Below, one piece after another: positions 1-64,000 of a stretch of 64,000 nucleotides of DNA. The translations under genes and the position numbers were made by a program. The notes beneath the pieces were generated by a model that did no database searches, had not been told where the DNA came from, and saw only the letters and a list, made by a program, of their open reading frames with translations. Origin of the DNA: Lachnospiraceae bacterium. GTDB lineage: Bacteria; Bacillota; Clostridia; Lachnospirales; Lachnospiraceae. Location of the stretch: assembly GCA_022483465.1 (NCBI GenBank), contig JAKVNF010000002.1, forward strand, positions 248,001-312,000, read 5' to 3'. Position 1 is the stretch's first letter; each line of letters begins with the position of its first letter.

Positions 1-756
1 TTTCATGATCGTCAGCACGACGACATGAGCCTCCTCTATACTGAGTTTTTCTCTTGCTTCGAATCCCAGCTTAGATAAAGACTTTGCTTTTTCGATCATT
101 TCCGGAGTCAGATCATCCACATCATAGCTGATTCTGTGCGGGAGATTCTGCGTATCACGCTCCCAGATGCCTGGCTTGCGCTTCTGTTTTTCCTTTGATT
201 CATCGGGTATCGGTTTTCTCGGGGGACGGCTGCTCCGTCTGGGTTTCCTGTCTTTTTCGCCAGCTCCGCCTTTCCCGGACGGATTCTCATCCTGAGTTTT
301 TCCGTCACTGTCTTTCCCATTTTCGTCTGCATTGGCTGGCTCTGCAGGTTCTTCTGTCCCTGTCGTGTCTTTGGCCTGCTCTCCATCAGCGTCAGACTCT
401 TCGGTGAGCGGATCTGTCTCCACATCCTCGCTGCCGCCTTGTGGAATCCCGGTTTCGAGTTCTTTCCCAGAGAGCTGCTCGTCCTTTTCCCCAAAGGCTC
501 TCCTACGTCCGAGTTTGTTGTTCTCGTCCTTATTCTGCTCCTTCTGTTTGAGTTCCTCATTTTCCTTTTGCAGCGCTTTATAATCTTCAGCTGCTTTTTC
601 AGCTGCCTTTATCAGCGCTGCAATGCGGTTCGTCTTGACGATGTCATCCACGATAACCTCACTAAAGATGTTCGAGATGTCGCTCGGACTGAAAGCGCCA
701 CACTGGTACAGGAGGTTGTACTTATGAAGTCTCTGGACAGGGATCTCGGTTTCCAT
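1..756 (-). CDS. tnpC: IS66 transposase TnpC, N-terminal part (runs off left edge)
   Basis: Minus-strand reading frame of 252 codons, open to the window edge. It starts METEIPVQRLHKYNLLYQCG, with the ATG overlapping the stop of the upstream small ORF (ATGA). Residues about 50-85 are a Lys/Glu-rich coiled-coil stretch, followed by an acidic linker (about 95-160) and a basic, Pro/Arg-rich segment (RKPRRSSRPPRKPIPDE). This matches the N-terminal coiled coil and linker that precede the zinc finger and DDE core of IS66 transposases; those domains lie outside the window. The assignment rests mainly on position downstream of tnpA and tnpB, so the core should be confirmed in the neighbouring sequence. 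Confidence 0.7.
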   Translation of the reverse strand, partial: METEIPVQRLHKYNLLYQCGAFSPSDISNIFSEVIVDDIVKTNRIAALIKAAEKAAEDYKALQKENEELKQKEQNKDENNKLGRRRAFGEKDEQLSGKELETGIPQGGSEDVETDPLTEESDADGEQAKDTTGTEEPAEPANADENGKDSDGKTQDENPSGKGGAGEKDRKPRRSSRPPRKPIPDESKEKQKRKPGIWERDTQNLPHRISYDVDDLTPEMIEKAKSLSKLGFEAREKLSIEEAHVVVLTIMK

Positions 757-1133
757 CACCGGGCCTCTTTGTCTACGGAAGCAAGGCTTGCGCTGGCCTT
801 CTGAACGGCATCCTGATAGGCGCGGAGAGCCTTCCTCAGCTGTGTATTCTCATTCCGCAGAGATGCATTTGCCTCCTCCAGCTCTGTTATTCTGGAAATC
901 AAAGTTTTCGTCGAACCTTCAGCCCGAACAGAGTTTGCCTGCTCTGCTGGTGCGTCGGAGGCCGATGCCTGCTTTCGAACGTACTTCCTGGTGGGCACAA
1001 CCTCCCCTGTAACGGGATCAAGCTTCCCGATCAGCTTCCGGTCTGTCTTGTGCTGTTTAGCCTCCTTGTCCCAATAGCTGTGTGAAGAATAAACGTATAC
1101 CGTATCCCCCTGTCTCAGATGAATGGTACCCAT
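756..1133 (-). CDS. IS66-associated small accessory protein, 125 aa
   Basis: Starts at the ATG behind CAGGAGGTCTGAC, a strong ribosome binding site. Residues 1-55 are a compact basic domain containing SYWDKEAKQHKTDRKLIGKL and DPVTGEVVPTRKYVRKQ, resembling the N-terminal wrist region of some IS4/IS1634-type transposases. Residues about 80-120 form a coiled coil (ITELEEANASLRNENTQLRKAL). It is translationally coupled to tnpC by a 4-base overlap and has its own promoter, so it is probably co-expressed with the transposase. The function is unknown; a DNA-binding or dimerisation partner of TnpC is inference from the coiled coils present in both proteins. Confidence 0.65.
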   Translation of the reverse strand: MGTIHLRQGDTVYVYSSHSYWDKEAKQHKTDRKLIGKLDPVTGEVVPTRKYVRKQASASDAPAEQANSVRAEGSTKTLISRITELEEANASLRNENTQLRKALRAYQDAVQKASASLASVDKEAR

Positions 1134-1172
1134 GTCAGACCTCCTGAGAGCTGCTTATCAGTTCTCAGGAGT

Positions 1173-1223
1173 ATAGTAACATATCTATACCCTCTTGTCA
1201 ACCGAAAATAAGGGTATAGATAT
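1173..1223 (-). promoter_or_regulatory. Promoter with 13-bp inverted-repeat operator for the small ORF-tnpC pair
   Basis: On the minus strand, TTGACA (1201-1196) and TACTAT (1178-1173) are 17 bp apart. A perfect inverted repeat, ATATCTATACCCT (1181-1193) and AGGGTATAGATAT (1211-1223), brackets the -35 box, so a bound repressor would block polymerase. The regulator is unknown. Confidence 0.65.
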
Positions 1224-1278
1224 CTGAATATTTATACTCCCCACTGAAGTAGCCTGAAAGTTCAAAAACCGCGTGTTT

Positions 1279-1668
1279 TCAGGATCTCTGGGATTCTGCG
1301 GCCACCTGATCAGGCATGTCGATGTGCGGGTATACTTCGCGGATGGTACCGTCAAGTGCGATTCCGCTCATGAGCTGACGGTACTGCTCCGGAGAAAGAG
1401 ATCTGGCTTCGTCCGCATTCCTGGGATACTGGAATGAGTTTCCCGGCGCAAGGCGAAGCGTATAGAGCACAGTGCCGATTCCCTCGAAGCAGATCCCCTT
1501 GATCGTTCTGGCAGATCTGCCACGAAAAAGATAGAGAACTCCACGGTCCGTTGGATCCAGGTGATAGTTCAGCATGACATAAGCGGAGAGTCCATCAACG
1601 CCGCGGCGCATATCCACCCTCTTCGTGCAGAGAATGATCTTCCTGAAGCCGATGCCGTCAACAAACAT
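1279..1668 (-). CDS. tnpB: IS66 accessory protein TnpB
   Basis: 129-aa product beginning MFVDGIGFRKIILCTKRVDM. The start at 1668 is chosen because AAGGAGG sits 6 nt upstream; a longer frame from 1875 has no such site. Residues RVDMRRGVDGLSAYV and GVLYLFRGRSARTIKGICFEG correspond to the conserved TnpB (Orf2) core, in which a cationic R-x-x-x-x-K patch is typical. The C-terminal half (LSPEQYRQLMSGIALDGTI) is also family-like. It overlaps the end of tnpA by 11 nt. TnpB is required for IS66 transposition in known systems, but its biochemical role is unsettled. Confidence 0.85.
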   Translation of the reverse strand: MFVDGIGFRKIILCTKRVDMRRGVDGLSAYVMLNYHLDPTDRGVLYLFRGRSARTIKGICFEGIGTVLYTLRLAPGNSFQYPRNADEARSLSPEQYRQLMSGIALDGTIREVYPHIDMPDQVAAESQRS

Positions 1669-2176
1669 GAAAAGCCTCCTTAAGCATGGAGAGGGTCTCG
1701 CGCCGGACAGAAGAGTAGAGATAGAGCCGACAGGACCGTGTCTCCAGGATAACTTCCGGAGACACGGCAGGCCCTCCCGGCCTGCCTGGAACAGATCCGG
1801 CATTTCCTTCTTCCGGTGTACCGGTGATCCGCGGAAGATCAGAGTGGTTCGACCGGCTGCGGGAACCCGAGTCATCAGCAGTACCCGGTTCCGAGCCTAT
1901 TGTATTGACATCAGGGCGTACATGTCCGTTTACGATATCGGTGATGTCTACGAAGTTCTCTGTCTCTGGCACTGAAACAGAGGATGCCTTCCTGTTACTG
2001 GCGTCCGTCTCCCTGATCACGTTTTTCCAGTAGTAGAAGAGCGAGACGTTGATCTCATGCTCCCTGCACCATTGTGCAATCGACATCAGCTTCGTTTCTC
2101 TGTTCTCGTACGCATTGATGATCGGCCTCCAATAGCGAAGCTTCTCCTCACGAACCATCTGCTGTCTCTTGTCCAT
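1658..2176 (-). CDS. tnpA: IS66 accessory protein TnpA
   Basis: 172-aa product starting MDKRQQMVREEKLRYWRPII. The start at 2176 is supported by AGGAGG 7 nt upstream, rather than the ATG at 2200. Residues about 15-50 (ENRETKLMSIAQWCREHEIN, then SLFYYWKN) form the helix-turn-helix expected in IS66 TnpA, which resembles the IS3-type N-terminal domain. The C-terminal part is polar and unremarkable. It is the first gene of the tnpA-tnpB pair. Confidence 0.8.
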   Translation of the reverse strand: MDKRQQMVREEKLRYWRPIINAYENRETKLMSIAQWCREHEINVSLFYYWKNVIRETDASNRKASSVSVPETENFVDITDIVNGHVRPDVNTIGSEPGTADDSGSRSRSNHSDLPRITGTPEEGNAGSVPGRPGGPAVSPEVILETRSCRLYLYSSVRRETLSMLKEAFHVC

Positions 2177-2183
2177 AAAAAAG

Positions 2184-2236
2184 CCTCCTCTGTAGAACAC
2201 AGCTAGTAGTTTCCTAGCCTCATTCTACAGAAGAGG
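2184..2236 (-). promoter_or_regulatory. Hairpin that can mask the tnpA ribosome binding site
   Basis: CCTCCTCTGTAGAA (2184-2197) is complementary, with one mismatch, to TTCTACAGAAGAGG (2223-2236). In the minus-strand transcript this pairs the AGGAGG of tnpA into a stem of about 13 bp. Read-through transcripts from outside the element would therefore translate tnpA poorly, a known way for insertion sequences to limit activity; that role here is inference. Confidence 0.55.
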
Positions 2237-2273
2237 TTGATCCGGGTCATGGTACGTCCGTTGTTACGCTTAC

Positions 2274-2385
2274 TATCGAAGTAGTCCAGAAACTGGGTAA
2301 TTGTAGATGCATACTGATCACGAGTGTGTGGTGACAGGTTCCTGCAATCAAGCATCTTTTTGAATTGAGCAAGGTAATCGTCCAT
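2274..2385 (-). pseudogene. Tyrosine recombinase/integrase, N-terminal fragment cut by IS66
   Basis: Starts at an ATG with AGGAGG 7 nt upstream and encodes MDDYLAQFKKMLDCRNLSPH followed by TRDQYASTITQFLDYFD. This is the SAM-like core-binding domain that opens XerC/phage-type integrases (short helix, SPHT turn, Y...FL). The frame is host-like for 37 codons, then enters the IS66 terminus and stops 23 codons later. The catalytic domain is not in the window; it should lie on the far side of the IS66. Confidence 0.6.
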
Positions 2386-2714
2386 GGTAAAGCCTCCTGC
2401 ATGAGTAAATTTGCTGGCAGAAAGCGCTGAAGTGAAAAGTTGATTTCCACTTTTAAGCACTCTCCGGCGACAGTGGAAATTACTCCTGCGATGAAGGCAG
2501 TAAAGGGGTGGATTGAGGCTGATTTCGTGGACCGGAGTCTTACAAAGGCCCTGAATTCATGGAAGATATTCACTTCGGAGTATAAAAACCAGAGGTGAAT
2601 TCAACGAACAGGATGTTTCCTGAAGATTGATTTCTGCCTCTGGATTTTTTCTTTGTAGTGAAGGCCCTGCAGGCGTTTTCTGTAGTTCAGATTTCTCAGC
2701 TTTGCGGTGCCGTT
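2386..2714. other. Gene-poor spacer with a short open frame and an inverted repeat
   Basis: Nothing here is clearly a gene. ATTTCCACT (2443-2451) and AGTGGAAAT (2472-2480) form a 9-bp inverted repeat. A 55-codon plus-strand frame (2431-2598) ends with VKGWIEADFVDRSLTKALNS then WKIFTSEYKNQR and has protein-like composition, but no start signal; it may be the tail of a lost gene. I do not recognise it. Confidence 0.3.
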
Positions 2715-2861
2715 TTAATTCTGTGGTTTCCGTTTTCCGACTCTTGCATGCCAGATCCAGTCGGTAATGATCTGGCTCACGCTGGAGTGTTTTTCCTCCG
2801 CGTAAGCCTTCAGGCGTTTGGATGTATCCTCGGAGATGTAGATGTTAACCCGTTTCTTCAT
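2715..2861 (-). CDS. Ribbon-helix-helix DNA-binding protein, 48 aa
   Basis: Tiny frame MKKRVNIYISEDTSKRLKAY, then AEEKHSSVSQIITDWIWHAR and VGKRKPQN. The pattern basic beta-strand (KRVNIYI), helix (EDTSKRLKAYAEEK), G/S-rich turn and second helix (SVSQIITDWI) is the MetJ/Arc/CopG fold; the alternating strand residues R4, N6 and Y8 would read DNA. The ATG is 15 nt behind AGGAGG, a long gap, while another ATG with ideal spacing opens only a 7-codon frame. Such proteins usually repress their own promoter or serve as antitoxins. No toxin partner is visible, and a palindrome sits just upstream. Confidence 0.7.
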   Translation of the reverse strand: MKKRVNIYISEDTSKRLKAYAEEKHSSVSQIITDWIWHARVGKRKPQN

Positions 2862-2887
2862 GGAGCATCTCGTCTGACCTCCTTTCT

Positions 2888-2912
2888 CCGTGTGTGTATA
2901 CTCTACACACGG
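2888..2912. promoter_or_regulatory. Palindrome upstream of the ribbon-helix-helix gene (candidate operator)
   Basis: CCGTGTGT (2888-2895) and ACACACGG (2905-2912) are perfect inverted repeats around GTATACTCT. The site lies 27 bp upstream of the start codon, between this gene and the IS30 companion gene, in the right place for autorepression. The assignment to this regulator is inference from proximity. Confidence 0.5.
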
Positions 2913-2924
2913 TAATCGTTGATC

Positions 2925-3308
2925 TCAGAAGGCTTCCCACCCCTGCTTGTCAGCGGCTGCTTTCTTCCTTCTGAAATAGGTGGATCGGCTGATCCGGATC
3001 AGATCCGTGATGACGGAAGTGGTCATACCGGTGCTCTCCATCTTCCGGACATCATCGACGGTACAGATGCGTTTTCCGATCCTGGAGGAGGTATCCGGCA
3101 GGTAGATATCCTGCCTGCGCTTGCCTGCATGCCGCTTCAGCGTTCCGGGATTCGCCATGACCAGGAGCTTTCGATATCCTTCCTTGTCGTGCAGGAGATT
3201 AAACCAGACGCCATGCCGATTGAGAATCTTGTTCAGAAACCGGATTCGGTCCTCTAGATCTGCTTCCGGTTCGGAGCTGTCAAGATTAAAAAAGGCTTTT
3301 TCGTTCAT
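2925..3308 (-). CDS. IS30-linked small protein with helix-turn-helix-like C-terminus
   Basis: 127-aa product MNEKAFFNLDSSEPEADLED... whose ATG overlaps the stop of the IS30 transposase gene (ATGA), so the two are translationally coupled. AGGAGAAGGGAG lies just upstream. The last 45 residues (TVDDVRKMESTGMTTSVITD, then LIRISRSTYFRRKKAAADKQ) read like the trihelical DNA-binding tail of resolvases or MerR/HTH_7-type proteins. The function is unknown; an accessory DNA-binding factor for the transposase is plausible. Canonical IS30 has one gene, so this companion is unusual. Confidence 0.6.
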   Translation of the reverse strand: MNEKAFFNLDSSEPEADLEDRIRFLNKILNRHGVWFNLLHDKEGYRKLLVMANPGTLKRHAGKRRQDIYLPDTSSRIGKRICTVDDVRKMESTGMTTSVITDLIRISRSTYFRRKKAAADKQGWEAF

Positions 3309-4615
3309 GCCTGACTCCCTTCTCCTGGATTCTTTTTAAACCTTTCCAGGCAGTGCTTCGTGAGATCGATGTCATCTCTGGGAATCTCCTGGATTCCGAA
3401 AGCCTGAAGCTTTTCCCACAGTTCCGGTTTCATGAATCGGGTGTACTCGATGGGAGACTTCCCGCCTATCGCCGGATGAGCGGAGCTTGCGATATTGGAG
3501 ATCGCAAAGTTCAATGCGGTCTGGTTCACAAGGCCGAGGTCTCTTAAGTTGTCCCTGTGCGGGCAGATGTAGCGAAGCTCTTCGTGATTGACTTCCAGCG
3601 AACCTTTTTGTCCTGACTGCATGGGATCGCAGTAAAAAACGTGACACCGCTGACTGCCGTCTGCGCCGGTTTCCATCGCCCTGGCGAGGGTGAATTCATC
3701 GCCGCGGTCTGTCAGCAGTACTTCAAAGAGCTCTTTGAAGAGAGCATCACCAAGGACCTGATTCAGCAGGCTGACACCGTCCAGCATGTCCTGGGCGGTC
3801 TTGGTATCGTGATAAACAGCGACCATCAGGTAATAGTTGAGAAACTTGAAGGTCTGCATGAAAGGCCCGTGTGACACGTCGTTGTAGACGGTGTCCATTT
3901 CAACAACGGAAGCGTTTGGGAAGTTCTCTATGTACGCTTTGTAGTCCGCATAACTGCGGCCACGCAGATATGATCGTTCCTGCCGCTTCCGGTAGTTGTG
4001 CGCTAGCTTCCTGGGAATCTTTCTGGAGACCTTGCGGCGAAGGTCGATGTTGGCAATGCCGACGACACTGAAGACCTTTTCGTCGATGTAGTTGTAGAGG
4101 GTCTTCTCTGAGATGTTCAGCTCCGGATGATCCTGCAGAATCCGATAGGGAGAGTGCCCTTTCTGAAGTGCAGGCTTAATGATGGCAGCCATCCGTTTTG
4201 CTTCCTCCTCCGTGAGGTTGGCCCCGGTCCTGGAATTAACAAGGAGCTCCCGGTATTCCATATCTGCCTTTGCAGCGGAGTAGTAGTACTTTGAAAAACG
4301 GCACCTTGCGTAATTCTCACAGCCATTGCAGGCACCCGGGGAGCGATCCCTCCTGCCGCAGGTGAACTGGACAAAGTCCGGACAGTCATCCGGGCATTCA
4401 CGCCCCCAGTTGCAGCTCTTATAGGCCCCACACTCTCGCCTCAGCCGGCACTTGTACTTCAGGGTTCTGTGCAGCTTGATCTCTTTGCCGATGGTAGACT
4501 TGTCCCTGCCCAGAACGGAAGCAATCGCTGCCTTGGAGGATCCGCTGCCGATCCCCTGCTCAATGAACCTCCGCTCGTCCAGTGAGAGTGCCTTATTCTT
4601 GTTCAAACCTGCCAT
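3305..4615 (-). CDS. IS30-family transposase
   Basis: 436-aa DDE transposase. The ATG at 4615 has AAGGAGG 7 nt upstream; a GTG at 4621 is too close to it. Domains: N-terminal HTH_38 (LSLDERRFIEQGIGSGSSKA through GRDKSTIGKEIKLHR, about 10-50), a Cys-rich zinc-binding insert (CRLRRECGAYKSCNWGRECP then DDCPDFVQFTCGRR, C-x2-C, about 58-105), a second helical domain, and an RNase H-like core with VEMDTV, LTDRGDEF and EVNHEELR as the likely D, D and E. Ends with SPIEYTRFM, typical of IS30 tails. Terminal inverted repeats were not identified. It is probably intact. Confidence 0.9.
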   Translation of the reverse strand: MAGLNKNKALSLDERRFIEQGIGSGSSKAAIASVLGRDKSTIGKEIKLHRTLKYKCRLRRECGAYKSCNWGRECPDDCPDFVQFTCGRRDRSPGACNGCENYARCRFSKYYYSAAKADMEYRELLVNSRTGANLTEEEAKRMAAIIKPALQKGHSPYRILQDHPELNISEKTLYNYIDEKVFSVVGIANIDLRRKVSRKIPRKLAHNYRKRQERSYLRGRSYADYKAYIENFPNASVVEMDTVYNDVSHGPFMQTFKFLNYYLMVAVYHDTKTAQDMLDGVSLLNQVLGDALFKELFEVLLTDRGDEFTLARAMETGADGSQRCHVFYCDPMQSGQKGSLEVNHEELRYICPHRDNLRDLGLVNQTALNFAISNIASSAHPAIGGKSPIEYTRFMKPELWEKLQAFGIQEIPRDDIDLTKHCLERFKKNPGEGSQA

Positions 4616-4691
4616 GATCACGCCTCCTTGGGCATTTTTGCCCTTATGGGGCCAGTATGAATCGTCCGGAGGGGGAGGAGGTAGCGTTCAT

Positions 4692-5105
4692 CTATGCTCC
4701 CAGGAAATCGGCTGAAACACGGACCTTTTCGGGGACGCTGACGAAGGAGGCCCAGCGCTTTTCCACGTCCCGGGAGAGGTTGGCAGGCCGGCTGCCGATC
4801 CACTTCCTGAGGAGGTGGAAGGCGTAATGCGTGCGGCGCAGAAGGAGCGTCCCGTAGAAGGTGAAGGTTTGGGAAGTGTGCGCGTAGACAAAACGGACCA
4901 CCTGGATCACAACGGAGACATCCTCTGACTCGTACAGGACGGTGATCCTTCGTTTGGCGATGATGTGACGCCAGATGTGCTGCAAGGGGTGCTTCTCATT
5001 GTAGCTGTGCTGGAACTGACTGACCTCGGCATCGTAACGCTCTTGTGCTTCTTCCGTAGCTCTCTGGATAAAGTTCAATTGACTCTTGTCTGATGTACTC
5101 TTCAT
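4692..5105 (-). CDS. Hypothetical protein, 137 aa, upstream of the IS30 transposase
   Basis: Basic protein MKSTSDKSQLNFIQRATEEA..., possibly starting 3 codons earlier at 5114. It has a helical N-terminus, then a central hydrophobic beta-rich stretch (ITVLYESEDVSVVIQVVRFV) and a basic C-terminus. No motif is recognised and no ribosome binding site is visible; a hairpin with a GCAA loop ends 3 nt before the first ATG. It is on the same strand as the transposase, 76 nt upstream, and is probably part of the same mobile unit. Treat it as a possible gene. Confidence 0.4.
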   Translation of the reverse strand: MKSTSDKSQLNFIQRATEEAQERYDAEVSQFQHSYNEKHPLQHIWRHIIAKRRITVLYESEDVSVVIQVVRFVYAHTSQTFTFYGTLLLRRTHYAFHLLRKWIGSRPANLSRDVEKRWASFVSVPEKVRVSADFLGA

Positions 5106-5117
5106 GGCTATCATTAC

Positions 5118-5207
5118 AGGCAGACGGGTAGCAATACTCGCCTGCCTATAGTGATGAGACGGAAGGTACTTTCTTGCAGGGAGGTTGGCCTTCTGTCTCT
5201 TTTTTTA
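5118..5207 (+). terminator. Two strong hairpins, the second with a T-run
   Basis: Hairpin 1: 5118-5130 pairs with 5135-5147 (12 of 13 positions) around GCAA. Hairpin 2: GAGACGGAAGG (5156-5166) pairs with CCTTCTGTCTC (5189-5199), followed by eight T. On the plus strand hairpin 2 reads as a Rho-independent terminator; on the minus strand the pair forms a structured leader for the 137-aa gene. Confidence 0.6.
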
Positions 5208-5468
5208 ATTCGCAACGGGAAACAGTATAGTACAGTCAGGGAAAAGTAGGGCAGCTTTTGGTAGAGATAGTGTAAGACTTATATCAATGTAGAACTAAGT
5301 GAAAGATTAATATCCACTTCAGTGGAGTTTTGAATTACACTTCAGGGCTGGCAGAAAGCAAACCCGACAGGAGGATATGCCATTGTTGGTAATGATCGAG
5401 TGTGGTAATATAAACCCCGGCAGTTCTTCTGCGCTGGGTTTGTTTTGTGTCGTAACTTAACTTTACCA
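5208..5468. other. Intergenic AT-rich stretch, no gene seen
   Basis: No reading frame with a start signal. Contains CCACTTCAGTGG (5323-5334), a 12-bp palindrome, and shares CTGGCAGAAAGC with 2413-2424. These could be remnants of insertion-sequence ends; nothing firmer can be said. Confidence 0.3.
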
Positions 5469-5492
5469 CAGCCATCAAGGGCTGCTTTTTTT
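5469..5492 (+). terminator. Small terminator-like hairpin
   Basis: CAGCC, loop ATCAAG, GGCTG, then C and seven T. Short stem, but a typical intrinsic terminator shape. No recognisable plus-strand gene ends before it. Confidence 0.5.
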
Positions 5493-5539
5493 GATGCAGC
5501 GAAAATGTAAATCTTTAGCCGAAGACTTGAGGTAGCAAC

Positions 5540-5700
5540 GCCGCCGCGAAGCGGCTTAGTACAAAAGCAAAAGAGGCTTGAGCGGAGCCCGAGGGAGCGA
5601 AAGCTCCCAAGGGCCTTTAAAGCGAAAGCCAGCGTCTTTAGGCGCTGGCTAGTAAAGCGGGCTTATAGCCCGCATCCCGAACCACCCGTTTTACGGGTGG
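5540..5700 (+). ncRNA. Array of hairpins, candidate structured RNA or orphan transposon end
   Basis: Five stems follow one another: GCCGC-GAA-GCGGC (5543-5555); GCCC ... GGGC (5587-5614) enclosing GGGAGC-GAAA-GCTCCC; GCCAGCG ... CGCTGGC (5628-5649); GCGGGC-TTATA-GCCCGC (5657-5673); CCACCCG-TTTTA-CGGGTGG (5682-5700). The GNRA loop and the A-rich joints (AAAGCAAAAG, TTTAAAGCGAAA) look like a folded RNA rather than random palindromes. The series ends 27 bp before the tail of the antiporter remnant on the opposite strand. I could not assign a family. A TnpB-type omega RNA/right end of an IS200/IS605 element that lost its genes is one possibility. Confidence 0.5.
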
Positions 5701-5726
5701 AGGCGATTTAGCCCGTTATGCAATTT

Positions 5727-5935
5727 TCAGGCAGTTGCATTGGCACCCGCCTTTGCCCCGGGGCCGCCCGCCGGGCGCTTTCCCGGGATCTCCCCCGCAA
5801 GCTCAAAGCCCTTCTTTGCCATGATGACGGCGATGATCTCATTGATGACCGCCGCCGCGGCAATCGTGCCCTGGATCACACCGGGGAGTTCGGGCTCCGA
5901 TGCCAGCGTGGTGCAGGCGATGCCTTTCTTTCGTC
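5727..5935 (-). pseudogene. C-terminal remnant of a cation:proton antiporter (CPA2-like)
   Basis: Directly beyond the aroA stop, another minus-strand frame reads GIACTTLASEPELPGVIQGT, then IAAAAVINEIIAVIMAKKGF and ELAGEIPGKRPAGG, ending at TGA 5727. The SEPELP-V-Q motif followed by INEIIAV-MA-KGFE-AGE is, from memory of the family, the last helix and tail of CPA2-type Na+/K+:H+ antiporters (usually over 380 aa). No room exists upstream for the rest because aroA occupies it, so this is a deletion remnant. No start codon was found. Confidence 0.6.
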
Positions 5936-7228
5936 TTACCGCTCCAGGGCTGCGAGGTCCTGGAAGAAGGAGGGATAGCTGATCCGCACGCAGGATTCGT
6001 CGTCCAGGATCGTCTCGCCCTCTGCGGCAAGTCCCGCCACCGCAAAGCTCATCGCGATCCGATGATCGTCATAGGTGTGGATCTTGGCCCCGTGGAGGGG
6101 CTTTCCGCCGTGGATCACAAAGCCGTCCGCGGTGGGGGTGATGTCCGCGCCCATGGCGGAGAGGCCCTCCGCCACTGCCCGGATCCGGTCGGACTCCTTG
6201 ACCCGAAGTTCCGCCGCGTCCGTAATCACCGTGGTGCCCTCGGCGCAGGCTGCCATGACCGCGATGACCGGCAGCTCGTCGATGAGGGTCGGGATGAGAT
6301 CGCCGCCGATCGTTGTCCCGTGGAGGGCGCTGCTCTTCACAAGAAGGTCCGCACAGGGCTCTGCGTCCTTGGTCTCATTGACCAGCTCGATGTCGGCGCC
6401 CATGGCCTTTGCCACCCGCAGGATCCCGTCCCTTGTGGGGTTGATCCCCACGTGCTTTAAGAGCACCTCCGAGCCCGGCACGATGCAGGCCCCCGCCAGG
6501 AAGTAGGCGGCGGAGGAGATGTCGCCGGGCACCTCGATGTCGATGGGGGTGAGGCGGTCGGTGGGGGTGACTGTGACAGAATTGCCCTTTGTCTCCACCG
6601 ATGCTCCGAAGGCCCGGAGCATCCGCTCCGTGTGGTCCCGGGACTTTGTGGGCTCATTCACTGTGGTGGGTCCCTCGGCATAGAGGCCCGCCAAGAGAAT
6701 CGCGGACTTGACCTGAGCGGAGGCCACCGGGGAGTCATAGGTGATACCGTGGAGCGGCGTGCCCGTGATCTGGAGCGGGGCACAGCCGTCATCATTCATG
6801 CTGACGATCTTGGCGCCCATCTGCGCGAGCGGGGTGATGACGCGCTTCATCGGCCTTGCGTTCACCGAGTTGTCGCCGGAGACCAGGGAGACAAAGCGCT
6901 GGGGCGCCAGAATCCCGGTCATGATCCGGGTCGTGGTGCCGGAGTTTCCCGTGTAGAGCACCACCGTGTGGAACGAGGGGTGCAGGCCCTGCATGCCCAT
7001 GCCGTGCACGATCACGTGTCCCGGATGGGTGAAATCCCGCTCCACAAAGATGCCGAGACGGGTGAAGCAGTCGATGGTGGAGAGACAGTCGGCGCTCTCG
7101 AGGAAGTTGGTGACATGGGTGTCTCCGTCTGCCAGTGCCCCCAGCATGATGGAACGGTGGGAGATGGACTTGTCCCCGGGAATTGCCGCCTCGCCGCGAA
7201 GCGGCGCTGCCTTCTTGATGGTTAACAT
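5936..7228 (-). CDS. aroA: 3-phosphoshikimate 1-carboxyvinyltransferase (EPSP synthase)
   Basis: 430 aa, normal family length. Transfers the enolpyruvyl group of PEP to shikimate-3-phosphate, the sixth step of the shikimate pathway, in the cytosol. Visible landmarks: GDKSISHRSIMLGALA (S3P binding, residues 18-33), GNSGTTTRIMTG (PEP/glyphosate loop), NARPMKRVITPLAQMGA, SAQVKSAILLAGL, and the C-terminal DHRIAMSFAVAGL. The GNSGTTTR form of the loop differs from the GNAGTAMR of E. coli and is nearer the glyphosate-tolerant class; tolerance is inference only. It lies 16 nt downstream of tyrA, so the two form an aromatic amino acid operon. Confidence 0.97.
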   Translation of the reverse strand: MLTIKKAAPLRGEAAIPGDKSISHRSIMLGALADGDTHVTNFLESADCLSTIDCFTRLGIFVERDFTHPGHVIVHGMGMQGLHPSFHTVVLYTGNSGTTTRIMTGILAPQRFVSLVSGDNSVNARPMKRVITPLAQMGAKIVSMNDDGCAPLQITGTPLHGITYDSPVASAQVKSAILLAGLYAEGPTTVNEPTKSRDHTERMLRAFGASVETKGNSVTVTPTDRLTPIDIEVPGDISSAAYFLAGACIVPGSEVLLKHVGINPTRDGILRVAKAMGADIELVNETKDAEPCADLLVKSSALHGTTIGGDLIPTLIDELPVIAVMAACAEGTTVITDAAELRVKESDRIRAVAEGLSAMGADITPTADGFVIHGGKPLHGAKIHTYDDHRIAMSFAVAGLAAEGETILDDESCVRISYPSFFQDLAALER

Positions 7229-7244
7229 ATGGTTTGCCCCCCTG

Positions 7245-8393
7245 TTATCGTGCGCGATGGAGTGTATAGCTGTGTGCCGTCAGGATCTCGGCCGCCTTCT
7301 CGAGGGCCGCCGCGTCGTAGAACTCCACGAGCAGAACGCCCTCCTGGTACTCCCGGTTGTGGGTGATGCCGACGTTCTTGATGCTGACCGCATTGACCGC
7401 AAGGAGCGTGACCACCTCCGCCAGGGCGGCGGGCCGGTCCTCGATGTCGACATAGATCGTATAGAGCTGTCCCTTGGCGCCGGGCGTGGTCTGGGTGAAG
7501 CTGTCCCGATAGGCCTTGGCAGCTGCAAAGAAGTCGTAGATCTCGTTCTCCTTGCTCTTGGCGATCTCGCCCCGGATCTTCTGGAGTTCGGCAAGGTACC
7601 GGTCGAGGAGAAGCAGCAGGTTGTCCTTATTCGTGAGGCAGATCTGCTGCCACATGACGGGGGAGGAGGAGGAGATCCTCGTGATGTCCTTGAAGCCCCC
7701 GGCGGCGATCTGCTTTAAGAGCTCATTCTCGTCGTCCGCATCCCGCACCGTGTTCACCAGGGCCGCGGAGACCACGTGGGGCAGGTGGGAGATGGCAGAG
7801 ACCGCAAAGTCGTGCTGCTCGCAGGTGACAACGAGCGGAATCGCCCGAAAGCCCGAGACGAGGGCCACCATCGCAGCGGTCTTCTCCTTCGGGGTCTCTT
7901 GTTCCGGTGCGAGGAGGTAGTAGGCGTTCTCGAGAAGCTCTGCCCGGGAGTTGCGGTAGCGAGTCCTCTCGGAGCCCGTCATCGGGTGGCCGCCGACAAA
8001 GTACGGGGCAAGGCCCAGGGCCCTGACGTGCTCGTGGATGTCCCGCTTTGTGGAGCCGATGTCGGTGAGGATCGCGGTTGACTTTAAGTGCCCGGAGAGC
8101 TCCTTTAAGTTCTCGGCATTGTCCTGGACCGGGGCACAGAGAAAGACCACGTCGCAGTCCGCAAAGTCCGCACCGGAAAAGCGGTCCTTTCCCGTCCGCG
8201 CCAGGCAGTCCTCGCGGCAGGTGCCGTCGTTGACAACGCCGTCCTCCATGGCCTCGTAGAGGCTGTCCCGCGAGGGGTTGTAGGCGGTGATGACGGCCGA
8301 GGGCCAGTACTTGCGGATGGCCCGCGCGATCGAGCCGCCGATGAGGCCGAGGCCCACAAAGCCAAAATGCCAGGTGTTAAAATCGGGATTCAT
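7245..8393 (-). CDS. tyrA: Prephenate dehydrogenase with C-terminal ACT domain
   Basis: 382 aa. Oxidative decarboxylation of prephenate to 4-hydroxyphenylpyruvate for tyrosine. N-terminal Rossmann fold GLGLIGGSIARAI (14-26), LTDIGSTKRDI, the active-site segment VGGHPMTGSERTRYRNSRAE, and the helical dimerisation domain with AISHLPHVVSAALV. Residues about 310-378 (LYTIYVDIEDRPAALAEVVT ... NVGITH) form an ACT domain, expected to bind tyrosine for feedback control. The ATG has AAAGGAGACGC upstream. First gene of the tyrA-aroA unit. Confidence 0.96.
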   Translation of the reverse strand: MNPDFNTWHFGFVGLGLIGGSIARAIRKYWPSAVITAYNPSRDSLYEAMEDGVVNDGTCREDCLARTGKDRFSGADFADCDVVFLCAPVQDNAENLKELSGHLKSTAILTDIGSTKRDIHEHVRALGLAPYFVGGHPMTGSERTRYRNSRAELLENAYYLLAPEQETPKEKTAAMVALVSGFRAIPLVVTCEQHDFAVSAISHLPHVVSAALVNTVRDADDENELLKQIAAGGFKDITRISSSSPVMWQQICLTNKDNLLLLLDRYLAELQKIRGEIAKSKENEIYDFFAAAKAYRDSFTQTTPGAKGQLYTIYVDIEDRPAALAEVVTLLAVNAVSIKNVGITHNREYQEGVLLVEFYDAAALEKAAEILTAHSYTLHRAR

Positions 8394-8663
8394 GCGTCTC
8401 CTTTGCCAATCCGGAGCCCAGCCCCGGTTACTCCCACCACTTTAACACATTCCAGCGGCAAACGTACAGAAGCAAAATCCCGGGTGAGTCTGTGCAAAGA
8501 GGGGCGAGAATGCGGGTATACCATGTAACGACGTTTATGGACACTTCATCCCTGCATTGATGACCTGGTCCCCACACCGTGGATGCCAGGCTCACCCTGG
8601 AGGACTTCTTTGCAAAGCTCACCATCAACTACCGCTGAGTGACGTGGCAACAACCGCATCAGT
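8394..8663. other. Intergenic region before leuS, no gene seen
   Basis: Between the divergent tyrA and leuS. A short plus-strand frame ends VDARLTLEDFFAKLTINYR at 8639, just before a terminator, and looks like the very tail of a lost protein-coding gene. It has stop codons 24 codons upstream. No T-box could be established (see rejected items). Confidence 0.35.
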
Positions 8664-8697
8664 CGGACCTGCGCACGCCGCACGGGTCCGGCTTTTT
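8664..8697 (+). terminator. Rho-independent terminator upstream of leuS
   Basis: CGGACC (8664-8669) pairs with GGTCCG (8685-8690), followed by GC and TTTTT. Because a promoter lies downstream of it, it ends an older upstream transcript rather than attenuating leuS. Confidence 0.6.
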
Positions 8698-8742
8698 GGT
8701 CCCCGCAAATAGGGCATCGGGCGGGCCAGGGCCACCGCCGGA

Positions 8743-8772
8743 TTGACAAGGCCCGCAGGCGGGGCTTATCAT
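8743..8772 (+). promoter_or_regulatory. SigA-type promoter of leuS
   Basis: TTGACA (8743-8748), 18-bp spacer, TATCAT (8767-8772), 52 bp before the leuS start codon. Confidence 0.75.
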
Positions 8773-8823
8773 GTTACGAGCTGTAAATACACAGCAACTC
8801 GAGAACAGGAAGGCAGTCTTATC

Positions 8824-11241
8824 ATGAAGTACAATTTTGCAAAAATCGAACCCAAGTGGCAGAAGGCGTGGGCCGATGCAGAGGCATTCAAGGCCGTCGA
8901 CTTCGACAAGCGCCCCAAGTGGTACGGACTCGTGGAGTTCCCGTATCCTTCCGGCGCCGGCATGCATGTGGGCCACATCAAGGCCTACTCCAGCATTGAG
9001 GTGCTGGCACGAAAGAGAAGAATGCAGGGCTACAACGTGCTATTCCCGATCGGATTCGACAGCTTCGGCCTGCCTGCGGAGAACTACGCGATCAAGACCA
9101 ACACCCATCCCCACATCATCACCGAGAAGAACATTCAGCACTTCTCGGAGCAGCTGAAGAAGGTGGGCTTCTCCTTTGACTGGTCGAGAGAGTTTGCCAC
9201 CTCCCGCCCGGACTACTACAAGTGGACCCAGTGGATCTTCTTAAAGCTCTTTGAGCATGGCCTGGTGTTCCGCTCCAAGACGCTTGTCAACTACTGCCCC
9301 CACTGCAAGGTGGTCCTCTCCAACGAGGACTCCCAGGGAGGCAAGTGCGATATCTGCCACAGCGACGTGATCCAGCTCCCGAAGGACGTCTGGTTCCTTC
9401 GGATCACGGACTACGCGGACAAGCTCCTCGAGGGCCTCAACCACGTGGACTATCCGGAGTCCGTCAAGCAGCAGGAGATCGCCTGGATCGGCAAGTCCAC
9501 CGGTACCTTTGTGGACTTCCTTGTCAAGGACCACGACGACAAGCTCGAGGTCTACACGACCCGTTGCGATACCCTCTACGGCGTGACCTTCATGGTCGTT
9601 GCCCCGGAGCACCCGATCCTCGACAAGTACAAGAGCGAGATCACCAACTGGGATGCCGTCGAGGTATACCGGCAGGAGTGCGCAAAGAAGTCCGAGTTTG
9701 AGCGCACCCAGCTCGTCAAGGACAAGACCGGTGTCAAGATCGAGGGTCTCTCCGCGATCAACCCGATCACCGGCAAGGAGATCCCGATCTTCATCGCAGA
9801 CTACGTCATGATGGGATACGGCACCGGCGCGATCATGGCCGTGCCCGCCCATGACCAGAGAGACTACGACTTTGCCAAGGCTTTCAACGTCCCGATCATC
9901 CAGGTCATCAAGGGAGGCGATATCTCCAAGGAGGCCTACACCGGCGACGGCGAGATGATCAACTCCGGGTTCTTAAACGGCTACACCAACAAGAAGGACT
10001 CCATCGCCAAGATGCAGGAGTTCCTCGGTGAGAAGGGCATCGGCCACAAGGGCGTGCAGTACAAGATGAAGGACTGGGCCTTCAACCGCCAGCGCTACTG
10101 GGGCGAGCCCATTCCGCTGATCCACTGCCCGAAGTGCGGCACCGTGGGCGTTCCCTACGACGAGCTGCCGCTCAAGCTCCCGGATGTCGAGAACTTTGAG
10201 CCCGGCCAGGATGGCAAGAGCCCGCTGGCGAGAATCCCGAGCTTTGTCAACTGCACCTGCCCCAAGTGCGGCGGCCCCGCAAAGCGCGAGACCGACACCA
10301 TGCCCCAGTGGGCCGGTTCGTCCTGGTACTTCCTTCGGTTCTGCGACCCGCACAACGACAAGGCCTTTGCAGACCGCAAGAAGATCGAATACTGGATGCC
10401 CGTCGACCACTACAACGGCGGCATGGAGCACGTGACAAGACACCTTCTCTACTCCCGGTTCTGGCACCACTTCCTCTATGACATCGGGGAGGTGAATACG
10501 CCGGAGCCCTACGCAAAGCGCACCTACCAGGGCATGGTGCTGGGCGCTGACGGCGAGAAGATGTCCAAGTCCAAGGGCAATGTCATCGACCCGGTGGATA
10601 TCGTGGATCAGTACGGCGCGGACACGCTCCGGACCTACGTCATGTTCATGGGCGACTACGGCAGTGCTGCTCCCTGGTCCGATGAGTCTCTGAAAGGCTG
10701 CAAGCGGTTCCTGGACCGTGTTGCCGGCCTCACCGACATCGTGAAGGACATGCCGGAGGATCCCGACACCGAGGCCAAGGTCCACAAGACCATCAAGAAG
10801 GTCTCGGACGATATCGAGAACATGAAGTTCAACACCGCCATCGCGGCGCTGATGACGCTGATCAACGACTTCTCCAAGAAGGGCGCGATCACCAAGTCCG
10901 ACCTGGAGACCTTCCTCAAGCTCCTCTCCCCGTTCGCCCCGCACCTCACCGAGGAGATCTGGGAGTTCATCGGCAACAATCCGGATGGGAAGACCTTCTG
11001 CACGCTCTCGTCCTGGCCGACCTACGACGAGGAGAAGACCAAGGACGCCACGGTGAAGATGGGCGTTCAGGTCAACGGCAAGGTGAGAGGCACCATTGAA
11101 ATCGCCGCCGATGCACCGAAGGAGGAGGCACTCGCCGCAGGCAGAGCGCAGGAGAATGTCGCCAAGTACCTCGAGGGCAAGACCATCGTCAAGGAGATCT
11201 ATGTCCCCGGCAAGATCCTGAACTTTGTCGTGAGGGGATAA
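8824..11241 (+). CDS. leuS: Leucyl-tRNA synthetase
   Basis: 805 aa, normal for bacterial LeuRS. Charges tRNA-Leu with leucine and hydrolyses mischarged tRNA in its CP1 domain. HIGH-type motif HVGH at residues 48-51 after FPYPSGAGM; zinc-knuckle cysteines in CPHCKVVLSNEDSQGGKCDI; CP1 editing domain about 225-420 with TRCDTLYGVTFMVVAPEHP and GTGAIMAVPAHDQRDYDFA; KMSKS at 579-583; anticodon-binding helices and C-terminal domain ending GKILNFVV. Start MKYNFAKIEPKWQKAW chosen because it matches the family and follows AGGAAGG; a longer in-frame opening from 8743 would begin at the promoter itself. Monocistronic, with its own promoter and terminator. Confidence 0.97.
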   Translation: MKYNFAKIEPKWQKAWADAEAFKAVDFDKRPKWYGLVEFPYPSGAGMHVGHIKAYSSIEVLARKRRMQGYNVLFPIGFDSFGLPAENYAIKTNTHPHIITEKNIQHFSEQLKKVGFSFDWSREFATSRPDYYKWTQWIFLKLFEHGLVFRSKTLVNYCPHCKVVLSNEDSQGGKCDICHSDVIQLPKDVWFLRITDYADKLLEGLNHVDYPESVKQQEIAWIGKSTGTFVDFLVKDHDDKLEVYTTRCDTLYGVTFMVVAPEHPILDKYKSEITNWDAVEVYRQECAKKSEFERTQLVKDKTGVKIEGLSAINPITGKEIPIFIADYVMMGYGTGAIMAVPAHDQRDYDFAKAFNVPIIQVIKGGDISKEAYTGDGEMINSGFLNGYTNKKDSIAKMQEFLGEKGIGHKGVQYKMKDWAFNRQRYWGEPIPLIHCPKCGTVGVPYDELPLKLPDVENFEPGQDGKSPLARIPSFVNCTCPKCGGPAKRETDTMPQWAGSSWYFLRFCDPHNDKAFADRKKIEYWMPVDHYNGGMEHVTRHLLYSRFWHHFLYDIGEVNTPEPYAKRTYQGMVLGADGEKMSKSKGNVIDPVDIVDQYGADTLRTYVMFMGDYGSAAPWSDESLKGCKRFLDRVAGLTDIVKDMPEDPDTEAKVHKTIKKVSDDIENMKFNTAIAALMTLINDFSKKGAITKSDLETFLKLLSPFAPHLTEEIWEFIGNNPDGKTFCTLSSWPTYDEEKTKDATVKMGVQVNGKVRGTIEIAADAPKEEALAAGRAQENVAKYLEGKTIVKEIYVPGKILNFVVRG

Positions 11242-11260
11242 CCGTTACACATATATGGGA

Positions 11261-11293
11261 AGGTGCTGCAGAGAAGCTCTGCAGCACCTTTTT
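11261..11293 (+). terminator. leuS terminator
   Basis: AGGTGCTGCAGAG (11261-11273), loop AAG, perfect complement to 11289, then five T. Confidence 0.9.
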
Positions 11294-11339
11294 GAATTCG
11301 GAAGAAAAGATGCAGCGAACCTGGGAGAGGAGGCAAAAG

Positions 11340-12788
11340 ATGGAGCGATACCTGCTGATGAACAAAGATGCCAAAGCCGCGTCCGCCATCCTGGAAGCGG
11401 GTCCCGAAGGCGAAAGGCTTCGCATGGAGCGCGTTTTCGGTGCGCTCCCCATCGGACTTAAGGCTGGGACGCTGACCCGGTGGGCGGAGAACCGAATGGC
11501 ATCCAGGCACAGCCGCCATCTGCGGGAACTTATGCGGGCGTGCCGCTGCGATACCCTGGGCGGCTTTCTTCGCGCAACCCATGCCGCCTCCACGATCGAC
11601 ACCTTTTGGATCAAGGGCGAAGAGGAGCCGGTTTCCTGGCAGCAGGTCTCCCCGTACCGGAACGCGTTCAACCGGTCGGTCTCGAGGATTGCCTTCGGGG
11701 TGCCTGGAACGCTGGATCTCGACGCCTCCACGGTATCTCCGGAGCTGACAACCGACGGATCCTTTCAAAAATGCTTTCAGAGAGAGACCGGAATGATCTA
11801 CCTCTATAAGCGGGGCACCACAGGGGCCGCCAATGCGGGACTTGAGCCCTACGGGGAATTCCTCGCCTCTGAGATCGCCGGAAAGGTCTGCGGGGAGGCG
11901 GTGCCCTATGACCTTGTCAGGCTGTATGGCGTCGTATCCAGCCGCTGCGCGCTGTTTACCAGCGAGCAAAACGGGTACGTTCCCATGTCCGCCATGACGC
12001 GCAGCACGACGCCAGGACACCTCCTGCAGTTTTTTGCCGGCCTCTCAGAGGAAGCAGAAGAGCGCTTTCGCGAAATGCTGGTCTTAGATGCCATCGTGTT
12101 CAACACAGACCGGCATCTGGGGAATTTCGGCGTCCTTGTGAACAATGACACGGCGCGGCCTCTCAGGATGGCACCGGTATTCGACTTCAACCTGTCCCTG
12201 TTTCCGTATGCCATGGAAGAAGAACTGCAGGATCCCGGAGATCTGCTCATAAAGTATGTCCCCGTCCTCGGCAGCGACTTCACCCGCACCGCGCAGCAGG
12301 CGATGACGCAGAGGATCCGGGATCGCGTCAAAGGTCTGGAGGGGTTCCGGTTCTCGTTTCAGGGGGATGAGAAGTTTTCGCAGTCCCGGATCCGGCTCCT
12401 CGAGGAGATCATCGGCCGGCAGGTGGATGCTCTGCTCTCTCAGGATGTTCTGCAGACAAGGGATGTCTTTGTCCCCGCGCGGCAGATCCAGAAGGAGAGA
12501 AAGGCGCAGGAAGCGGCCAAGCGGCTGGACAGAGCCTATGCCCTTCTTTCCTGCAGGAAGGGCTTCTTCGTGAGTGTCATTCAGGACACCGATACCCAGG
12601 CGATCTGTCTGGAATCCTCCGAGGATGCCGATGAAAACCCCTCTGTGTACCTCGACTTTCTCCGGAACACGGCGGAGGCCTTTCAGGACGGCATGCGCAT
12701 CTCCGAGCAGACGCTGCCTTTGGATTACCGGGATGCGATCCAGGCAGCCGGGCCGTACCTGGGAAGAGCACCCGGGACACCGCAGTGA
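11340..12788 (+). CDS. HipA-like protein kinase, stand-alone
   Basis: 482 aa. Start at 11340 because GAGAGGAGG lies 6 nt upstream; an upstream in-frame ATG at 11292 falls inside the leuS terminator. The C-terminal half has the HipA-type kinase core: DAIVFNTDRHLGNFGVLVNN (catalytic loop, D-R-H-x-x-N) and MAPVFDFNLSLF (Mg-binding DFN). The N-terminal third (SRHSRHLRELMRACRCDTLG, then TFWIKGEEEPVSWQQVSPY) matches uncharacterised Clostridia proteins in which this kinase fold lacks the HipA N-lobe of classic HipBA. No HipB-like antitoxin gene is adjacent. Ser/Thr kinase activity is likely from the motifs; the target is unknown. Confidence 0.75.
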   Translation: MERYLLMNKDAKAASAILEAGPEGERLRMERVFGALPIGLKAGTLTRWAENRMASRHSRHLRELMRACRCDTLGGFLRATHAASTIDTFWIKGEEEPVSWQQVSPYRNAFNRSVSRIAFGVPGTLDLDASTVSPELTTDGSFQKCFQRETGMIYLYKRGTTGAANAGLEPYGEFLASEIAGKVCGEAVPYDLVRLYGVVSSRCALFTSEQNGYVPMSAMTRSTTPGHLLQFFAGLSEEAEERFREMLVLDAIVFNTDRHLGNFGVLVNNDTARPLRMAPVFDFNLSLFPYAMEEELQDPGDLLIKYVPVLGSDFTRTAQQAMTQRIRDRVKGLEGFRFSFQGDEKFSQSRIRLLEEIIGRQVDALLSQDVLQTRDVFVPARQIQKERKAQEAAKRLDRAYALLSCRKGFFVSVIQDTDTQAICLESSEDADENPSVYLDFLRNTAEAFQDGMRISEQTLPLDYRDAIQAAGPYLGRAPGTPQ

Positions 12789-13062
12789 TGCAGAAGAGAA
12801 AAGCGGTGTTAGCGCCGGGAGAAGGACAGAACAGAAAATCACTGTTTTCTCTGTCTCTATCCGTTCTTTCCCAATCTGCAGCCTGCCCGTCTCCGTCTTT
12901 TATGCGGCCGGGAAATTACCCAAAAACCATTTCTCAATTTGTGAAAAAAATGCGAACTCCCACAATGGAAGCGCCAGCTCCGCCGGGCTATAATCGGTCT
13001 TGTGTCTGAAAACGGTTACATTATAGATAAAAGATAGCATTACGGCACAGAGAGGAAACATT
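12789..13062 (+). promoter_or_regulatory. phn operon upstream region with candidate promoter
   Basis: No gene. Candidate promoter TGGAAG (12966-12971), 17-bp spacer, consensus TATAAT (12989-12994), about 70 bp before phnD. The leader then contains AT-rich TTACATTATAGATAAAAGAT and GAGAGGAAACATT directly before the ATG (ribosome binding site GAGAGGA). No Pho-box or riboswitch could be recognised. Confidence 0.5.
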
Positions 13063-14205
13063 ATGAAGAAGACAGTTGTATCCACACTTCTGGCAGCTGC
13101 AACTGCTGCTTCCCTGCTCGCAGGGTGCGGCAGCTCCTCCAGCTCCGACACCGCTGCCACCGAGGCCGCAGCCGCTTCCACAGAGGCTTCTGCCGAGGCT
13201 GCAGCATCCACTACCGAGGCAGCAGCATCCTCCACGGAGGCTGCCGGTGAGCTGAAGGACATTGACGTGCTGAACGTCGCCTTCGTTCCCTCCCGCGATC
13301 CCGATGAGATCGTGACCCAGACCGAGCCCTTAAAGCAGCTCCTCCAGGATCAGCTCAAGACCCTTGGCTACAACGTCAAGGACGTGGAGATCACGGTCGG
13401 CACCTCCTACGAGGCAGTCGGTGAGGGCCTTGAGGCTGGCACCATCGATGTCGGCTTCATCCCCGGCGGCACCTATGTCCTGTACGATGACGGGTGCGAG
13501 GCTCTGCTCACGGCAACCCGCTCCGGCCTCTCCATCGACTCCGATGATCCGAAGGTCTGGAATGACAACAAGCCCACCACGGCATCTGATCAGCAGGTGA
13601 CCTACTACAGAGCCCTGATGATCGCAGGCCCCTCCGACGCCGGAAAGGCCGTTGCTGACAAGGTCAACAGCGGTGAGGACCTGACCTGGGACGACTTTGA
13701 CTCCCTCAACTGGGGTGTCATGGGACCCACTTCCTCCGCAGGCTATATCTATCCCGCACTCTGGATGAAGGACAAGTTCGGAAAGACCATCACCGATCTG
13801 TCCCACGCCGTTCAGTGCGACTCCTACGGCACTGCCTTCGCAAGACTGGCACAGGGCCAGATCGACGCCCTCTGCGTCTATGCAGACGGCAGACGCGACT
13901 ATGAGGACAAGTGGACCAGCGACTATGCCATGACAAACAGCATCTGGGACGACACCAATGTCATCGGCGTCACAGAGCCCATCTACAACGACACGATCTC
14001 TGTCTCCAAGAACTCTGAGGTCATGCAGGATGCAGACTTCAAGTCCGCACTGCAGCAGGCGTTCATCAACATCGGCAACTCCGACGAGGGCAAGCAGGTC
14101 ATCGCCATCTACAGCCACGAGGGCTATGAGCCGGCACAGGATTCGAACTATGACGGCGAGAGACAGGCACAGGAGCTGTTAAACAGCCTGGGAGCCACCA
14201 ACTGA
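13063..14205 (+). CDS. phnD: Phosphonate/phosphite/phosphate-type ABC transporter substrate-binding lipoprotein
   Basis: 380 aa. Lipoprotein signal peptide MKKTVVSTLLAAATAASLLA ending in GC (Cys22, lipobox LLAGC), then an Ala/Ser/Thr/Glu-rich tether (about 23-62). The mature domain has the PhnD hallmarks: VAFVPSRDPDEI, ITVGTSYEAVGEGLEAGTID, VGFIPGGTYVLY, WGVMGPTSSAGYIYPALWM (anion-binding SS/T loop) and ARLAQGQIDALCVYADGRRD. It captures the ligand outside the cell and passes it to PhnE/PhnC. The exact ligand (phosphonate, phosphite or phosphate ester) cannot be read from sequence; the downstream nucleotidase-family gene suggests a phosphate ester or phosphonate nutrient route. Confidence 0.9.
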   Translation: MKKTVVSTLLAAATAASLLAGCGSSSSSDTAATEAAAASTEASAEAAASTTEAAASSTEAAGELKDIDVLNVAFVPSRDPDEIVTQTEPLKQLLQDQLKTLGYNVKDVEITVGTSYEAVGEGLEAGTIDVGFIPGGTYVLYDDGCEALLTATRSGLSIDSDDPKVWNDNKPTTASDQQVTYYRALMIAGPSDAGKAVADKVNSGEDLTWDDFDSLNWGVMGPTSSAGYIYPALWMKDKFGKTITDLSHAVQCDSYGTAFARLAQGQIDALCVYADGRRDYEDKWTSDYAMTNSIWDDTNVIGVTEPIYNDTISVSKNSEVMQDADFKSALQQAFINIGNSDEGKQVIAIYSHEGYEPAQDSNYDGERQAQELLNSLGATN

Positions 14206-14230
14206 CGCCCAGGGTCGAAGCGAAAAACCA

Positions 14231-14266
14231 AAGAGGAGGGGATGCCACACATCCCTCCTCTTTTTT
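14231..14266 (+). terminator. Attenuating terminator between phnD and phnC
   Basis: AAGAGGAGGG pairs with CCCTCCTCTT around GATGCCACACAT, followed by TTTTTT. It probably lets phnD be made in excess over the membrane components, as is common for binding proteins. Confidence 0.8.
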
Positions 14267-14331
14267 CCGTGTTTGAAACCAGAAGACAAAACGAGCATAG
14301 CAGGAGCCGGGACAGAGGACCCGCCAGGAAC

Positions 14332-15084
14332 ATGAGTATTAAGTTCGAAGATGTAGGAAAAGTCTATCCCAACGGATACGAGGGATTGAAACACGTAAAC
14401 TGTGAGATCGAGCAGGGCGAGTTCGTCGCGATCATCGGCCTCTCCGGTGCGGGCAAGTCCACCCTGATCCGCACGATCAACCGCATGCACGACGTGACAA
14501 GCGGAAAGCTGACCGTCGACGGCGTGGACGTGATGAGCCTTTCCGGCAAGGCGCTTCGGCGCTTCCGCAGAAAGATCGGCATGATCTTCCAGTCCTTCAA
14601 CCTGATCACGCGCACCACGGTCATCCGGAACGTCCTGACGGCGTTTGTCCCGGACATGCCCTGGTACCGCTCCGCCTTCGGCATCTACACCAAGGAGGAG
14701 AAGATGAAGGCCCTCGAGTGTCTCGACAAGGTCGGCATCGTGGACAAGGCCTTCGTCCGGGCGGACCAGCTCTCCGGCGGCCAGCAGCAGCGCGTTGCCC
14801 TGGCGAGAACCCTGGCCCAGAACCCGCAGATCATCCTCGCCGATGAGCCGGTCGCCGCCCTGGACCCTGTGACGGCAAAGACCGTCATGGACGACTTCAC
14901 GCGGATCAACCGGGACATGAACATCACGATCCTCATCAACATCCACCATGTGGACCTCGCCCTCCAGTACTGCCAGAGGGTCATCGGCATCCGGGCAGGA
15001 GAGATCGTCTACGACGGTCCCGCCTCCGAGGTGAACGATGCGGTCCTGAAGCAGATCTATGAGGGAGGTGACAAGAAAGAATGA
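14332..15084 (+). CDS. phnC: Phosphonate-type ABC transporter ATP-binding protein
   Basis: 250 aa ATPase of the importer. Walker A GLSGAGKST (36-44), Q-loop MIFQSFNLI, signature LSGGQQQR, Walker B ILADEP with the A-loop/D-loop VAALDP, and H-loop INIHHVD. Start MSIKFEDVGKVYPNG at 14332 follows CCAGGAAC; the longer open frame from 14242 begins in the terminator. Ends in ATGA overlap with the first phnE. Confidence 0.95.
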   Translation: MSIKFEDVGKVYPNGYEGLKHVNCEIEQGEFVAIIGLSGAGKSTLIRTINRMHDVTSGKLTVDGVDVMSLSGKALRRFRRKIGMIFQSFNLITRTTVIRNVLTAFVPDMPWYRSAFGIYTKEEKMKALECLDKVGIVDKAFVRADQLSGGQQQRVALARTLAQNPQIILADEPVAALDPVTAKTVMDDFTRINRDMNITILINIHHVDLALQYCQRVIGIRAGEIVYDGPASEVNDAVLKQIYEGGDKKE

Positions 15085-15902
15085 GCCTCTACGACAAGTT
15101 GTTCCCGCCGAAGGTCTACACCCTTCCGAACGGGAAACAGGTGGCGAAGAAGCGCTCCAGGGCTCCCCTCTGGACCATCCTCATCATCGCCTTCTGCGCG
15201 CTGTCCGTCAAAGTCACCGGCTTTGACATGTCGGTGCTCGTCAAGCGGGGAAACCAGTTCTGGGTCATCCTGGGGCAGATGTTCCCGCCGGAGACCGCGT
15301 ACCTCCCCAACATCTGGGAGCCGATCTTTGACACGATCAAGATGTCCCTTCTGGGGTCGTTTATCGGCTCGGTACTCTGCATCCCCTTTGCGATGCTGGC
15401 ATCCACAAACGTCTGCAAGAGCAAAGTCGTCGTCTTCCTCATGCGCCTCATGTTCAGTATCGTGAGAACGCTGCCGACGCTGGTCACGGCTCTCATTGCG
15501 ACCTTCATCTTCGGTCTTGGCACCATCGCGGGCACCACCGCCATCGCGGTGTTCTCCTTCTCCTACATCGGCAAGATCCTGTACGAGGAGATCGAGACCG
15601 TGGACATGGGCGCCTTTGAGGCGATGGAGGCCATGGGCGCCACCAAGACCGAGGCCTTCTTCTCCGCCATCATCCCCCAGGTTCTGCCGAGCTACCTGTC
15701 CAACTCCCTCTACAACTTCGAGGGAAATGTCCGGTATGCGGCCATCCTCGGCTATGTCGGTGCCGGCGGTATCGGTCTCATCCTGAACGAGCAGCTGGGC
15801 TGGCGAAGATACGCCAACGTCGGCATGATCCTGATCGTATTGTTCATCACGGTCTTCATCATTGAGACGATCTCGCGGTCCCTGCGCAAGAAGCTGGTCT
15901 AG
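15081..15902 (+). CDS. phnE: Phosphonate-type ABC transporter permease 1
   Basis: 273 aa membrane protein with about six transmembrane helices (e.g. LWTILIIAFCALSVKVTGF and VGMILIVLFITVFIIETIS). The EAA loop for contact with PhnC is EAMEAMGATKTEAFFSAIIP. Overlaps phnC by 4 nt and is followed after 13 nt by a second permease, so the transporter is a heterodimer. AGGGAGGTGTC after the stop serves the next gene. Confidence 0.93.
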   Translation: MSLYDKLFPPKVYTLPNGKQVAKKRSRAPLWTILIIAFCALSVKVTGFDMSVLVKRGNQFWVILGQMFPPETAYLPNIWEPIFDTIKMSLLGSFIGSVLCIPFAMLASTNVCKSKVVVFLMRLMFSIVRTLPTLVTALIATFIFGLGTIAGTTAIAVFSFSYIGKILYEEIETVDMGAFEAMEAMGATKTEAFFSAIIPQVLPSYLSNSLYNFEGNVRYAAILGYVGAGGIGLILNEQLGWRRYANVGMILIVLFITVFIIETISRSLRKKLV

Positions 15903-15915
15903 GGAGGTGTCTTCG

Positions 15916-16725
15916 ATGAATGAACGAATAGAAAAAGCATACGAGAGCCGTCCGAAGAACTGGGTCTACAACCTGAGCATGGCGGTCATCGTCATCTTCC
16001 TGCTCCTCTGGAGTGCCTCCGGCATGGAGTCCTCCGGCACCACCACCAACGGCGGCAAGATGGCCCTGAACATCTTGAACGGCATCGTCCACCCGGATAA
16101 GGACCTTCTGTTCAACCTGACGACCAGCGGCGTTCCCTACCTCCTTTTGGAGACGATCTGTATCGCCTTCATGGGCACCGTGGTGGGCGCCATCATTTCG
16201 ATCCCGCTGGCCTTCATCTCGGCCAGCAACCTGACCCCGAAGCCGGTGGCCTTTGTGGGGCGCCTCCTCATCATGGCGATCCGCACCGTGCCCGCCTTCG
16301 TCTACGGCCTGATGTTCATCCGTGTGACGGGACCCGGCGCCTTCGCGGGCCTGATGACGATGTCCCTGACCTCGATCGGCATGATCTCCAAGATGTACAT
16401 CGAGGCCATCGAGGACCTGGACACCAAGATCCTGGAGTCCCTGGACGCCATGGGATGCTCCACCTGGCAGAAGATCCGCTATGGCATTCTGCCCCAGCTC
16501 ATGCCGAACTTCGCCTCCACCGCGATCTACCGCTTTGACATCAACCTCCGGGACGCAACCGTCCTGGGCCTTGTCGGTGCCGGCGGTATCGGCGCGCCGC
16601 TCATCTTTGCGATGAACTCCTATCGCTGGAACGAGGCGGGCGCCATACTGATCGGCCTGGTGGTCCTGGTGCTGATCGTGGAGTGGGTCTCCACGAAGAT
16701 CCGCGTCAAGCTGACGCGGGGATAA
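15916..16725 (+). CDS. phnE: Phosphonate-type ABC transporter permease 2
   Basis: 269 aa. Start at 15916 (MNERIEKAYESRPKNW) has GGGAGG 9 nt upstream; the longer frame from 15862 overlaps the first permease. Transmembrane helices include VYNLSMAVIVIFLLLWSAS and AGAILIGLVVLVLIVEWVS. EAA loop ESLDAMGCSTWQKIRYGILP. Paralog of the preceding permease, sharing the motif RDATVLGLVGAGGIG/RYAAILGYVGAGGIG. Confidence 0.93.
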   Translation: MNERIEKAYESRPKNWVYNLSMAVIVIFLLLWSASGMESSGTTTNGGKMALNILNGIVHPDKDLLFNLTTSGVPYLLLETICIAFMGTVVGAIISIPLAFISASNLTPKPVAFVGRLLIMAIRTVPAFVYGLMFIRVTGPGAFAGLMTMSLTSIGMISKMYIEAIEDLDTKILESLDAMGCSTWQKIRYGILPQLMPNFASTAIYRFDINLRDATVLGLVGAGGIGAPLIFAMNSYRWNEAGAILIGLVVLVLIVEWVSTKIRVKLTRG

Positions 16726-16740
16726 TCGCAGATCATAAAC

Positions 16741-16777
16741 GGCCCGTCCCGGGGTGTCCCCCGGGCGGGCTCTTTTT
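16741..16777 (+). terminator. Terminator after the phn permeases
   Basis: GCCCGTCCCGGGG (16742-16754) pairs with CCCCCGGGCGGGC (16758-16770), then TCTTTTT. It separates the transporter from the nucleotidase gene, which starts 15 nt later, so that gene may depend on partial read-through. Confidence 0.85.
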
Positions 16778-16792
16778 GGAAAGTGACATGTG

Positions 16793-16929
16793 ATGAGTCA
16801 AGAACGCGTGCTGAATCTGATCTTTACCTCCGACACCCACGGCCACCTCTTCCCGGTCAACTACGGGAACGGGGACAAAAAGGCAGGGGGACTCCTTACC
16901 CTTGCAGAGCGCATCCAGAAGATCCCTAA
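16793..16929 (+). pseudogene. 5'-nucleotidase/UshA-family phosphoesterase, N-terminal part
   Basis: Encodes MSQERVLNLIFTSDTHGHLF then PVNYGNGDKKAGGLLTLAER and IQKIPK, where an ISAzo13 element interrupts it (TAA duplicated at 16927-16929 and 20033-20035). SDTHGH holds the first metal ligands (D-x-H). There is no signal peptide, so the enzyme was cytoplasmic, unlike UshA. Removing the insertion gives a 520-aa uninterrupted protein with the part at 20033-21461. Confidence 0.9.
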
Positions 16930-17359
16930 GAAACTGCGCGCAATTAACTCATGCATATTCTACCGGCAATAATTAGCTGGAGCGATGACATAATTCCAGT
17001 CTCCCCGAAACGTATTACGAATGATGTTCACTTGTCCCAGCTCCTCATCTGTGACCTTGATCCCAGTCTTGTACGTACCGGAATCAAGCCCGCATTTGAT
17101 CACAAGACCTTTTTCTGTTGTTGTATTCGCTATAAGGTTTATGATGATCGCCAGTGTTTCCAACGGCCTGCCGCGCCAGTTTTTGCTGATCTGGCTGAAC
17201 ATGCGGTGCTCAATCTTGTTCCATTTTGATGTTCCTGGTGGAAAGTGGGAAACCTCTATCGGAATACCTATCTCGTTTACGAGCTTTTGCAATTCGACCT
17301 TAAACAGGCGATTACGGCTTCCGTTGCTGCCGCCACCGTCTGCTGTGATATAAAGCTTA
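16930..17359 (-). repeat. 430-bp ISAzo13 3' segment, tandem copy 1 (transposase C-terminal fragment)
   Basis: Contains the last 131 codons of the transposase (KLYITADGGGSNGSRN to APANYCR, stop at 16960), cut at TTA (17357-17359) before the next copy begins. Includes the second D and the E of the catalytic triad but not the first D, so it cannot be active. Identical, as far as I compared, to 17360-17789 and to 17790-18219. Confidence 0.92.
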
Positions 17360-17789
17360 GAAACTGCGCGCAATTAACTCATGCATATTCTACCGGCAAT
17401 AATTAGCTGGAGCGATGACATAATTCCAGTCTCCCCGAAACGTATTACGAATGATGTTCACTTGTCCCAGCTCCTCATCTGTGACCTTGATCCCAGTCTT
17501 GTACGTACCGGAATCAAGCCCGCATTTGATCACAAGACCTTTTTCTGTTGTTGTATTCGCTATAAGGTTTATGATGATCGCCAGTGTTTCCAACGGCCTG
17601 CCGCGCCAGTTTTTGCTGATCTGGCTGAACATGCGGTGCTCAATCTTGTTCCATTTTGATGTTCCTGGTGGAAAGTGGGAAACCTCTATCGGAATACCTA
17701 TCTCGTTTACGAGCTTTTGCAATTCGACCTTAAACAGGCGATTACGGCTTCCGTTGCTGCCGCCACCGTCTGCTGTGATATAAAGCTTA
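17360..17789 (-). repeat. 430-bp ISAzo13 3' segment, tandem copy 2
   Basis: Exact tandem repeat of the preceding segment; transposase fragment stops at 17390. It begins with the terminal repeat GAAACTGCGCG at 17360, directly after the TTA of copy 1, and ends at TTA 17787-17789, directly before the complete copy. An assembly artefact of repeated sequence is possible and should be excluded with long reads. Confidence 0.9.
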
Positions 17790-19124
17790 GAAACTGCGCG
17801 CAATTAACTCATGCATATTCTACCGGCAATAATTAGCTGGAGCGATGACATAATTCCAGTCTCCCCGAAACGTATTACGAATGATGTTCACTTGTCCCAG
17901 CTCCTCATCTGTGACCTTGATCCCAGTCTTGTACGTACCGGAATCAAGCCCGCATTTGATCACAAGACCTTTTTCTGTTGTTGTATTCGCTATAAGGTTT
18001 ATGATGATCGCCAGTGTTTCCAACGGCCTGCCGCGCCAGTTTTTGCTGATCTGGCTGAACATGCGGTGCTCAATCTTGTTCCATTTTGATGTTCCTGGTG
18101 GAAAGTGGGAAACCTCTATCGGAATACCTATCTCGTTTACGAGCTTTTGCAATTCGACCTTAAACAGGCGATTACGGCTTCCGTTGCTGCCGCCACCGTC
18201 TGCTGTGATATAAAGCTTAGTTGCATTTGGATACCGCGTTTTGCCCATTTCCTCCCACCACATACGTATGGAGGCTACCGCAAATTCTGCAGTATCTGAT
18301 GTGATACCAACATTTACGAAACCTTCGTTTTGTGAGAGATCATAAACACCATATGGAATTGCCTTGCCTTTCTCAGGCAGCGGAAAATCGTGATCCAATA
18401 CCTGTGTAGGGCTGCTTTTTGGAGCATATTCGGCACCATTGTTCTTGAAATTGCCAATGTTTTCCTTCTTCTTACAGTCGATGGAAATCACTGGTTCATC
18501 GTTAGTCATGTAGGCCAGGCAGGTCTCATTGATATGTCTGAATTGGGCATCCCGATCCGGCGATGGCTCACCAACCTGCTTGTTTTTCTGATTCTGTTGC
18601 AGGCTGTACCCATTTACGGCCAGTAACTCGCGGACCGAAGTAGGGCCGATCTGATATCCCTGCTCTGTGAGCTCCTGAGCCAGATGCCGTGTACTTTTGG
18701 ATGTCCAGAGAAGAGGAGTTTCGGGATTGCCATAGCTGTCGTTCTCTACCAGCTTCAGCAGAGCCTCTTCAATACCGGGTTGAGATTCCGTAATTGGTTT
18801 TCTTCCGGCACCCTTTTTACGGATGCGTCCGGAATCCTCCTGCTGGATTTCACGATCAGCCTCTGGATTCCCGGAATGAATTTCCCTCAATCCAGCGGCT
18901 ATCGTATTCCTGTTCGCACCTGATAACTGGCTGACTTTTGAAATGCCACCGCGTCCGAGGGACTCGGCTTCATAGGCAAGATACTGCCTCCTCTGCTTCT
19001 CATTAAGGAGGGACATGACACCGGTTATTCGCTTTTTAAGGATATCTTCATCGCTCATGCACCCATGATACGAAATGGGAGATGAAATCGCAATATATTG
19101 CTTAATTTATTTACGCGCAGTTCC
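17790..19124 (-). mobile_element. Complete ISAzo13-family element, 1335 bp
   Basis: Terminal inverted repeats GAAACTGCGCGCAATTAACT (17790) and, on the other strand, GGAACTGCGCGTAAATAAAT (from 19124), 16 of 20 positions identical. Flanked by TTA at 17787-17789 and 19125-19127. Carries one intact transposase gene and the 12-bp palindrome GCAATATATTGC near its 5' end. Confidence 0.92.
17820..19058 (-). CDS. ISAzo13-family transposase (intact)
   Basis: 412 aa. Recognised by the family pattern ISIDCKKKENIGNF, DHDFPLPEKGKAIPYGVYDL, ITADGGGSNGSRNRLFK and HFPPGTSKWNKIEHRMFS; likely catalytic residues D194, D287 and E330. N-terminal helix-turn-helix region (GGISKVSQLSGANRNTIAAG, about 37-57) should bind the termini. 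The ATG lies 67 bp inside the 5' terminus; the ribosome binding site is weak. It is the only uninterrupted copy among the elements of this type in the window, so it could have supplied the transposase for the others. Confidence 0.92.
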   Translation of the reverse strand: MSDEDILKKRITGVMSLLNEKQRRQYLAYEAESLGRGGISKVSQLSGANRNTIAAGLREIHSGNPEADREIQQEDSGRIRKKGAGRKPITESQPGIEEALLKLVENDSYGNPETPLLWTSKSTRHLAQELTEQGYQIGPTSVRELLAVNGYSLQQNQKNKQVGEPSPDRDAQFRHINETCLAYMTNDEPVISIDCKKKENIGNFKNNGAEYAPKSSPTQVLDHDFPLPEKGKAIPYGVYDLSQNEGFVNVGITSDTAEFAVASIRMWWEEMGKTRYPNATKLYITADGGGSNGSRNRLFKVELQKLVNEIGIPIEVSHFPPGTSKWNKIEHRMFSQISKNWRGRPLETLAIIINLIANTTTEKGLVIKCGLDSGTYKTGIKVTDEELGQVNIIRNTFRGDWNYVIAPANYCR

Positions 19125-19127
19125 TTA

Positions 19128-19966
19128 GTTGCATTTGGATACCGCGTTTTGCCCATTTCCTCCCACCACATACGTATGGAGGCTACCGCAAATTCTGCAG
19201 TATCTGATGTGATACCAACATTTACGAAACCTTCGTTTTGTGAGAGATCATAAACACCATATGGAATTGCCTTGCCTTTCTCAGGCAGCGGAAAATCGTG
19301 ATCCAATACCTGTGTAGGGCTGCTTTTTGGAGCATATTCGGCACCATTGTTCTTGAAATTGCCAATGTTTTCCTTCTTCTTACAGTCGATGGAAATCACT
19401 GGTTCATCGTTAGTCATGTAGGCCAGGCAGGTCTCATTGATATGTCTGAATTGGGCATCCCGATCCGGCGATGGCTCACCAACCTGCTTGTTTTTCTGAT
19501 TCTGTTGCAGGCTGTACCCATTTACGGCCAGTAACTCGCGGACCGAAGTAGGGCCGATCTGATATCCCTGCTCTGTGAGCTCCTGAGCCAGATGCCGTGT
19601 ACTTTTGGATGTCCAGAGAAGAGGAGTTTCGGGATTGCCATAGCTGTCGTTCTCTACCAGCTTCAGCAGAGCCTCTTCAATACCGGGTTGAGATTCCGTA
19701 ATTGGTTTTCTTCCGGCACCCTTTTTACGGATGCGTCCGGAATCCTCCTGCTGGATTTCACGATCAGCCTCTGGATTCCCGGAATGAATTTCCCTCAATC
19801 CAGCGGCTATCGTATTCCTGTTCGCACCTGATAACTGGCTGACTTTTGAAATGCCACCGCGTCCGAGGGACTCGGCTTCATAGGCAAGATACTGCCTCCT
19901 CTGCTTCTCATTAAGGAGGGACATGACACCGGTTATTCGCTTTTTAAGGATATCTTCATCGCTCAT
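19128..19966 (-). pseudogene. ISAzo13 transposase, N-terminal fragment of the outer copy
   Basis: First 280 codons (MSDEDILKKRITGV... to YPNAT), interrupted where the nested copy inserted. The open frame continues 23 codons into the terminus of the nested copy (ELRVNKLSNILRF...). Retains the HTH and first catalytic D only. One base in the terminal palindrome (GCAATATATTGA at 20000-20011) differs from the other copies, marking this as a distinct copy. Confidence 0.9.
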
Positions 19967-20032
19967 GCACCCATGATACGAAATGGGAGATGAAATCGCA
20001 ATATATTGATTAATTTATTTACGCGCAGTTCC

Positions 20033-21461
20033 TAAGGATCCTCTGGTGCCAGGAGAGGCCCTGGAGAACACCCTAATCCTCGACGGCGGGGACTCTCTGC
20101 AGGGAACGCCCCTCACCACCTGGTACCTCTCCCACAGGGGGGCGGTCCCGTTCCACCCGGTGGCAGAGGCCTTCAAGGCCTGCGGCCTTTCCTTCTATAC
20201 CCTGGGAAACCACGACTTCAACTTCGGGTATGATGCCCTGAAGGATTACCTTCTCTCGATGAAAGCGGTGTGCGTTGCGGCAAACGTAAAGGATAAGCGC
20301 TCCGAGCTCCCCATCCGATCCTATGTGATCCACACGATGCCGGACGGCCTTAGGGTCGGCATCACCGGCGCCGTCACCGACTGGGTGAACGTCTGGGAGC
20401 AGAAGGAGAACATGACAAGCCTTGTCGTCACGGAGCCGGAGGCGGCCCTTCGGGAAGCGCTGGAGAAGATGAGAGGCCAGTGCGATCTCACGATCGGGAT
20501 CTACCACGGGGGCTTTGAGGAGGACTTTTCCACCGGAAAGAAGCTCTCCAATACCACGGAGAACATCGCCTGCAAAATCATGCGGGACCTTCCCTTCGAC
20601 ATCCTCCTCACCGGCCACCAGCACATGGCGGTCCCCTCCTTCGAGCTTGCCGGCACCCACGCCTGCCAGCCGGTGGACCAGTGCACCTCCTTCTGCTTCC
20701 TACAGGCAAGGGTCACCGATACCGGCGTCTTTGTGACCTCGAAAATCGTCCCCCTGGGGACGGAAGTGGACGAAAAGACGGCAGAGAAGCTCTCCCCCGT
20801 CGAGGCGGCAACCCAGAAGTGGCTCGATGAGCCCGTCGGGGAGCTGGTGACCCCGGTCCCGAAGGAGGAGAAGCTCTCTGCCGCCCTCCACGGGAGCCGG
20901 GTGGCGGCCCTTTTCAACGCGGTGCAGCTATCCCGCACCGGGGCAGACTTTTCCTGCACCTCTCTGGGGAATACGCCCCTTGGCCTTGCAAAAGAGATCT
21001 CCATGCGGGACATCACGAGGATCTATCCCTTTGCCAACACCGTCATGGTGCTGAAGGTAACGAAAGATACGATCCGCGCCTCCCTGGAGCGGGCCGCCTC
21101 CTACCTGGTTTTGCAGGACGGAAAGCCCGCCATCTCCAAGGCCTTCCTGGAGCCCAAAGTCGAGCACTACAACTACGACTTCTGGGCGGGACTCGACTAC
21201 GCTTTCGACCTTCGAAAGCCCGTCGGGGAGCGGGTGGTGCGCCTTCGCACCCTGGACGGCAAGGAGCTCTCGAAAGATCGCACCTACACCCTGGTGACCA
21301 GCAACTACCGGGCGACGGGAACGGGCGGCTACCCGGAAATTGGAAAGAGCCCTGTCATCCAGAGCACCACCGACGAGATGCCGGATCTTCTCGCGGATTA
21401 CCTCCGGAAAAACAGCCCGGTTCGCATCCCCGAGAACGCAAAATTTGCCGTCATCTGGTGA
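20033..21461 (+). pseudogene. 5'-nucleotidase/UshA-family phosphoesterase, main C-terminal part
   Basis: Continues in frame as DPLVPGEALENTLILDGGDS and carries the remaining metallophosphatase motifs: GGDS (Asp bridging ligand), LGNHDFNFG, YHGG and TGHQHMA, then the 5'-nucleotidase C-terminal domain (about 320-490) with GADFSCTSLGNTPLGL and TSNYRATGTGGYPE (substrate stacking region). Lacks the start, so no functional enzyme is expected unless translation restarts. The reading frame is otherwise undamaged, which means the insertion is recent. Position behind phnDCEE suggests it handled the imported phosphorus compound. Confidence 0.9.
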
Positions 21462-21581
21462 CCTTCATCCCGGGCTTTTCCCTCTGGCTCCCGGCGGCCG
21501 CAAGGCTCCTGAAGTAAAAGGCGGGGCAGAGAAGAGCAGCTGAACATGCTGTCCTACATTTCCGTGTGAAAACATCGAACC

Positions 21582-21626
21582 AAAAGTCCGACATCCCCAG
21601 TATTTCCGGGGAGGCCGGACTTTTTT
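21582..21626 (+). terminator. Terminator of the phn-nucleotidase region
   Basis: AAAAGTCCG (21582-21590) pairs with CGGACTTTT (21616-21624), with an inner TCCCC/GGGGA stem, then T-run. Confidence 0.8.
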
Positions 21627-21743
21627 GCTGCGCATTTGGAGAAGGGCCATGCTTTGTTCGGGCCGCCGTTGACTTGGGCTGCATGCACGCTTGTAGGACA
21701 AAAGTTCCGATTTGATGACACCTTCCGGATTAGATTCAGAAAA

Positions 21744-21771
21744 TTGTAAAATTAGTATTAATTACTAGTAT
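21744..21771 (+). promoter_or_regulatory. Encapsulin operon promoter with a 7-1-7 dyad
   Basis: TTGTAA (21744-21749), 16-bp spacer, TAGTAT (21766-21771). The spacer holds TAGTATTAATTACTA (21753-21767), a dyad with 6 of 7 pairs about a central base, the geometry of PerR/Fur boxes. Control by peroxide or iron would suit a ferritin-like cargo, but this is inference. Confidence 0.45.
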
Positions 21772-21876
21772 TGTCTTAATTTGTATGGTACGATGGCCTT
21801 ACCAAAAAAACAGAGCAGACGAGGAGAAGCCTCAGTTCTGCTTCACAGGGAGAAAGGGACAAGGAGGCAGCAAATC

Positions 21877-22230
21877 ATGTTTGGTAACCCGTTTTCCGCA
21901 AATGTTGAGCGCAAGATGACAAAGGAGGAGCTGGTGCAGGCGATCCGCGCAGACCTCTCCGGGGAGCTGGAGGCGATCTATGGGTATGACGCCCATGTGC
22001 AGGCAACCGATGATCCGGTGGCGAAGGCCGTGCTCTCTGACATCCGCGACGAGGAGAAGGCACATATGGGAGAGCTTCTGACCCTGCTGAAGTACCTGGA
22101 TCCGAAAGAGGGGGATCTGTACGCATCCGGCGAGAGAGAAGTTCTGGAGATGCTGGAAGAGCTCGGGATCCGCCCGGCAGAGATCCCCGGCACCGACAGC
22201 GCGACTGTGGGAAGCATGAAGGAGGAATGA
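21877..22230 (+). CDS. Encapsulated ferritin-like protein (encapsulin cargo)
   Basis: 117 aa, start at 21877 with AAGGAGG 9 nt upstream. Two-helix ferritin-like domain: ELVQAIRADLSGELEAIYGY and VAKAVLSDIRDEEKAHMGEL carry the Glu and E-x-x-H iron ligands of the EncFtn family, which forms annular decamers and oxidises Fe(II). The C-terminus DSATVGSMKEE contains TVGSMK, close to the known encapsulin cargo-loading peptide consensus (TVGSL-[KR]), after a flexible linker. It is 3 nt upstream of the shell gene. Role: iron oxidation inside the nanocompartment for storage and oxidative-stress protection. Confidence 0.9.
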   Translation: MFGNPFSANVERKMTKEELVQAIRADLSGELEAIYGYDAHVQATDDPVAKAVLSDIRDEEKAHMGELLTLLKYLDPKEGDLYASGEREVLEMLEELGIRPAEIPGTDSATVGSMKEE

Positions 22231-22233
22231 ACT

Positions 22234-23007
22234 ATGGAATTCTTAATGAGAAACGACAGCAGCCTTTCCGAGGAGCAGTGGAAGGCGATTGATGAAAAGA
22301 CCGTCGCCGCTGCCCGCACCGTTTTGATCGGGAGAAGGTTTTTAAATCTCTATGGGCCGCTCGGGGCAGGCGTCCCGGCAGCAGAGGTAACAAAAGACGG
22401 GAAGAAGCAGTACGTGATGCTGCAGGAACTCTCCTCCGACTTTACGCTGCGGTGGAGGGATCTGGAGAGCGCAGAGCGCCTGAATGTGCCGATGACCTAT
22501 TCCGAGGCCGTCTCTGCCGCCGTGGACACGGCGCTAAAGGAGGATTCGCTCCTCTTTCTCGGGGATGCCGAGACCGGTGCGGAAGGGCTTCTTGGCGGCG
22601 CTGGAGAGAAGAGGAAGATGCAGGACTGGGACAAGGAGGAACATGCCTTTGCCGCCGTATCTGCCGGATTGCAGCACATGCTGGAGCATCGCACCTACGG
22701 GTCCAAGGTCCTTGTCACAAGTCCCGATGTCTTTGCCCTGCTGCAGCGGATTCAGCCCGGCACTGGGACGCTCGAGAGTCAGAGAATCCAGGCACTGATC
22801 GAGGGAAAGATCTACCAGAGCCCGGTGCTCCCTGCAAAGACCGCGCTCCTTGTGGCGCCGGATGAGCAGAACATGGACCTTGTGATCGGACAGGATCTCA
22901 TCACCGCCTATCTTGGTTCCTCGGACATGAACCATGATTTCCGGGTCTTTGAGACGGTGCTCCTCAGACTGAAAAATCCGAATGCCGTGGTGGTATATCA
23001 GGGCTGA
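22234..23007 (+). CDS. Encapsulin shell protein (family 1, linocin M18-like)
   Basis: 257 aa HK97-fold shell protein. The N-terminus MEFLMRNDSSLSEEQWKAID then RTVLIGRRFLNLYGPLGAG is the encapsulin signature and forms the cargo-binding pocket with the N-terminal helix. Central P-domain and E-loop region (ALKEDSLLFLGDAETGAEGL) and C-terminal A-domain (LVIGQDLITAYLGSSDMNHD, then FRVFETVLLRLKNPNAVVVY) are complete. GGAGG is 8 nt upstream. Family members assemble 60- or 180-subunit icosahedra. Forms an operon with the ferritin-like cargo; insertion elements begin 14 bp after the stop codon but leave the gene whole. Confidence 0.95.
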   Translation: MEFLMRNDSSLSEEQWKAIDEKTVAAARTVLIGRRFLNLYGPLGAGVPAAEVTKDGKKQYVMLQELSSDFTLRWRDLESAERLNVPMTYSEAVSAAVDTALKEDSLLFLGDAETGAEGLLGGAGEKRKMQDWDKEEHAFAAVSAGLQHMLEHRTYGSKVLVTSPDVFALLQRIQPGTGTLESQRIQALIEGKIYQSPVLPAKTALLVAPDEQNMDLVIGQDLITAYLGSSDMNHDFRVFETVLLRLKNPNAVVVYQG

Positions 23008-23087
23008 TACAAAAAAAGTTAGGAACTGCGCGTAAATAAATTAAGCAATATATTGCGATTTCATCTCCCATTTCGTATCATGGGTGC

Positions 23088-23929
23088 ATGAGCGATGAAG
23101 ATATCCTTAAAAAGCGAATAACCGGTGTCATGTCCCTCCTTAATGAGAAGCAGAGGAGGCAGTATCTTGCCTATGAAGCCGAGTCCCTCGGACGCGGTGG
23201 CATTTCAAAAGTCAGCCAGTTATCAGGTGCGAACAGGAATACGATAGCCGCTGGATTGAGGGAAATTCATTCCGGGAATCCAGAGGCTGATCGTGAAATC
23301 CAGCAGGAGGATTCCGGACGCATCCGTAAAAAGGGTGCCGGAAGAAAACCAATTACGGAATCTCAACCCGGTATTGAAGAGGCTCTGCTGAAGCTGGTAG
23401 AGAACGACAGCTATGGCAATCCCGAAACTCCTCTTCTCTGGACATCCAAAAGTACACGGCATCTGGCTCAGGAGCTCACAGAGCAGGGATATCAGATCGG
23501 CCCTACTTCGGTCCGCGAGTTACTGGCCGTAAATGGGTACAGCCTGCAACAGAATCAGAAAAACAAGCAGGTTGGTGAGCCATCGCCGGATCGGGATGCC
23601 CAATTCAGACATATCAATGAGACCTGCCTGGCCTACATGACTAACGATGAACCAGTGATTTCCATCGACTGTAAGAAGAAGGAAAACATTGGCAATTTCA
23701 AGAACAATGGTGCCGAATATGCTCCAAAAAGCAGCCCTACACAGGTATTGGATCACGATTTTCCGCTGCCTGAGAAAGGCAAGGCAATTTCATATGGTGT
23801 TTATGATCTCTCACAAAACGAAGGTTTCGTAAATGTTGGTATCACATCAGATACTGCAGAATTTGCGGTAGCCTCCATACGTATGTGGTGGGAGGAAATG
23901 GGCAAAACGCGGTATCCAAATGCAACTAA
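23088..23929 (+). pseudogene. ISAzo13 transposase of element A, N-terminal part
   Basis: Codons 1-280 (MSDEDILKK... to YPNAT), broken by element B at TAA (23927-23929), six residues before the second catalytic Asp. The open frame runs on into B as KELTHNKLISWHVINRLL. Joined to 28004-28400 it rebuilds 412 codons without a frameshift. Confidence 0.92.
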
Positions 23930-24018
23930 GGAATTGACACATAATAAATTAATCAGTTGGCACGTAATAAATCGACTGCTATAATAGCCTTATATCTCGG
24001 ATGGGAGGCAGTCGATTC

Positions 24019-24039
24019 ATGGCTTCACCAATATATGAT
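24019..24039 (+). pseudogene. Start of the element B transposase gene
   Basis: ATG with GGGAGG 10 nt upstream encodes MASPIYD, then element C interrupts (ATGAT duplicated at 24035-24039 and 26588-26592). In frame with SDHVDHILSNISVILPYV at 26593. A promoter is likely just upstream (TTGACA at 23934-23939; TATAAT at 23979-23984). Confidence 0.8.
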
Positions 24040-26587
24040 CTCTAATTCCCGGGTATGTTGATAACTTTACACTTTTCAACTTTCCATCAACCGCGGGCTT
24101 TTTGGAACTTCGCCCGCGGAAAATAATGGGCTAAATATTACGGATCCATGGTAATCGGCTCCTGTTTTTGGAACTCAATGATAACTTCGCTTGTTGCTCA
24201 GGCCCCGTCTCGCTTTGTCCCGGAAAGATCTGCTTCCCTGGCCTCACGCTCAAGTGTCTTCTTGTTCTTGGATCCCGGTGGCCTGCCTGGCTTTCTCTTG
24301 ACGTGTACGATACCTGCAGCTGCCTCGGCTGCCTCTCGCTCGAGGGTCTTCTTGTTCTTGGATCCAGGCGGTCTGCCCCGGCCTCTCTTTTTCGTTATTC
24401 CGTCTGAAGAGTCGGCTGTCCGCGGTACAGAAGTTGCATCCTGCTTTCCTTTGTCCGGAGCAGGTATTGCACCATTGCCATCTGTGATGACATCTGTTGG
24501 CTTTTCACCTGAGACGCCGGCTTCTGGTACTGTCAACGGATCGCTGCTATTCGTGTCGAAAGAAGCAACGGATTTTCCACTGGCATCATCCTCAGCAATC
24601 CTGAGCCCTGCCTTTTCCGCCGCTTTTCTCACGCGAATCAGCTCGTTTGCCTTGCGCTTTTTCTCGATTTCATCATCCGAGAGATAAGCTTTGCGTGCAA
24701 ATGCGTACTTCCTTGTGAGTTTGTTTTTCTCACCCTCTTTGAAGACATAGGTGAGCGCATTGTCCTTCCGATTGATCTTGAAAGGGCTGGCAATCCGGAA
24801 GGCATCGTAGAAATCTCTGGCCTGTCGGATCGGAATCTCGGGGAGAATGACCTCATCAAAAACCTCCGCCTTCTGACCACGCAGTTCCAGAAACAGGCTG
24901 GAGGGAGATTCCCTGAAAACCTGCCCAACTGGGATCTGTTCAAGGAAGCTCTTCCCGCTCTTGTCGGTCATGGCATCCTCGGAAGGTTCATCCAGAGCTT
25001 TGGCAAGTGCCGGGGATACCTCCACATACCTGCTGTCCACCATACCGAGACGATTCTTGATGACGATAACAAGAAACGTGGCAATGAACGCAATCAGCAT
25101 GTGTCCTTTCAGGGTCTCCATGTTGTGCTGCCGTACCGGAAGGAACTTTGCATAGTTCTTGCCAAAGTCAAAGTACTGCTCGATATCCTGGCGGACATAG
25201 TATTCCGGAAGGACCTCCTCTACAGGAAGGTCTCTTGTAGTGACGATGGCAAAAACACCAAGCTGCTCAGAAATCTCGAGGATCTGGTCACAGGTCATCT
25301 TCCTGGCAGACTTCGTCTTCATCAGCCGTGTGTACTTGAAGGAGCTGCTGTCGCGGTCTCTGCAGAGATAAACAAACCCTGTGACGTCCTTCCCGGTTTC
25401 CTGATCGACGGCGATCTTCGTCTCGACCTTGACGATATAGAGAATGCGGTCCCTGTACCGAATCGCATTTGTGTCATCTTTAAGCTCCGCGGCATGCTCA
25501 TCCAGGATCTGCTTGTACAGATCATAGGTGGGATTCAGTCGGGTCATGAAGTCAATGCCAGAGAGAACAAGTTTCTCCATGGTAGAGGGACAGCAGTATC
25601 CTGCATCACCAATGGCATAAGAAACATCGCAGTGATACTGTTTCGCCAGCTCAATGATGCGCTGTGTCGTGGAAACATCCACGATGTTGCCCGGGATGAT
25701 CTCATAGAAGATCGGCAGTCCGGTAGACCGCTGAACAAGGGCAATCATCCGGAACTCGATATTGATATCGCCCTCATGGTTGCTGACACGGGTGACCGGG
25801 AGATCACACTTGTTTGGCATTCCGGTGCTGTCGATCAGGATAGAAACCTCCTGATCCGTTGAATTCAGCAGATACTTGATATGCGCAAGAAGGAAGTCCC
25901 TGCGCTGGCTGTCGTCGCCGAGCTTTGCCAGCATATCACTGATCCGCTGGCTGTAAATGTTGGCCTTCGGGAACAGGTACGATGCATAGTTCTGTCGATA
26001 CCACCTGTCGGCATTCACGTTCGCCTTTCCCTCAAGGATGTAATAGAAAAGGAGGGCGTACAGAGTGTCCCGATTCACATATTTGAGAGAGTCAAGGACT
26101 TCGTTATAGCCGATCGAATCGATCAGTGTTTTCAGGAAGTAGGAGTCGCCGAAGTCCACAAGCACATGCCGCTCTTTTCGCGCTCCGTCAGGGTTCTGTT
26201 CCGCGTTCGGGACATCCTTTGCCTCAAGTGCAGTGATGCTCTGATCATCCGGATTGAAATGGAAGTAACCTTCATCCCGTTTCCAGAAGATAAGGCGGTC
26301 CTTGTCGATCACCTTTCCGAGGTACTTCTGCCCCTGCTTCCTGGGGCCCTGATCCGTCTGAATCGTAGAGCCTGGCCATACAGCAACAAGTGTGCCGGAT
26401 GAGTTATTGCGATAAGAAATGCTAGGCATTTATTCGTCCTCAAGTTATTGTTTGTGATAACTTATTGTACGATATTTTGCCCGGCTTCGCAATAGTAGTA
26501 GCCAAGAAACACCGTGCTTTAGGCACTTTTTTGAAAATATTGTGCAGAAATATTCCCGAGAGTTATCAAGTTACCCGGGAAATAGAG
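24040..26587 (-). mobile_element. IS1634/IS4-type element C, 2548 bp (innermost layer)
   Basis: Termini CTCTAATTCCCGGGTATGTT (24040) and on the other strand CTCTATTTCCCGGGTAACTT (from 26587), continuing as GATAACT; 24 of 27 positions match. Flanked by 5-bp ATGAT duplications. A 29-bp inverted-repeat-like hairpin CCGCGGGC ... GCCCGCGG at 24091-24118 lies inside the left end and may shield the transposase gene from outside transcription. Carries one large transposase gene. Confidence 0.9.
24198..26429 (-). CDS. IS1634-family (IS4 superfamily) transposase with two C-terminal AT-hooks
   Basis: 743 aa, long for the family. Catalytic core: LIDSTGMPN (first D), YAIGDAGYCC (second D) and the Y-R-QDIEQYFDFGKNYAKFLP signature (E of the YREK-type motif), with the insertion domain between. 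N-terminus GTLVAVWPGSTIQTDQGPRK, QKYLGKVIDKDRLIFW is like other IS1634 proteins. The last 75 residues add two copies of a basic module, KRGRGRPPGSKNKKTLEREA and KRKPGRPPGSKNKKTLEREA; GRP flanked by basic residues is the AT-hook that binds the minor groove of AT-rich DNA. Intact frame. Confidence 0.9.
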   Translation of the reverse strand: MPSISYRNNSSGTLVAVWPGSTIQTDQGPRKQGQKYLGKVIDKDRLIFWKRDEGYFHFNPDDQSITALEAKDVPNAEQNPDGARKERHVLVDFGDSYFLKTLIDSIGYNEVLDSLKYVNRDTLYALLFYYILEGKANVNADRWYRQNYASYLFPKANIYSQRISDMLAKLGDDSQRRDFLLAHIKYLLNSTDQEVSILIDSTGMPNKCDLPVTRVSNHEGDINIEFRMIALVQRSTGLPIFYEIIPGNIVDVSTTQRIIELAKQYHCDVSYAIGDAGYCCPSTMEKLVLSGIDFMTRLNPTYDLYKQILDEHAAELKDDTNAIRYRDRILYIVKVETKIAVDQETGKDVTGFVYLCRDRDSSSFKYTRLMKTKSARKMTCDQILEISEQLGVFAIVTTRDLPVEEVLPEYYVRQDIEQYFDFGKNYAKFLPVRQHNMETLKGHMLIAFIATFLVIVIKNRLGMVDSRYVEVSPALAKALDEPSEDAMTDKSGKSFLEQIPVGQVFRESPSSLFLELRGQKAEVFDEVILPEIPIRQARDFYDAFRIASPFKINRKDNALTYVFKEGEKNKLTRKYAFARKAYLSDDEIEKKRKANELIRVRKAAEKAGLRIAEDDASGKSVASFDTNSSDPLTVPEAGVSGEKPTDVITDGNGAIPAPDKGKQDATSVPRTADSSDGITKKRGRGRPPGSKNKKTLEREAAEAAAGIVHVKRKPGRPPGSKNKKTLEREAREADLSGTKRDGA

Positions 26588-26592
26588 ATGAT

Positions 26593-27972
26593 AGCGACCA
26601 CGTTGATCATATTTTATCCAATATTTCCGTCATTTTGCCCTATGTCAATGAGCGCCAGAGACGGCTGATTATAGGAGCTCTTTCTGATGCACTGGGTTAT
26701 GGCGGCAAGTCTGCGATCAGTGAAAAATGCGGTGTGGCACGTAATACCGTGCGCAAGTCCGACGAAGAGTTCAAGCTCATCATCGCTGATGCTGCCGGCG
26801 AGACTTCTACTTCCACAGAGACAGAAACCAAAAGTGACGAAGCAGAAGACTCTGGCACTACGGATACCGATAAGGATTCTGAAATGTTGCTGGAAGCAAC
26901 TCCAGAGCAGATTGTCGGGCTTTATGATGGCTCCGTCAGCCTTTCTTCACTTGAAAGCAGACAGCGCCGCGCGGGTGGTGGCAGAAAAAGTGAAGCTGCG
27001 AAAAATCCGGAACTGATTCCTGCATTGATGGAGATCCTTGACGACTACACCTATGGTAATCCGGAATCCGTGCTGCTTTATACAAACCTGAGTGATCGCA
27101 AGCTCTCAGCTATGCTCGCTGAGAAGGGCTATTCAGTTGGGAGAAATGTCGTCAACCGAATGCTGAAGGCACTCGGTTGGAGCAAACAACAGAACAAGAA
27201 GCTGAAGCAGGTCGGTAAGGAACATCCAGACAGAAATGTGCAGTTTGAATTCATCAATGCAACGGGTAAAGAGGTTTTAGCTGCAGGGAATCCCATGATT
27301 TCCATCGATTGCAAAAAGAAGGAAAACATAGGAGACTATGCCAACAAAGGCAAGGAGTACAGACATAGCAAAGATCCTCGAGCGGTGCTTGACCACGATT
27401 TTCTGGATAAGGAACTTGGTCAGGTTGCACCATATGGTGTTTACGTCGTCAACAATAATACTGGGTTTGTAAATCTTGGAACCACACATGACACCTCCCA
27501 GTTCGCAGTCGCCAGTATACGTGCCTGGTGGTACACCGTTGGCAAGAACACGTTTCCTGACGCGACCATGATTTATGTCACGTGTGATGGAGGCGGAAGC
27601 AATTCCAGCCGTGTGCGAATGTTCAAGACGGAACTGGCAAAGCTGGTTGAGGAAATCGGGATACCGATTCAGATCTCTCATTTCCCGCCGGGAACATCAA
27701 AATGGAACAAGGTGGAGCATCGCCTTTTCTCTGAGATATCAAAAAGTTGGGCAGGTAAACCGCTAATCAGTGTTGAAACTGTAGTTCAGTTGATCGGATC
27801 AACAACTACAACAACTGGTCTGAAGGTAACCTGTCAGCCTGATTACAATGACTATAAAACAGGTCTGAAGGCTTCTGAGGAAGAGTACGATAAAGTTGAT
27901 ATTGAATGGATCAATATCGGGACATCTAACAAATGGAACTACATCATTCATGGGCTGAAAAAGGACTCGTGA
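26593..27972 (+). pseudogene. ISAzo13-family transposase of element B, main part
   Basis: 460 codons from SDHVDHILSNISVILPYVNE to the stop. Family motifs ISIDCKKKENIG, DHDFLDKELGQVAPYGVYVV, VTCDGGGSNSS and HFPPGTSKWNKVEHRLFSEI are all present, with the same D, D, E pattern as element A but clearly divergent sequence and a longer acidic insert (ETSTSTETETKSDEAEDSGT). Only the first seven codons are displaced. An in-frame GTG at 26542 inside element C could restart translation and give a nearly full-length protein, so activity is not excluded. Confidence 0.85.
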
Positions 27973-28003
27973 ATTGATCAATTTAAAGGATGACACACCC
28001 TAA

Positions 28004-28400
28004 GCTTTATATCACAGCAGACGGTGGCGGCAGCAACGGAAGCCGTAATCGCCTGTTTAAGGTCGAATTGCAAAAGCTCGTAAACGAGATAGGTATTCCG
28101 ATAGAGGTTTCCCACTTTCCACCAGGAACATCAAAATGGAACAAGATTGAGCACCGCATGTTCAGCCAGATCAGCAAAAACTGGCGCGGCAGGCCGTTGG
28201 AAACACTGGCGATCATCATAAACCTTATAGCGAATACAACAACAGAAAAAGGTCTTGTGATCAAATGCGGGCTTGATTCCGGTACGTACAAGACTGGGAT
28301 CAAGGTCACAGATGAGGAGCTGGGACAAGTGAACATCATTCGTAATACGTTTCGGGGAGACTGGAATTATGTCATCGCTCCAGCTAATTATTGCCGGTAG
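28004..28400 (+). pseudogene. ISAzo13 transposase of element A, C-terminal part
   Basis: Codons 281-412 (KLYITADGGG... to APANYCR), the continuation of 23088-23929 after element B. Followed by 30 bp of terminal sequence. Confidence 0.92.
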
Positions 28401-28443
28401 AATATGCATGAGTTAATTGCGCGCAGTTTCTTAGCATCATGTG

Positions 28444-28473
28444 AAGGGGGTTGCGACCGCAGCCCCCTTTTTT
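28444..28473 (+). terminator. Displaced terminator of the encapsulin operon
   Basis: AAGGGGGTTGC pairs with GCAGCCCCCTT around GACC, then TTTTTT. Without element A it would lie 23 bp after the encapsulin stop codon. Confidence 0.85.
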
Positions 28474-28479
28474 ATGTAA

Positions 28480-28787
28480 GGCGTTAGTTAAGAAACGGGT
28501 TGATAAGCGATCGCCTAGCATGAGACCACTAATCCCTCACTTTGAGCTCGAGCTGGGTACACTCCTATCCGTGCTGTGTTGCATCATGTAACAAAGCATC
28601 ACCTAGATTGCCTAAAAGCATACACCCACTTGCCGAGCATGTGACTATAAATAACAAGATAGGCATTATGCAGAGAAGAAAAGAGCTCCAAATGGGGATT
28701 CTATATCTTCATCAGACATTATCGCGTCGAGAGTTCACCATGGAGGTTGTGGTATGGAACCCGTCAACCCGGTTCTTTACTAACGCC
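28480..28787. mobile_element. 308-bp MITE, copy 1 (IS1595-related ends)
   Basis: Starts GGCGTTAGTTAAGAAACGGG and ends with the complement of GGCGTTAGTAAAGAACCGGG. Flanked by 8-bp duplications TTATGTAA (28472-28479, 28788-28795). About 96% identical to copy 2. It carries no transposase. The ends match those of the IS1595 element at 38569-39782, which could mobilise it in trans. Confidence 0.93.
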
Positions 28788-28795
28788 TTATGTAA

Positions 28796-29149
28796 CAATC
28801 GATCCCGCGCTTTTTGCCCAAGTCATCCCGCTTTCCCTGCAACTCCTGCGTTTTTGCAAAGTCCCGGCGCCTCATGGAAATCCCGCAGCCCTCGAACAGC
28901 GATTTGAAACGTGTCCCTGTCATTTTTGGCTTTTTCTGTTTCGTCTGAATCTTCGTTTAACTTTACGGGATGCTTTCTTTTGTCCTCCGGATTTCCCTCG
29001 TTTTTCCACTTTCTTCTGTCTTCATTTTCATGACAATTTTCCGTGATTCTGCCCGCGAAAGCCCGGACAGGACAGAATTGTTTTTGTATTGTATGCACTT
29101 GAAACAGCAGCTCCGGGATGTAATTTTCGGCCGTTCTGCATAATTTTTC
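28796..29149. other. Intergenic region, no gene seen
   Basis: Pyrimidine-rich on the plus strand (many CTTTTT/TTTCC runs) with no start signals on either strand. A long minus-strand opening across it lacks a ribosome binding site and is interrupted by the MITE end. Confidence 0.4.
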
Positions 29150-29178
29150 TTGTGTTCTTGTCCCTCTTTTCGTAAAAT
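29150..29178 (+). promoter_or_regulatory. Promoter of the EF-G-like gene
   Basis: TTGTGT (29150-29155), 17-bp spacer, TAAAAT (29173-29178); about 70 bp before the start codon, which follows ACTGGAGGTTACAAC. Confidence 0.6.
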
Positions 29179-29248
29179 GATGTTCGAATGATTCACCGGG
29201 CGGAACAGGGGACCCCGGGGAGTCAAAATCGACACTGGAGGTTACAAC

Positions 29249-31342
29249 ATGAAGGTTTTCACAACAGACAAGATCAGAAACGTCGTCGTCCTGGGACATG
29301 GCAGCGCCGGCAAGACCACCCTGGTGGAGGCCATGGCATACCTCGGAGGTCTGACCAGCAGACTCGGGAAGATCGAGGAGAAGAACACGGTATCTGATTT
29401 TACGAAGGAAGAGCAGAAGCGCGGCATCTCCATCCACACCTCGGTGATCCCGATCGAGTGGGAGGGATACAAGCTGAATATTCTGGACACCCCCGGCTAC
29501 TTTGACTTTGTCGGTGAGGTGGAAGAGGCCCTGGCCGTGGCGGACGGCGCCATCATCGTCGTCTCCGGCAAGAGCGGCATCGAGGCCGGCACCGAGAAGG
29601 CCTGGGAGCTGTGCGAGAAGTACCACCTGCCCCGGATGATCTTTGTCACCGACATGGACATCGACTCGGTCTCCTACCGCAAGACCATCGAGGACCTTAC
29701 CGCCCTCTATTCCAAGAAAATCGCACCGTTCAACATGCCCATCCGTGAGAACGGGAAGCTGACAGGCTATGTCAACGTGATTCAGAAGAAGGGCTTTGTC
29801 TGGAACGGAAAGGAAGTCGTCCCCAGCGACGTCCCGGACTACTCCAGAGAGTACCTGGAGCAGTACCACGACACCCTGATGGAGGCAGTTGCCGAGACCT
29901 CCGAGGAGTTCATGGAGCGCTACTTCGCCGGAGAGGAGTTCTCCGAGGCAGAGATCCGCGCCGCCGCAAGGCTCTCGATCCAGGACGGCACCATCGTCCC
30001 GGTGGAGATGGGCTCGGGCCTTACCACCCAGGGCGTCTACACCCTGATGGACGATATCGTCAAGTACATGCCCTCCGCCGAGTCCCGCAAGGTCTCCGGC
30101 ATCAACGTCAAGACCAGCGAGATCTTTGAGGCAAACTTCGATGTCTTAAAGCCCAAGACCGCCTTCGTCTTCAAGACCGTGGTGGATCCCTTCATCGGCC
30201 GCTACAGCCTGATCAAGATCCGCTCCGGCGTCTTCAAGACCGATGAGCTGGTGTACGATGCCTCCCAGGATGCGGAGTTCAAGATCGGCAAGCTCTACGT
30301 GATGCAGGGCAACAAGACCGCCGAGGTCCCCGAGCTCCACGCGGGCGATCTGGGAGCTCTGGCAAAGCTCACCGAGGTCAAGACCGGCGACACCCTCTCC
30401 ACGAAGGCAACTCCGGTCACTTACCCTCGAATGGAGATCTCCCAGCCCTACACCTACCTTCGCTACAAGGCGGTGAACAAGGCGGATATCGACAAGATCG
30501 CGCAGGCGATGGCAAAGATCGCCGCCGAGGATCCCACCTTCAAGGCGGTCAACGACGCGGCCAACGGCCAGTCTCTGATCTACGGCATGGGCGATCTGCA
30601 CCTGCAGGTCATCCAGGATGAGCTGGCAAACGAGTACAACGTCAAAGTCGAGATCGAGAAGCCCAAGGTTGCCTTCCGCGAGACGATCCGCAAGAACTCC
30701 GACGTGGAGTACAAGTACAAGAAGCAGTCCGGCGGCCACGGACAGTACGGACACGTCAAGATGAAATTCGGTCCCTCCGGCGACCTGACCACCCCGTACG
30801 TCTTCGATGAGGAAGTCGTGGGCGGCGCCGTCCCGAAGAACTACTTCCCGGCTGTAGAAAAGGGCATCGCCGAGTCCGTGCAGAGAGGTCCTCTGGCCGC
30901 CTACCCGGTGGTCGGCGTCCACGCCACCCTCTACGACGGATCCTACCACCCGGTGGACTCCTCTGAGATGGCCTTCAAGACGGCCGCCAAGCAGGCCTTC
31001 AAGAAGGGCTTCATGGAAGCCTCCCCGGTGCTGCTCGAGCCCATCGTGAACCTGAAGGTCACGGTGCCGGACACCTACACCGGCGATGTGATGGGAGATC
31101 TGAACAAGAGAAGAGGACGGGTCCTCGGCATGAACCCGATCCCGGGCGGCAAGCAGGTCATCGAGGCCGATGTGCCGCAGATGGAGCTCTTTGACTACTG
31201 CACGCAGCTGCGCTCCATGACCGGCGGAAGAGGCGAGTACGAGTACCACTTCGCCCGCTATGAGCAGTGCCCGGCAGACATCCAGAGCAAGGAAGTCGCG
31301 GCCAGGGCAGAAGAGGCCGCCGCCGGATTTGCAGAGGGCTGA
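29249..31342 (+). CDS. Elongation factor G-like translational GTPase (EF-G2 type)
   Basis: 697 aa with all five EF-G domains. G1 GHGSAGKTTLVEA (16-28), G2 RGIS, G3 DTPGYFDFVGEV; the G4 motif reads FVTDMDID where EF-G has NKMD, so base recognition is altered. Domain II (about 290-370), III (YTYLRYKAVNKADIDKIAQA ... GMGDLHLQV), IV (RETI ... GGHGQYGHVKMKFG) and V are complete. The P-loop GHGSAGKT and TDMD mark the EF-G2-like branch of Firmicutes rather than the main translocase, which normally sits in the str operon with rpsL, rpsG and tuf, absent here. Exact role unknown; ribosome translocation or recycling under special conditions is likely. Confidence 0.85.
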   Translation: MKVFTTDKIRNVVVLGHGSAGKTTLVEAMAYLGGLTSRLGKIEEKNTVSDFTKEEQKRGISIHTSVIPIEWEGYKLNILDTPGYFDFVGEVEEALAVADGAIIVVSGKSGIEAGTEKAWELCEKYHLPRMIFVTDMDIDSVSYRKTIEDLTALYSKKIAPFNMPIRENGKLTGYVNVIQKKGFVWNGKEVVPSDVPDYSREYLEQYHDTLMEAVAETSEEFMERYFAGEEFSEAEIRAAARLSIQDGTIVPVEMGSGLTTQGVYTLMDDIVKYMPSAESRKVSGINVKTSEIFEANFDVLKPKTAFVFKTVVDPFIGRYSLIKIRSGVFKTDELVYDASQDAEFKIGKLYVMQGNKTAEVPELHAGDLGALAKLTEVKTGDTLSTKATPVTYPRMEISQPYTYLRYKAVNKADIDKIAQAMAKIAAEDPTFKAVNDAANGQSLIYGMGDLHLQVIQDELANEYNVKVEIEKPKVAFRETIRKNSDVEYKYKKQSGGHGQYGHVKMKFGPSGDLTTPYVFDEEVVGGAVPKNYFPAVEKGIAESVQRGPLAAYPVVGVHATLYDGSYHPVDSSEMAFKTAAKQAFKKGFMEASPVLLEPIVNLKVTVPDTYTGDVMGDLNKRRGRVLGMNPIPGGKQVIEADVPQMELFDYCTQLRSMTGGRGEYEYHFARYEQCPADIQSKEVAARAEEAAAGFAEG

Positions 31343-31361
31343 TTCCCGAAAGAACGCACAG

Positions 31362-31402
31362 CACCCGGATCTTTCCCGGAAGGGAGGGGTCCGGGTGTTT
31401 TT
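31362..31402 (+). terminator. Terminator after the EF-G-like gene
   Basis: CACCCGGA (31362-31369) pairs with TCCGGGTG (31390-31397), inner CTTTCCC/GGGAGGG region, then TTTTT. Confidence 0.85.
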
Positions 31403-31470
31403 ATGCCTGCAGTTTCCGGAAAGCTGTGGTAAGGTAATACCGCGCCTAATGGCGCAACAGGAGGGACTAC

Positions 31471-32355
31471 ATGAAGAACACCCATGGACAGAAGATCACG
31501 CCGGATCCCAAAAAGGACACCAGACGCTTTATCGTGGTGAGCCTGGCTGCACTGGTGATGGCCTGCAACATCTGCATCTTTGTCAACGCAGGCGGTCTGT
31601 TTCCGGGCGGTGCCACCGGAATCACAGTGCTGATCCAGCGGATCTTTCTGAAGTACCTGGGAATCCACATCCCCTACACCGCGATCAACATCGCTGCCAA
31701 CGCCTTCCCGGTGTACCTGGGCTATCGCTACATTGGTAAAAAGTTCACGCTGTTCTCCCTGTGGATGATCCTGATCAACGGCGTTCTGGTGGATATCCTG
31801 CCCCTGCAGCCCATCACCAATGACATTCTCCTGATTGCGGTCTTCGGCGGCATGATCAACGGCGCTGCCATCAGCCTGTGCCTGTCCGTGGATGCCACCT
31901 CCGGCGGCACCGACTTCATCGCGATCTACCTCTCACAGAAAAAGGGCATGGACAGCTTCAACGTGGTCCTGGGAATCAATGCGGTCATCCTCGGCGCTGC
32001 GGGCTTTCTCTTTGGCTGGGACAAAGCCCTGTACTCCATCATCTACCAGTTCTGCTCCACCCAAGTGCTGCACCTTCTGTACCGCAACTACCAGCAGCAG
32101 ACCCTGTTCATCGTCACCGATCACCCGGACGAGGTCTGTCAGGAGATCTATCACGACACGATGCACGGGGCGACGATTCTTAGGGGAGAGGGGTCCTACC
32201 GGCACGACGAGCGGGAGCTCGTCTACTCGGTGGTGGCGGGGAGCGACACCACCAAGGTCATCCACGCGGTCCGAAAGATCGACCCCCATGCCTTCATCAA
32301 CTCCATCCGCACCACCCAGCTCCTCGGCCACTTCTACTTCAAGCCGAAGGACTGA
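31471..32355 (+). CDS. YitT-family membrane protein (DUF161 + DUF2179)
   Basis: 294 aa with about five to six transmembrane helices in residues 22-185, starting VVSLAALVMACNICIFVNAG. GGLFPGGATGITVLIQR and SVDATSGGTDFIAIYLSQKK are the two conserved Gly-rich loops of the YitT repeat. The C-terminal 85 residues (TLFIVTDHPDEVCQEIYHDT ... FINSIRTTQLLGHFYFKPKD) form the soluble DUF2179 domain. Function is not established for the family; transporter-like topology. The ATG has CAGGAGGGACTAC upstream. Monocistronic. Confidence 0.9.
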   Translation: MKNTHGQKITPDPKKDTRRFIVVSLAALVMACNICIFVNAGGLFPGGATGITVLIQRIFLKYLGIHIPYTAINIAANAFPVYLGYRYIGKKFTLFSLWMILINGVLVDILPLQPITNDILLIAVFGGMINGAAISLCLSVDATSGGTDFIAIYLSQKKGMDSFNVVLGINAVILGAAGFLFGWDKALYSIIYQFCSTQVLHLLYRNYQQQTLFIVTDHPDEVCQEIYHDTMHGATILRGEGSYRHDERELVYSVVAGSDTTKVIHAVRKIDPHAFINSIRTTQLLGHFYFKPKD

Positions 32356-32397
32356 CCTTCTGCGCGCTGCACAGGGTTAGATGCTGCAGCGCTTTCC

Positions 32398-32469
32398 AGG
32401 ACTATAGCCAAGCGGTAAGGCAGTGGAATTTGACTCCATCATCCGCAAATTCGAATCCTGCTAGTCCTG
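32398..32469 (+). tRNA. tRNA-Gln-like (anticodon TTG), with a weak T-stem
   Basis: Cloverleaf of 72 nt: acceptor AGGACTA/TAGTCCT with discriminator G; D-arm GCC-AAGCGGTAA-GGC; anticodon arm GTGGA-ATTTGAC-TCCAT, giving anticodon TTG (glutamine, CAA); variable CATCC; T-arm GCAAA-TTCGAAT-CCTGC. In the T-stem only three of five positions pair; 52-62 and the normally invariant G53-C61 are A-C. CCA is not encoded. It may be a decaying or specialised copy. A terminator follows at 32499. Confidence 0.6.
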
Positions 32470-32498
32470 CTTCCATTTTTCACGCGGGGAAACAGCCT

Positions 32499-32537
32499 GG
32501 AAGTGCTGCTGATTTTATATCAGTGGCACTTCCTTTT
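32499..32537 (+). terminator. Terminator after the tRNA-Gln-like gene
   Basis: GGAAGTGC (32499-32506) pairs with GCACTTCC (32526-32533), inner CTGAT/ATCAG stem, then TTTT. Confidence 0.75.
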
Positions 32538-32560
32538 ATCGTTCCGGTGGAAAATCGAAA

Positions 32561-32868
32561 GGCGTTAGTTAAGAAACGGGTTGATAAGCGATCGCCTAGC
32601 ATGAGACCACTAATACCTCACTTTGAGCTCGAGCTGGGTACACTCCTATCCGTGCTGTGTTGCATCATGTAACAAAGCATCACCTAGATTGCCTAAACAC
32701 ATACACTCACTTGCCGAGTATGTGACTATAAATAACAAGATAGGCATTATGCGGAGAAGAAAAGAGCTCCAAATGGGGATTCTATATCTTCATCGGACAT
32801 TATCGCGTCGAGAGTTCACCATGGAGGTTGTGGTATGGAACCCATCAACCCGGTTCTTTACTAACGCC
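32561..32868. mobile_element. 308-bp MITE, copy 2
   Basis: Same orientation and length as copy 1 at 28480-28787; flanked by 8-bp duplications AATCGAAA (32553-32560 and 32869-32876). The scattered differences from copy 1 change amino acids of the only shared open frame, arguing that the interior is not coding. Confidence 0.93.
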
Positions 32869-32974
32869 AATCGAAATTCCACGCTACCGCCTATTCCCCG
32901 AGAGCGATCCAGAGACCGGGAAAACCTGTCTGCTTCTGTCGTGCGCAGGCAAAAACATTTCTGCAGTATTCTCC

Positions 32975-32997
32975 TCAATTTTACAATACATTCTTCC
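32975..32997 (+). promoter_or_regulatory. Rhamnosidase upstream motif shared with the araC/symporter intergenic region
   Basis: TCAATTTTACAATACATTCT followed by TCC; TACAAT at 32982-32987 could be the -10 box. Nearly the same string, CTCACAATTACAATACGCAT, occurs at 37065-37084. A site for the neighbouring AraC-type regulator is the simplest reading. Confidence 0.45.
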
Positions 32998-33054
32998 GCC
33001 TTCCTGCTACGATGACACCATCCAAAGGTCCGAAAGAAGTCAAAGGAGGTTACC

Positions 33055-35799
33055 ATGATCAAGGATCTCACCGTCGAATATCGCACCAATCCCATAGGGC
33101 TCGACACCCTGCCGCGCTTTTCCTGGAAACTCTCCGGAGAGAAGGAGCATACCCTGCAGACTGCATATGAAATTCAGGTCGCCTGCGGAGGGCGGATGGT
33201 CTGGGACAGCGGGAGAGTCTCCTCAGAGCAGAGCATCCTGATCCCCTACGGGGGAGAGCCCCTGCAGCCCTTTACCCGCTACCAGGTGATGGCAACGTCC
33301 TGGGACAACCACGGGGAGGAGGCGTCAGCTTCCGGAAGCTTTGAGACCGGAATCCTGCAGAAAGAGAACTGGACAGCGCCCTGGATCCGGGCAGACATCC
33401 CGGATACCGACCGGTCACCGGTCGTCTTTGAGAAGATCATCACGGTCCCGGAGGGCACAGAGGGGGCAAGGCTGTATCTTTCTGCCTGCGGCATCTATGA
33501 GGCCAAGATCGACGGAAAGATGGTGGGAGATGCGTTCTTTGCCCCCGGTAACACATCCTATCATCACGAGATCCAGTACCAGACCTATGATGTCACAGAC
33601 CTCCTTCCCGCAGGGACCCACACCCTGACTCTCACCGTGGGGAACGGGTGGTTTCGCGGATACCTCGGCTTTGCGGGCCAGGCAAGCCACTACGGAAATT
33701 TTCTTGCAGTCTCCGGCATGCTCCGACTCCTTCCAAAGGCCGGTGCTGCCAGCACCCTCTGTCTTGATGCTGACACAAAGGCCTTCCACGGTCCCATCAG
33801 GGAGGCGGAGTTCTACTTCGGGGAGACAGAGGATCTGACTGCAGAGCGCACGCCTCTCGGAAATGCCATTCCCCTAAAAGAGGAGGAATCCGCACAGATC
33901 GGAGATCTCATCTCCCAACAGGATGAGCCGGTGCGGGTCGTTGAAAAACGGGCTGCGGAAGCGATGTTCACAACTCCGGAAGGCGACCTTGTCTTTGACT
34001 TTGGCCAGAACCTTGCCGGCATCGTAGAGGTGGTGCTCCCTGCTGTCAGAAAGAAGACGACCCTCACGATCCGACACGCGGAAACCCTGGACAGGGACGG
34101 GAACTTCTACACGGAGAACCTGCGCGCCGCAAAGAGCACGGACGCTGTCATCTTTGATTCCGGGGATGCAGGCAGAAGAATCCACCCGCACTTTACCTTC
34201 CACGGCTTCCGGTACATTGCCGTATCCTGCGATGCACCGGTCACCTGTGAGAACTTTACTGCACTCGCCCTTTCCACTGACATGAAGCGCACCGGGCACT
34301 TCTCCTGCAGTGCGCCGCTTGTCAACCGCCTCTGCGAAAACATCCTCTGGGGACAGCGCAGTAACTTCATTGACATTCCCACCGACTGCCCGCAGCGGGA
34401 TGAGCGCCTCGGCTGGACCGGCGATGCCCAGGTATTCTGCTCGACGGCAGGCTTTCAGTACAACACGGCCCTATTCTTTGAAAAGTGGCTCCGGGACATG
34501 GACAGCGAGACGACAGCAAAGTGGGGCGTTCCCCACGTCGTCCCAAACGTCCTCGGAGACCAGGACGGCGCCGCTGGCTGGAGTGATGCGGCAGTCATCA
34601 TCCCCTGGGAGCAGTATCAGATGTTCGGGGACAGAAAGATGCTGGAGGAGGCCTTCCCTCTGATGAAGAAATGGGTGGACTGGATCCGGACAAAGTGCGG
34701 GGAAAACCATCTCTGGCAGCAGGGCTTTCAGTACGGCGACTGGCTCGCCCTCGATGCACCCTCTGCCAATGACAGGACCGGCGGGACAGACAAGTACCTT
34801 GTCGCCAATGCGTTCTATGCAAACTCGCTCCGGATTGTGCGGGATGCCGCAGAAGTACTGGGAAGAGAAGAGGAGAGCAAAGAATTCGGAAGGCGCTTTG
34901 AAGAAGTGAAAAGCGCCCTGCAGAATGAGTACATCACGCAGACGGGCCGCCTTGTCAGCGAGACGCAGACGGCAGCAGTACTTCTCCTGCACTTTGGCCT
35001 GCTGCCGGAAAAGGATCACGATCGGGTTCTGGAGATCCTGTTGCAGAACCTTGCCGCCCATAGAAATCACCTGACGACCGGATTTCTCGGGACACCATAC
35101 CTGTGTGAGTGCCTCTCGGAGAACGGCGCCCATGACATCGCATCGGAGGTCTTTTTCAAGGAGGACTTCCCCGGCTGGCTCTACGCCGTGAAGAAGGGCG
35201 CCACCACGGTGTGGGAGAGGTGGAATTCCATTCTTGAGGACGGAACCTTTGACACCTCCGGCATGAACTCCCTGAATCACTATGCCTACGGCTCCATCAA
35301 GCACTGGCTGGTGAGCGAGGTAACGGGCATCACGCCGATGGAACCTGCCTACCGCAAGAGCCGCATTGCGCCCCGCCTTACCAAAGGAATGACATATGCA
35401 GAAGCCTCTCTTGAGACGCCATACGGACTTCTTTCCTGCAGCTGGACCTGCGACCAAGGAGAGATCTGCGTAAAGGTTACGGTCCCCGCAAACACCACTG
35501 CCGTGCTAACGCTTCCGGAAAGAGAGGGAGAGATCCTCCTGGCCTCCGGTACATACACCTACACCTATGCGACAAAGACAGATCTCCATGTCGCACGCTT
35601 TTCGATGGACTCCACCCTCGGAGAGGTCCTTGCGGAACCTGCCGCAAAACAGCTCTTTGATCAGCTCGTCCCCGGGATGCTGGACAATCCGATGATCTCG
35701 TTTGCATACGGGATGACGCTGAACGAACTCGTCGTGCAGGAACCGCAGGCAAAGCCCATCTATGAGGCGGTACTGAAACAGCTCAATCAGAATTCCTGA
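33055..35799 (+). CDS. Alpha-L-rhamnosidase, glycoside hydrolase family 78
   Basis: 914 aa, cytoplasmic (no signal peptide). Order: N-terminal beta-sandwich (TVEYRTNPIGLDTLPRFSWK, about 1-105), a second carbohydrate-binding-like sandwich (ARLYLSACGIYEAKIDGKMV, about 120-260), a linker beta domain, and the (alpha/alpha)6 catalytic barrel (about 405-760). IPTDCPQRDERLGWTGDAQ contains the acidic catalytic residues; TTVWERWNS carries the conserved Glu proposed as base. The C-terminal 60 residues (STLGEVLAEPAAKQLFDQLV ... YEAVLKQLN) are an extra helical tail. Releases L-rhamnose from short glycosides that have been imported, presumably by the neighbouring symporter. Start behind CAAAGGAGGTTACC. 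Confidence 0.93.
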   Translation: MIKDLTVEYRTNPIGLDTLPRFSWKLSGEKEHTLQTAYEIQVACGGRMVWDSGRVSSEQSILIPYGGEPLQPFTRYQVMATSWDNHGEEASASGSFETGILQKENWTAPWIRADIPDTDRSPVVFEKIITVPEGTEGARLYLSACGIYEAKIDGKMVGDAFFAPGNTSYHHEIQYQTYDVTDLLPAGTHTLTLTVGNGWFRGYLGFAGQASHYGNFLAVSGMLRLLPKAGAASTLCLDADTKAFHGPIREAEFYFGETEDLTAERTPLGNAIPLKEEESAQIGDLISQQDEPVRVVEKRAAEAMFTTPEGDLVFDFGQNLAGIVEVVLPAVRKKTTLTIRHAETLDRDGNFYTENLRAAKSTDAVIFDSGDAGRRIHPHFTFHGFRYIAVSCDAPVTCENFTALALSTDMKRTGHFSCSAPLVNRLCENILWGQRSNFIDIPTDCPQRDERLGWTGDAQVFCSTAGFQYNTALFFEKWLRDMDSETTAKWGVPHVVPNVLGDQDGAAGWSDAAVIIPWEQYQMFGDRKMLEEAFPLMKKWVDWIRTKCGENHLWQQGFQYGDWLALDAPSANDRTGGTDKYLVANAFYANSLRIVRDAAEVLGREEESKEFGRRFEEVKSALQNEYITQTGRLVSETQTAAVLLLHFGLLPEKDHDRVLEILLQNLAAHRNHLTTGFLGTPYLCECLSENGAHDIASEVFFKEDFPGWLYAVKKGATTVWERWNSILEDGTFDTSGMNSLNHYAYGSIKHWLVSEVTGITPMEPAYRKSRIAPRLTKGMTYAEASLETPYGLLSCSWTCDQGEICVKVTVPANTTAVLTLPEREGEILLASGTYTYTYATKTDLHVARFSMDSTLGEVLAEPAAKQLFDQLVPGMLDNPMISFAYGMTLNELVVQEPQAKPIYEAVLKQLNQNS

Positions 35800-37024
35800 T
35801 TTCCTCCCTCAGGGAGATGCCGGTCTGATTCCGATACTGCATCGGAGTCAGGCCGAATTTCTTTTTGAACACGTTTTGGAAATAGGACTGACTGGAGAAG
35901 CAGAGCTTCTCTGCAATCTCGGAAAGAGAAAGATCTGAGGAGCCAAGAAGGCTCTTTGCCTCCTCGAGCCGGCATCGCTGGATGAAGGCCGAGAGGTCAA
36001 ATCCCATCTCCTGCTTGAACTTCCTTGAGGTGTAGGACCTGCTCCTTCCGATCGCAGCTGCACAGTCCTCCACCTGGATCGGCCGGTCGATGTTGTTCTG
36101 CACAAACTGGACCACCTGATACATCTCCCTCGACATTCCCTCCGGGATCTTCGTGTGGGAAGCGCGCCCCGCAAAGTCGAGGAGCGCGGAGGACTCCAGA
36201 GCTTCGATGTCTGTTCCCCGCTGCATCTTCTCCGCCTGCTGGATATAGTGGTCGCTGAGTTCATAGGCGGTCTCCATCGGAACGCCGCCCTCGATTGCCG
36301 CCCGGGTGGCAAGGGTGATGCTGGCGATAAAGATATTTTTCGTCTGCCGGAGCGCACTCCCCGCTGTCGTCCCGGGGCGGAGGCCGTTTGACGCCCGAAG
36401 TATCAGCTCCCGAAGCTTCTCCGGCTGCCCCTGCCGGATCAGGGAGAGGTACTCCTGCTCGAAATACCAGGTATTGTGAAAGCTTTTTGTCTCCTCCTCA
36501 AGGAGCAGCCCATTCCCGACAAGGGAGACTGTCCTCTGTTGCCGGGAGATGGCCTCTCCTGAAAAGTGGCTGGCATAGTCAAGCGCCTCTCCATTCAGGG
36601 AGTAGTGCACAAAGAGGAGCGTGTTTAAGAGCTGGCCGAAGGAGACCTGCGGTGACTCATAGAAGAACTGCCGGAGGGCTTCTGCGGAAGAGACCGGGAG
36701 CCCACTCTCCCGAAGGTACCCATGGATGGTATCCTCCGAATAGCGGGTGGAGAGGACGGGTCCCACGACGATAAAGGTGTCAGATACCGAGCAGATGCCA
36801 AGATAGGCAAAACAGTCACAGACGAGGTAGTTGGGATTTTTCTCCTTCGCGCGGCGGGAAAGCTCCGAAAACAGCGCCCCCGCGGGGGAGGCGGAAGTGC
36901 CGGGGATCCCTGGCTCTGCGGCAAAAACCGTGCCATCCTTCCGCACACCGGAAACCGGGATGAACGTCGACTGATAAAACAGCCTGCAGAAATCCCGTAC
37001 TTTCTGTTCCACTTCTTCCTGCAT
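35783..37024 (-). CDS. AraC-family transcriptional regulator with PocR-like sensory domain
   Basis: 413 aa. The start at 37024 is 8 nt from AGGAGG; the ATG at 37030 is only 2 nt away. Residues about 5-160 resemble a PocR sensory domain (QKVRDFCRLFYQSTFIPVSG, then CSVSDTFIVVGPVLSTRYSE). The last 100 residues hold two helix-turn-helix motifs of AraC: IQVEDCAAAIGRSRSYTSRK and LSLSEIAEKLCFSSQSYFQN, then VFKKKFGLTPMQYRNQ. Convergent with the rhamnosidase gene (17-nt overlap of ends) and divergent from the symporter. Likely an inducer-dependent activator of both. Confidence 0.9.
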   Translation of the reverse strand: MQEEVEQKVRDFCRLFYQSTFIPVSGVRKDGTVFAAEPGIPGTSASPAGALFSELSRRAKEKNPNYLVCDCFAYLGICSVSDTFIVVGPVLSTRYSEDTIHGYLRESGLPVSSAEALRQFFYESPQVSFGQLLNTLLFVHYSLNGEALDYASHFSGEAISRQQRTVSLVGNGLLLEEETKSFHNTWYFEQEYLSLIRQGQPEKLRELILRASNGLRPGTTAGSALRQTKNIFIASITLATRAAIEGGVPMETAYELSDHYIQQAEKMQRGTDIEALESSALLDFAGRASHTKIPEGMSREMYQVVQFVQNNIDRPIQVEDCAAAIGRSRSYTSRKFKQEMGFDLSAFIQRCRLEEAKSLLGSSDLSLSEIAEKLCFSSQSYFQNVFKKKFGLTPMQYRNQTGISLREEIRNSD

Positions 37025-37160
37025 ATCCATTTCCTCCTGATATGCGCAATCTTACAAAATCATCCTCACAATTACAATACGCATCCTTCATTCCGCGGTA
37101 TCCTGCAATCAGAAACAGACAAGATGGTACCTGCCGCAGGGGCAGAGAGAGGAAGGGAAC
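37025..37160. promoter_or_regulatory. araC-symporter divergent control region with 20-bp-spaced direct repeats
   Basis: TTACAAAATCATCC (37052-37065) and TTACAATACGCATCC (37072-37086) are direct repeats starting 20 bp apart, two helical turns, as expected for an AraC dimer site. TACAAT (37073-37078) may double as the -10 box. GAGAGAGGAAGGGAAC precedes the symporter start. Confidence 0.5.
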
Positions 37161-38567
37161 ATGAAAGCCAGAAAGGAACTGGGAAAGGACAGCATGGGCA
37201 TCCAGAAGGCCATGCGCACCAAAGACTATCTCGGAGACGGCATCGGACAGCTGCCGCTGAATGCACTGACGTGTCTCATCGCACAGATCACCTACTTCTA
37301 CACGGACAAGGTGGGCGTCGCCGCGGCATCCGCCGCCACCATGCTGGTCATCGCCAAGGTCATCGACGCCTTCACAGACCTTGCCATGGGCAAGATCATG
37401 GACAAGGTCCATAGCCCGGAGGGGCGGTGCAAGCCCTGGTTCAAGTGGATGTCCCTGCCGATTGCGGTCATCATGGTGCTTCTCTTCACGGTGCCAAAGT
37501 CCGCCCCGGCGGGCGTGCAGAACGCCTACATCCTTATCACGGAGATTCTCGCCTCCGCCGTCATCTACACGGCCATCGCCATCCCCTACGGCGCGATCAT
37601 GGCCGTGCGCACGGACAGCGCAGAGGAGCGGGGCAAGATGGGAATCTTCCGTTCGATCTTCGGCTACGCAGTCGGCATGGTGATTGCGATCCTTCTGATC
37701 CCCATCACCAATATGCTTGGCGGCGATCAGGCCGCCTGGATCAAGGTCGCGACAGTGTTTGCCGTGGTCTCCTTTGTCGGCATGCTGATCCTGTACCGCT
37801 CCTCGAAAGAGACGACAGGAAGAGCCACCACTGGGAACGGCAGCGATGATGACCTTCCGTTTTCGAAGGAGATGGGCCTTTTGTTTCACAACAAGTACTG
37901 GGTGCTGATGCTCTTTGCGAACCTCGTCATGAACATCTCCTACGGCCTCTCGAGCGCCAGCGGCACCTACTACACGAAGTACATCCTCGGCAATGACAAC
38001 CTTGTCGCACTCCTCGGCGCCGTGGGCATGATTCCGACCCTCCTTGGCTTTGCCCTCGTCGGTCCGATGACAAAGAAGCTCGGCATGGCAAAGACCTGCC
38101 AGATTGCCTGCCTCATCGGCATCGCAGGCGGCATCTACCGTGTATTTACCCCTTACAGCCTGGTCTCCTGCCTGGTTGGCGGTTCCATGATCACCTTCGC
38201 CAACATCCCGATCATGTGCCTGATGGGCGCCATGGTGAACAACTGCGTGGAGTACAACGACTGGAAGTTCCACCACAGGATGCTCGGTCTCTCGAACTCC
38301 GCGAGCTCCTTTGGCTCCAAGATCGGTTCCGGCATCGGCGGATCTTTGATCGGCTGGATTCTCGGCGCCTGTGGATACATCTCCGGTGCCGATGCGGCCT
38401 CTCAGCCGGCATCCGTGACGGGCGGCATCTTTGCCTTCGCGATCTACATTCCGCTCATCCTTCTCATCATCTTGGTCATCCTGTTCCACAAGTATGACCT
38501 CGAGAAGATCTACCCGAAGATCGTGGCAGAGCTCCAGGCGCGCAGCACCGAAGAGAAGAAATCCTGA
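37161..38567 (+). CDS. GPH-family glycoside:cation symporter (MFS)
   Basis: 468 aa with about 12 transmembrane helices. The N-terminus RTKDYLGDGIGQLPLNALTC and YFYTDKVGVAAASAATMLVI, the loop KIMDKVHSPEGRCKPWFKWM (D-R-x-S/T-x-x-G-R-x-R-P-W-like signature of GPH) and VEYNDWKFHHRMLGLSNSAS near helix 10 place it in the glycoside-pentoside-hexuronide family, with Asp residues for Na+ or H+ coupling. Substrate is inferred from the neighbours: a rhamnose-containing glycoside. The stop codon lies inside the 8-bp duplication made by the following IS1595, so the protein is unchanged. Confidence 0.9.
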   Translation: MKARKELGKDSMGIQKAMRTKDYLGDGIGQLPLNALTCLIAQITYFYTDKVGVAAASAATMLVIAKVIDAFTDLAMGKIMDKVHSPEGRCKPWFKWMSLPIAVIMVLLFTVPKSAPAGVQNAYILITEILASAVIYTAIAIPYGAIMAVRTDSAEERGKMGIFRSIFGYAVGMVIAILLIPITNMLGGDQAAWIKVATVFAVVSFVGMLILYRSSKETTGRATTGNGSDDDLPFSKEMGLLFHNKYWVLMLFANLVMNISYGLSSASGTYYTKYILGNDNLVALLGAVGMIPTLLGFALVGPMTKKLGMAKTCQIACLIGIAGGIYRVFTPYSLVSCLVGGSMITFANIPIMCLMGAMVNNCVEYNDWKFHHRMLGLSNSASSFGSKIGSGIGGSLIGWILGACGYISGADAASQPASVTGGIFAFAIYIPLILLIILVILFHKYDLEKIYPKIVAELQARSTEEKKS

Positions 38568-38568
38568 A

Positions 38569-39782
38569 GGCGTTAGTAAGAAAACGGGTTGATAAGCTCC
38601 AAAGCATTTTAGCAGAAGTATAAAATATGCCGTTTTGTACATTCTGCTGTACAACGGCCTTCTCTAACTTGAACTACAATAGTCTTGCCAGGAGGGCAAG
38701 ACTATGAGCTGCATTGAGCGCATACTGACCGAAGCCAGAGATCTTTCCAGGGACGACCTGATTCTTCTTGTTAACAAGCTCATGGAGGGCTTCTCCCATG
38801 AGAGTGCAACCTCTTCTCCGAAGAAGATGATTGCTCCCCGTTTGGATTGTCCGATCTGCCATTCCAATGCTCATGTTGTTAGGAATGGACACAAACATGG
38901 AAAACAGGCATACATCTGCAGGCAATGTGGAACGTCATTTGTTACAACGAGCAACACTTTGCTCTCAGGCTCACACTTTGGTACTGAGATCTGGACCAAG
39001 GTTCTGGAAGAGACGCTCAGGGGGACCTCTCTGGATAAGACGGTCAAGTCACTTGCCAGCCATGGATGCAAGATCAGCCATAGCAGTCTGTTCTTCATGC
39101 GGCATAAGATCATGCTTGCTCTCGAGGACATGCAGGTGGAGCAGCCAGCCACGGTGGAAGATGTCGTGGAAGCGGATGAAACCTACGTTCCGGAGTCCAA
39201 AAAAGGTACGAAATTTGGCCCTGATGCCAGTCGAAAGCCCCGCAAGCGTGGCACTCCCGCATCCAAACGCGGCCTTTCAGACGAGCAGATCTGTATCTGC
39301 ACCGCAGTACAGCGCAAGACTGGCGATCTGATCGTGAAATCCGAGAACCGGGCAAGGCCTTCCAGTGCGGATGTTGTTGATATCTATACTGGTCATGTCC
39401 AGAAGGGAACACTTTTCCTGACGGACGGCATGAATGTGTATCCAAGACTGGGCAAGATCCTGGGAATCACGGTCATGAATGTGAAGAAGGAGTCGGCAAG
39501 TTTCTTCAATCTGAACACTGTGAACAACCTTCACTCCTTTATCAAGCACCGCTATATCGAATATCGCGGCGTGGCTACCAAGTATTTGAACCGTTACAAC
39601 CTCGTATTCCGGGCAGCGTACAGGCAGAGGACCACGATTGGGGAACTTGCGGACGCTCTCTTTGCATCCAGGAATCCCAAGAAGGTACACCATTATGGAG
39701 ATGTTAAGGAGCTCAATCTGCTTGCAATTTGATGACTACAAGATGCACTTATTGCTTATCAACCCGTTTTCTTACTAACGCC
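38569..39782 (+). mobile_element. IS1595-family insertion sequence, 1214 bp, complete
   Basis: Perfect 29-bp terminal inverted repeats beginning GGCGTTAGTAAGAAAACGGG; 8-bp duplication ATCCTGAA at 38561-38568 and 39783-39790. One intact transposase gene. The two 308-bp MITEs share its ends. Confidence 0.95.
38704..39732 (+). CDS. IS1595-family transposase
   Basis: 342 aa. N-terminal zinc ribbon CPICHSNAHVVRNGHKHGKQ...CRQCG (49-76), winged-helix region (LRGTSLDKTVKSLASHGCKI), then the ISXO2-type DDE core: VEADETYVPESKKG (first D), LFLTDGMNVYPRLGK (second D), and NTVNNLHSFIKHRYIEYRGV, where the Asn/His position replaces the usual E in part of this family. Start behind GCCAGGAGGGCAAGACT. Intact, so a possible source of activity for the MITEs. 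Confidence 0.93.
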   Translation: MSCIERILTEARDLSRDDLILLVNKLMEGFSHESATSSPKKMIAPRLDCPICHSNAHVVRNGHKHGKQAYICRQCGTSFVTTSNTLLSGSHFGTEIWTKVLEETLRGTSLDKTVKSLASHGCKISHSSLFFMRHKIMLALEDMQVEQPATVEDVVEADETYVPESKKGTKFGPDASRKPRKRGTPASKRGLSDEQICICTAVQRKTGDLIVKSENRARPSSADVVDIYTGHVQKGTLFLTDGMNVYPRLGKILGITVMNVKKESASFFNLNTVNNLHSFIKHRYIEYRGVATKYLNRYNLVFRAAYRQRTTIGELADALFASRNPKKVHHYGDVKELNLLAI

Positions 39783-39808
39783 ATCCTGAATGTAAGAGAA
39801 AGCCCTGC

Positions 39809-39842
39809 AAGCGGACACACCCCCTGGTGTGTCCGCTTTTTT
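39809..39842 (+). terminator. Terminator of the symporter gene, displaced by IS1595
   Basis: AAGCGGACACACC pairs with GGTGTGTCCGCTT, loop CCCT, then T-run. Before the insertion it lay about 20 bp after the symporter stop. Confidence 0.88.
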
Positions 39843-39885
39843 CATGCCGGAAAGCTGCGCCTCCTGCCCCCCTTTCTTTTGCATC

Positions 39886-39922
39886 TTGACAGCAACTGTA
39901 TCCCCTGTATACAATAATACAG
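39886..39922 (+). promoter_or_regulatory. Promoter and GntR-type operator of the gntR-icd operon
   Basis: TTGACA (39886-39891), 18-bp spacer, TACAAT (39910-39915). The perfect inverted repeat CTGTATACAATAATACAG (39905-39922) covers the -10 box, and TGTATACA (39906-39913), a core typical of FCD-type GntR sites, lies within it. Autorepression by the first gene is the likely use. Confidence 0.7.
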
Positions 39923-39964
39923 CTGCCTGGTCCGTCCCATGGGGTCCTGCAGCGGGAGGAGAAC

Positions 39965-40648
39965 GTGAACGATTATGATGTCCGAAAGGACGTAAGCGAT
40001 AAATATTCCCTGCGGGGCCGGGTCTTCCACAAGATCCGTGACGACATTCTCAACGGGAAGTACAAGGAGGGAGAGGAGCTCAAGGAGGTCACGATCGGCG
40101 AGGAGCTGGGCGTGTCCCGCACCCCCGTCCGGGAGGCCCTGCGCCAGCTGGAGCTGGAGGGCCTCGTGCAGATCATCCCGAACCGGGGCGCCTTTGTCAC
40201 CGGGATCCAGGCCAAGGACGTGCAGGACATCTACATGATCCGCTCCAAGCTGGAGGGGCTCTGCGCCCGCTGGGCCTGTGAGCACATCTCCAAGGAACAG
40301 ATGGACCAGATGGAGGAGAACGTGTACCTGGCCGAGTTCCACGCCAAGAAGGGAAACCTGACCCAGATGGCGGAGCTGGACAACCAGTTCCACCGGATCC
40401 TGTACGCCTCCTGCGACTCCAAGATGCTTGAGCACCTGCTCATCGACTACCACCAGTACGTCTACCGGATCCGCAAGAAGACCCTCTCCACCCTGGAGCG
40501 GGCCAACGCTTCCAACGAGGAGCACCGGGCGATCATGAACGCAATCAAGGAGAACAATCCGGACCTGGCGGAGCAGCTCGCCGACCAGCACATGAAGAAC
40601 GCCTACGCCAACATGGTGAAAAACGGTCTCTACGACCTGTACAAGTGA
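39965..40648 (+). CDS. GntR-family regulator, FadR/FCD subfamily
   Basis: 227 aa, GTG start with GGGAGGAG 3-5 nt upstream. Winged helix-turn-helix at about 18-75 (IRDDILNGKYKEGEELKEVT, then GVSRTPVREALRQLELEGLV). C-terminal FCD domain (about 85-215) with metal-binding positions in the pattern D..H (ELDNQFHRILY) and later EEHRAIMNAI. FCD regulators usually sense small carboxylates; location 28 nt before isocitrate dehydrogenase suggests a TCA-related acid such as citrate or 2-oxoglutarate, which is inference. Confidence 0.9.
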   Translation: MNDYDVRKDVSDKYSLRGRVFHKIRDDILNGKYKEGEELKEVTIGEELGVSRTPVREALRQLELEGLVQIIPNRGAFVTGIQAKDVQDIYMIRSKLEGLCARWACEHISKEQMDQMEENVYLAEFHAKKGNLTQMAELDNQFHRILYASCDSKMLEHLLIDYHQYVYRIRKKTLSTLERANASNEEHRAIMNAIKENNPDLAEQLADQHMKNAYANMVKNGLYDLYK

Positions 40649-40676
40649 AAAAGGAAAGGGAAAGGAAGGGCAGCAA

Positions 40677-41894
40677 ATGGCTAAAATCAGCATGACCACA
40701 CCCCTCGTTGAGATGGACGGGGATGAGATGACTCGCATCCTCTGGAAGATGATCAAGGATGATCTGATCCTCCCCTACGTGGACTTAAAGAGCGAGTACT
40801 ACGACTTAGGACTCGTCAACCGGGATGCCACCGATGACGCGGTGACCCTGGAGGCCGCCGAAGCCACCAAGAAGTACGGCGTCGCCGTCAAGTGCGCCAC
40901 CATCACCCCGAACCGGGCGAGAATGCAGGAGTACAAGCTCAAGAAGCTCTACAAGTCCCCGAACGCGACGATCCGCGCGGCCCTGGACGGGACCGTGTTC
41001 CGCGGACCGATCCTGGTGGACGGGATCGACCCCTACGTGCGCACCTGGAAGAAGCCCATCATGCTGGCAAGACACGCCTACGGCGACATCTACAAGAACA
41101 GCGAGGTCAAAATCGGCGGACCCGGCAAGGCGGAGCTGGTCTACACCGAGCGTGACACCGGCATTGAGCACCGCCAGCTGATCCACGACTTCACTGGCCC
41201 CGGCATCATCCAGGGCATCCACAACACGGACGCCTCCATCACGAACTTCGCCAGGACCTGCTTCAACTACGCCCTGAGCAAGAAGATGGATCTGTGGTTC
41301 TCCACCAAGGACACGATCTCCAAGACCTACGACGGCACCTTCAAGGAGATCTTCCAGAACCTCTACGACACCGAGTACAAGGAGAAGTTTGAGCAGGCCG
41401 GCATCACCTATTTCTACACCCTCATCGACGACGCGGTCGCCCGGGTCATCCGCTCCGAGGGCGGCTTTGTCTGGGCCCTGAAGAACTACGACGGGGATGT
41501 GATGAGCGACATGATGGCGACGGCCTTCGGGTCCCTGGCCATGATGACCTCCACCCTGGTCTCCCCCAACGGCTGCTACGAGTACGAGGCTGCCCACGGC
41601 ACCGTGCAGCGCCACTACTACAAGTACCTGAAGGGTGAGAAGGAGTCCACGAACTCCGTGGCGACGATCTTCGCCTGGAGCGGCGCCTTAAAGAAGAGAG
41701 GCGAGCTGGACGGAAATGAGGCCCTGCAGCGCTTTGCCGAGGCCCTCGAGAAGGCAACCCTGGACACCATCGCCGCCGGCAAGATGACGGGAGATCTCGC
41801 CGCCATCACGACGCTCTCCCACGTGGAGAAGCTTGACTCCGAGGAGTTCATCCTGGCGATCAAGGACACCCTCGATCACGAGTACACCGCATAA
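40677..41894 (+). CDS. icd: NADP-dependent isocitrate dehydrogenase, dimeric eukaryote-like type
   Basis: 405 aa. Converts isocitrate to 2-oxoglutarate and CO2, making NADPH. MDGDEMTRILWKMIKDDLIL, VKCATITPNRARMQEYKLKK and SPNATIRAALDGTVFRGPIL (the S-x-N-x-x-R isocitrate loop) plus YDGDVMSDMMATAFGSLAMM (metal-binding DGDVMSD) and AHGTVQRHYY are those of the subfamily II enzyme also found in mitochondria and many Clostridia, distinct from E. coli Icd. GGAAAGGAAGGGCAGCAA provides the ribosome binding site. Supplies 2-oxoglutarate for glutamate synthesis in a fermentative cell. Confidence 0.97.
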   Translation: MAKISMTTPLVEMDGDEMTRILWKMIKDDLILPYVDLKSEYYDLGLVNRDATDDAVTLEAAEATKKYGVAVKCATITPNRARMQEYKLKKLYKSPNATIRAALDGTVFRGPILVDGIDPYVRTWKKPIMLARHAYGDIYKNSEVKIGGPGKAELVYTERDTGIEHRQLIHDFTGPGIIQGIHNTDASITNFARTCFNYALSKKMDLWFSTKDTISKTYDGTFKEIFQNLYDTEYKEKFEQAGITYFYTLIDDAVARVIRSEGGFVWALKNYDGDVMSDMMATAFGSLAMMTSTLVSPNGCYEYEAAHGTVQRHYYKYLKGEKESTNSVATIFAWSGALKKRGELDGNEALQRFAEALEKATLDTIAAGKMTGDLAAITTLSHVEKLDSEEFILAIKDTLDHEYTA

Positions 41895-41914
41895 TCATTT
41901 CGGATCACAGAGGA

Positions 41915-41948
41915 CCGGGTCATGGCAAGCGCCATGGCCTGGCTTTTT
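41915..41948 (+). terminator. icd terminator
   Basis: CCGGGTCATGGC pairs with GCCATGGCCTGG around AAGC, then CTTTTT. Confidence 0.85.
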
Positions 41949-41977
41949 ATGCAAAAAGATAGAAGAGGATAGGGGAG

Positions 41978-42012
41978 AAAAAATCCGGCACGCGAACTTC
42001 GCGTGCCGGATT
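41978..42012 (-). terminator. ABC-F gene terminator (works in both directions)
   Basis: ATCCGGCACGCG (41983-41994) pairs with CGCGTGCCGGAT (42000-42011), preceded on the plus strand by an A-run that becomes the T-run for the minus-strand gene ending at 42015. Confidence 0.9.
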
Positions 42013-42014
42013 TC

Positions 42015-44015
42015 TCAGCTCTGCAGCTCCTCCCACTTCTCGTAGAGATCGGCGAGCTCCGCATCGTTGGCATCCTTTTTCTTCTGGAGCTCCTCGAGCT
42101 TTGGAAGATCGGTCCCGATGGCGGGGTCCGCCATCTGTGCCTCGATGTCGGCGTTGTCCTTTTCCAACACGCCGATCCGCTCCTCGGTCTTCTTGATGGC
42201 GTTGGCGATCTTTTTCTGCTCCTTCTGCTCCTCCTTCTGCTTCTGCCAGGAGTCTGCCCCCACGGAAGGGGCAGCCTTGGCCTCCTCCTTCGTGGTGAAG
42301 GTCTCCTCCCGGTAGGCGCCGCCCGTCTCCTCGTTGATGCGCTGCTTTTCCTGCTCGAGGAGCGTCTCCTCCACCTGCGCGGACTTTTCCAGGTAGAAGT
42401 CGTAGTTTCCGATGTACCGATCCGGCACCGCGTCCCCGCCGTGGCCCGGGTAGTCGAGGAGGACCTTCTTGGTCAGGGACAGGATCCGGGAGGCGGTGTG
42501 GTTGATGAAGTACCGGTCGTGGGAGACGTAGAGCACCGTCCCCTCGTAGTTGTTGAGAGCGTTCTCGAGGACTTCCTTCGAGACCATGTCCAGGTGGTTT
42601 GTGGGCTCATCGAGGATCAAAAAGTTTGCCTCGGAGAGCATGAGCTTTGCAAGGGAGACCCGGCCCTTCTCGCCGCCTGAGAGGTCCCGGATGACCTTGA
42701 ACACGTCCTCCCCCGTAAAGAGAAAGGAGGCAAGGAGCGAGCGAATCTCGGTGTTGGTCATGTCCGGGTGGTCCCCGGAGATCTCCTCAAAGAGGGTGTT
42801 GTCATCGTGGAGCACGTGGTGCTCCTGGTCGTAGTAGCCGATGTGCACGTTGGTGCCGAAGCGGATCGTGCCGGCATCCGGGGTCTGCTGGCCCATGATC
42901 ATCTTGAGCATGGTGGACTTGCCGGTGCCGTTGTTGCCGATGATCGCCACGTGCTCGCCCCGGTGGATGTCGTAGGAGATGTCCTGGAACAGGAGCTTGT
43001 CGTCAAAGGACTTGGAGAGGTGCCGCACCTCCATCACGTCCCGCCCGGAGCGGATGCAGGGGCGGAAGGTCAGGTTCATGTCGTCCTTGATCTCGATGGG
43101 CTTTTCGACCCGCTCCATCTTATTCAGCATCTTCTCCCGGGACTCGGCGCGCCTGATGGACTTCTCCCGGTTGAACTGCTTTAACTTGGCGATGACCTCC
43201 TCCTGGTGGCGGATCGCGGCCTGGTTGTTCAGATACTGATGTCGCTGCTCCTCGCGAAGGGCCTTCTTTCGCTCCGCGTACCAGGAGTAGTTGCCCGGAA
43301 ACTCCGTCGCCTTTCCGTTCTCGATCTCGATGATCTTCGTGACGGTCTTGTCGAGGAAGTACCGGTCGTGGGAGACCACAAGGATCGTCCCCTTGTAGGA
43401 GGCGAGATAGCTCTCGAGCCAGCGGATTGACCCGATGTCCAGGTGGTTTGTGGGCTCATCGAGCATCAGGATGTCGGGCTTTTCGAGAAGGAGCTTTGCC
43501 AGGGCGACCCGAGTCTTCTGTCCGCCGGAGAGGGTGGAGATCTTCTGGGTAAACTCCTCCTCGGCAAAGCCAAGGCCCCGGAGAACCCCGGTGATCTCCC
43601 CCTTGTAGGCGTAGCCGTTCTCCTCCTGGTAGCGGCGCAGAAGGTCATTGTACTCGGTGACAAGGTCCTCCAGTTCCTTCCCGGAGAGCTGCTCCATGAG
43701 CTTCTCGTCCCGGGAGAGCGCCTGCTCCATCTCCACCACGTCCTTTTTCACGGTGAGGAGCTCCTCGTAAATCGTGTGGTCGGTGGTAAGGTCCTGGGTC
43801 TGGGCCAGGTACCCGAAGGTCGCCTCCCGGGCGATCGCCACGGTTCCCTCGTCCGGGTGCTCCTCCCCGATGATGATCTTGAGGAGGGTCGACTTGCCCG
43901 CGCCGTTGATGCCGACGATGGCCGCCCGGTCCCCCTTTTCGAGATGGAAGGTGACATCCGAAAGCACCTGCTTCTCCGAAAACGCTTTTGAGATGTGATG
44001 TACCGATAAAATCAT
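42015..44015 (-). CDS. ABC-F family ATPase (ribosome-associated)
   Basis: 666 aa, start MILSVHHISKAFSEKQVLSD with GAAAGGG 6 nt upstream; an upstream in-frame ATG at 44060 adds an unrelated tail. Two ATPase domains without membrane segments: Walker A GINGAGKST and GNNGTGKST, signatures LSGGQKTR and LSGGEKGR, Walker B ILMLDEPTNHLD and FLILDEPTNHLD. The inter-domain linker (about 235-325) is long and basic, and the C-terminus (about 545-666) is a charged coiled coil, as in Uup/YfmR-type factors acting on the ribosome. Resistance function cannot be told from sequence. Confidence 0.92.
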   Translation of the reverse strand: MILSVHHISKAFSEKQVLSDVTFHLEKGDRAAIVGINGAGKSTLLKIIIGEEHPDEGTVAIAREATFGYLAQTQDLTTDHTIYEELLTVKKDVVEMEQALSRDEKLMEQLSGKELEDLVTEYNDLLRRYQEENGYAYKGEITGVLRGLGFAEEEFTQKISTLSGGQKTRVALAKLLLEKPDILMLDEPTNHLDIGSIRWLESYLASYKGTILVVSHDRYFLDKTVTKIIEIENGKATEFPGNYSWYAERKKALREEQRHQYLNNQAAIRHQEEVIAKLKQFNREKSIRRAESREKMLNKMERVEKPIEIKDDMNLTFRPCIRSGRDVMEVRHLSKSFDDKLLFQDISYDIHRGEHVAIIGNNGTGKSTMLKMIMGQQTPDAGTIRFGTNVHIGYYDQEHHVLHDDNTLFEEISGDHPDMTNTEIRSLLASFLFTGEDVFKVIRDLSGGEKGRVSLAKLMLSEANFLILDEPTNHLDMVSKEVLENALNNYEGTVLYVSHDRYFINHTASRILSLTKKVLLDYPGHGGDAVPDRYIGNYDFYLEKSAQVEETLLEQEKQRINEETGGAYREETFTTKEEAKAAPSVGADSWQKQKEEQKEQKKIANAIKKTEERIGVLEKDNADIEAQMADPAIGTDLPKLEELQKKKDANDAELADLYEKWEELQS

Positions 44016-44115
44016 TGCAAGCCCTTTCAACCTGTGTGCTGTCAACGCAATTGGCCGCATGCAGCCAGTGTTTCAGTTTAGGCGGGCAGCGGTGGAAAGT
44101 CAAATCGGACGCTCT

Positions 44116-44156
44116 TTGTGAAATCTTTGACAAAGTGCAAGGGCACCACGTATAAT
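44116..44156 (+). promoter_or_regulatory. rex promoter with an overlapping Rex operator
   Basis: TTGTGAA-ATCT-TTGACAA (44116-44133) matches the Rex-box dyad TTGTGAA-N4-TTCACAA with one mismatch. The right half contains the -35 box TTGACA (44127-44132); 18 bp later comes a perfect TATAAT (44151-44156). Bound Rex would block its own promoter when NADH is low. Confidence 0.8.
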
Positions 44157-44251
44157 AGAGTCGACATCTTTCACAGGATTTCATTCGGGATTCCGTGAAA
44201 ATGGATGAAAATCTGACAGCCGCAAGGCCGGAAAAGGAAGAAGAGGGTACG

Positions 44252-44926
44252 GTGAACAACAAGGAAATTTCCCAGGCAGTCGTCGCCAGGCTGCCAAGAT
44301 ATTATCGATATCTGGGGGATCTTCGGGATGAGGGCGTGGAGCGGATCTCGTCCCAGGAGCTCTCCCGCATCATGCACGTGACGGCCAGCCAGATCCGCCA
44401 GGACTTCAATCACTTCGGCGGGTTCGGACAGCAGGGATACGGCTACAACACGGCATACCTCTATGAGGAGATCGGAAAGATCCTGGGGCTGGATCATCCC
44501 CACAACATGATCCTGATCGGCGCCGGGCACTTGGGGAGCGCCCTGATCGGCTACATGAACTTCCGCCGGAGGGGGTACATCTTCAAGGCTGCCTTCGACA
44601 TCAACGAGGCCCTCCACAACACGAAGATCAGCGGCATCCCCGTCTACCCGATGGCGGACATGCCGGACTACATCAAGAACAACAACATCGACATCGTGGT
44701 CATCACGATCCCCAAGCAGGAGGCCGTCAAGGTGGTGGAGGTCTTAAACCGCTGCCCCATCAAGGCGATCTGGAACTTCGCCCACTGCGAGCTGGAGGTG
44801 CGGGAGGACATCCAGGTGGAGAACGTCCACCTCTCCGACTCCCTGATGCAGCTCTCCTACCAGATCCGGCAGTACGAGCTGCGGCACAAGGCAGGAGAGG
44901 AGTCCCCGAAGGAGACCAAATCGTAA
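44252..44926 (+). CDS. rex: Redox-sensing transcriptional repressor Rex
   Basis: 224 aa from the GTG at 44252, chosen because GAAGAGGG lies just upstream and the length before RLPRYYRYL then fits the family; an ATG at 44201 adds 17 residues. Winged helix (ISSQELSRIMHVTASQIRQD FNHFGGFGQQGYGY, about 25-65), Rossmann domain MILIGAGHLGSALIGYMNF (NAD(H) site, about 85-103), AFDIN, and the domain-swapped C-terminal helix (HLSDSLMQLSYQIRQYELRH). Senses NADH/NAD+ and represses fermentation genes when NAD+ is high. A matching operator precedes it. Confidence 0.96.
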   Translation: MNNKEISQAVVARLPRYYRYLGDLRDEGVERISSQELSRIMHVTASQIRQDFNHFGGFGQQGYGYNTAYLYEEIGKILGLDHPHNMILIGAGHLGSALIGYMNFRRRGYIFKAAFDINEALHNTKISGIPVYPMADMPDYIKNNNIDIVVITIPKQEAVKVVEVLNRCPIKAIWNFAHCELEVREDIQVENVHLSDSLMQLSYQIRQYELRHKAGEESPKETKS

Positions 44927-44940
44927 ACAACAAAAGAGGC

Positions 44941-44968
44941 ACCGGCCGCCGCGTGCGGCCGGTTTTTT
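44941..44968 (+). terminator. rex terminator
   Basis: ACCGGCCGC pairs with GCGGCCGGT around CGCGT, then TTTTTT. Confidence 0.88.
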
Positions 44969-44987
44969 CTTCGGAAAGGGGAAGGAC

Positions 44988-46595
44988 ATGGCACAGACGA
45001 CAGGGTCCAAAAAATATTACCTTGTGGACGGGGCTGCGATGCGGCAGGCGGACCGGGATACCAGTGAGAAGATCGGCATCCCGTCCCTGGTCCTCATGGA
45101 GCGGGCGGCCCTCGCCGCGAAGGAGGAGATCACAAGGCGCTTTCCGCCCTGCAAAGTGGCGATTCTTTGCGGTAAGGGAAACAACGGGGCGGACGGCCTT
45201 GCCCTCGCAAGGCTCCTCGCCCTCGCGGGGTACGAGGTCTTCCCGTATACCCTCGGCAGCGCGAAGGAAGGCTCCTCCCACGCACTGCAGCAGGCCATCC
45301 TGGAGCACCTGGGGTACCGGGTTTTTCCATATGTTGAAGGGTGCCTGCAGGATGCAAAGCCCCAGGTCGCGGTGGATGCCCTCTTTGGCACCGGGCTATC
45401 CCGGGCGCCGGAGGGACTGAGCCTATCCGCAATCCGGGACATCAACCGGGCTGGTGAAAACGGGGCCTTTGTGGTCTCCCTGGACGTTCCCTCCGGCATC
45501 TCCTCTGACACGGGGCTCCTTTTCGGAGAGGCAGTCCGGGCGGATCTTACCGTGACCTTTGGCTTTTACAAGCTGGGACCCATGCTGGATCCCGCGAGGT
45601 CCTATTGCGGAAAGACGGTTCTCTCCGACATCGGGATTCCGGAGAAGGCCCTGGAGCAGCCTTTGGTTTACACGCGCTCTGACGTGGATCTCCCCTGCCT
45701 TCTTCCCCCAAGGGCAGAGGGCGGCAACAAGGGGACCTTCGGAAAGGTGGTCCTTGCCGCGGGGAGCCGCGGCATGGCGGGGGCAGCCCTTCTTTGCAGT
45801 GAGGCCGCGGGCCGCACCGGCGCCGGGATGGTGAAGGTGTTCACCGGGGAGGCAAACCGGGAGATCCTGCAGATCAAGAGGCCGGAATGCCTGCTTGCCG
45901 CCTATGACCCGGAAGATGCGGCGGGGACCCTTGCCGCCTTCCAGGAGACCATGGCCTGGGGCGATGTCATTGCCGCGGGCCCCGGCCTGGGAAAGGATCC
46001 CCTGAAAGTCCGCCTGGTCACAGCGCTTTTGGAGTATGCCGCCACCGGCCCCCTTCGGGGCAATGGAAGCAGAAAATCCTTCCTGCTGGACGCGGACGCG
46101 GTCCGCATCGTCGCGCAGGAGCATCTCTATCCGCTCCTGGAACAGGCAGGGGCAGCCGCCCCGGTCCTTCTCACCCCGCACCTCGGGGAGGGGGCAGCGC
46201 TTCTTTCCTGCAGCGTGGGGGAACTGAAAAAGGATCGCTTCTCCCTGGGTGCTTCCTTTGCAAAAAAGTACCATGTGGCACTCCTCTTAAAGGACGCCCA
46301 GAGCGCCCTCTTTGCCCCGGACGAGGAAGATATCTACCTCAACACCTCCGGGACCTCGGCCCTTGCAACGGCGGGCTCCGGGGATGTGCTATCCGGCATC
46401 TGCGCTGCCCTCCTTGGCCAGGGACTCTCCGCCTTTGCGGCAGGGGAGGCGGGGTCCCTGCTCCACGCGCTTGCGGGAAAGGCCCTGGAGAAAAGGCTTG
46501 GCGCCCGGGGCGTTTTGGCCGGGGATCTTCCCGCTGCCGCGGCAAAGGTCCTTGCCGGGATGGAAGAGGAGAGGAGGAAAACCCCTGCAGACTGA
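44988..46595 (+). CDS. nnr: Bifunctional NAD(P)H-hydrate repair enzyme (epimerase + ADP/ATP-dependent dehydratase)
   Basis: 535 aa fusion. N-terminal YjeF epimerase (1-220): GIPSLVLMERAALAAKEEIT, ILCGKGNNGADGLALARLLA and VDALFGTGLSRAPEG. C-terminal YjeF/CARKD dehydratase (about 235-525): GGNKGTFGKVVLAAGSRGMA, AAGPGLGKDP, LLDADAVRI, LTPHLGE, and NTSGTSALATAGSGDVLSGI (nucleotide-binding G-x-GD-x-L). Repairs hydrated NADH/NADPH (R and S forms). Start behind GGAAAGGGGAAGGAC. It follows rex directly, an apt neighbour for a NADH sensor. Confidence 0.95.
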   Translation: MAQTTGSKKYYLVDGAAMRQADRDTSEKIGIPSLVLMERAALAAKEEITRRFPPCKVAILCGKGNNGADGLALARLLALAGYEVFPYTLGSAKEGSSHALQQAILEHLGYRVFPYVEGCLQDAKPQVAVDALFGTGLSRAPEGLSLSAIRDINRAGENGAFVVSLDVPSGISSDTGLLFGEAVRADLTVTFGFYKLGPMLDPARSYCGKTVLSDIGIPEKALEQPLVYTRSDVDLPCLLPPRAEGGNKGTFGKVVLAAGSRGMAGAALLCSEAAGRTGAGMVKVFTGEANREILQIKRPECLLAAYDPEDAAGTLAAFQETMAWGDVIAAGPGLGKDPLKVRLVTALLEYAATGPLRGNGSRKSFLLDADAVRIVAQEHLYPLLEQAGAAAPVLLTPHLGEGAALLSCSVGELKKDRFSLGASFAKKYHVALLLKDAQSALFAPDEEDIYLNTSGTSALATAGSGDVLSGICAALLGQGLSAFAAGEAGSLLHALAGKALEKRLGARGVLAGDLPAAAAKVLAGMEEERRKTPAD

Positions 46596-46609
46596 TTTTT
46601 GGTCGGGTG

Positions 46610-46637
46610 TTGTCAAGCCCCCGTTTTCGTTTATAAT
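46610..46637 (+). promoter_or_regulatory. Promoter of the CNNM/CorC-type gene
   Basis: TTGTCA (46610-46615), 16-bp spacer, TATAAT (46632-46637), about 75 bp before the start codon. Confidence 0.65.
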
Positions 46638-46713
46638 AGGATGTATTGTGCGCCCTGCGGGTTTTTGTCAGGGTCGCAGCAAGTTCAAGGCATATAGGAG
46701 GTGATGAAACCGT

Positions 46714-48129
46714 ATGGACACTGGCGCAGATCCCGGCGGCATTCTGATATTTCTGCTGCTTCTTGGCATCGACATCGTGACCTACGGTTTTTCCGCCGCC
46801 GTGCGCAGCTGGCACCCGGAAGAGCCGGAGGAAGAGAGCCGGGAGAACCGGGAGCGGGAAAAGAAGAAGAGCCCCCAGCGGGAGAAAGAGGAAAAGCGCC
46901 TTGCCAAAATCGACGAGGAGGGCGCCCGGGGCCTGATGGTCTACGTGAACGCGGTTTCCTGCGTGCTGAACCTCCTCTTTGGCGCAGTCTTCGGCGTCTA
47001 TTGGACGCGGCACCTGGCAGCTGCCCTCGAGGCGGTGCTGCCGGTACCGCAGGCAGCTCTTGTTCTTGGCGGGATCGTCAGCTGGCTCCTTCTGCTTCTC
47101 ATCGTCCTCACCTTCGGCATCCGGATTCCCGGGGCCCTGGCGAGGAAGAACCCGGAGGCGTGGATCCTTCGGTGCTATCCGTTCTACCGCCTGTTTCGGG
47201 CGGTGCTGACCCCGATCGCCTGGCTCTCCGGGGTCATCTCGAAGGGGATCCTGCGGCTGTTTGGCGTGCGGGACTTCTCCATGCGGGAGGATGTGACCGA
47301 GAAGGAGCTGCGCTCTATGGTCAGCGACGGACAGCAGCAGGGCGTCATCGAGAAGACCGAGGCGGAGATGATCTCCAACATCTTTGACTTCTCCGACAAG
47401 GAGGCCGGCGACATCATGACCCACCGCAACGACATCCGCGCGGTGGATGCCACCTTCTCCCTGCGGGAGGCCATCGACTACATGCTCTCCCAGCACAACT
47501 CCCGTTTTCCGGTCTACCAGGACAACATCGACAACATCCGCGGCATCCTGAACCTGCGGGATGCGGTGAAGTACCTAAACCAGCACCCGGAGGACGGGGC
47601 CAAGCGGATCGGATCGATCTCCCGGATTTTAAGGACCCCGATCTACGTGCCCGAGACCAAGGACATCGACGATCTGTTCCGGCAGATGCAGAAGGAAAAG
47701 CAGCAGATGGTCATTGTCATCGATGAGTACGGCCAGACGTCCGGCATCGCCTCCATGGAGGACATCCTCGAGGAGATCGTCGGCAACATCATGGACGAGT
47801 ACGACATCGATGAGCACCACATCACGGCCACCGGGAACAAGAACGAATTCATCGTGGACGGCAGAACCGAGCTCTCGGAGCTGACCAAGGTCTTCGGCCT
47901 TCGCTTCGAGGATGAGCGCTTTGAGACTGTCAACGGCTTCATGATGTCGATGATGGACCGGGTTCCCCAGCCGGGGGACAAGTTCTCGGTGGAGTACCAG
48001 GGCTTCCGGTTCCGGATTCTCTCCGTGAAGGACCGACAGGTGAGCAAGGTCATGATGACCAGGATCCAAAAGGCGGCGGCCGGCGCCAAGGTATATCCGG
48101 CCGAAAAGACAACCACAACCGCAAGTTAA
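46714..48129 (+). CDS. CNNM/CorC-family membrane protein with CBS pair
   Basis: 471 aa. Transmembrane segments GGILIFLLLLGIDIVTYGFS (7-26), a highly charged loop (about 30-70), AVSCVLNLLFGAVFGVYWTR, AALVLGGIVSWLLLLLIVLT and a reentrant region form a DUF21-like unit; then two CBS domains (about 210-340: DIMTHRNDIRAVDATFSLRE, RFPVYQDNIDNIRGILNLRD, QMVIVIDEYGQTSGIASMED) and the CorC/HlyC C-terminal domain. The family mediates Mg2+/Na+ exchange or Mg2+ efflux. AGGAGG lies 12 nt upstream of the ATG. Confidence 0.92.
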   Translation: MDTGADPGGILIFLLLLGIDIVTYGFSAAVRSWHPEEPEEESRENREREKKKSPQREKEEKRLAKIDEEGARGLMVYVNAVSCVLNLLFGAVFGVYWTRHLAAALEAVLPVPQAALVLGGIVSWLLLLLIVLTFGIRIPGALARKNPEAWILRCYPFYRLFRAVLTPIAWLSGVISKGILRLFGVRDFSMREDVTEKELRSMVSDGQQQGVIEKTEAEMISNIFDFSDKEAGDIMTHRNDIRAVDATFSLREAIDYMLSQHNSRFPVYQDNIDNIRGILNLRDAVKYLNQHPEDGAKRIGSISRILRTPIYVPETKDIDDLFRQMQKEKQQMVIVIDEYGQTSGIASMEDILEEIVGNIMDEYDIDEHHITATGNKNEFIVDGRTELSELTKVFGLRFEDERFETVNGFMMSMMDRVPQPGDKFSVEYQGFRFRILSVKDRQVSKVMMTRIQKAAAGAKVYPAEKTTTTAS

Positions 48130-48177
48130 ATTTGATTTGATACCCAAGTTTTTATCCAGCAAGGAAAAGAGGAAATT

Positions 48178-48912
48178 ATGTCAGGACATTCCAAGTTTGC
48201 AAACATCAAGCACAAGAAGGAAGCAAACGACGCCGCAAAGGGAAAGATCTTCACCATCATCGGCCGTGAGATCGCCGTCGCTGTGAAGGAGGGCGGCCCG
48301 GATCCGAACAACAACTTCAAGCTCGCCCAGGTCATCGCCAAGGCAAAGGCCTCGAACATGCCCAACGACACCATCGAGCGCGGCATCAAGAAGGCTGCCG
48401 GCGACATCTCCGGTGTGACCTACCAGCACAACACCTACGAGGGCTATGGCCCGGCAGGCGTTGCCATCATCGTCGAGACCCTGACCGACAACCCGAACCG
48501 CACCGCTGCCGATGTGCGTGCCGCCTTCTCCAAGGGCAACGGCAACCTCGGCTCCAAGGGCTCGGTGTCCTTCATGTTCGATGAGAAGGGCCAGACCATC
48601 ATCGACAAGGAGGAGTACGACGGAACCGCAGACGATCTGATGATGATCGTCCTCGATGCCGGCGCAGAGGACGTCCAGGAGGACGACGAGAGCTTCACCG
48701 TGCTCTCTTCCCCCGAGGACTTCGACGCCGTCGACAAGGCCATCCGCGATGCGGGCATCCCCACCGTGTCCTCCGAGATCACGATGATCCCCCAGAACTA
48801 CGTGACCGTGACCGATGAGGCCGCCATCAAGGGGCTCCATATCATCCTGGACCGGCTCGATGAGTCCGATGATGTCCAGAACGTCTACCACAACTGGAAC
48901 GAAGAGGCATAA
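48178..48912 (+). CDS. yebC: YebC/PmpR/TACO1 family protein
   Basis: 244 aa, full length. MSGHSKFANIKHKKEANDAA, KASNMPNDTIERGIKKAAGD and YEGYGPAGVAIIVETLTDNP NRTAADVR are the family signatures; the third domain ends DVQNVYHNWNEEA. Members have been described as DNA-binding regulators and, more recently, as factors that relieve ribosome stalling at proline-rich stretches. The next large gene, ftsK, encodes an unusually Pro-rich linker. Start behind AAGAGGAAATT. Confidence 0.95.
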   Translation: MSGHSKFANIKHKKEANDAAKGKIFTIIGREIAVAVKEGGPDPNNNFKLAQVIAKAKASNMPNDTIERGIKKAAGDISGVTYQHNTYEGYGPAGVAIIVETLTDNPNRTAADVRAAFSKGNGNLGSKGSVSFMFDEKGQTIIDKEEYDGTADDLMMIVLDAGAEDVQEDDESFTVLSSPEDFDAVDKAIRDAGIPTVSSEITMIPQNYVTVTDEAAIKGLHIILDRLDESDDVQNVYHNWNEEA

Positions 48913-49092
48913 ATGCTTCCCGGAAAGAAGATTCCCAATCCGCTCCCGGAGCCGGTCAAAAAGCCGCACCGTGAGATGGACTTTGCCCTCTCCGACGGAG
49001 AGGGCGGGAAATATGCCCCCGTCTTTCACCAGGACGGCGACGACGATTTTGATTACCGGATATCGGACAGCGACGACTTCGATATCGAGTAG
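48913..49092 (+). CDS. Small acidic protein of unknown function, 59 aa
   Basis: The ATG directly follows the yebC stop. Sequence MLPGKKIPNPLPEPVKKPHR then EMDFALSDGEGGKYAPVFHQ and DGDDDFDYRISDSDDFDIE: a basic, Pro-rich first third and a strongly acidic tail with D-D-D-F-D and D-D-F-D-I. Codon usage is that of the neighbours, and the charge pattern looks selected. No ribosome binding site other than coupling to yebC. No domain is recognised. Confidence 0.65.
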   Translation: MLPGKKIPNPLPEPVKKPHREMDFALSDGEGGKYAPVFHQDGDDDFDYRISDSDDFDIE

Positions 49093-49155
49093 AGGCGAGC
49101 GGTTCGATGCAGATCGGACCGCTTTTCTCAGCATCAGATTTTTGTAAGGGGAGAC

Positions 49156-52100
49156 ATGGCAGGAACAGGGACCAGAAAAACCACAGGGAAGGGAACGAGT
49201 ACCGCAAGAAAGAAGACCTCCGGAAGTACTGGCAGCTATGCCAGGGGATCCGGCTCCTCCTCCCGGTCCGCGTCTGCAAGGACCAGGAGCACCAAGGGGC
49301 GGACCTCTTCGGCAGACCGGGGCTACCGCAACAAAAAGAAGGCGGCCGAGGATGAGGTGATGCGCCAGGATCTCCTTGTCATCGGCTCCTTTGCGCTGTC
49401 CATCTTTCTGTTCCTGTCCTGCTTCGGGATCCTGGGACCCGTGGGAAATTTCTTTGCGGGGATGATGTTCGGTCTCTGCGGCGTCACCGCCTACGTGCTG
49501 CCGTTCTTTGTGTTCGGTGCGGTCCTCTACTACGAGATCCGAAAGGATGCCCACGAGACCCCGGCACTTCTCGGGGCCGCCTGTGCGCTCTTTGTGACGA
49601 TCGGCATCATCGCGGAGATGGCAAGCGGAGACCTGGCCGACATGCCCTCCTATGACCTGGCGGACCTCTACAACCTCTGCGCCACCTACAAGCGGGGCGG
49701 CGGGATCCTGGCGGGCAGCATTGCCTACCTGTTCTACCACTTCCTGGGCGTGCCCGGGACGGTCCTGATCATTCTCCTGGTGCTGGCCCTGTGCACCGTC
49801 ATCCTCTCCCAGAAGCCCCTCGTGCGCATGGTGGGCGAGCGGGCAAGACGGGCCCAGGCGGAGCGGGTCCGGCTGCGCCAGGAGGAAGAGGAGTACCGCG
49901 CTGCCCACCCGGAGGAGTTCGCAGACGACGAGGAGGACGGCGATTTTCCGCCCTATGACGAGGCCGAGGAGGGGGACGAGGAGCCGCCCTGGCGAGGCGA
50001 AACTGCGGCAAGGGGAAGATCCCCGCGCCAGAAGGCTGCACCGGAATCCGGCCGCGGTGTCCGCTTTTTCCGGGGCACCCCGGACAACACGCTCCTGAAT
50101 CCCGACACCTACAAAAAGCCCGAGGAGGGCCTCACCGGCCTCGACATGCCGGGCTACCGCGGCGGCATGCCGGTCCCGAAGCAGGAGGAAGAAGAGGAAA
50201 AGGCGCCGCAGCCGGCACCGAAAAAAGAAGAGAAAGCCCCGCAGCCCGCCCGCACGGTGCCCGCTGCTGAGACCTATCAGGAGAGGGCACCGCAGCATAA
50301 CAAACCCAAAGAGGAAGCCCCTGCGCCGGAAAAGGCACCGGAGCCTGCCCCCGCAAAGGAGGAGACTGCCCCCGCGCCGGCACCGGAAGCCACATCTCCC
50401 CTTGCCCCGGATCTTTTTGCCGAGGAAGAGGAGGATGCATCGGAGGAGCCGGAAGATCTCTCTGTCCCGGGCGATGCGGATGACTTTGAGGACGCCCCCA
50501 AGGAGCCGCCCATCGACTTCTTCCCGGGGGTCGCCCCGGTCCGCGTGGACCAGGATCCGATCCACCTGGAGGCCCAGTACGACGCCCAGCAGGAGGCCGC
50601 CCGCAAAAAGAGCGAGCGTGCGCCGCTCTTTGCCTCGGAGGATCTGCATGAGATCCTGCCGGAGGACTACGGCAATCCCGAGGAGGAGCCGGAGGATGCA
50701 GAGCACCTGATCCTGCCTGGCCCCGACGAGAGCCGGGAGGCCCTCCCTGTGGGAGAGGTGCCGCCCCTTCCCAGAACCGAGGAATTTCTGCGCTCCTTTG
50801 TGCCCCAGGATGTGGGGCAGGAGAGCGCTGCTGTAAAGAACACGGACACGCAGGCGCAGAATCCGCACCGGGCCTCTTCTTCCGCCGCGCCTTCCCCCGC
50901 GCTCTCGCGCCTTGGGGTGCTCACCTTCGAGGACGACGAGTGGGTTCCGGAGGAGGACGAGGACACGCCAGCGCCGGCACAGGTAAGGAGCGATGCGCCC
51001 CAGCCTTCGCCCGCACCGGTGCAGGCATCACCTGCATCTGAAGTAAATACCGCAAGAGAAAATCCCGCTCCGGCGGCCCATACGAATACCGTGCCGCCCC
51101 TTGCCGACATCCCGATCCACCGGGAGGCAGCAGAGCCACAGAATGCGGCTCAGCAGGAGGAGAACTTCGCCGAGGAGGCTTCGCCGGAAGCAGAAGCGGT
51201 GGAGACCGTGCCGGCTTCCCAGGAAGTACCGGAGCCTGTGCAGGAGCCGGTACCACAGCAGGTATCGGCAGAAAAAGCGTCTGCCGAAGCAGCAGAAGCG
51301 CCCGCCGAAGCAGAAGAAGCACCTGCGCAAGTCGAAGAGGAACCCGCGGCCGAAGAAGCCGCACCGGTTTCTCCTGCCATGGAACAGGAAGAAAAGGAAC
51401 AGCCCTCTGCCCCCACCGAGATTTACCACGTGGACGATCTGCCGGTGAGAAAGCCGGCACCGGAATCTGCGCCTCAACAGGCTTCCCCTGCCGGGCGCCC
51501 CGCGTTCCGCTCCCGGGCTGTCCGGGACTTTGTGACGAGCGAAGCCGCCTCGGACGCCTCCGACATCCTGGTGCGCAAGGAGGGAACCCTCTCCGGAAAG
51601 ACCGAGATTGTCGAGGAGGCCAAGGCGGAGGAGGAGAAGGAGCGACAGGTAAGGCAGATCCAGGAGACCCAGGAGCAGCAGGCGCAGGAGCGCAAGGTTG
51701 CCCCGATCCCCCAGGAGGAGGCCGCCCCGGCCCCCGCGGCAGCGCCCCGCCCGTATGTGACGCCGCCGATCGACCTGTTGCGGCCCGGCACCAAGATCGA
51801 TGCCGCCGCCTCGGAGCAGGAGCTGCGGGAGACCGCAGCCAAGCTCCAGTCGACGCTGGAGACCTTCGGCGTGCGGGTCCACATCACGGAGATCAGCCAA
51901 GGCCCTGCGGTCACCCGATACGAGATGCAGCCGGAAATGGGCGTCAAGGTCTCGAAGATCCTGGCCCTGCAGGACGATATCAAGCTCGCCCTGGCCGCCA
52001 CCGACATCCGCATCGAGGCCCCGATCCCCGGCAAGAGCGCCGTCGGCGTGGAGGTTCCCAACGTCATCCGGGAGACCGTCTCACTCCGGGACGTGCTGGA

Positions 52101-53241
52101 TTCGAAAGAATTCCGCAGCGCCAAGAGCAAGACCTCCTTCGGCGTCGGCAAGGACCTCTCGGGCAAGATCGTCGTGACCGACATCGCCAAGATGCCCCAC
52201 GTCCTCATCGCCGGTGCCACGGGTTCCGGTAAGTCGGTGTGCATCAACACGATGATCATGTCGATTCTCTACCACGCCTCCCCCTCGGAGGTGAAACTGA
52301 TCATGATCGACCCGAAGGTGGTGGAGCTCTCCGTCTACAACGGCATCCCCCACCTGATGCTGCCGGTGGTGACCGACTCCCAGAAGGCTGCTGCCACCCT
52401 CAACTGGTGCGTCGCGGAGATGGAGTCCCGCTTCAAGCGGTTTGCGGAGAACCAGGTCCGGGACATCAAGGGGTACAACGCCCTGGTCAAGTCCCGGGAG
52501 CTGGAGGGAGATACGTCCCTTGCCTTCATGCCCAGCATCGTCATCATCGTGGACGAGCTGGCAGATCTGATGATGGTGGCAAAGAGCGAGGTCGAGACCG
52601 CGATCTGCCGTCTGGCCCAGCTTGCCCGTGCCGCGGGCATGCACCTGGTCATCGCCACCCAGCGTCCCTCTGTGGACGTCATCACGGGCCTGATCAAGGC
52701 AAACATGCCCAGCCGCATCGCCTTCGCGGTGACCAGCGGCGTGGACTCCCGCACCATCCTCGACATGAACGGTGCGGAAAAGCTCCTGGGCAAGGGCGAT
52801 ATGCTGTTCTTCCCCTACGGCCTCTCCAAGCCGGTCCGCATTCAGGGCGCCTTCGTCACCGACGACGAGGTGAATTCTGTGGTAAACTTTCTGAAGATGC
52901 ACGACCCGGCACAGGAGAGCACCGAGGAGCTGGAGAAGAAGATAGAGAGCCTGGCAAACAGCGGTTCCTCCTCCGGCAATGACAGCGGCGCCTCCCAGGG
53001 CAAGGAGAGTGACTCCGGCGTGGAGGATCTCTTCGTGGACGCCGGATTCTTCATCATTGAGAAAAACAACGCTTCGATCGGCCTGCTGCAGCGCAGGTTC
53101 CGGATCGGCTTCAACAAGGCGGCCCGCATCATGGACCAGCTGTGCGACGCGGGGGTGGTCTCCGACTCGGAGAGCACCAAATCCCGGAAGATCCTGATGA
53201 CCAAGGCGGAATTCCAGGACTACGTCGACAACTACCTGTGA
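49156..53241 (+). CDS. ftsK: DNA translocase FtsK/SpoIIIE with an exceptionally long linker
   Basis: 1361 aa; usual Firmicutes homologs are about 750-950. Basic Ser/Thr/Gly-rich N-tail (1-65), four transmembrane helices (about 72-225: LLVIGSFALSIFLFLSCFGI ... GVPGTVLIILLVLALCTVIL), then a Pro/Glu/Ala-rich disordered linker (about 230-860). The motor follows: alpha domain (about 865-960), beta RecA-like domain with Walker A GATGSGKS (1020-1027) and Walker B IVIIVDELADLMM, and the DNA-reading gamma winged helix (FIIEKNNASIGLLQRRFRIG to the end). Pumps chromosomal DNA through the division septum. Start behind AAGGGGAGAC. Confidence 0.95.
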   Translation: MAGTGTRKTTGKGTSTARKKTSGSTGSYARGSGSSSRSASARTRSTKGRTSSADRGYRNKKKAAEDEVMRQDLLVIGSFALSIFLFLSCFGILGPVGNFFAGMMFGLCGVTAYVLPFFVFGAVLYYEIRKDAHETPALLGAACALFVTIGIIAEMASGDLADMPSYDLADLYNLCATYKRGGGILAGSIAYLFYHFLGVPGTVLIILLVLALCTVILSQKPLVRMVGERARRAQAERVRLRQEEEEYRAAHPEEFADDEEDGDFPPYDEAEEGDEEPPWRGETAARGRSPRQKAAPESGRGVRFFRGTPDNTLLNPDTYKKPEEGLTGLDMPGYRGGMPVPKQEEEEEKAPQPAPKKEEKAPQPARTVPAAETYQERAPQHNKPKEEAPAPEKAPEPAPAKEETAPAPAPEATSPLAPDLFAEEEEDASEEPEDLSVPGDADDFEDAPKEPPIDFFPGVAPVRVDQDPIHLEAQYDAQQEAARKKSERAPLFASEDLHEILPEDYGNPEEEPEDAEHLILPGPDESREALPVGEVPPLPRTEEFLRSFVPQDVGQESAAVKNTDTQAQNPHRASSSAAPSPALSRLGVLTFEDDEWVPEEDEDTPAPAQVRSDAPQPSPAPVQASPASEVNTARENPAPAAHTNTVPPLADIPIHREAAEPQNAAQQEENFAEEASPEAEAVETVPASQEVPEPVQEPVPQQVSAEKASAEAAEAPAEAEEAPAQVEEEPAAEEAAPVSPAMEQEEKEQPSAPTEIYHVDDLPVRKPAPESAPQQASPAGRPAFRSRAVRDFVTSEAASDASDILVRKEGTLSGKTEIVEEAKAEEEKERQVRQIQETQEQQAQERKVAPIPQEEAAPAPAAAPRPYVTPPIDLLRPGTKIDAAASEQELRETAAKLQSTLETFGVRVHITEISQGPAVTRYEMQPEMGVKVSKILALQDDIKLALAATDIRIEAPIPGKSAVGVEVPNVIRETVSLRDVLDSKEFRSAKSKTSFGVGKDLSGKIVVTDIAKMPHVLIAGATGSGKSVCINTMIMSILYHASPSEVKLIMIDPKVVELSVYNGIPHLMLPVVTDSQKAAATLNWCVAEMESRFKRFAENQVRDIKGYNALVKSRELEGDTSLAFMPSIVIIVDELADLMMVAKSEVETAICRLAQLARAAGMHLVIATQRPSVDVITGLIKANMPSRIAFAVTSGVDSRTILDMNGAEKLLGKGDMLFFPYGLSKPVRIQGAFVTDDEVNSVVNFLKMHDPAQESTEELEKKIESLANSGSSSGNDSGASQGKESDSGVEDLFVDAGFFIIEKNNASIGLLQRRFRIGFNKAARIMDQLCDAGVVSDSESTKSRKILMTKAEFQDYVDNYL

Positions 53242-53272
53242 GGGGCCGGCCAATCGACAGGTGCAGACCAAT

Positions 53273-54196
53273 ATGAAATGTCCCAAGTGCGGCAGGGAGA
53301 TCCCGGATGGATCTCTGTTCTGCAAGTACTGCTTTGCGGAGATTCGGATCGTCCCCGTCTACGAGTCGAAGGTGGAGGAGAAGATCCAGGACGTGATGCA
53401 GAGCATCACGGAGGAGGTTAAGGACCAGTCCAAGGAGGAGCAGGAGACAAGGCGCCGGGACGAGACGCGGAAAAAGAGGATCCGGATCGGATTCATCCTG
53501 TCTCTCTCCGGGGTCGCCGCCGCGGCGGCGCTGTATTTCGGCATCACCAGCTATCTGCAGAGCTCCCCCTCCTACGTGACGGCAAGGGCCGAAGCGGCAG
53601 CTTCCCAGGGGGACTATGACGGGGCGGCTAAGATCCTGCAGGAAGCCCTGCAGAGCGCCGACACCGGCAACCCGGACCTGATGCTGCTGCGCGCCTCCTA
53701 CCTGGAACAGGGCGGGCACTATGAGGAGGCCATCTCCCTGTGCAAGCTCATCATAGCCTCTTCGTCTTCTTCCGAAGAACAGATACAGCAGGCGTATGGT
53801 ACGATCATCCGAGTCTATCAGGATACGCAGGAATATGCTAAAATAAATGACATGCTGGCCCAATCCGGGGACCGGGACCTGCAGGAGATGTACAGCGAAT
53901 ACATGGTCTCGCTCCCCGAGGCGTCCACGCCCTCCGGCAGCTACGACGGGGATCTCACGGTGGAACTGACCGTGACCGGTGACAGCTCGATCTTCTTCAC
54001 GACCGATGGCACCACCCCCACGACGAAGGATGCGCTCTACACCGAGCCCCTGACCTTGGGGCCCGGGACCTGGGCCATCACCGCGATCGCGGTGAACCAC
54101 TACGGGCTCTCCTCCGATCCGGTGGCGTTCCACTACACGGTGCGCGCTGCCGCGGAGGATGCCGCGGACGCGGAAACGGAGCGTGCCGGCACTTGA
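53273..54196 (+). CDS. Membrane protein with zinc ribbon, TPR-like repeats and chitobiase-like C-terminus
   Basis: 307 aa from ATG 53273 (AGGTG 8 nt upstream). Zinc ribbon MKCPKCGREIPDGSLFCKYC (C-x2-C ... C-x2-C), a coiled coil (about 30-68), one transmembrane helix (IGFILSLSGVAAAAALYFGI), an outside TPR-like region (YVTARAEAAASQGDYDGAAK, PDLMLLRASYLEQGGHYEEA), and a C-terminal CHB_HEX_C-type beta domain (STPSGSYDGDLTVELTVTGD SSIFFTTDGTTPT). Zinc ribbon inside, TPR and beta domain outside. Such architecture is common in Lachnospiraceae; function unknown. Confidence 0.8.
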   Translation: MKCPKCGREIPDGSLFCKYCFAEIRIVPVYESKVEEKIQDVMQSITEEVKDQSKEEQETRRRDETRKKRIRIGFILSLSGVAAAAALYFGITSYLQSSPSYVTARAEAAASQGDYDGAAKILQEALQSADTGNPDLMLLRASYLEQGGHYEEAISLCKLIIASSSSSEEQIQQAYGTIIRVYQDTQEYAKINDMLAQSGDRDLQEMYSEYMVSLPEASTPSGSYDGDLTVELTVTGDSSIFFTTDGTTPTTKDALYTEPLTLGPGTWAITAIAVNHYGLSSDPVAFHYTVRAAAEDAADAETERAGT

Positions 54197-54231
54197 GGTG
54201 TTTCGAATCCTGAGGAGAAAGGAAGAAGCAA

Positions 54232-55110
54232 ATGTTTGAGATCACAAGGAAAGAGTTGCTGGGACCCAAGGTCTATCTGATGGACCTTGTGGCTCCGAGA
54301 ATTGCCGCCCGGGCGCTGCCGGGGCAGTTCCTGATCGTGCGCGCGGACGAGGAGGGGGAGCGGATCCCGCTGACCGTCTGCGACAATGACCCCGAAAAGG
54401 GCACCGTCACCATCGTCTTCCAGACGGTCGGCGCGGAGACCTACCGGATGGCGACCTTAAACGTCGGCGACCGCTTTGCCGATGCGGTGGGACCTCTGGG
54501 GAATTACTCGGACCTTGTGGACCGGCCCATCGAGGAGCTCAAAAAGATGCACATCCTCTTCATCGCCGGCGGCGTCGGCACGGCGCCGGTCTACCACCAG
54601 CTCAAGTGGCTCCACGAGCACGGCGTGGATGCGGACTGCATCCAGGGCGCCCGCTCGAAGGACATCCTGATCCTGGAGGACGAGATGAAAGCGGTCTGCG
54701 GGAACCTGTACTTTGCCACGGATGACGGCTCCTACGGCATCCACGGCAACGTCTGCGTGGCCCTGCAGCAGCTCTGGGACGAGGGCAAGCGCTATGACCA
54801 CTGCGTCGTGATCGGACCCATGATCATGATGAAGTTTGCCGCCCAGCTCACCAAGAAGCTCGGCATCCCCACCGTCGCCTCCATGAACACGATCATGGTG
54901 GACGGCACCGGCATGTGCGGCGCATGTCGCCTGCTCGTCGGCGGCGAGGTGAAGTTCGCCTGTGTCGACGGCCCCGAGTTCGACGCCTGGAAGATCGACT
55001 TTGACCAGGCCATGCAGCGCTCGCGGCTCTACAAGACCGAGGAGGGCAGACTCCTCCTGAAGGAACAGGAGCGGGAGACCCACGAGGGTCACTGCGGCGT
55101 GTGCGGCTGA
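54232..55110 (+). CDS. nfnA: NADH-dependent reduced ferredoxin:NADP+ oxidoreductase, subunit A
   Basis: 292 aa of the sulfide dehydrogenase/PyrK-like family. FAD domain (1-100: PGQFLIVRADEEGERIPLTV), NAD-binding domain (FIAGGVGTAPVYHQLKWLHE; GARSKDILILEDEM) and a 2Fe-2S site at MVDGTGMCGACRLLVGGEVK FACVDGPEFDA. Residues end GHCGVCG. Pairs with the next gene to make NfnAB, which bifurcates electrons between NADH, ferredoxin and NADP+. Start behind GAGGAGAAAGGAAGAAGCAA. Confidence 0.93.
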   Translation: MFEITRKELLGPKVYLMDLVAPRIAARALPGQFLIVRADEEGERIPLTVCDNDPEKGTVTIVFQTVGAETYRMATLNVGDRFADAVGPLGNYSDLVDRPIEELKKMHILFIAGGVGTAPVYHQLKWLHEHGVDADCIQGARSKDILILEDEMKAVCGNLYFATDDGSYGIHGNVCVALQQLWDEGKRYDHCVVIGPMIMMKFAAQLTKKLGIPTVASMNTIMVDGTGMCGACRLLVGGEVKFACVDGPEFDAWKIDFDQAMQRSRLYKTEEGRLLLKEQERETHEGHCGVCG

Positions 55111-55134
55111 GTAAGGACAAAAGGAGCAGGAGCG

Positions 55135-56532
55135 ATGGCTATCACAGTGGATATGATGAAAAAGGTTCCCGTTCGGGAACAGGATCCGAAGGTGCGGGCG
55201 ACCAACTTTGACGAGGTCTGCCTGGGATACAACGACGAGGAGGCGCAGGCCGAGGCGACGAGATGCCTGAACTGCAAGAACCCCCTCTGCGTGCAGGGAT
55301 GTCCGGTGTCCATCCACATCCCGGCCTTCATTCAGGAGGTCAAAAGCGGGGATGTGAAGAAGGCCTTTGAGGTGATCAGCGCCTCCTCGAGCCTTCCGGC
55401 TGTCTGCGGCCGTGTCTGCCCGCAGGAGAAGCAGTGCGAGGCAAAGTGCATCCGCGGCATCAAGGGCGAGGCGGTCTCCATCGGCAAGCTCGAGCGGTAC
55501 GTGGCCGACAAGGCCAAGGAGCTCGGCATCCACCAGAGCGCCCCGGCAAAGAAGAACGGCAAGAAGGTCGCCGTGATCGGTGCCGGCCCCGCAGGTCTGA
55601 CCTGCGCCGGGGATCTGGCAAAGCTCGGCTATGATGTCACGATCTTCGAGGCCCTGCACAAGGCCGGCGGCGTTCTCGTCTACGGCATTCCGGAGTTCCG
55701 TCTTCCCAAGGAGAAGGTTGTGGCAAAGGAGATCGAGAACGTCGAGGCCCTCGGCGTGAAGATCCAGACCGACGTGGTGGTCGGCCGCTCGGTCACCATC
55801 GACGACCTCCTCGAGAAGGAGGGGTATGACGCGATCTTCGTCGGCTCCGGCGCAGGTCTTCCCCGGTTCATGGGCATTGAAGGCGAGCAGGCCCTCGGCG
55901 TCTTCTCCGCCAACGAGTTTCTGACAAGATCCAACCTCATGGGCGCCTGGGATGAGGAGAACGCAAGAACCCCCATCATGCGGCCCAAGAAGTGCGTTGT
56001 GGTCGGCGGCGGAAACGTCGCGATGGACGCGGCAAGAACGGCCCTTCGCCTCGGCGCCGAGACCCACATCGTCTACAGAAGATCCGAGGAGGAGCTTCCC
56101 GCGAGAAAAGAGGAGGTCGGCCATGCCAAGCAGGAGGGCATCATCTTCAACCTGCTGACCAACCCGGTGCGCATCACCACCGATGAGAACGGCTGGGTGA
56201 ACGGCATCGACTGCATCCGCATGGAGCTGGGCGAGCCGGATGCCTCCGGCAGAAGATCCCCGATCCCGATCGAGGGCTCAGAGTTCCACACCGACTGCGA
56301 TGCGGTCATCATGGCACTGGGCACGAGCCCGAACCCGCTGCTGCATCGGACCACCAAGGGTCTGGATGCGGACAAGCGCGGCCGCCTTGTCGTCCGCGAG
56401 GGCACGGAGGAGACCACAAGAGACGGCGTGTTCGCCGGCGGCGATGCCGTGACCGGCGCCGCCACCGTCATCCTCGCCATGGGCGCCGGCAAGGAAGCGG
56501 CAAAGGAAATCGACGCCTATCTAAGCCGCTGA
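55135..56532 (+). CDS. nfnB: NfnB / glutamate synthase small-subunit-like flavoprotein
   Basis: 465 aa. N-terminal double 4Fe-4S domain (CLNCKNPLCVQGCPVSIHIP; CGRVCPQEKQCEAKCIRG), then FAD site VAVIGAGPAGLTCAGDLAKL (about 142-161), FEALHKAGGVLVYGIPEFRL, NADPH site CVVVGGGNVAMDAARTALRL, and GVFAGGDAVTGAATVILAMG near the C-terminus. Gene order nfnA-nfnB without a glutamate synthase large subunit argues for the bifurcating complex over true GltBD. Makes NADPH from NADH plus reduced ferredoxin or the reverse. Start behind AGGAGCAGGAGCG. Confidence 0.93.
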   Translation: MAITVDMMKKVPVREQDPKVRATNFDEVCLGYNDEEAQAEATRCLNCKNPLCVQGCPVSIHIPAFIQEVKSGDVKKAFEVISASSSLPAVCGRVCPQEKQCEAKCIRGIKGEAVSIGKLERYVADKAKELGIHQSAPAKKNGKKVAVIGAGPAGLTCAGDLAKLGYDVTIFEALHKAGGVLVYGIPEFRLPKEKVVAKEIENVEALGVKIQTDVVVGRSVTIDDLLEKEGYDAIFVGSGAGLPRFMGIEGEQALGVFSANEFLTRSNLMGAWDEENARTPIMRPKKCVVVGGGNVAMDAARTALRLGAETHIVYRRSEEELPARKEEVGHAKQEGIIFNLLTNPVRITTDENGWVNGIDCIRMELGEPDASGRRSPIPIEGSEFHTDCDAVIMALGTSPNPLLHRTTKGLDADKRGRLVVREGTEETTRDGVFAGGDAVTGAATVILAMGAGKEAAKEIDAYLSR

Positions 56533-56559
56533 GTCAGGAAAGAAAGGGGAAGCATCAAC

Positions 56560-57558
56560 TTGTCCGAAAATGATATCACCCGGGAGTGGGAGGCGGATGC
56601 GGGCCTTCTGCAGGAGCTCTTTGGCCGGCAGGATGCCAACATCCGCAAGATCGAGAAGGCGCTGCACGTGATCCTGGTCCTTCGGGACGGCAAGGTCAAG
56701 GTGGCCGGCGCCCCCGGCGCTGTAGAGGAGGCCATCGCGATCCTGAACGACCTGTCGGGACTGGTGGCCAACGGCACCCCCATCGGGGACCAGCAGGTGG
56801 ACTATGAGCTGGAGATGAAGGAGGAGGCGTCGGAGAACGTCCTCTCCTCCATCGACAGCGATCTGATCTGCCACACGGTCTCGGGGAAGCCGGTCAAGCC
56901 CAAGACCCGGGGCCAGAAGAACTACGTGGACGCGATCCGCAACAACCTGATCGTGTTTGCCAATGGCCCCGCCGGCACCGGCAAGACCTTCCTGGCCATG
57001 GCCATGGCCATCACCGCCTTTCAGAACAAGGAGGTGGAGCGGATCATTCTGACCCGTCCCGCCATCGAGGCGGGCGAGAAGCTCGGCTTCCTGCCCGGGG
57101 ATCTGCAGAGCAAGGTGGACCCGTATCTGCGGCCCCTCTACGATGCCCTGTACCAGATCATGGGGGCGGAGAAGTTTCTCGCCAACCAGGAGAAGGGGCT
57201 CATCGAGGTGGCACCCCTGGCCTACATGCGTGGTCGGACGCTGGATAACGCCTACATCATCCTCGACGAGGCCCAGAACACGACGCCGGAGCAGATGAAG
57301 ATGTTCCTGACCCGGTTCGGGTTCGGCTCCCACGCAGTCATCACCGGAGATGCAACCCAGAAGGATCTCTCCCCGTCCTCGGTCTCGGGCCTGGACGTGG
57401 CAACCCGGGTTCTCTCCCGCAAGCACATCGAAGGCATTGCCTTCTGCACGCTGGACGCGAAGGATGTCGTGCGGCATCCTCTGGTCCAGAAGATCGTCAA
57501 GGCGTACGAGGATTATGAGCAAAGTCACACTGATCACCGAAGTGGAGTCCGAAGATAA
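56560..57558 (+). CDS. phoH: PhoH-like ATPase
   Basis: 332 aa, TTG start with AAAGGGGA 9 nt upstream (no in-frame ATG is near). N-terminal KH-like region (NIRKIEKALHVILVLRDGKV, about 30-90) and C-terminal PhoH P-loop domain: GPAGTGKT (136-143), LTRPAIEAGEKLGFLPGDLQ, ILDEAQNTTPEQMKMFLTRF, GFGSHAVITGDATQKDLSPS. Probable RNA helicase/ATPase; its usual partner ybeY overlaps its 3' end by 44 nt. Confidence 0.94.
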   Translation: MSENDITREWEADAGLLQELFGRQDANIRKIEKALHVILVLRDGKVKVAGAPGAVEEAIAILNDLSGLVANGTPIGDQQVDYELEMKEEASENVLSSIDSDLICHTVSGKPVKPKTRGQKNYVDAIRNNLIVFANGPAGTGKTFLAMAMAITAFQNKEVERIILTRPAIEAGEKLGFLPGDLQSKVDPYLRPLYDALYQIMGAEKFLANQEKGLIEVAPLAYMRGRTLDNAYIILDEAQNTTPEQMKMFLTRFGFGSHAVITGDATQKDLSPSSVSGLDVATRVLSRKHIEGIAFCTLDAKDVVRHPLVQKIVKAYEDYEQSHTDHRSGVRR

Positions 57559-58027
57559 GTTTTCGTTTCCCATCGGGGAGACGGCAGAAGCGGTCATCGC
57601 GGCGGTCCTGGAGCGGGAACACTGCCCCTACGACGTGGAGGTCTCGCTGACGCTGGTCACCGACGAGGCGATCCGGGACATGAACCGGCAGTTCCGGGAC
57701 ATCGACCGGGAGACCGACGTGCTCTCCTTTCCGAACCTGACCTTTGACACCCCCTCCGACTTCTCCTTTGTGGACGAGGATCCGGCCGACTGCCTGGACC
57801 CGGAGACCGGGAACCTGGTGCTGGGGGATATCGTGATCAACACGAAGCGGGTCAGGAGCCAGGCCGCGGAGTACGGCCACTCGGAAAAGCGGGAGTTCGC
57901 CTTTCTCGTCGCCCACTCGACGCTCCACCTTTGCGGGTATGACCACATGACGGAAGAGGAAGCGGGGGTGATGGAGGCGCGGCAGGAAGCCGCCCTCCAA
58001 TCCCTCGGCATCACCAGAGAGGTTTAA
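57515..58027 (+). CDS. ybeY: Endoribonuclease YbeY (rRNA maturation factor)
   Basis: 170 aa. Zinc site HSTLHLCGYDH (H-x3-H-x4-GYDH) near the C-terminus, with RDIDRETDVLSFPNL and LGDIVINTKRV as conserved segments. Takes part in 16S rRNA 3' processing and 70S quality control. The start codon lies inside phoH, giving a long overlap, so translation is coupled; start chosen for the family-like N-terminus MSKVTLITEV. Confidence 0.95.
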   Translation: MSKVTLITEVESEDKFSFPIGETAEAVIAAVLEREHCPYDVEVSLTLVTDEAIRDMNRQFRDIDRETDVLSFPNLTFDTPSDFSFVDEDPADCLDPETGNLVLGDIVINTKRVRSQAAEYGHSEKREFAFLVAHSTLHLCGYDHMTEEEAGVMEARQEAALQSLGITREV

Positions 58028-58029
58028 CT

Positions 58030-59682
58030 GTGCCGAGAAAAGCCAAAATCCGGATGGCAAATCGTGATCTGTCGTTTTTTTTGCTGGTTCCGGCTGCCGT
58101 GAGCATCACGGTCTTTGCGGTGGCAGGCACGCAGGGCGCGGCGAGCGTATACTACGCCTCCATGCCCCTTGCGTTCTGCCTCCTTTTTCTTGCTGCCCTG
58201 ATTTTTTCCGGGGCAGACATCGCAGCAAGGCAGGTGGGCCTGCGCATCAGGCGGGGCAAGATCGGGGACGCGATGCTGTTCTACCGCCTGGCAAGGCTGG
58301 GGACGCTCGTCTTGTCCCTGATCCCCGCGATTGCGATGGGGTGCTTTGGCGTGCCCCTTGCCACGGCCATGGGGGAGCGATACGGGTACCTGACGATGCT
58401 CGCCCTGATCCCGGCCCTGGTCCTTGGGACCCAGCTGGGGCCCTCCCTCGGATTTCTCCTCTCCGTGGGGCTCTCCGGCGTGGTCCGGGGCCTGCTCCTT
58501 GTCCTTGCTGCCGCAACGCTCGTTCTCACCCTCTTTGCCACCTCCTTCTGCGCGGCAAAGGCCCAGGGGATCAGTCTCCTGCTTCGAAAGCAGGAGCTGG
58601 TCTACGTCTACGCCGGGGCGGGGCTGGGCCTTGGGATCTCGGCGGCCCTCGTGCTGACGGTCCTTCTCTCCGCCATCGTCTGCCTCCTCGTATCGCGGAA
58701 CCTAAAGTCCCGGGAGGAGCCTTTGGCGATCGACCGGGATGAGAAGGCGGGACAGGTGTTTCCGTATATTCTTCGACTCCTTGCCCCCGCCCTGTGCCTC
58801 TGCATTCTCATGTTCGTCCTCTTTTTCGTGGACGCGCGGATCGGCTTTTCGAATGCCCCGGGCACAGGGAACCGCACCTTCAACATGAACACCTTCGGCG
58901 GGTTCTTCGGCGGGTGCCTGCCGGTCCTTGCCTTTGCGGGGTGCCTGGTCTTTGCCCCCTTCTCGGCGATGCCCCAGCGCTTCTACCGGCTTTTGTCGAA
59001 CCAGAAGAAAAAGACCATGCGCTATGAGTTCTCGATGACCATCCGGCTCCTTGCCTACATCGGGATCCCGGTGAGCTGCTTTCTCTTCGGCGCGGCAAAG
59101 CCCATCGTCCAGATCTGCCACCAGGGCTTTGGCCAGGCGGCAAAGGACGGGGCCGTGCTGACGCTCAAGCTCTCCGCGGGGAGCGCGTTCCTCCTCGCCA
59201 TCGCCCTGTTTTTCATCTTCCTTCTGGCGGTGACGGGCTACCAGGGGATTCTGCTGATCGCCGCGCTCCTTGGCGGGGTGGGGCAGACCGCCGCGTTCCT
59301 CGTCCTGGAGCGGGCCCTGCCGTATCCCATCGAGGCCATGGGGCTTGGCCTGTTCGTCTTCCTCTTGATCTTTGACCTCGCGGCGCTGATCCTGGGAAGA
59401 AGAGAGCTCCTTGCGGAGACAGACCTGTCCTTCTTCGGGGACATCGGCCTGATTCTCCTCGCCTCCGCGGTGGCATTGATCCCGGTGGAGCTTCTCAACG
59501 ACTTTATGACCTATGAGATCATCCCGGTGGGCGGCGTGATCCTGCTCGCCATCGTCTACATCGTGCTGTACCTGCTGTTCTCGATCCTGTTCCAGGCGGC
59601 GGATCTTCTGAACGTCACCCTGATCCCCGGCGGGAAGTACGTGATTCTCTTTGCCAAGCTCCTGGGGGTGTACCGGGAATGA
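58030..59682 (+). CDS. MOP-superfamily flippase (MurJ/SpoVB-like)
   Basis: 550 aa, GTG start with AGAGAGG 7 nt upstream. About 14 transmembrane helices, e.g. FFLLVPAAVSITVFAVAG, VLTLFATSFCAAKAQGISLL and IGLILLASAVALIPVELLND. Pattern and length fit polysaccharide/lipid II flippases, but the classic MurJ Arg motifs were not located with confidence, so the substrate (lipid II, another lipid-linked glycan, or a spore-coat precursor) is open. Ends in ATGA overlap with the next gene. Confidence 0.7.
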   Translation: MPRKAKIRMANRDLSFFLLVPAAVSITVFAVAGTQGAASVYYASMPLAFCLLFLAALIFSGADIAARQVGLRIRRGKIGDAMLFYRLARLGTLVLSLIPAIAMGCFGVPLATAMGERYGYLTMLALIPALVLGTQLGPSLGFLLSVGLSGVVRGLLLVLAAATLVLTLFATSFCAAKAQGISLLLRKQELVYVYAGAGLGLGISAALVLTVLLSAIVCLLVSRNLKSREEPLAIDRDEKAGQVFPYILRLLAPALCLCILMFVLFFVDARIGFSNAPGTGNRTFNMNTFGGFFGGCLPVLAFAGCLVFAPFSAMPQRFYRLLSNQKKKTMRYEFSMTIRLLAYIGIPVSCFLFGAAKPIVQICHQGFGQAAKDGAVLTLKLSAGSAFLLAIALFFIFLLAVTGYQGILLIAALLGGVGQTAAFLVLERALPYPIEAMGLGLFVFLLIFDLAALILGRRELLAETDLSFFGDIGLILLASAVALIPVELLNDFMTYEIIPVGGVILLAIVYIVLYLLFSILFQAADLLNVTLIPGGKYVILFAKLLGVYRE

Positions 59683-60947
59683 GCACCATCACGACCCAAC
59701 TTGCCATCGTGGGGGCGGGACCGGCAGGACTCTGCGCCGCCATCGCCGCGAAAGAGCAGGACCCTGACTGCGAAGTCCTGGTACTGGACCGCATGCCCCG
59801 GGCGGGGAACAAGATCTACGCCACGGGGAACGGCCGCTGCAACCTGACAAACCTCCACCAGACACCTGACTGCTATCACTCCGACTCGGCGAAGGACCCC
59901 TTTTCCTACCTCGGCGGCATCGGCGCCAGGGAGGTCTTTTCCTTTGTGGAGGGCCTTGGGGTCCGCCTCTATGACCGGGACGGCTATGTCTATCCAAAGA
60001 CCAACCAGGCGTCCTCCGTCGCCCTGCCCCTGGTGCACCGGGCGGAGGACTGCGGGGCCAAAATCCAAACAGGTGTTCGTGTCACCGGCATTCGGCGGGA
60101 GGGGAGAGGATTTTGCCTTCTCGCAAGGGAGGAGAAGAAGGGGGGCGAATCCCTGGAGATTCACGCTTTGTCCCTCCTTCTTTCCTGCGGCGGGATGGTG
60201 AGCCGCGCCTTTGGCGATGCGGGTGACGGCGCAAAGCTTGCCGCCTCCCTGGGACACCAGATCATCCCCCTTCTCCCTGCCCTGACCTATCTTGCGACCT
60301 CCGCCCCCGGGATGAAGGTCCTTGCAGGCGTTCGGGCAAACGGCGCCTGCGCCCTGTACGCGGACGGAAAACCTGTCGGAAAGAGCGAGGGGGAGATCCA
60401 GTTCACGGAAGGGGCCCTCTCGGGGATCCCCTTCTTTCAGCTCTCCCACGCGGCGGGGCGGGCCCTTGCCGCCGGCAAAAAGTTGGAGGCGTCGGTCTGC
60501 TTTTTGCCAGATGAAAAGAAAACCCCGGAGGAGCTCCTTTTGGAGCGCCTTGCCCTTGTCCCGGCAAACCGCACCGCGGCAGACCTTCTGTTGGGCCTTG
60601 TAAGCAGCAAAGCCGCCTCGTTTCTTCTTCGCGGTCACGGGATCGCGGACGAGAAAAAGCTCCGGGGACTGACAGGGAAGGACCTCCTCCCGGTGTTTGC
60701 GGGCCTTTTCGACTGCCGGTTTCCGGTGACGGGGCTCGGCCCCGCGGAGCACGCCCAGGTGAGCGCCGGCGGCGTGGACCTTCGGGAGGTAGATGTGAAA
60801 ACCCTTGCCTCGAAGCGCGTCCCCGGCCTTTATTTTGCCGGGGAGATTTTGGACCTCGACGGTATCTGCGGCGGCTACAACCTGACCTTTGCCTTCTCCT
60901 CGGGGCTTCGGGCAGGCAGGGCCGCAGCGCAATTTTTGAGAAAGTGA
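59679..60947 (+). CDS. NAD(P)/FAD-dependent oxidoreductase, HI0933/YhiN family
   Basis: 422 aa. FAD-binding LAIVGAGPAGLCAAIAAKEQ (8-27), the family signature NKIYATGNGRCNLTN (about 45-59), and C-terminal GLYFAGEILDLDGICGGYNL TFAFSSGLRAG. The family is uncharacterised biochemically; members bind FAD tightly. Translationally coupled to the flippase and 10 nt before a second FAD protein. Confidence 0.9.
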   Translation: MSTITTQLAIVGAGPAGLCAAIAAKEQDPDCEVLVLDRMPRAGNKIYATGNGRCNLTNLHQTPDCYHSDSAKDPFSYLGGIGAREVFSFVEGLGVRLYDRDGYVYPKTNQASSVALPLVHRAEDCGAKIQTGVRVTGIRREGRGFCLLAREEKKGGESLEIHALSLLLSCGGMVSRAFGDAGDGAKLAASLGHQIIPLLPALTYLATSAPGMKVLAGVRANGACALYADGKPVGKSEGEIQFTEGALSGIPFFQLSHAAGRALAAGKKLEASVCFLPDEKKTPEELLLERLALVPANRTAADLLLGLVSSKAASFLLRGHGIADEKKLRGLTGKDLLPVFAGLFDCRFPVTGLGPAEHAQVSAGGVDLREVDVKTLASKRVPGLYFAGEILDLDGICGGYNLTFAFSSGLRAGRAAAQFLRK

Positions 60948-60957
60948 CAAGATAACC

Positions 60958-62694
60958 ATGCTCCAGATCAGCCAGCTCAAGCTCCCCTGCGGCAGCGGGA
61001 CCAAGCCCCTTGCCGGGATGATCGCCCGGGCGCTGCGCGCAAAGCCGGGAGACTTCACCTATACCATCAGCCGCCATTCCGTGGACGCGCGCAAAAAGCC
61101 GCTCCTTTTCGACACCTACCGGGTGGACGTGACACTTGCTGCGGGCGAGGCGGCGGAGGAGAGACTGGCAAAGCGCCTCAAAAATCGCGACATCGTCTAC
61201 AAAAAGGAGATCGTCTGGGCCCTTCCGGAAAAGAACCCGGACGCAAAAATCCTTCTCCACCGCCCGGTGGTGGTGGGCGCGGGCCCCGCGGGCCTCTTTG
61301 CGGACCTTGTGCTGGCAAGGGCGGGCTTTCGCCCGATCCTCATCGAGCGGGGGAAGCCCGTGGAGGAGCGGACGAAGGATGTGGAGCGCTTCTGGAAAGA
61401 CGGGAAGCTCTCCCCCGACTCCAACATCCAGTTCGGAGAGGGCGGCGCCGGCACGTATTCCGACGGAAAGCTCACCACCAACGCCAAGGACCGGATGGGC
61501 CGCACCGAATTTATTTTAAACACCTTCATCCAGGCCGGGGCGGATCCTTCCATCGCCTATGAGGCGCTCCCCCACATCGGGACGGATGTGCTGCGTACCT
61601 GCGTGAAAAACATCCGGGAGGAGGTCCTCTCTTTAGGAGGGACCGTCCTCTTTGAAACGAGGGTCACGGGGCTTCAGGAAAAGGGCGGCGCCCTGACAGG
61701 GGCGCAGGTCTATGATGAGAAAAAGGAAGAGGACCTCCTTCTTCCCTGCGAGGCTCTGATCCTCGCCCCGGGCCACAGCGCCCGGGACCTGGTGCGAAGC
61801 CTTTACCGGGCGGGCATCCCGATGGAGCAGAAGAACTTTGCCGTGGGCCTTCGGGTGTCCCACCCGCAGGCTCTGATCAACGAGAACCAGTACGGCATCT
61901 CGGACCCCGCGGAGCTCTCCAGGCTCCACCTTGCGCCCGTCAGCTACAAGCTGACCGCGAAGGGGCCCTCCGGCCGGGGCATCTACAGCTTCTGCATGTG
62001 CCCCGGCGGGTACATCGTCAATGCATCCAGTGAGGAGGGGCGCCTCTGCGTCAACGGGATGAGCGACTTTGCACGGGATGCCGCCCGGGCAAACAGCGCG
62101 ATCGTCGTGACCGTGGGCCCCGAGGAGTTTGGGGGGAGCGGCGTTTTGGACGGGCTCACCTTCCAGGAAGCGCTCGAGGAGCGGGCCTTTGCCCTCGGGA
62201 AGGGGTCCGTCCCCATCGAGTGGTATCCGGACTACGCAGCGGGCGTTGAGACGGGGAAGGCGCCGGAGGATCTTGGAAAAGAGGAGGACAGTAAGGCCCT
62301 CTGCATCCGCGGGAAGAGCCGGATCGCAGACTTATCTGACCTTCTTCCAAAGCCCCTTGCCAAGGACCTTCTTGCCGGCATGGCGCACTTTGACCGGGTG
62401 ATCCCGGGCTTTGCCGGGCGGGAGTGCTTTGTTGCCGGCATCGAGTCGAGAACCTCCTCCCCGGTCCGCCTGCCAAGGACCGAGGCAGGAGAGAGCACCG
62501 GCCTTTCCGGCCTCTATCCGACCGGAGAGGGCGCCGGCTTTGCTGGCGGCATCATGTCCGCCGCCCTGGACGGGATGCGGCAGGCGGAGGAGATCGAAAA
62601 GCGATTCCTCCCCAATCCCGCCTGGGAAACTGAAAAAATAGAGATCGTAGAGAATATCGAGAAAAATGGAAATGACAGCGGAACACAGCAGTGA
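60958..62694 (+). CDS. FAD-dependent oxidoreductase, COG2509 type
   Basis: 578 aa. An N-terminal ferredoxin-like domain (about 1-90: LQISQLKLPCGSGTKPLAGM then FTYTISRHSVDARKKPLLFD) precedes the FAD-binding core PVVVGAGPAGLFADLVLARA (101-120), with NIQFGEGGAGTYSDGKLTT, FAVGLRVSHPQ, GRGIYSFCMCPGGYIVNASS and GLYPTGEGAGFAGGIMSAAL DGM. Long family found across Firmicutes; reaction unknown. No ribosome binding site stands out; GAGAAAGTGACAAGATAACC precedes the ATG. Confidence 0.9.
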   Translation: MLQISQLKLPCGSGTKPLAGMIARALRAKPGDFTYTISRHSVDARKKPLLFDTYRVDVTLAAGEAAEERLAKRLKNRDIVYKKEIVWALPEKNPDAKILLHRPVVVGAGPAGLFADLVLARAGFRPILIERGKPVEERTKDVERFWKDGKLSPDSNIQFGEGGAGTYSDGKLTTNAKDRMGRTEFILNTFIQAGADPSIAYEALPHIGTDVLRTCVKNIREEVLSLGGTVLFETRVTGLQEKGGALTGAQVYDEKKEEDLLLPCEALILAPGHSARDLVRSLYRAGIPMEQKNFAVGLRVSHPQALINENQYGISDPAELSRLHLAPVSYKLTAKGPSGRGIYSFCMCPGGYIVNASSEEGRLCVNGMSDFARDAARANSAIVVTVGPEEFGGSGVLDGLTFQEALEERAFALGKGSVPIEWYPDYAAGVETGKAPEDLGKEEDSKALCIRGKSRIADLSDLLPKPLAKDLLAGMAHFDRVIPGFAGRECFVAGIESRTSSPVRLPRTEAGESTGLSGLYPTGEGAGFAGGIMSAALDGMRQAEEIEKRFLPNPAWETEKIEIVENIEKNGNDSGTQQ

Positions 62695-63556
62695 CAATGA
62701 GATCTACCGGCAGCACCTGCCAGAGAAAAAGCGCATCGTCGTCAAGGTGGGATCTTCCTCCCTCCTGCACAGCCAGACCCAGCGGCTCGACTACCACCGG
62801 ATCGACCGGCTCGCGGGGGAGCTCTCGGACCTCAAAAACGCCGGAAAGGACGTGATCCTCGTCTCCTCCGGCGCTGCAGCGGCAGGACGGGAGGCCCTAG
62901 GGCTCTCCTCCGACGTCTACCGGGCCGAGATCGGCATGAACATCAAGCAAGCCTGCGCCGCCGTCGGCCAGGCCAGGTTGATCCAGATTTACCAGAAATT
63001 CTTTTCCGAGTACAATCAGACCTGTGCCCAGGTGCTGATGACAAAGAACACGGTGGCGAACCCGAGTTCCCGGGAGAATCTCCAGAACACGATGGAAGAG
63101 CTCCTTCGCCTTGGCGTCATCCCCATCGTCAACGAGAACGACTCCGTCGCCGTCAACGAGTTCATCGTGGGCGACAACGACAACCTCTCGGCGATGGTGG
63201 CCTCGGTGACCCACGCAGACCTCTTGATCCTCCTCTCCGACGTGGAGGGACTGTTCACGGACGATCCCAGAAAGAACCCCCACGCGAGCTTCATCGAGTG
63301 CGTGCCGCACCTGGACGACACCTTCCTTCGGATGGGTAAAAAATCCACCGGCTCCTTTGCGGGGACCGGCGGCATGGACACAAAGCTCCACGCGGCAAGG
63401 ATCGCCACGGCCTCCGGCTGCGACATGGTGATCTGCACCACCGCCCGGGGCATGGGCATCATCCGGGATGTGGCCACGGGCAAAAACGTGGGCACGCTCT
63501 TTGTGGCGTGCCCGGATGCGAACTTTCGGCTGGATGACTACATCCGCCAGCTCTGA
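62666..63556 (+). CDS. proB: Glutamate 5-kinase
   Basis: 296 aa; single amino acid kinase domain without the C-terminal PUA domain of the E. coli enzyme. KKRIVVKVGSSSLLH (phosphate loop), VSSGAAAAGREALGL, IPIVNENDSVAVNEFIVGDN DNLSAMVA (catalytic and glutamate-binding), LSDVEGLFTDDPRKNP and TGGMDTKLHAA (ATP site). First step of proline synthesis. The start lies 29 nt inside the preceding gene, so the two are coupled; proA would be expected farther right. Confidence 0.95.
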   Translation: MEMTAEHSSDNEIYRQHLPEKKRIVVKVGSSSLLHSQTQRLDYHRIDRLAGELSDLKNAGKDVILVSSGAAAAGREALGLSSDVYRAEIGMNIKQACAAVGQARLIQIYQKFFSEYNQTCAQVLMTKNTVANPSSRENLQNTMEELLRLGVIPIVNENDSVAVNEFIVGDNDNLSAMVASVTHADLLILLSDVEGLFTDDPRKNPHASFIECVPHLDDTFLRMGKKSTGSFAGTGGMDTKLHAARIATASGCDMVICTTARGMGIIRDVATGKNVGTLFVACPDANFRLDDYIRQL

Positions 63557-63571
63557 TTGAGGTTTTGTAAG

Positions 63572-64000
63572 ATGAGACAGGACAGAAAGTTACAGGAGAG
63601 CCCCTCCCCGGCCCCTCTCACCGCCGAGGAAAAGGCGGTAGCAGAGGAGAAAAAGGCATTTCGGGAGCGGATGAAGGCCCTGCGGGACGCCATCCCGCAG
63701 GAGACAAGGGCAGAGGAGGACAAGATCCTCACCGACATGATCCTGCAGACGCCCTTCTACGCGCAGGCCAAGTGGATTCTGACCTACGTGAGCTTTGGGA
63801 GCGAGGTGGACACCCACGCCCTGATCCAGCGGGCCCTCAAGGACGGAAAGCGGGTCTTTGTGCCCTGCGTGCGGGACAAGTCCATGGATTTCTACGAGAT
63901 CGAGTCCAAGCGGGACCTTGCCCCCGGAACCATGGGGATCCCGGAGCCCGACCCGAACCCGGCAAAGAAGTTCCCCTATGAGCTCCACCTCTCCCTGGAC
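63572..64000 (+). CDS. 5-formyltetrahydrofolate cyclo-ligase, N-terminal part (runs off right edge)
   Basis: 143 codons to the window edge. A charged N-terminal extension (1-25) precedes the family core: KKAFRERMKALRDAIPQETR (substrate/ATP entry helix), WILTYVSFGSEVDTHALIQR, GKRVFVPCVRDKSMDFYEIE and GTMGIPEPDP. Makes 5,10-methenyl-THF from 5-formyl-THF with ATP. GAGG lies 9 nt upstream of the ATG; the C-terminal glycine-rich ATP loop is outside the window. Confidence 0.9.
   Translation, partial: MRQDRKLQESPSPAPLTAEEKAVAEEKKAFRERMKALRDAIPQETRAEEDKILTDMILQTPFYAQAKWILTYVSFGSEVDTHALIQRALKDGKRVFVPCVRDKSMDFYEIESKRDLAPGTMGIPEPDPNPAKKFPYELHLSLD

What the first reader, a model, noticed from the sequence alone, without database searches (positions are those of the whole stretch)
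16930..20032. ISAzo13 element inserted into itself at one exact site, with a 430-bp tandem relic
The nucleotidase gene carries one 1335-bp element split after codon 280 of its transposase by another copy; left (430 bp) plus right (905 bp) parts sum exactly to 1335. A second 430-bp left part shows that another self-insertion hit the same TTA, after which one right part was lost. Insertion into its own gene destroys the outer transposase just before the second catalytic Asp, so the element may regulate its own copy number this way.
Basis: seen in the sequence. Interest (0 to 1): 0.78.

Follow-up and report, generated by a model that had tools for sequence, protein, structure and literature searches.

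The report
ISAzo13 element nested in itself
A bacterial jumping gene has landed inside another copy of itself, at the spot that best matches its usual landing sequence, and one fragment was probably duplicated later; this looks like ordinary target choice, with no sign of self-control.

Summary
A 1335-bp ISAzo13 element (ISA) in a 5'-nucleotidase gene is split 430/905 by a second ISA flanked by TTA, and an extra identical 430-bp left part lies in tandem. The cause looks mundane: 26 other family sites give the target C-TWA-G; ISA has one CTWAG, exactly here, and a matrix built without the nested sites ranks it first (share 0.29, coincidence 0.11), though ISB sites alone rank it fourth. The motif is absent from three 97%-identical copies and from the homologous stretch of 80 relatives' loci. 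Nine of 11 ISA copies keep a whole transposase domain, so copy-number control is unsupported. The relic is explained more simply by one unequal exchange between abutting repeats than by a second hit plus a loss. Nested ISAzo13 elements in two other genomes lie elsewhere in the gene.

The parts
16793..16926 (+). 5' stub of the interrupted 5'-nucleotidase-like gene
   Evidence: 45-aa open stretch read; downstream part is the frame 20046-21461, PF02872
16927..16929 (.). TAA target duplication left of the outer ISA (right copy 20033-20035)
16930..17359 (-). Left part (430 bp) of the outer ISA: 3' part of the transposase gene, ends with TTA
17360..17789 (-). Extra identical 430-bp left part in tandem (relic), ends with TTA
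17790..19124 (-). Inner, complete ISA (1335 bp)
   Evidence: identical to the copy at C1:1585277-1586611
17820..19058 (-). Whole ISAzo13 transposase, 412 aa
   Evidence: PF07592 438 bits; NF033519 573.7 bits
19125..19127 (.). TTA target duplication right of the inner ISA (left copy 17787-17789)
19128..20032 (-). Right part (905 bp) of the outer ISA with the 5' part of its transposase gene; one base differs from the inner copy
19055..19966 (-). Truncated outer transposase frame, 303 aa (281 residues as in the whole protein, then 22 read into the inner element), lacks Asp287
23022..23926 (+). Right part (905 bp) of a second ISA copy, opposite orientation, TTA on its outer side (23019-23021)
23930..28000 (+). 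ISB (a different ISAzo13-family element, 1518 bp, with a nested IS1634-family element = 4071 bp) inserted at the same TTA/TAA of the second ISA copy; TAA on both sides
   Evidence: an identical 4071-bp unit at C1
26542..27972 (+). ISB transposase frame, 476 aa
   Evidence: NF033519 481 bits, PF07592 382.8 bits
24198..26429 (-). IS1634-family transposase inside ISB, 743 aa
   Evidence: NF033559 118.5 bits, cut-off 100
28001..28430 (+). Left part (430 bp) of the second ISA copy, TTA on its outer side (28431-28433)

Best explanation
An ISAzo13-family element that prefers the target C-TWA-G (3-bp TWA duplicated) inserted into a 5'-nucleotidase gene. A second copy then inserted into the best target match inside it, the element's only CTWAG. 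A different family member, ISB, independently hit the same site in another ISA copy that starts 3 kb further on. The first self-insertion left two 430-bp left parts abutting head to tail. Unequal homologous exchange or slippage between them then added a third, giving L-L-LR-R. The outer transposase is broken as a by-product; no regulatory role is needed. Shown: the anatomy, the duplications, the target consensus, and two different inserts at one site. Inferred: the order of events and the recombination step.
For: Exact ends and duplications. Of 26 non-nested ISA/ISB/ISC sites, 24 have TAA/TTA; 7 are C-TWA-G and 15 more have the C before or the G after but not both. A matrix from these ranks the nested site first of all positions in ISA (share 0.29, coincidence 0.11; first in 78% of 500 bootstraps). 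Only 1 of 55,388 positions in the rest of the window scores as high. ISA has 1 CTWAG, the 97% copy L007 none, ISB none. The three left parts are identical. A 4-copy MITE array in this genome alternates two variants (T,G,T,G) at 316-bp spacing, as expected if a dimer was duplicated by recombination. ISAzo13 elements nested in ISAzo13 elements with TWA duplications exist in two unrelated genomes.
Against: The matrix rests on 26 sites. ISB sites alone rank the site fourth (share 0.04) and ISA sites alone first with share 0.14, so ISB's hit there is poorly predicted by its own sites. The bootstrap share runs from 0.06 to 0.58, and in 22% of bootstraps the site is not first. A coincidence of 0.11 is not common. 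Identical left parts cannot distinguish unequal exchange from a second insertion plus loss. No reads were available to exclude assembly error in the tandem part.
Confidence: 0.8

Rival explanations
1. Two successive self-insertions at the same TTA, then loss of one 908-bp right part by recombination.
For: The site is a demonstrated repeat target (ISA here, ISB in the second copy) and scores first in the target matrix.
Against: Needs one transposition plus one deletion where a single exchange between abutting 430-bp repeats is enough; no sequence variant marks a third insertion.
Confidence: 0.15
2. Assembly artefact: the true locus holds L-LR-R or a single element, and the tandem 430-bp copy is a misassembly.
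For: The left parts are 100% identical and the genome is full of near-identical repeats.
Against: The genome is in 4 contigs of 0.83-1.62 Mb despite dozens of repeats, which suggests long reads (inference); the nested junctions carry correct duplications.
Confidence: 0.07
3. Self-disruption is a selected copy-number brake, directly or through a truncated 303-aa transposase acting as a dominant-negative inhibitor. (Not exclusive of the histories above.)
For: The outer 5' part keeps the element's own right end and a 303-aa frame ending before Asp287; the second ISA copy leaves a similar 298-aa frame.
Against: 9 of 11 ISA copies keep a whole transposase domain; the CTWAG is absent from the homologous stretch of 80 of 80 relatives' loci (several from one genome) and from the three 97% copies.
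Confidence: 0.04

Closest known systems
ISAzo13 family insertion sequences (PF07592 / NF033519)
   Same: Transposase family, terminal inverted repeats, single transposase gene, several near-identical copies.
   Different: Nothing essential; ISA is a 1335-bp member whose best relative among the 80 loci kept is 67% identical in protein (Lachnospiraceae bacterium A4).
ISAzo13-in-ISAzo13 nests in an uncultured Vicinamibacterales (L081) and in Succinimonas amylolytica (L025), found here
   Same: One ISAzo13 element inside another with a TWA duplication (TTA and TAA, read by eye). In L081 the outer parts and the insert both match other copies of one element at 99.8-100%.
   Different: Split at about residues 246-249 (opposite orientation) and 361-367, not at 280; no tandem relic seen.
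Nested insertions in Mutator-like elements of maize and rice (PMC3903597; abstract and passages seen)
   Same: Insertion into a transposase gene destroys its coding capacity and is discussed as limiting element abundance.
   Different: Plants; in maize the inserts are mostly LTR retrotransposons; a survey, not one site.

Membership tests
ISAzo13 family | Transposase matching the family models above the curated cut-off | tested here: met
   NF033519 573.7 bits (cut-off 200), PF07592 438 bits (cut-off 26.9)
ISAzo13 family | Terminal inverted repeats | tested here: met
   GAAACTGCGCG / CGCGCAGTTCC; 27-nt arms, 78% complementary
ISAzo13 family | 3-bp target duplication (the family value is recalled, not from a call) | tested here: met
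   Of 27 non-nested ISA/ISB/ISC copies with both ends found, 26 have a 3-bp duplication (24 TTA/TAA, 2 ATA) and 1 (ISB, L015) has none; both nested insertions have one
ISAzo13 family | Active DDE residues | not testable with these tools
   Asp194, Asp287 and Glu330 are placed by motif and recall only
Copy-number self-regulation by self-insertion | Target site conserved in the element's lineage | tested here: not met
   0 of 80 relatives' loci have CTWAG in the homologous 33 nt (loci not independent); the three 97% copies differ at position 427, L007 reads TTTAG
Copy-number self-regulation by self-insertion | A large share of copies inactivated at the site | tested here: not met
   2 of 11 ISA copies are split there; 9 of 11 keep a whole transposase domain
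Copy-number self-regulation by self-insertion | Effect of self-insertion on transposition rate | not testable with these tools
   needs an assay

The most novel reading that the evidence does not exclude
ISAzo13 elements that carry one strong C-TWA-G site before the second catalytic Asp repeatedly draw their own and sister elements there, and the resulting truncated N-terminal transposase (281 own residues plus a short tail) is expressed and inhibits transposition in trans, so that self-nesting limits spread.
Probability: 0.04. Interest if true: 0.5.

Novelty: new member of a known kind. Interest (0 to 1): 0.22.

Why it matters
It is a clean, quantified example of how target preference can make a transposable element and its sister hit one base position twice, and it gives a working target rule (C-TWA-G, 3-bp duplication) for three ISAzo13-family elements of one genome. 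Ten papers in the library hold the family name, none in title or abstract; I read passages of one. It also warns that tandem relics in nested elements need not record repeated insertions.

Tried and rejected
ISA in relatives, to find other self-nested copies: of 61 other genomes of the genus 5 gave partial matches, of at most 83% identity where longer than 40 bases; of 396 other genomes sampled from the family 5 gave short or weak matches (which scored only 2 candidates per genome). No full ISA was seen outside the own genome, so there is no comparison within the lineage. PF07592 in 390 other genomes of the class: 6 matched, mostly broken or at contig ends; not informative on insertion sites. 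In plasmid records 179 hold a relative, the 15 listed at 48-51% identity; not examined for nesting. Exchange of inserts between copies was considered for the shared site: it would still need two different elements to have hit the same TTA. Landing of ISA at the edge of an ISB later lost was considered and thought less likely, as no ISB end remains at the first copy.

Left out of the target matrix: the two nested sites, the ISB copy without a duplication (L015), the truncated ISC copy (L132/L189), and ISB copies broken near an end (C3:422831, C1:634017, C2:592673). Used: 10 ISA, 11 ISB, 5 ISC.

Of 80 relatives' loci, 6 had more than one ISAzo13 stretch (L025, L036, L049, L059, L068, L081). Two are clear nests (L025, L081); the other four were not resolved.

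Literature: searches (20 of 3,851 papers listed; none of those listed holds 'inserted into itself'; 20 of 94 listed; 4 listed) showed no paper on ISAzo13 self-insertion by title or abstract start; searches returned nothing. I saw listings only, plus passages of PMC9208149 and PMC3903597. Two of the 10 paper searches were not used.

The four stated confidences are not exclusive of each other (an assembly error may concern the tandem part alone; the brake can go with either history).

Full report
Observation. The window is C2:248001-312000 of a 4.30-Mb genome in 4 contigs. At 16930-20032 the order is L-L-LR-R: left ends at 16930, 17360 and 17790, right ends at 19124 and 20032. The three left parts (430 bp) are identical; the two right parts (905 bp) differ at one base. 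The complete inner element, ISA, is 1335 bp, flanked by TTA; the outer one is flanked by TAA and interrupts a 5'-nucleotidase-like gene. Its 412-aa transposase is ISAzo13 (NF033519, 573.7 bits; PF07592, 438 bits). The split lies at codons 280/281, before Asp287 in TADGGG.

A second ISA copy lies in the same window on the opposite strand (23022-28430, TTA on both sides). It too is split 430/905, at the very same TTA, but by another ISAzo13-family element, ISB (1518 bp, ends GGAATTGACAC and GATGACACACCC, TAA on both sides, 476-aa transposase). ISB here carries an IS1634-family element at its bp 107-111. The identical 4071-bp unit sits, with its own TAA duplication, at C1 (L179), so this compound unit has probably moved as a whole (inference). 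Two different inserts at one position mean two independent insertions, whatever exchange between copies followed (inference).

Why that site. I collected the sites of ISA, ISB and a third type, ISC, in this genome. Of 27 non-nested copies with both ends found, 26 have a 3-bp duplication; one ISB copy (L015) has none and was not used. Of the 26, 24 have TAA or TTA and 2 ATA; 7 are C-TWA-G, 15 more have the C before or the G after but not both, and 4 have neither. A symmetric 13-position matrix from these 26, without the nested sites, ranks TTA 428-430 first among all positions of ISA, with a predicted 0.29 of insertions; two insertions would coincide somewhere in ISA with probability about 0.11. 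With only the five central positions the site is still first, with share 0.18 and coincidence 0.06. It is first in 78% of 500 bootstraps, share 0.06-0.58. Against this reading: sites of ISB alone rank it fourth (0.04), those of ISA alone first (0.14), those of ISC alone first (0.73, from only 5 sites). ISA holds 32 TWA but a single CTWAG, this one, and only 1 of 55,388 positions in the rest of the window scores as high. One insertion seen both empty and filled supports the 3-bp rule: an ISB copy (L018) sits in a 308-bp MITE of which the window holds an uninterrupted copy.

No sign of regulation. ISA has 11 copies here: 9 with a whole transposase domain and 2 split at this site. One of the 9 is interrupted near its left end by other IS sequence, including an ISB and weakly IS1634-like frames, outside its domain. 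The three copies at 97% identity differ from CTTAG at position 427, L007 reading TTTAG, a synonymous difference; none of the three is split there. In the homologous 33 nt of the 80 relatives' loci kept (80 of 454 confirmed, several from one genome), 0 of 80 have CTWAG. So among what I could compare, the site is private to one sub-lineage. Both split copies leave a frame of about 300 aa lacking Asp287 (303 and 298 aa), so a dominant-negative product is conceivable but untested.

The 430-bp relic. After one self-insertion, two identical 430-bp left parts abut head to tail, an arrangement that expands or contracts by unequal exchange or slippage (established knowledge). This gives L-L-LR-R in one step. 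The sequence cannot separate them, since all left parts are identical. The same genome shows what looks like recombinational expansion elsewhere: four MITE copies in tandem at 316-bp spacing alternate two variants (T,G,T,G at one position), as expected if a dimer was duplicated.

Elsewhere. Of 80 relatives' loci examined with tblastn, 6 have more than one ISAzo13 stretch. Two clearly hold an ISAzo13 element inside an ISAzo13 element: L081 (Vicinamibacterales), where insert and outer parts both match other copies of one element at 99.8-100%, in opposite orientations, TTA duplicated, near residues 246-249; and L025 (Succinimonas amylolytica), where the outer and inner elements differ (64% and 56% identical to the ISA transposase in their longest stretches), TAA duplicated, near residues 361-367 (the duplications were read by eye). 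The other four were not resolved. So nesting happens across the family, but not at one codon. Full ISA was not seen in 61 other genomes of the genus or in 396 others sampled from the family.

Verdict. A real, well-read nested element. Its repeat-hit site is explained by target preference, its relic most simply by unequal exchange, and the regulatory idea is unsupported. A new member of a known kind, interest about 0.22.

Noticed in passing
window 28480-28787 and 32561-32868: A 308-bp MITE (end GGCGTTAGTTAAGAAACGGGTTGA; the first copy has an 8-bp duplication TTATGTAA); 43 places listed in this genome.
   Followed up: partly
L212:351-1606 (C1:1014650-1015905): Four copies of that MITE in perfect tandem, separated by the 8-bp duplication TAAGCAAT, two variants alternating T,G,T,G: looks like a duplicated dimer.
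   Followed up: partly
window 23930-28000 and L179:843-4913: Identical 4071-bp units of ISB carrying an IS1634-family element at its bp 107-111, each with its own TAA duplication: an IS with a passenger IS appears to have moved whole.
   Followed up: partly
L081:3369-5996: In a Vicinamibacterales genome an ISAzo13 element appears to have inserted into a near-identical copy of itself in opposite orientation with a TTA duplication.
   Followed up: partly
L025:4000-6002: In Succinimonas amylolytica an ISAzo13 element sits inside a different ISAzo13 element with a TAA duplication.
   Followed up: partly
whole genome G000: 37 PF07592 matches in this genome, while only 6 of 390 other genomes sampled from its class have any: an unusual family expansion.
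   Followed up: no
L213:2600-3965: An ISA copy sits in a CTAAC beside a terminus that resembles the MITE's end, next to an IS1634-family frame (176.8 bits): it may have landed at the end of the MITE's parent element.
   Followed up: no
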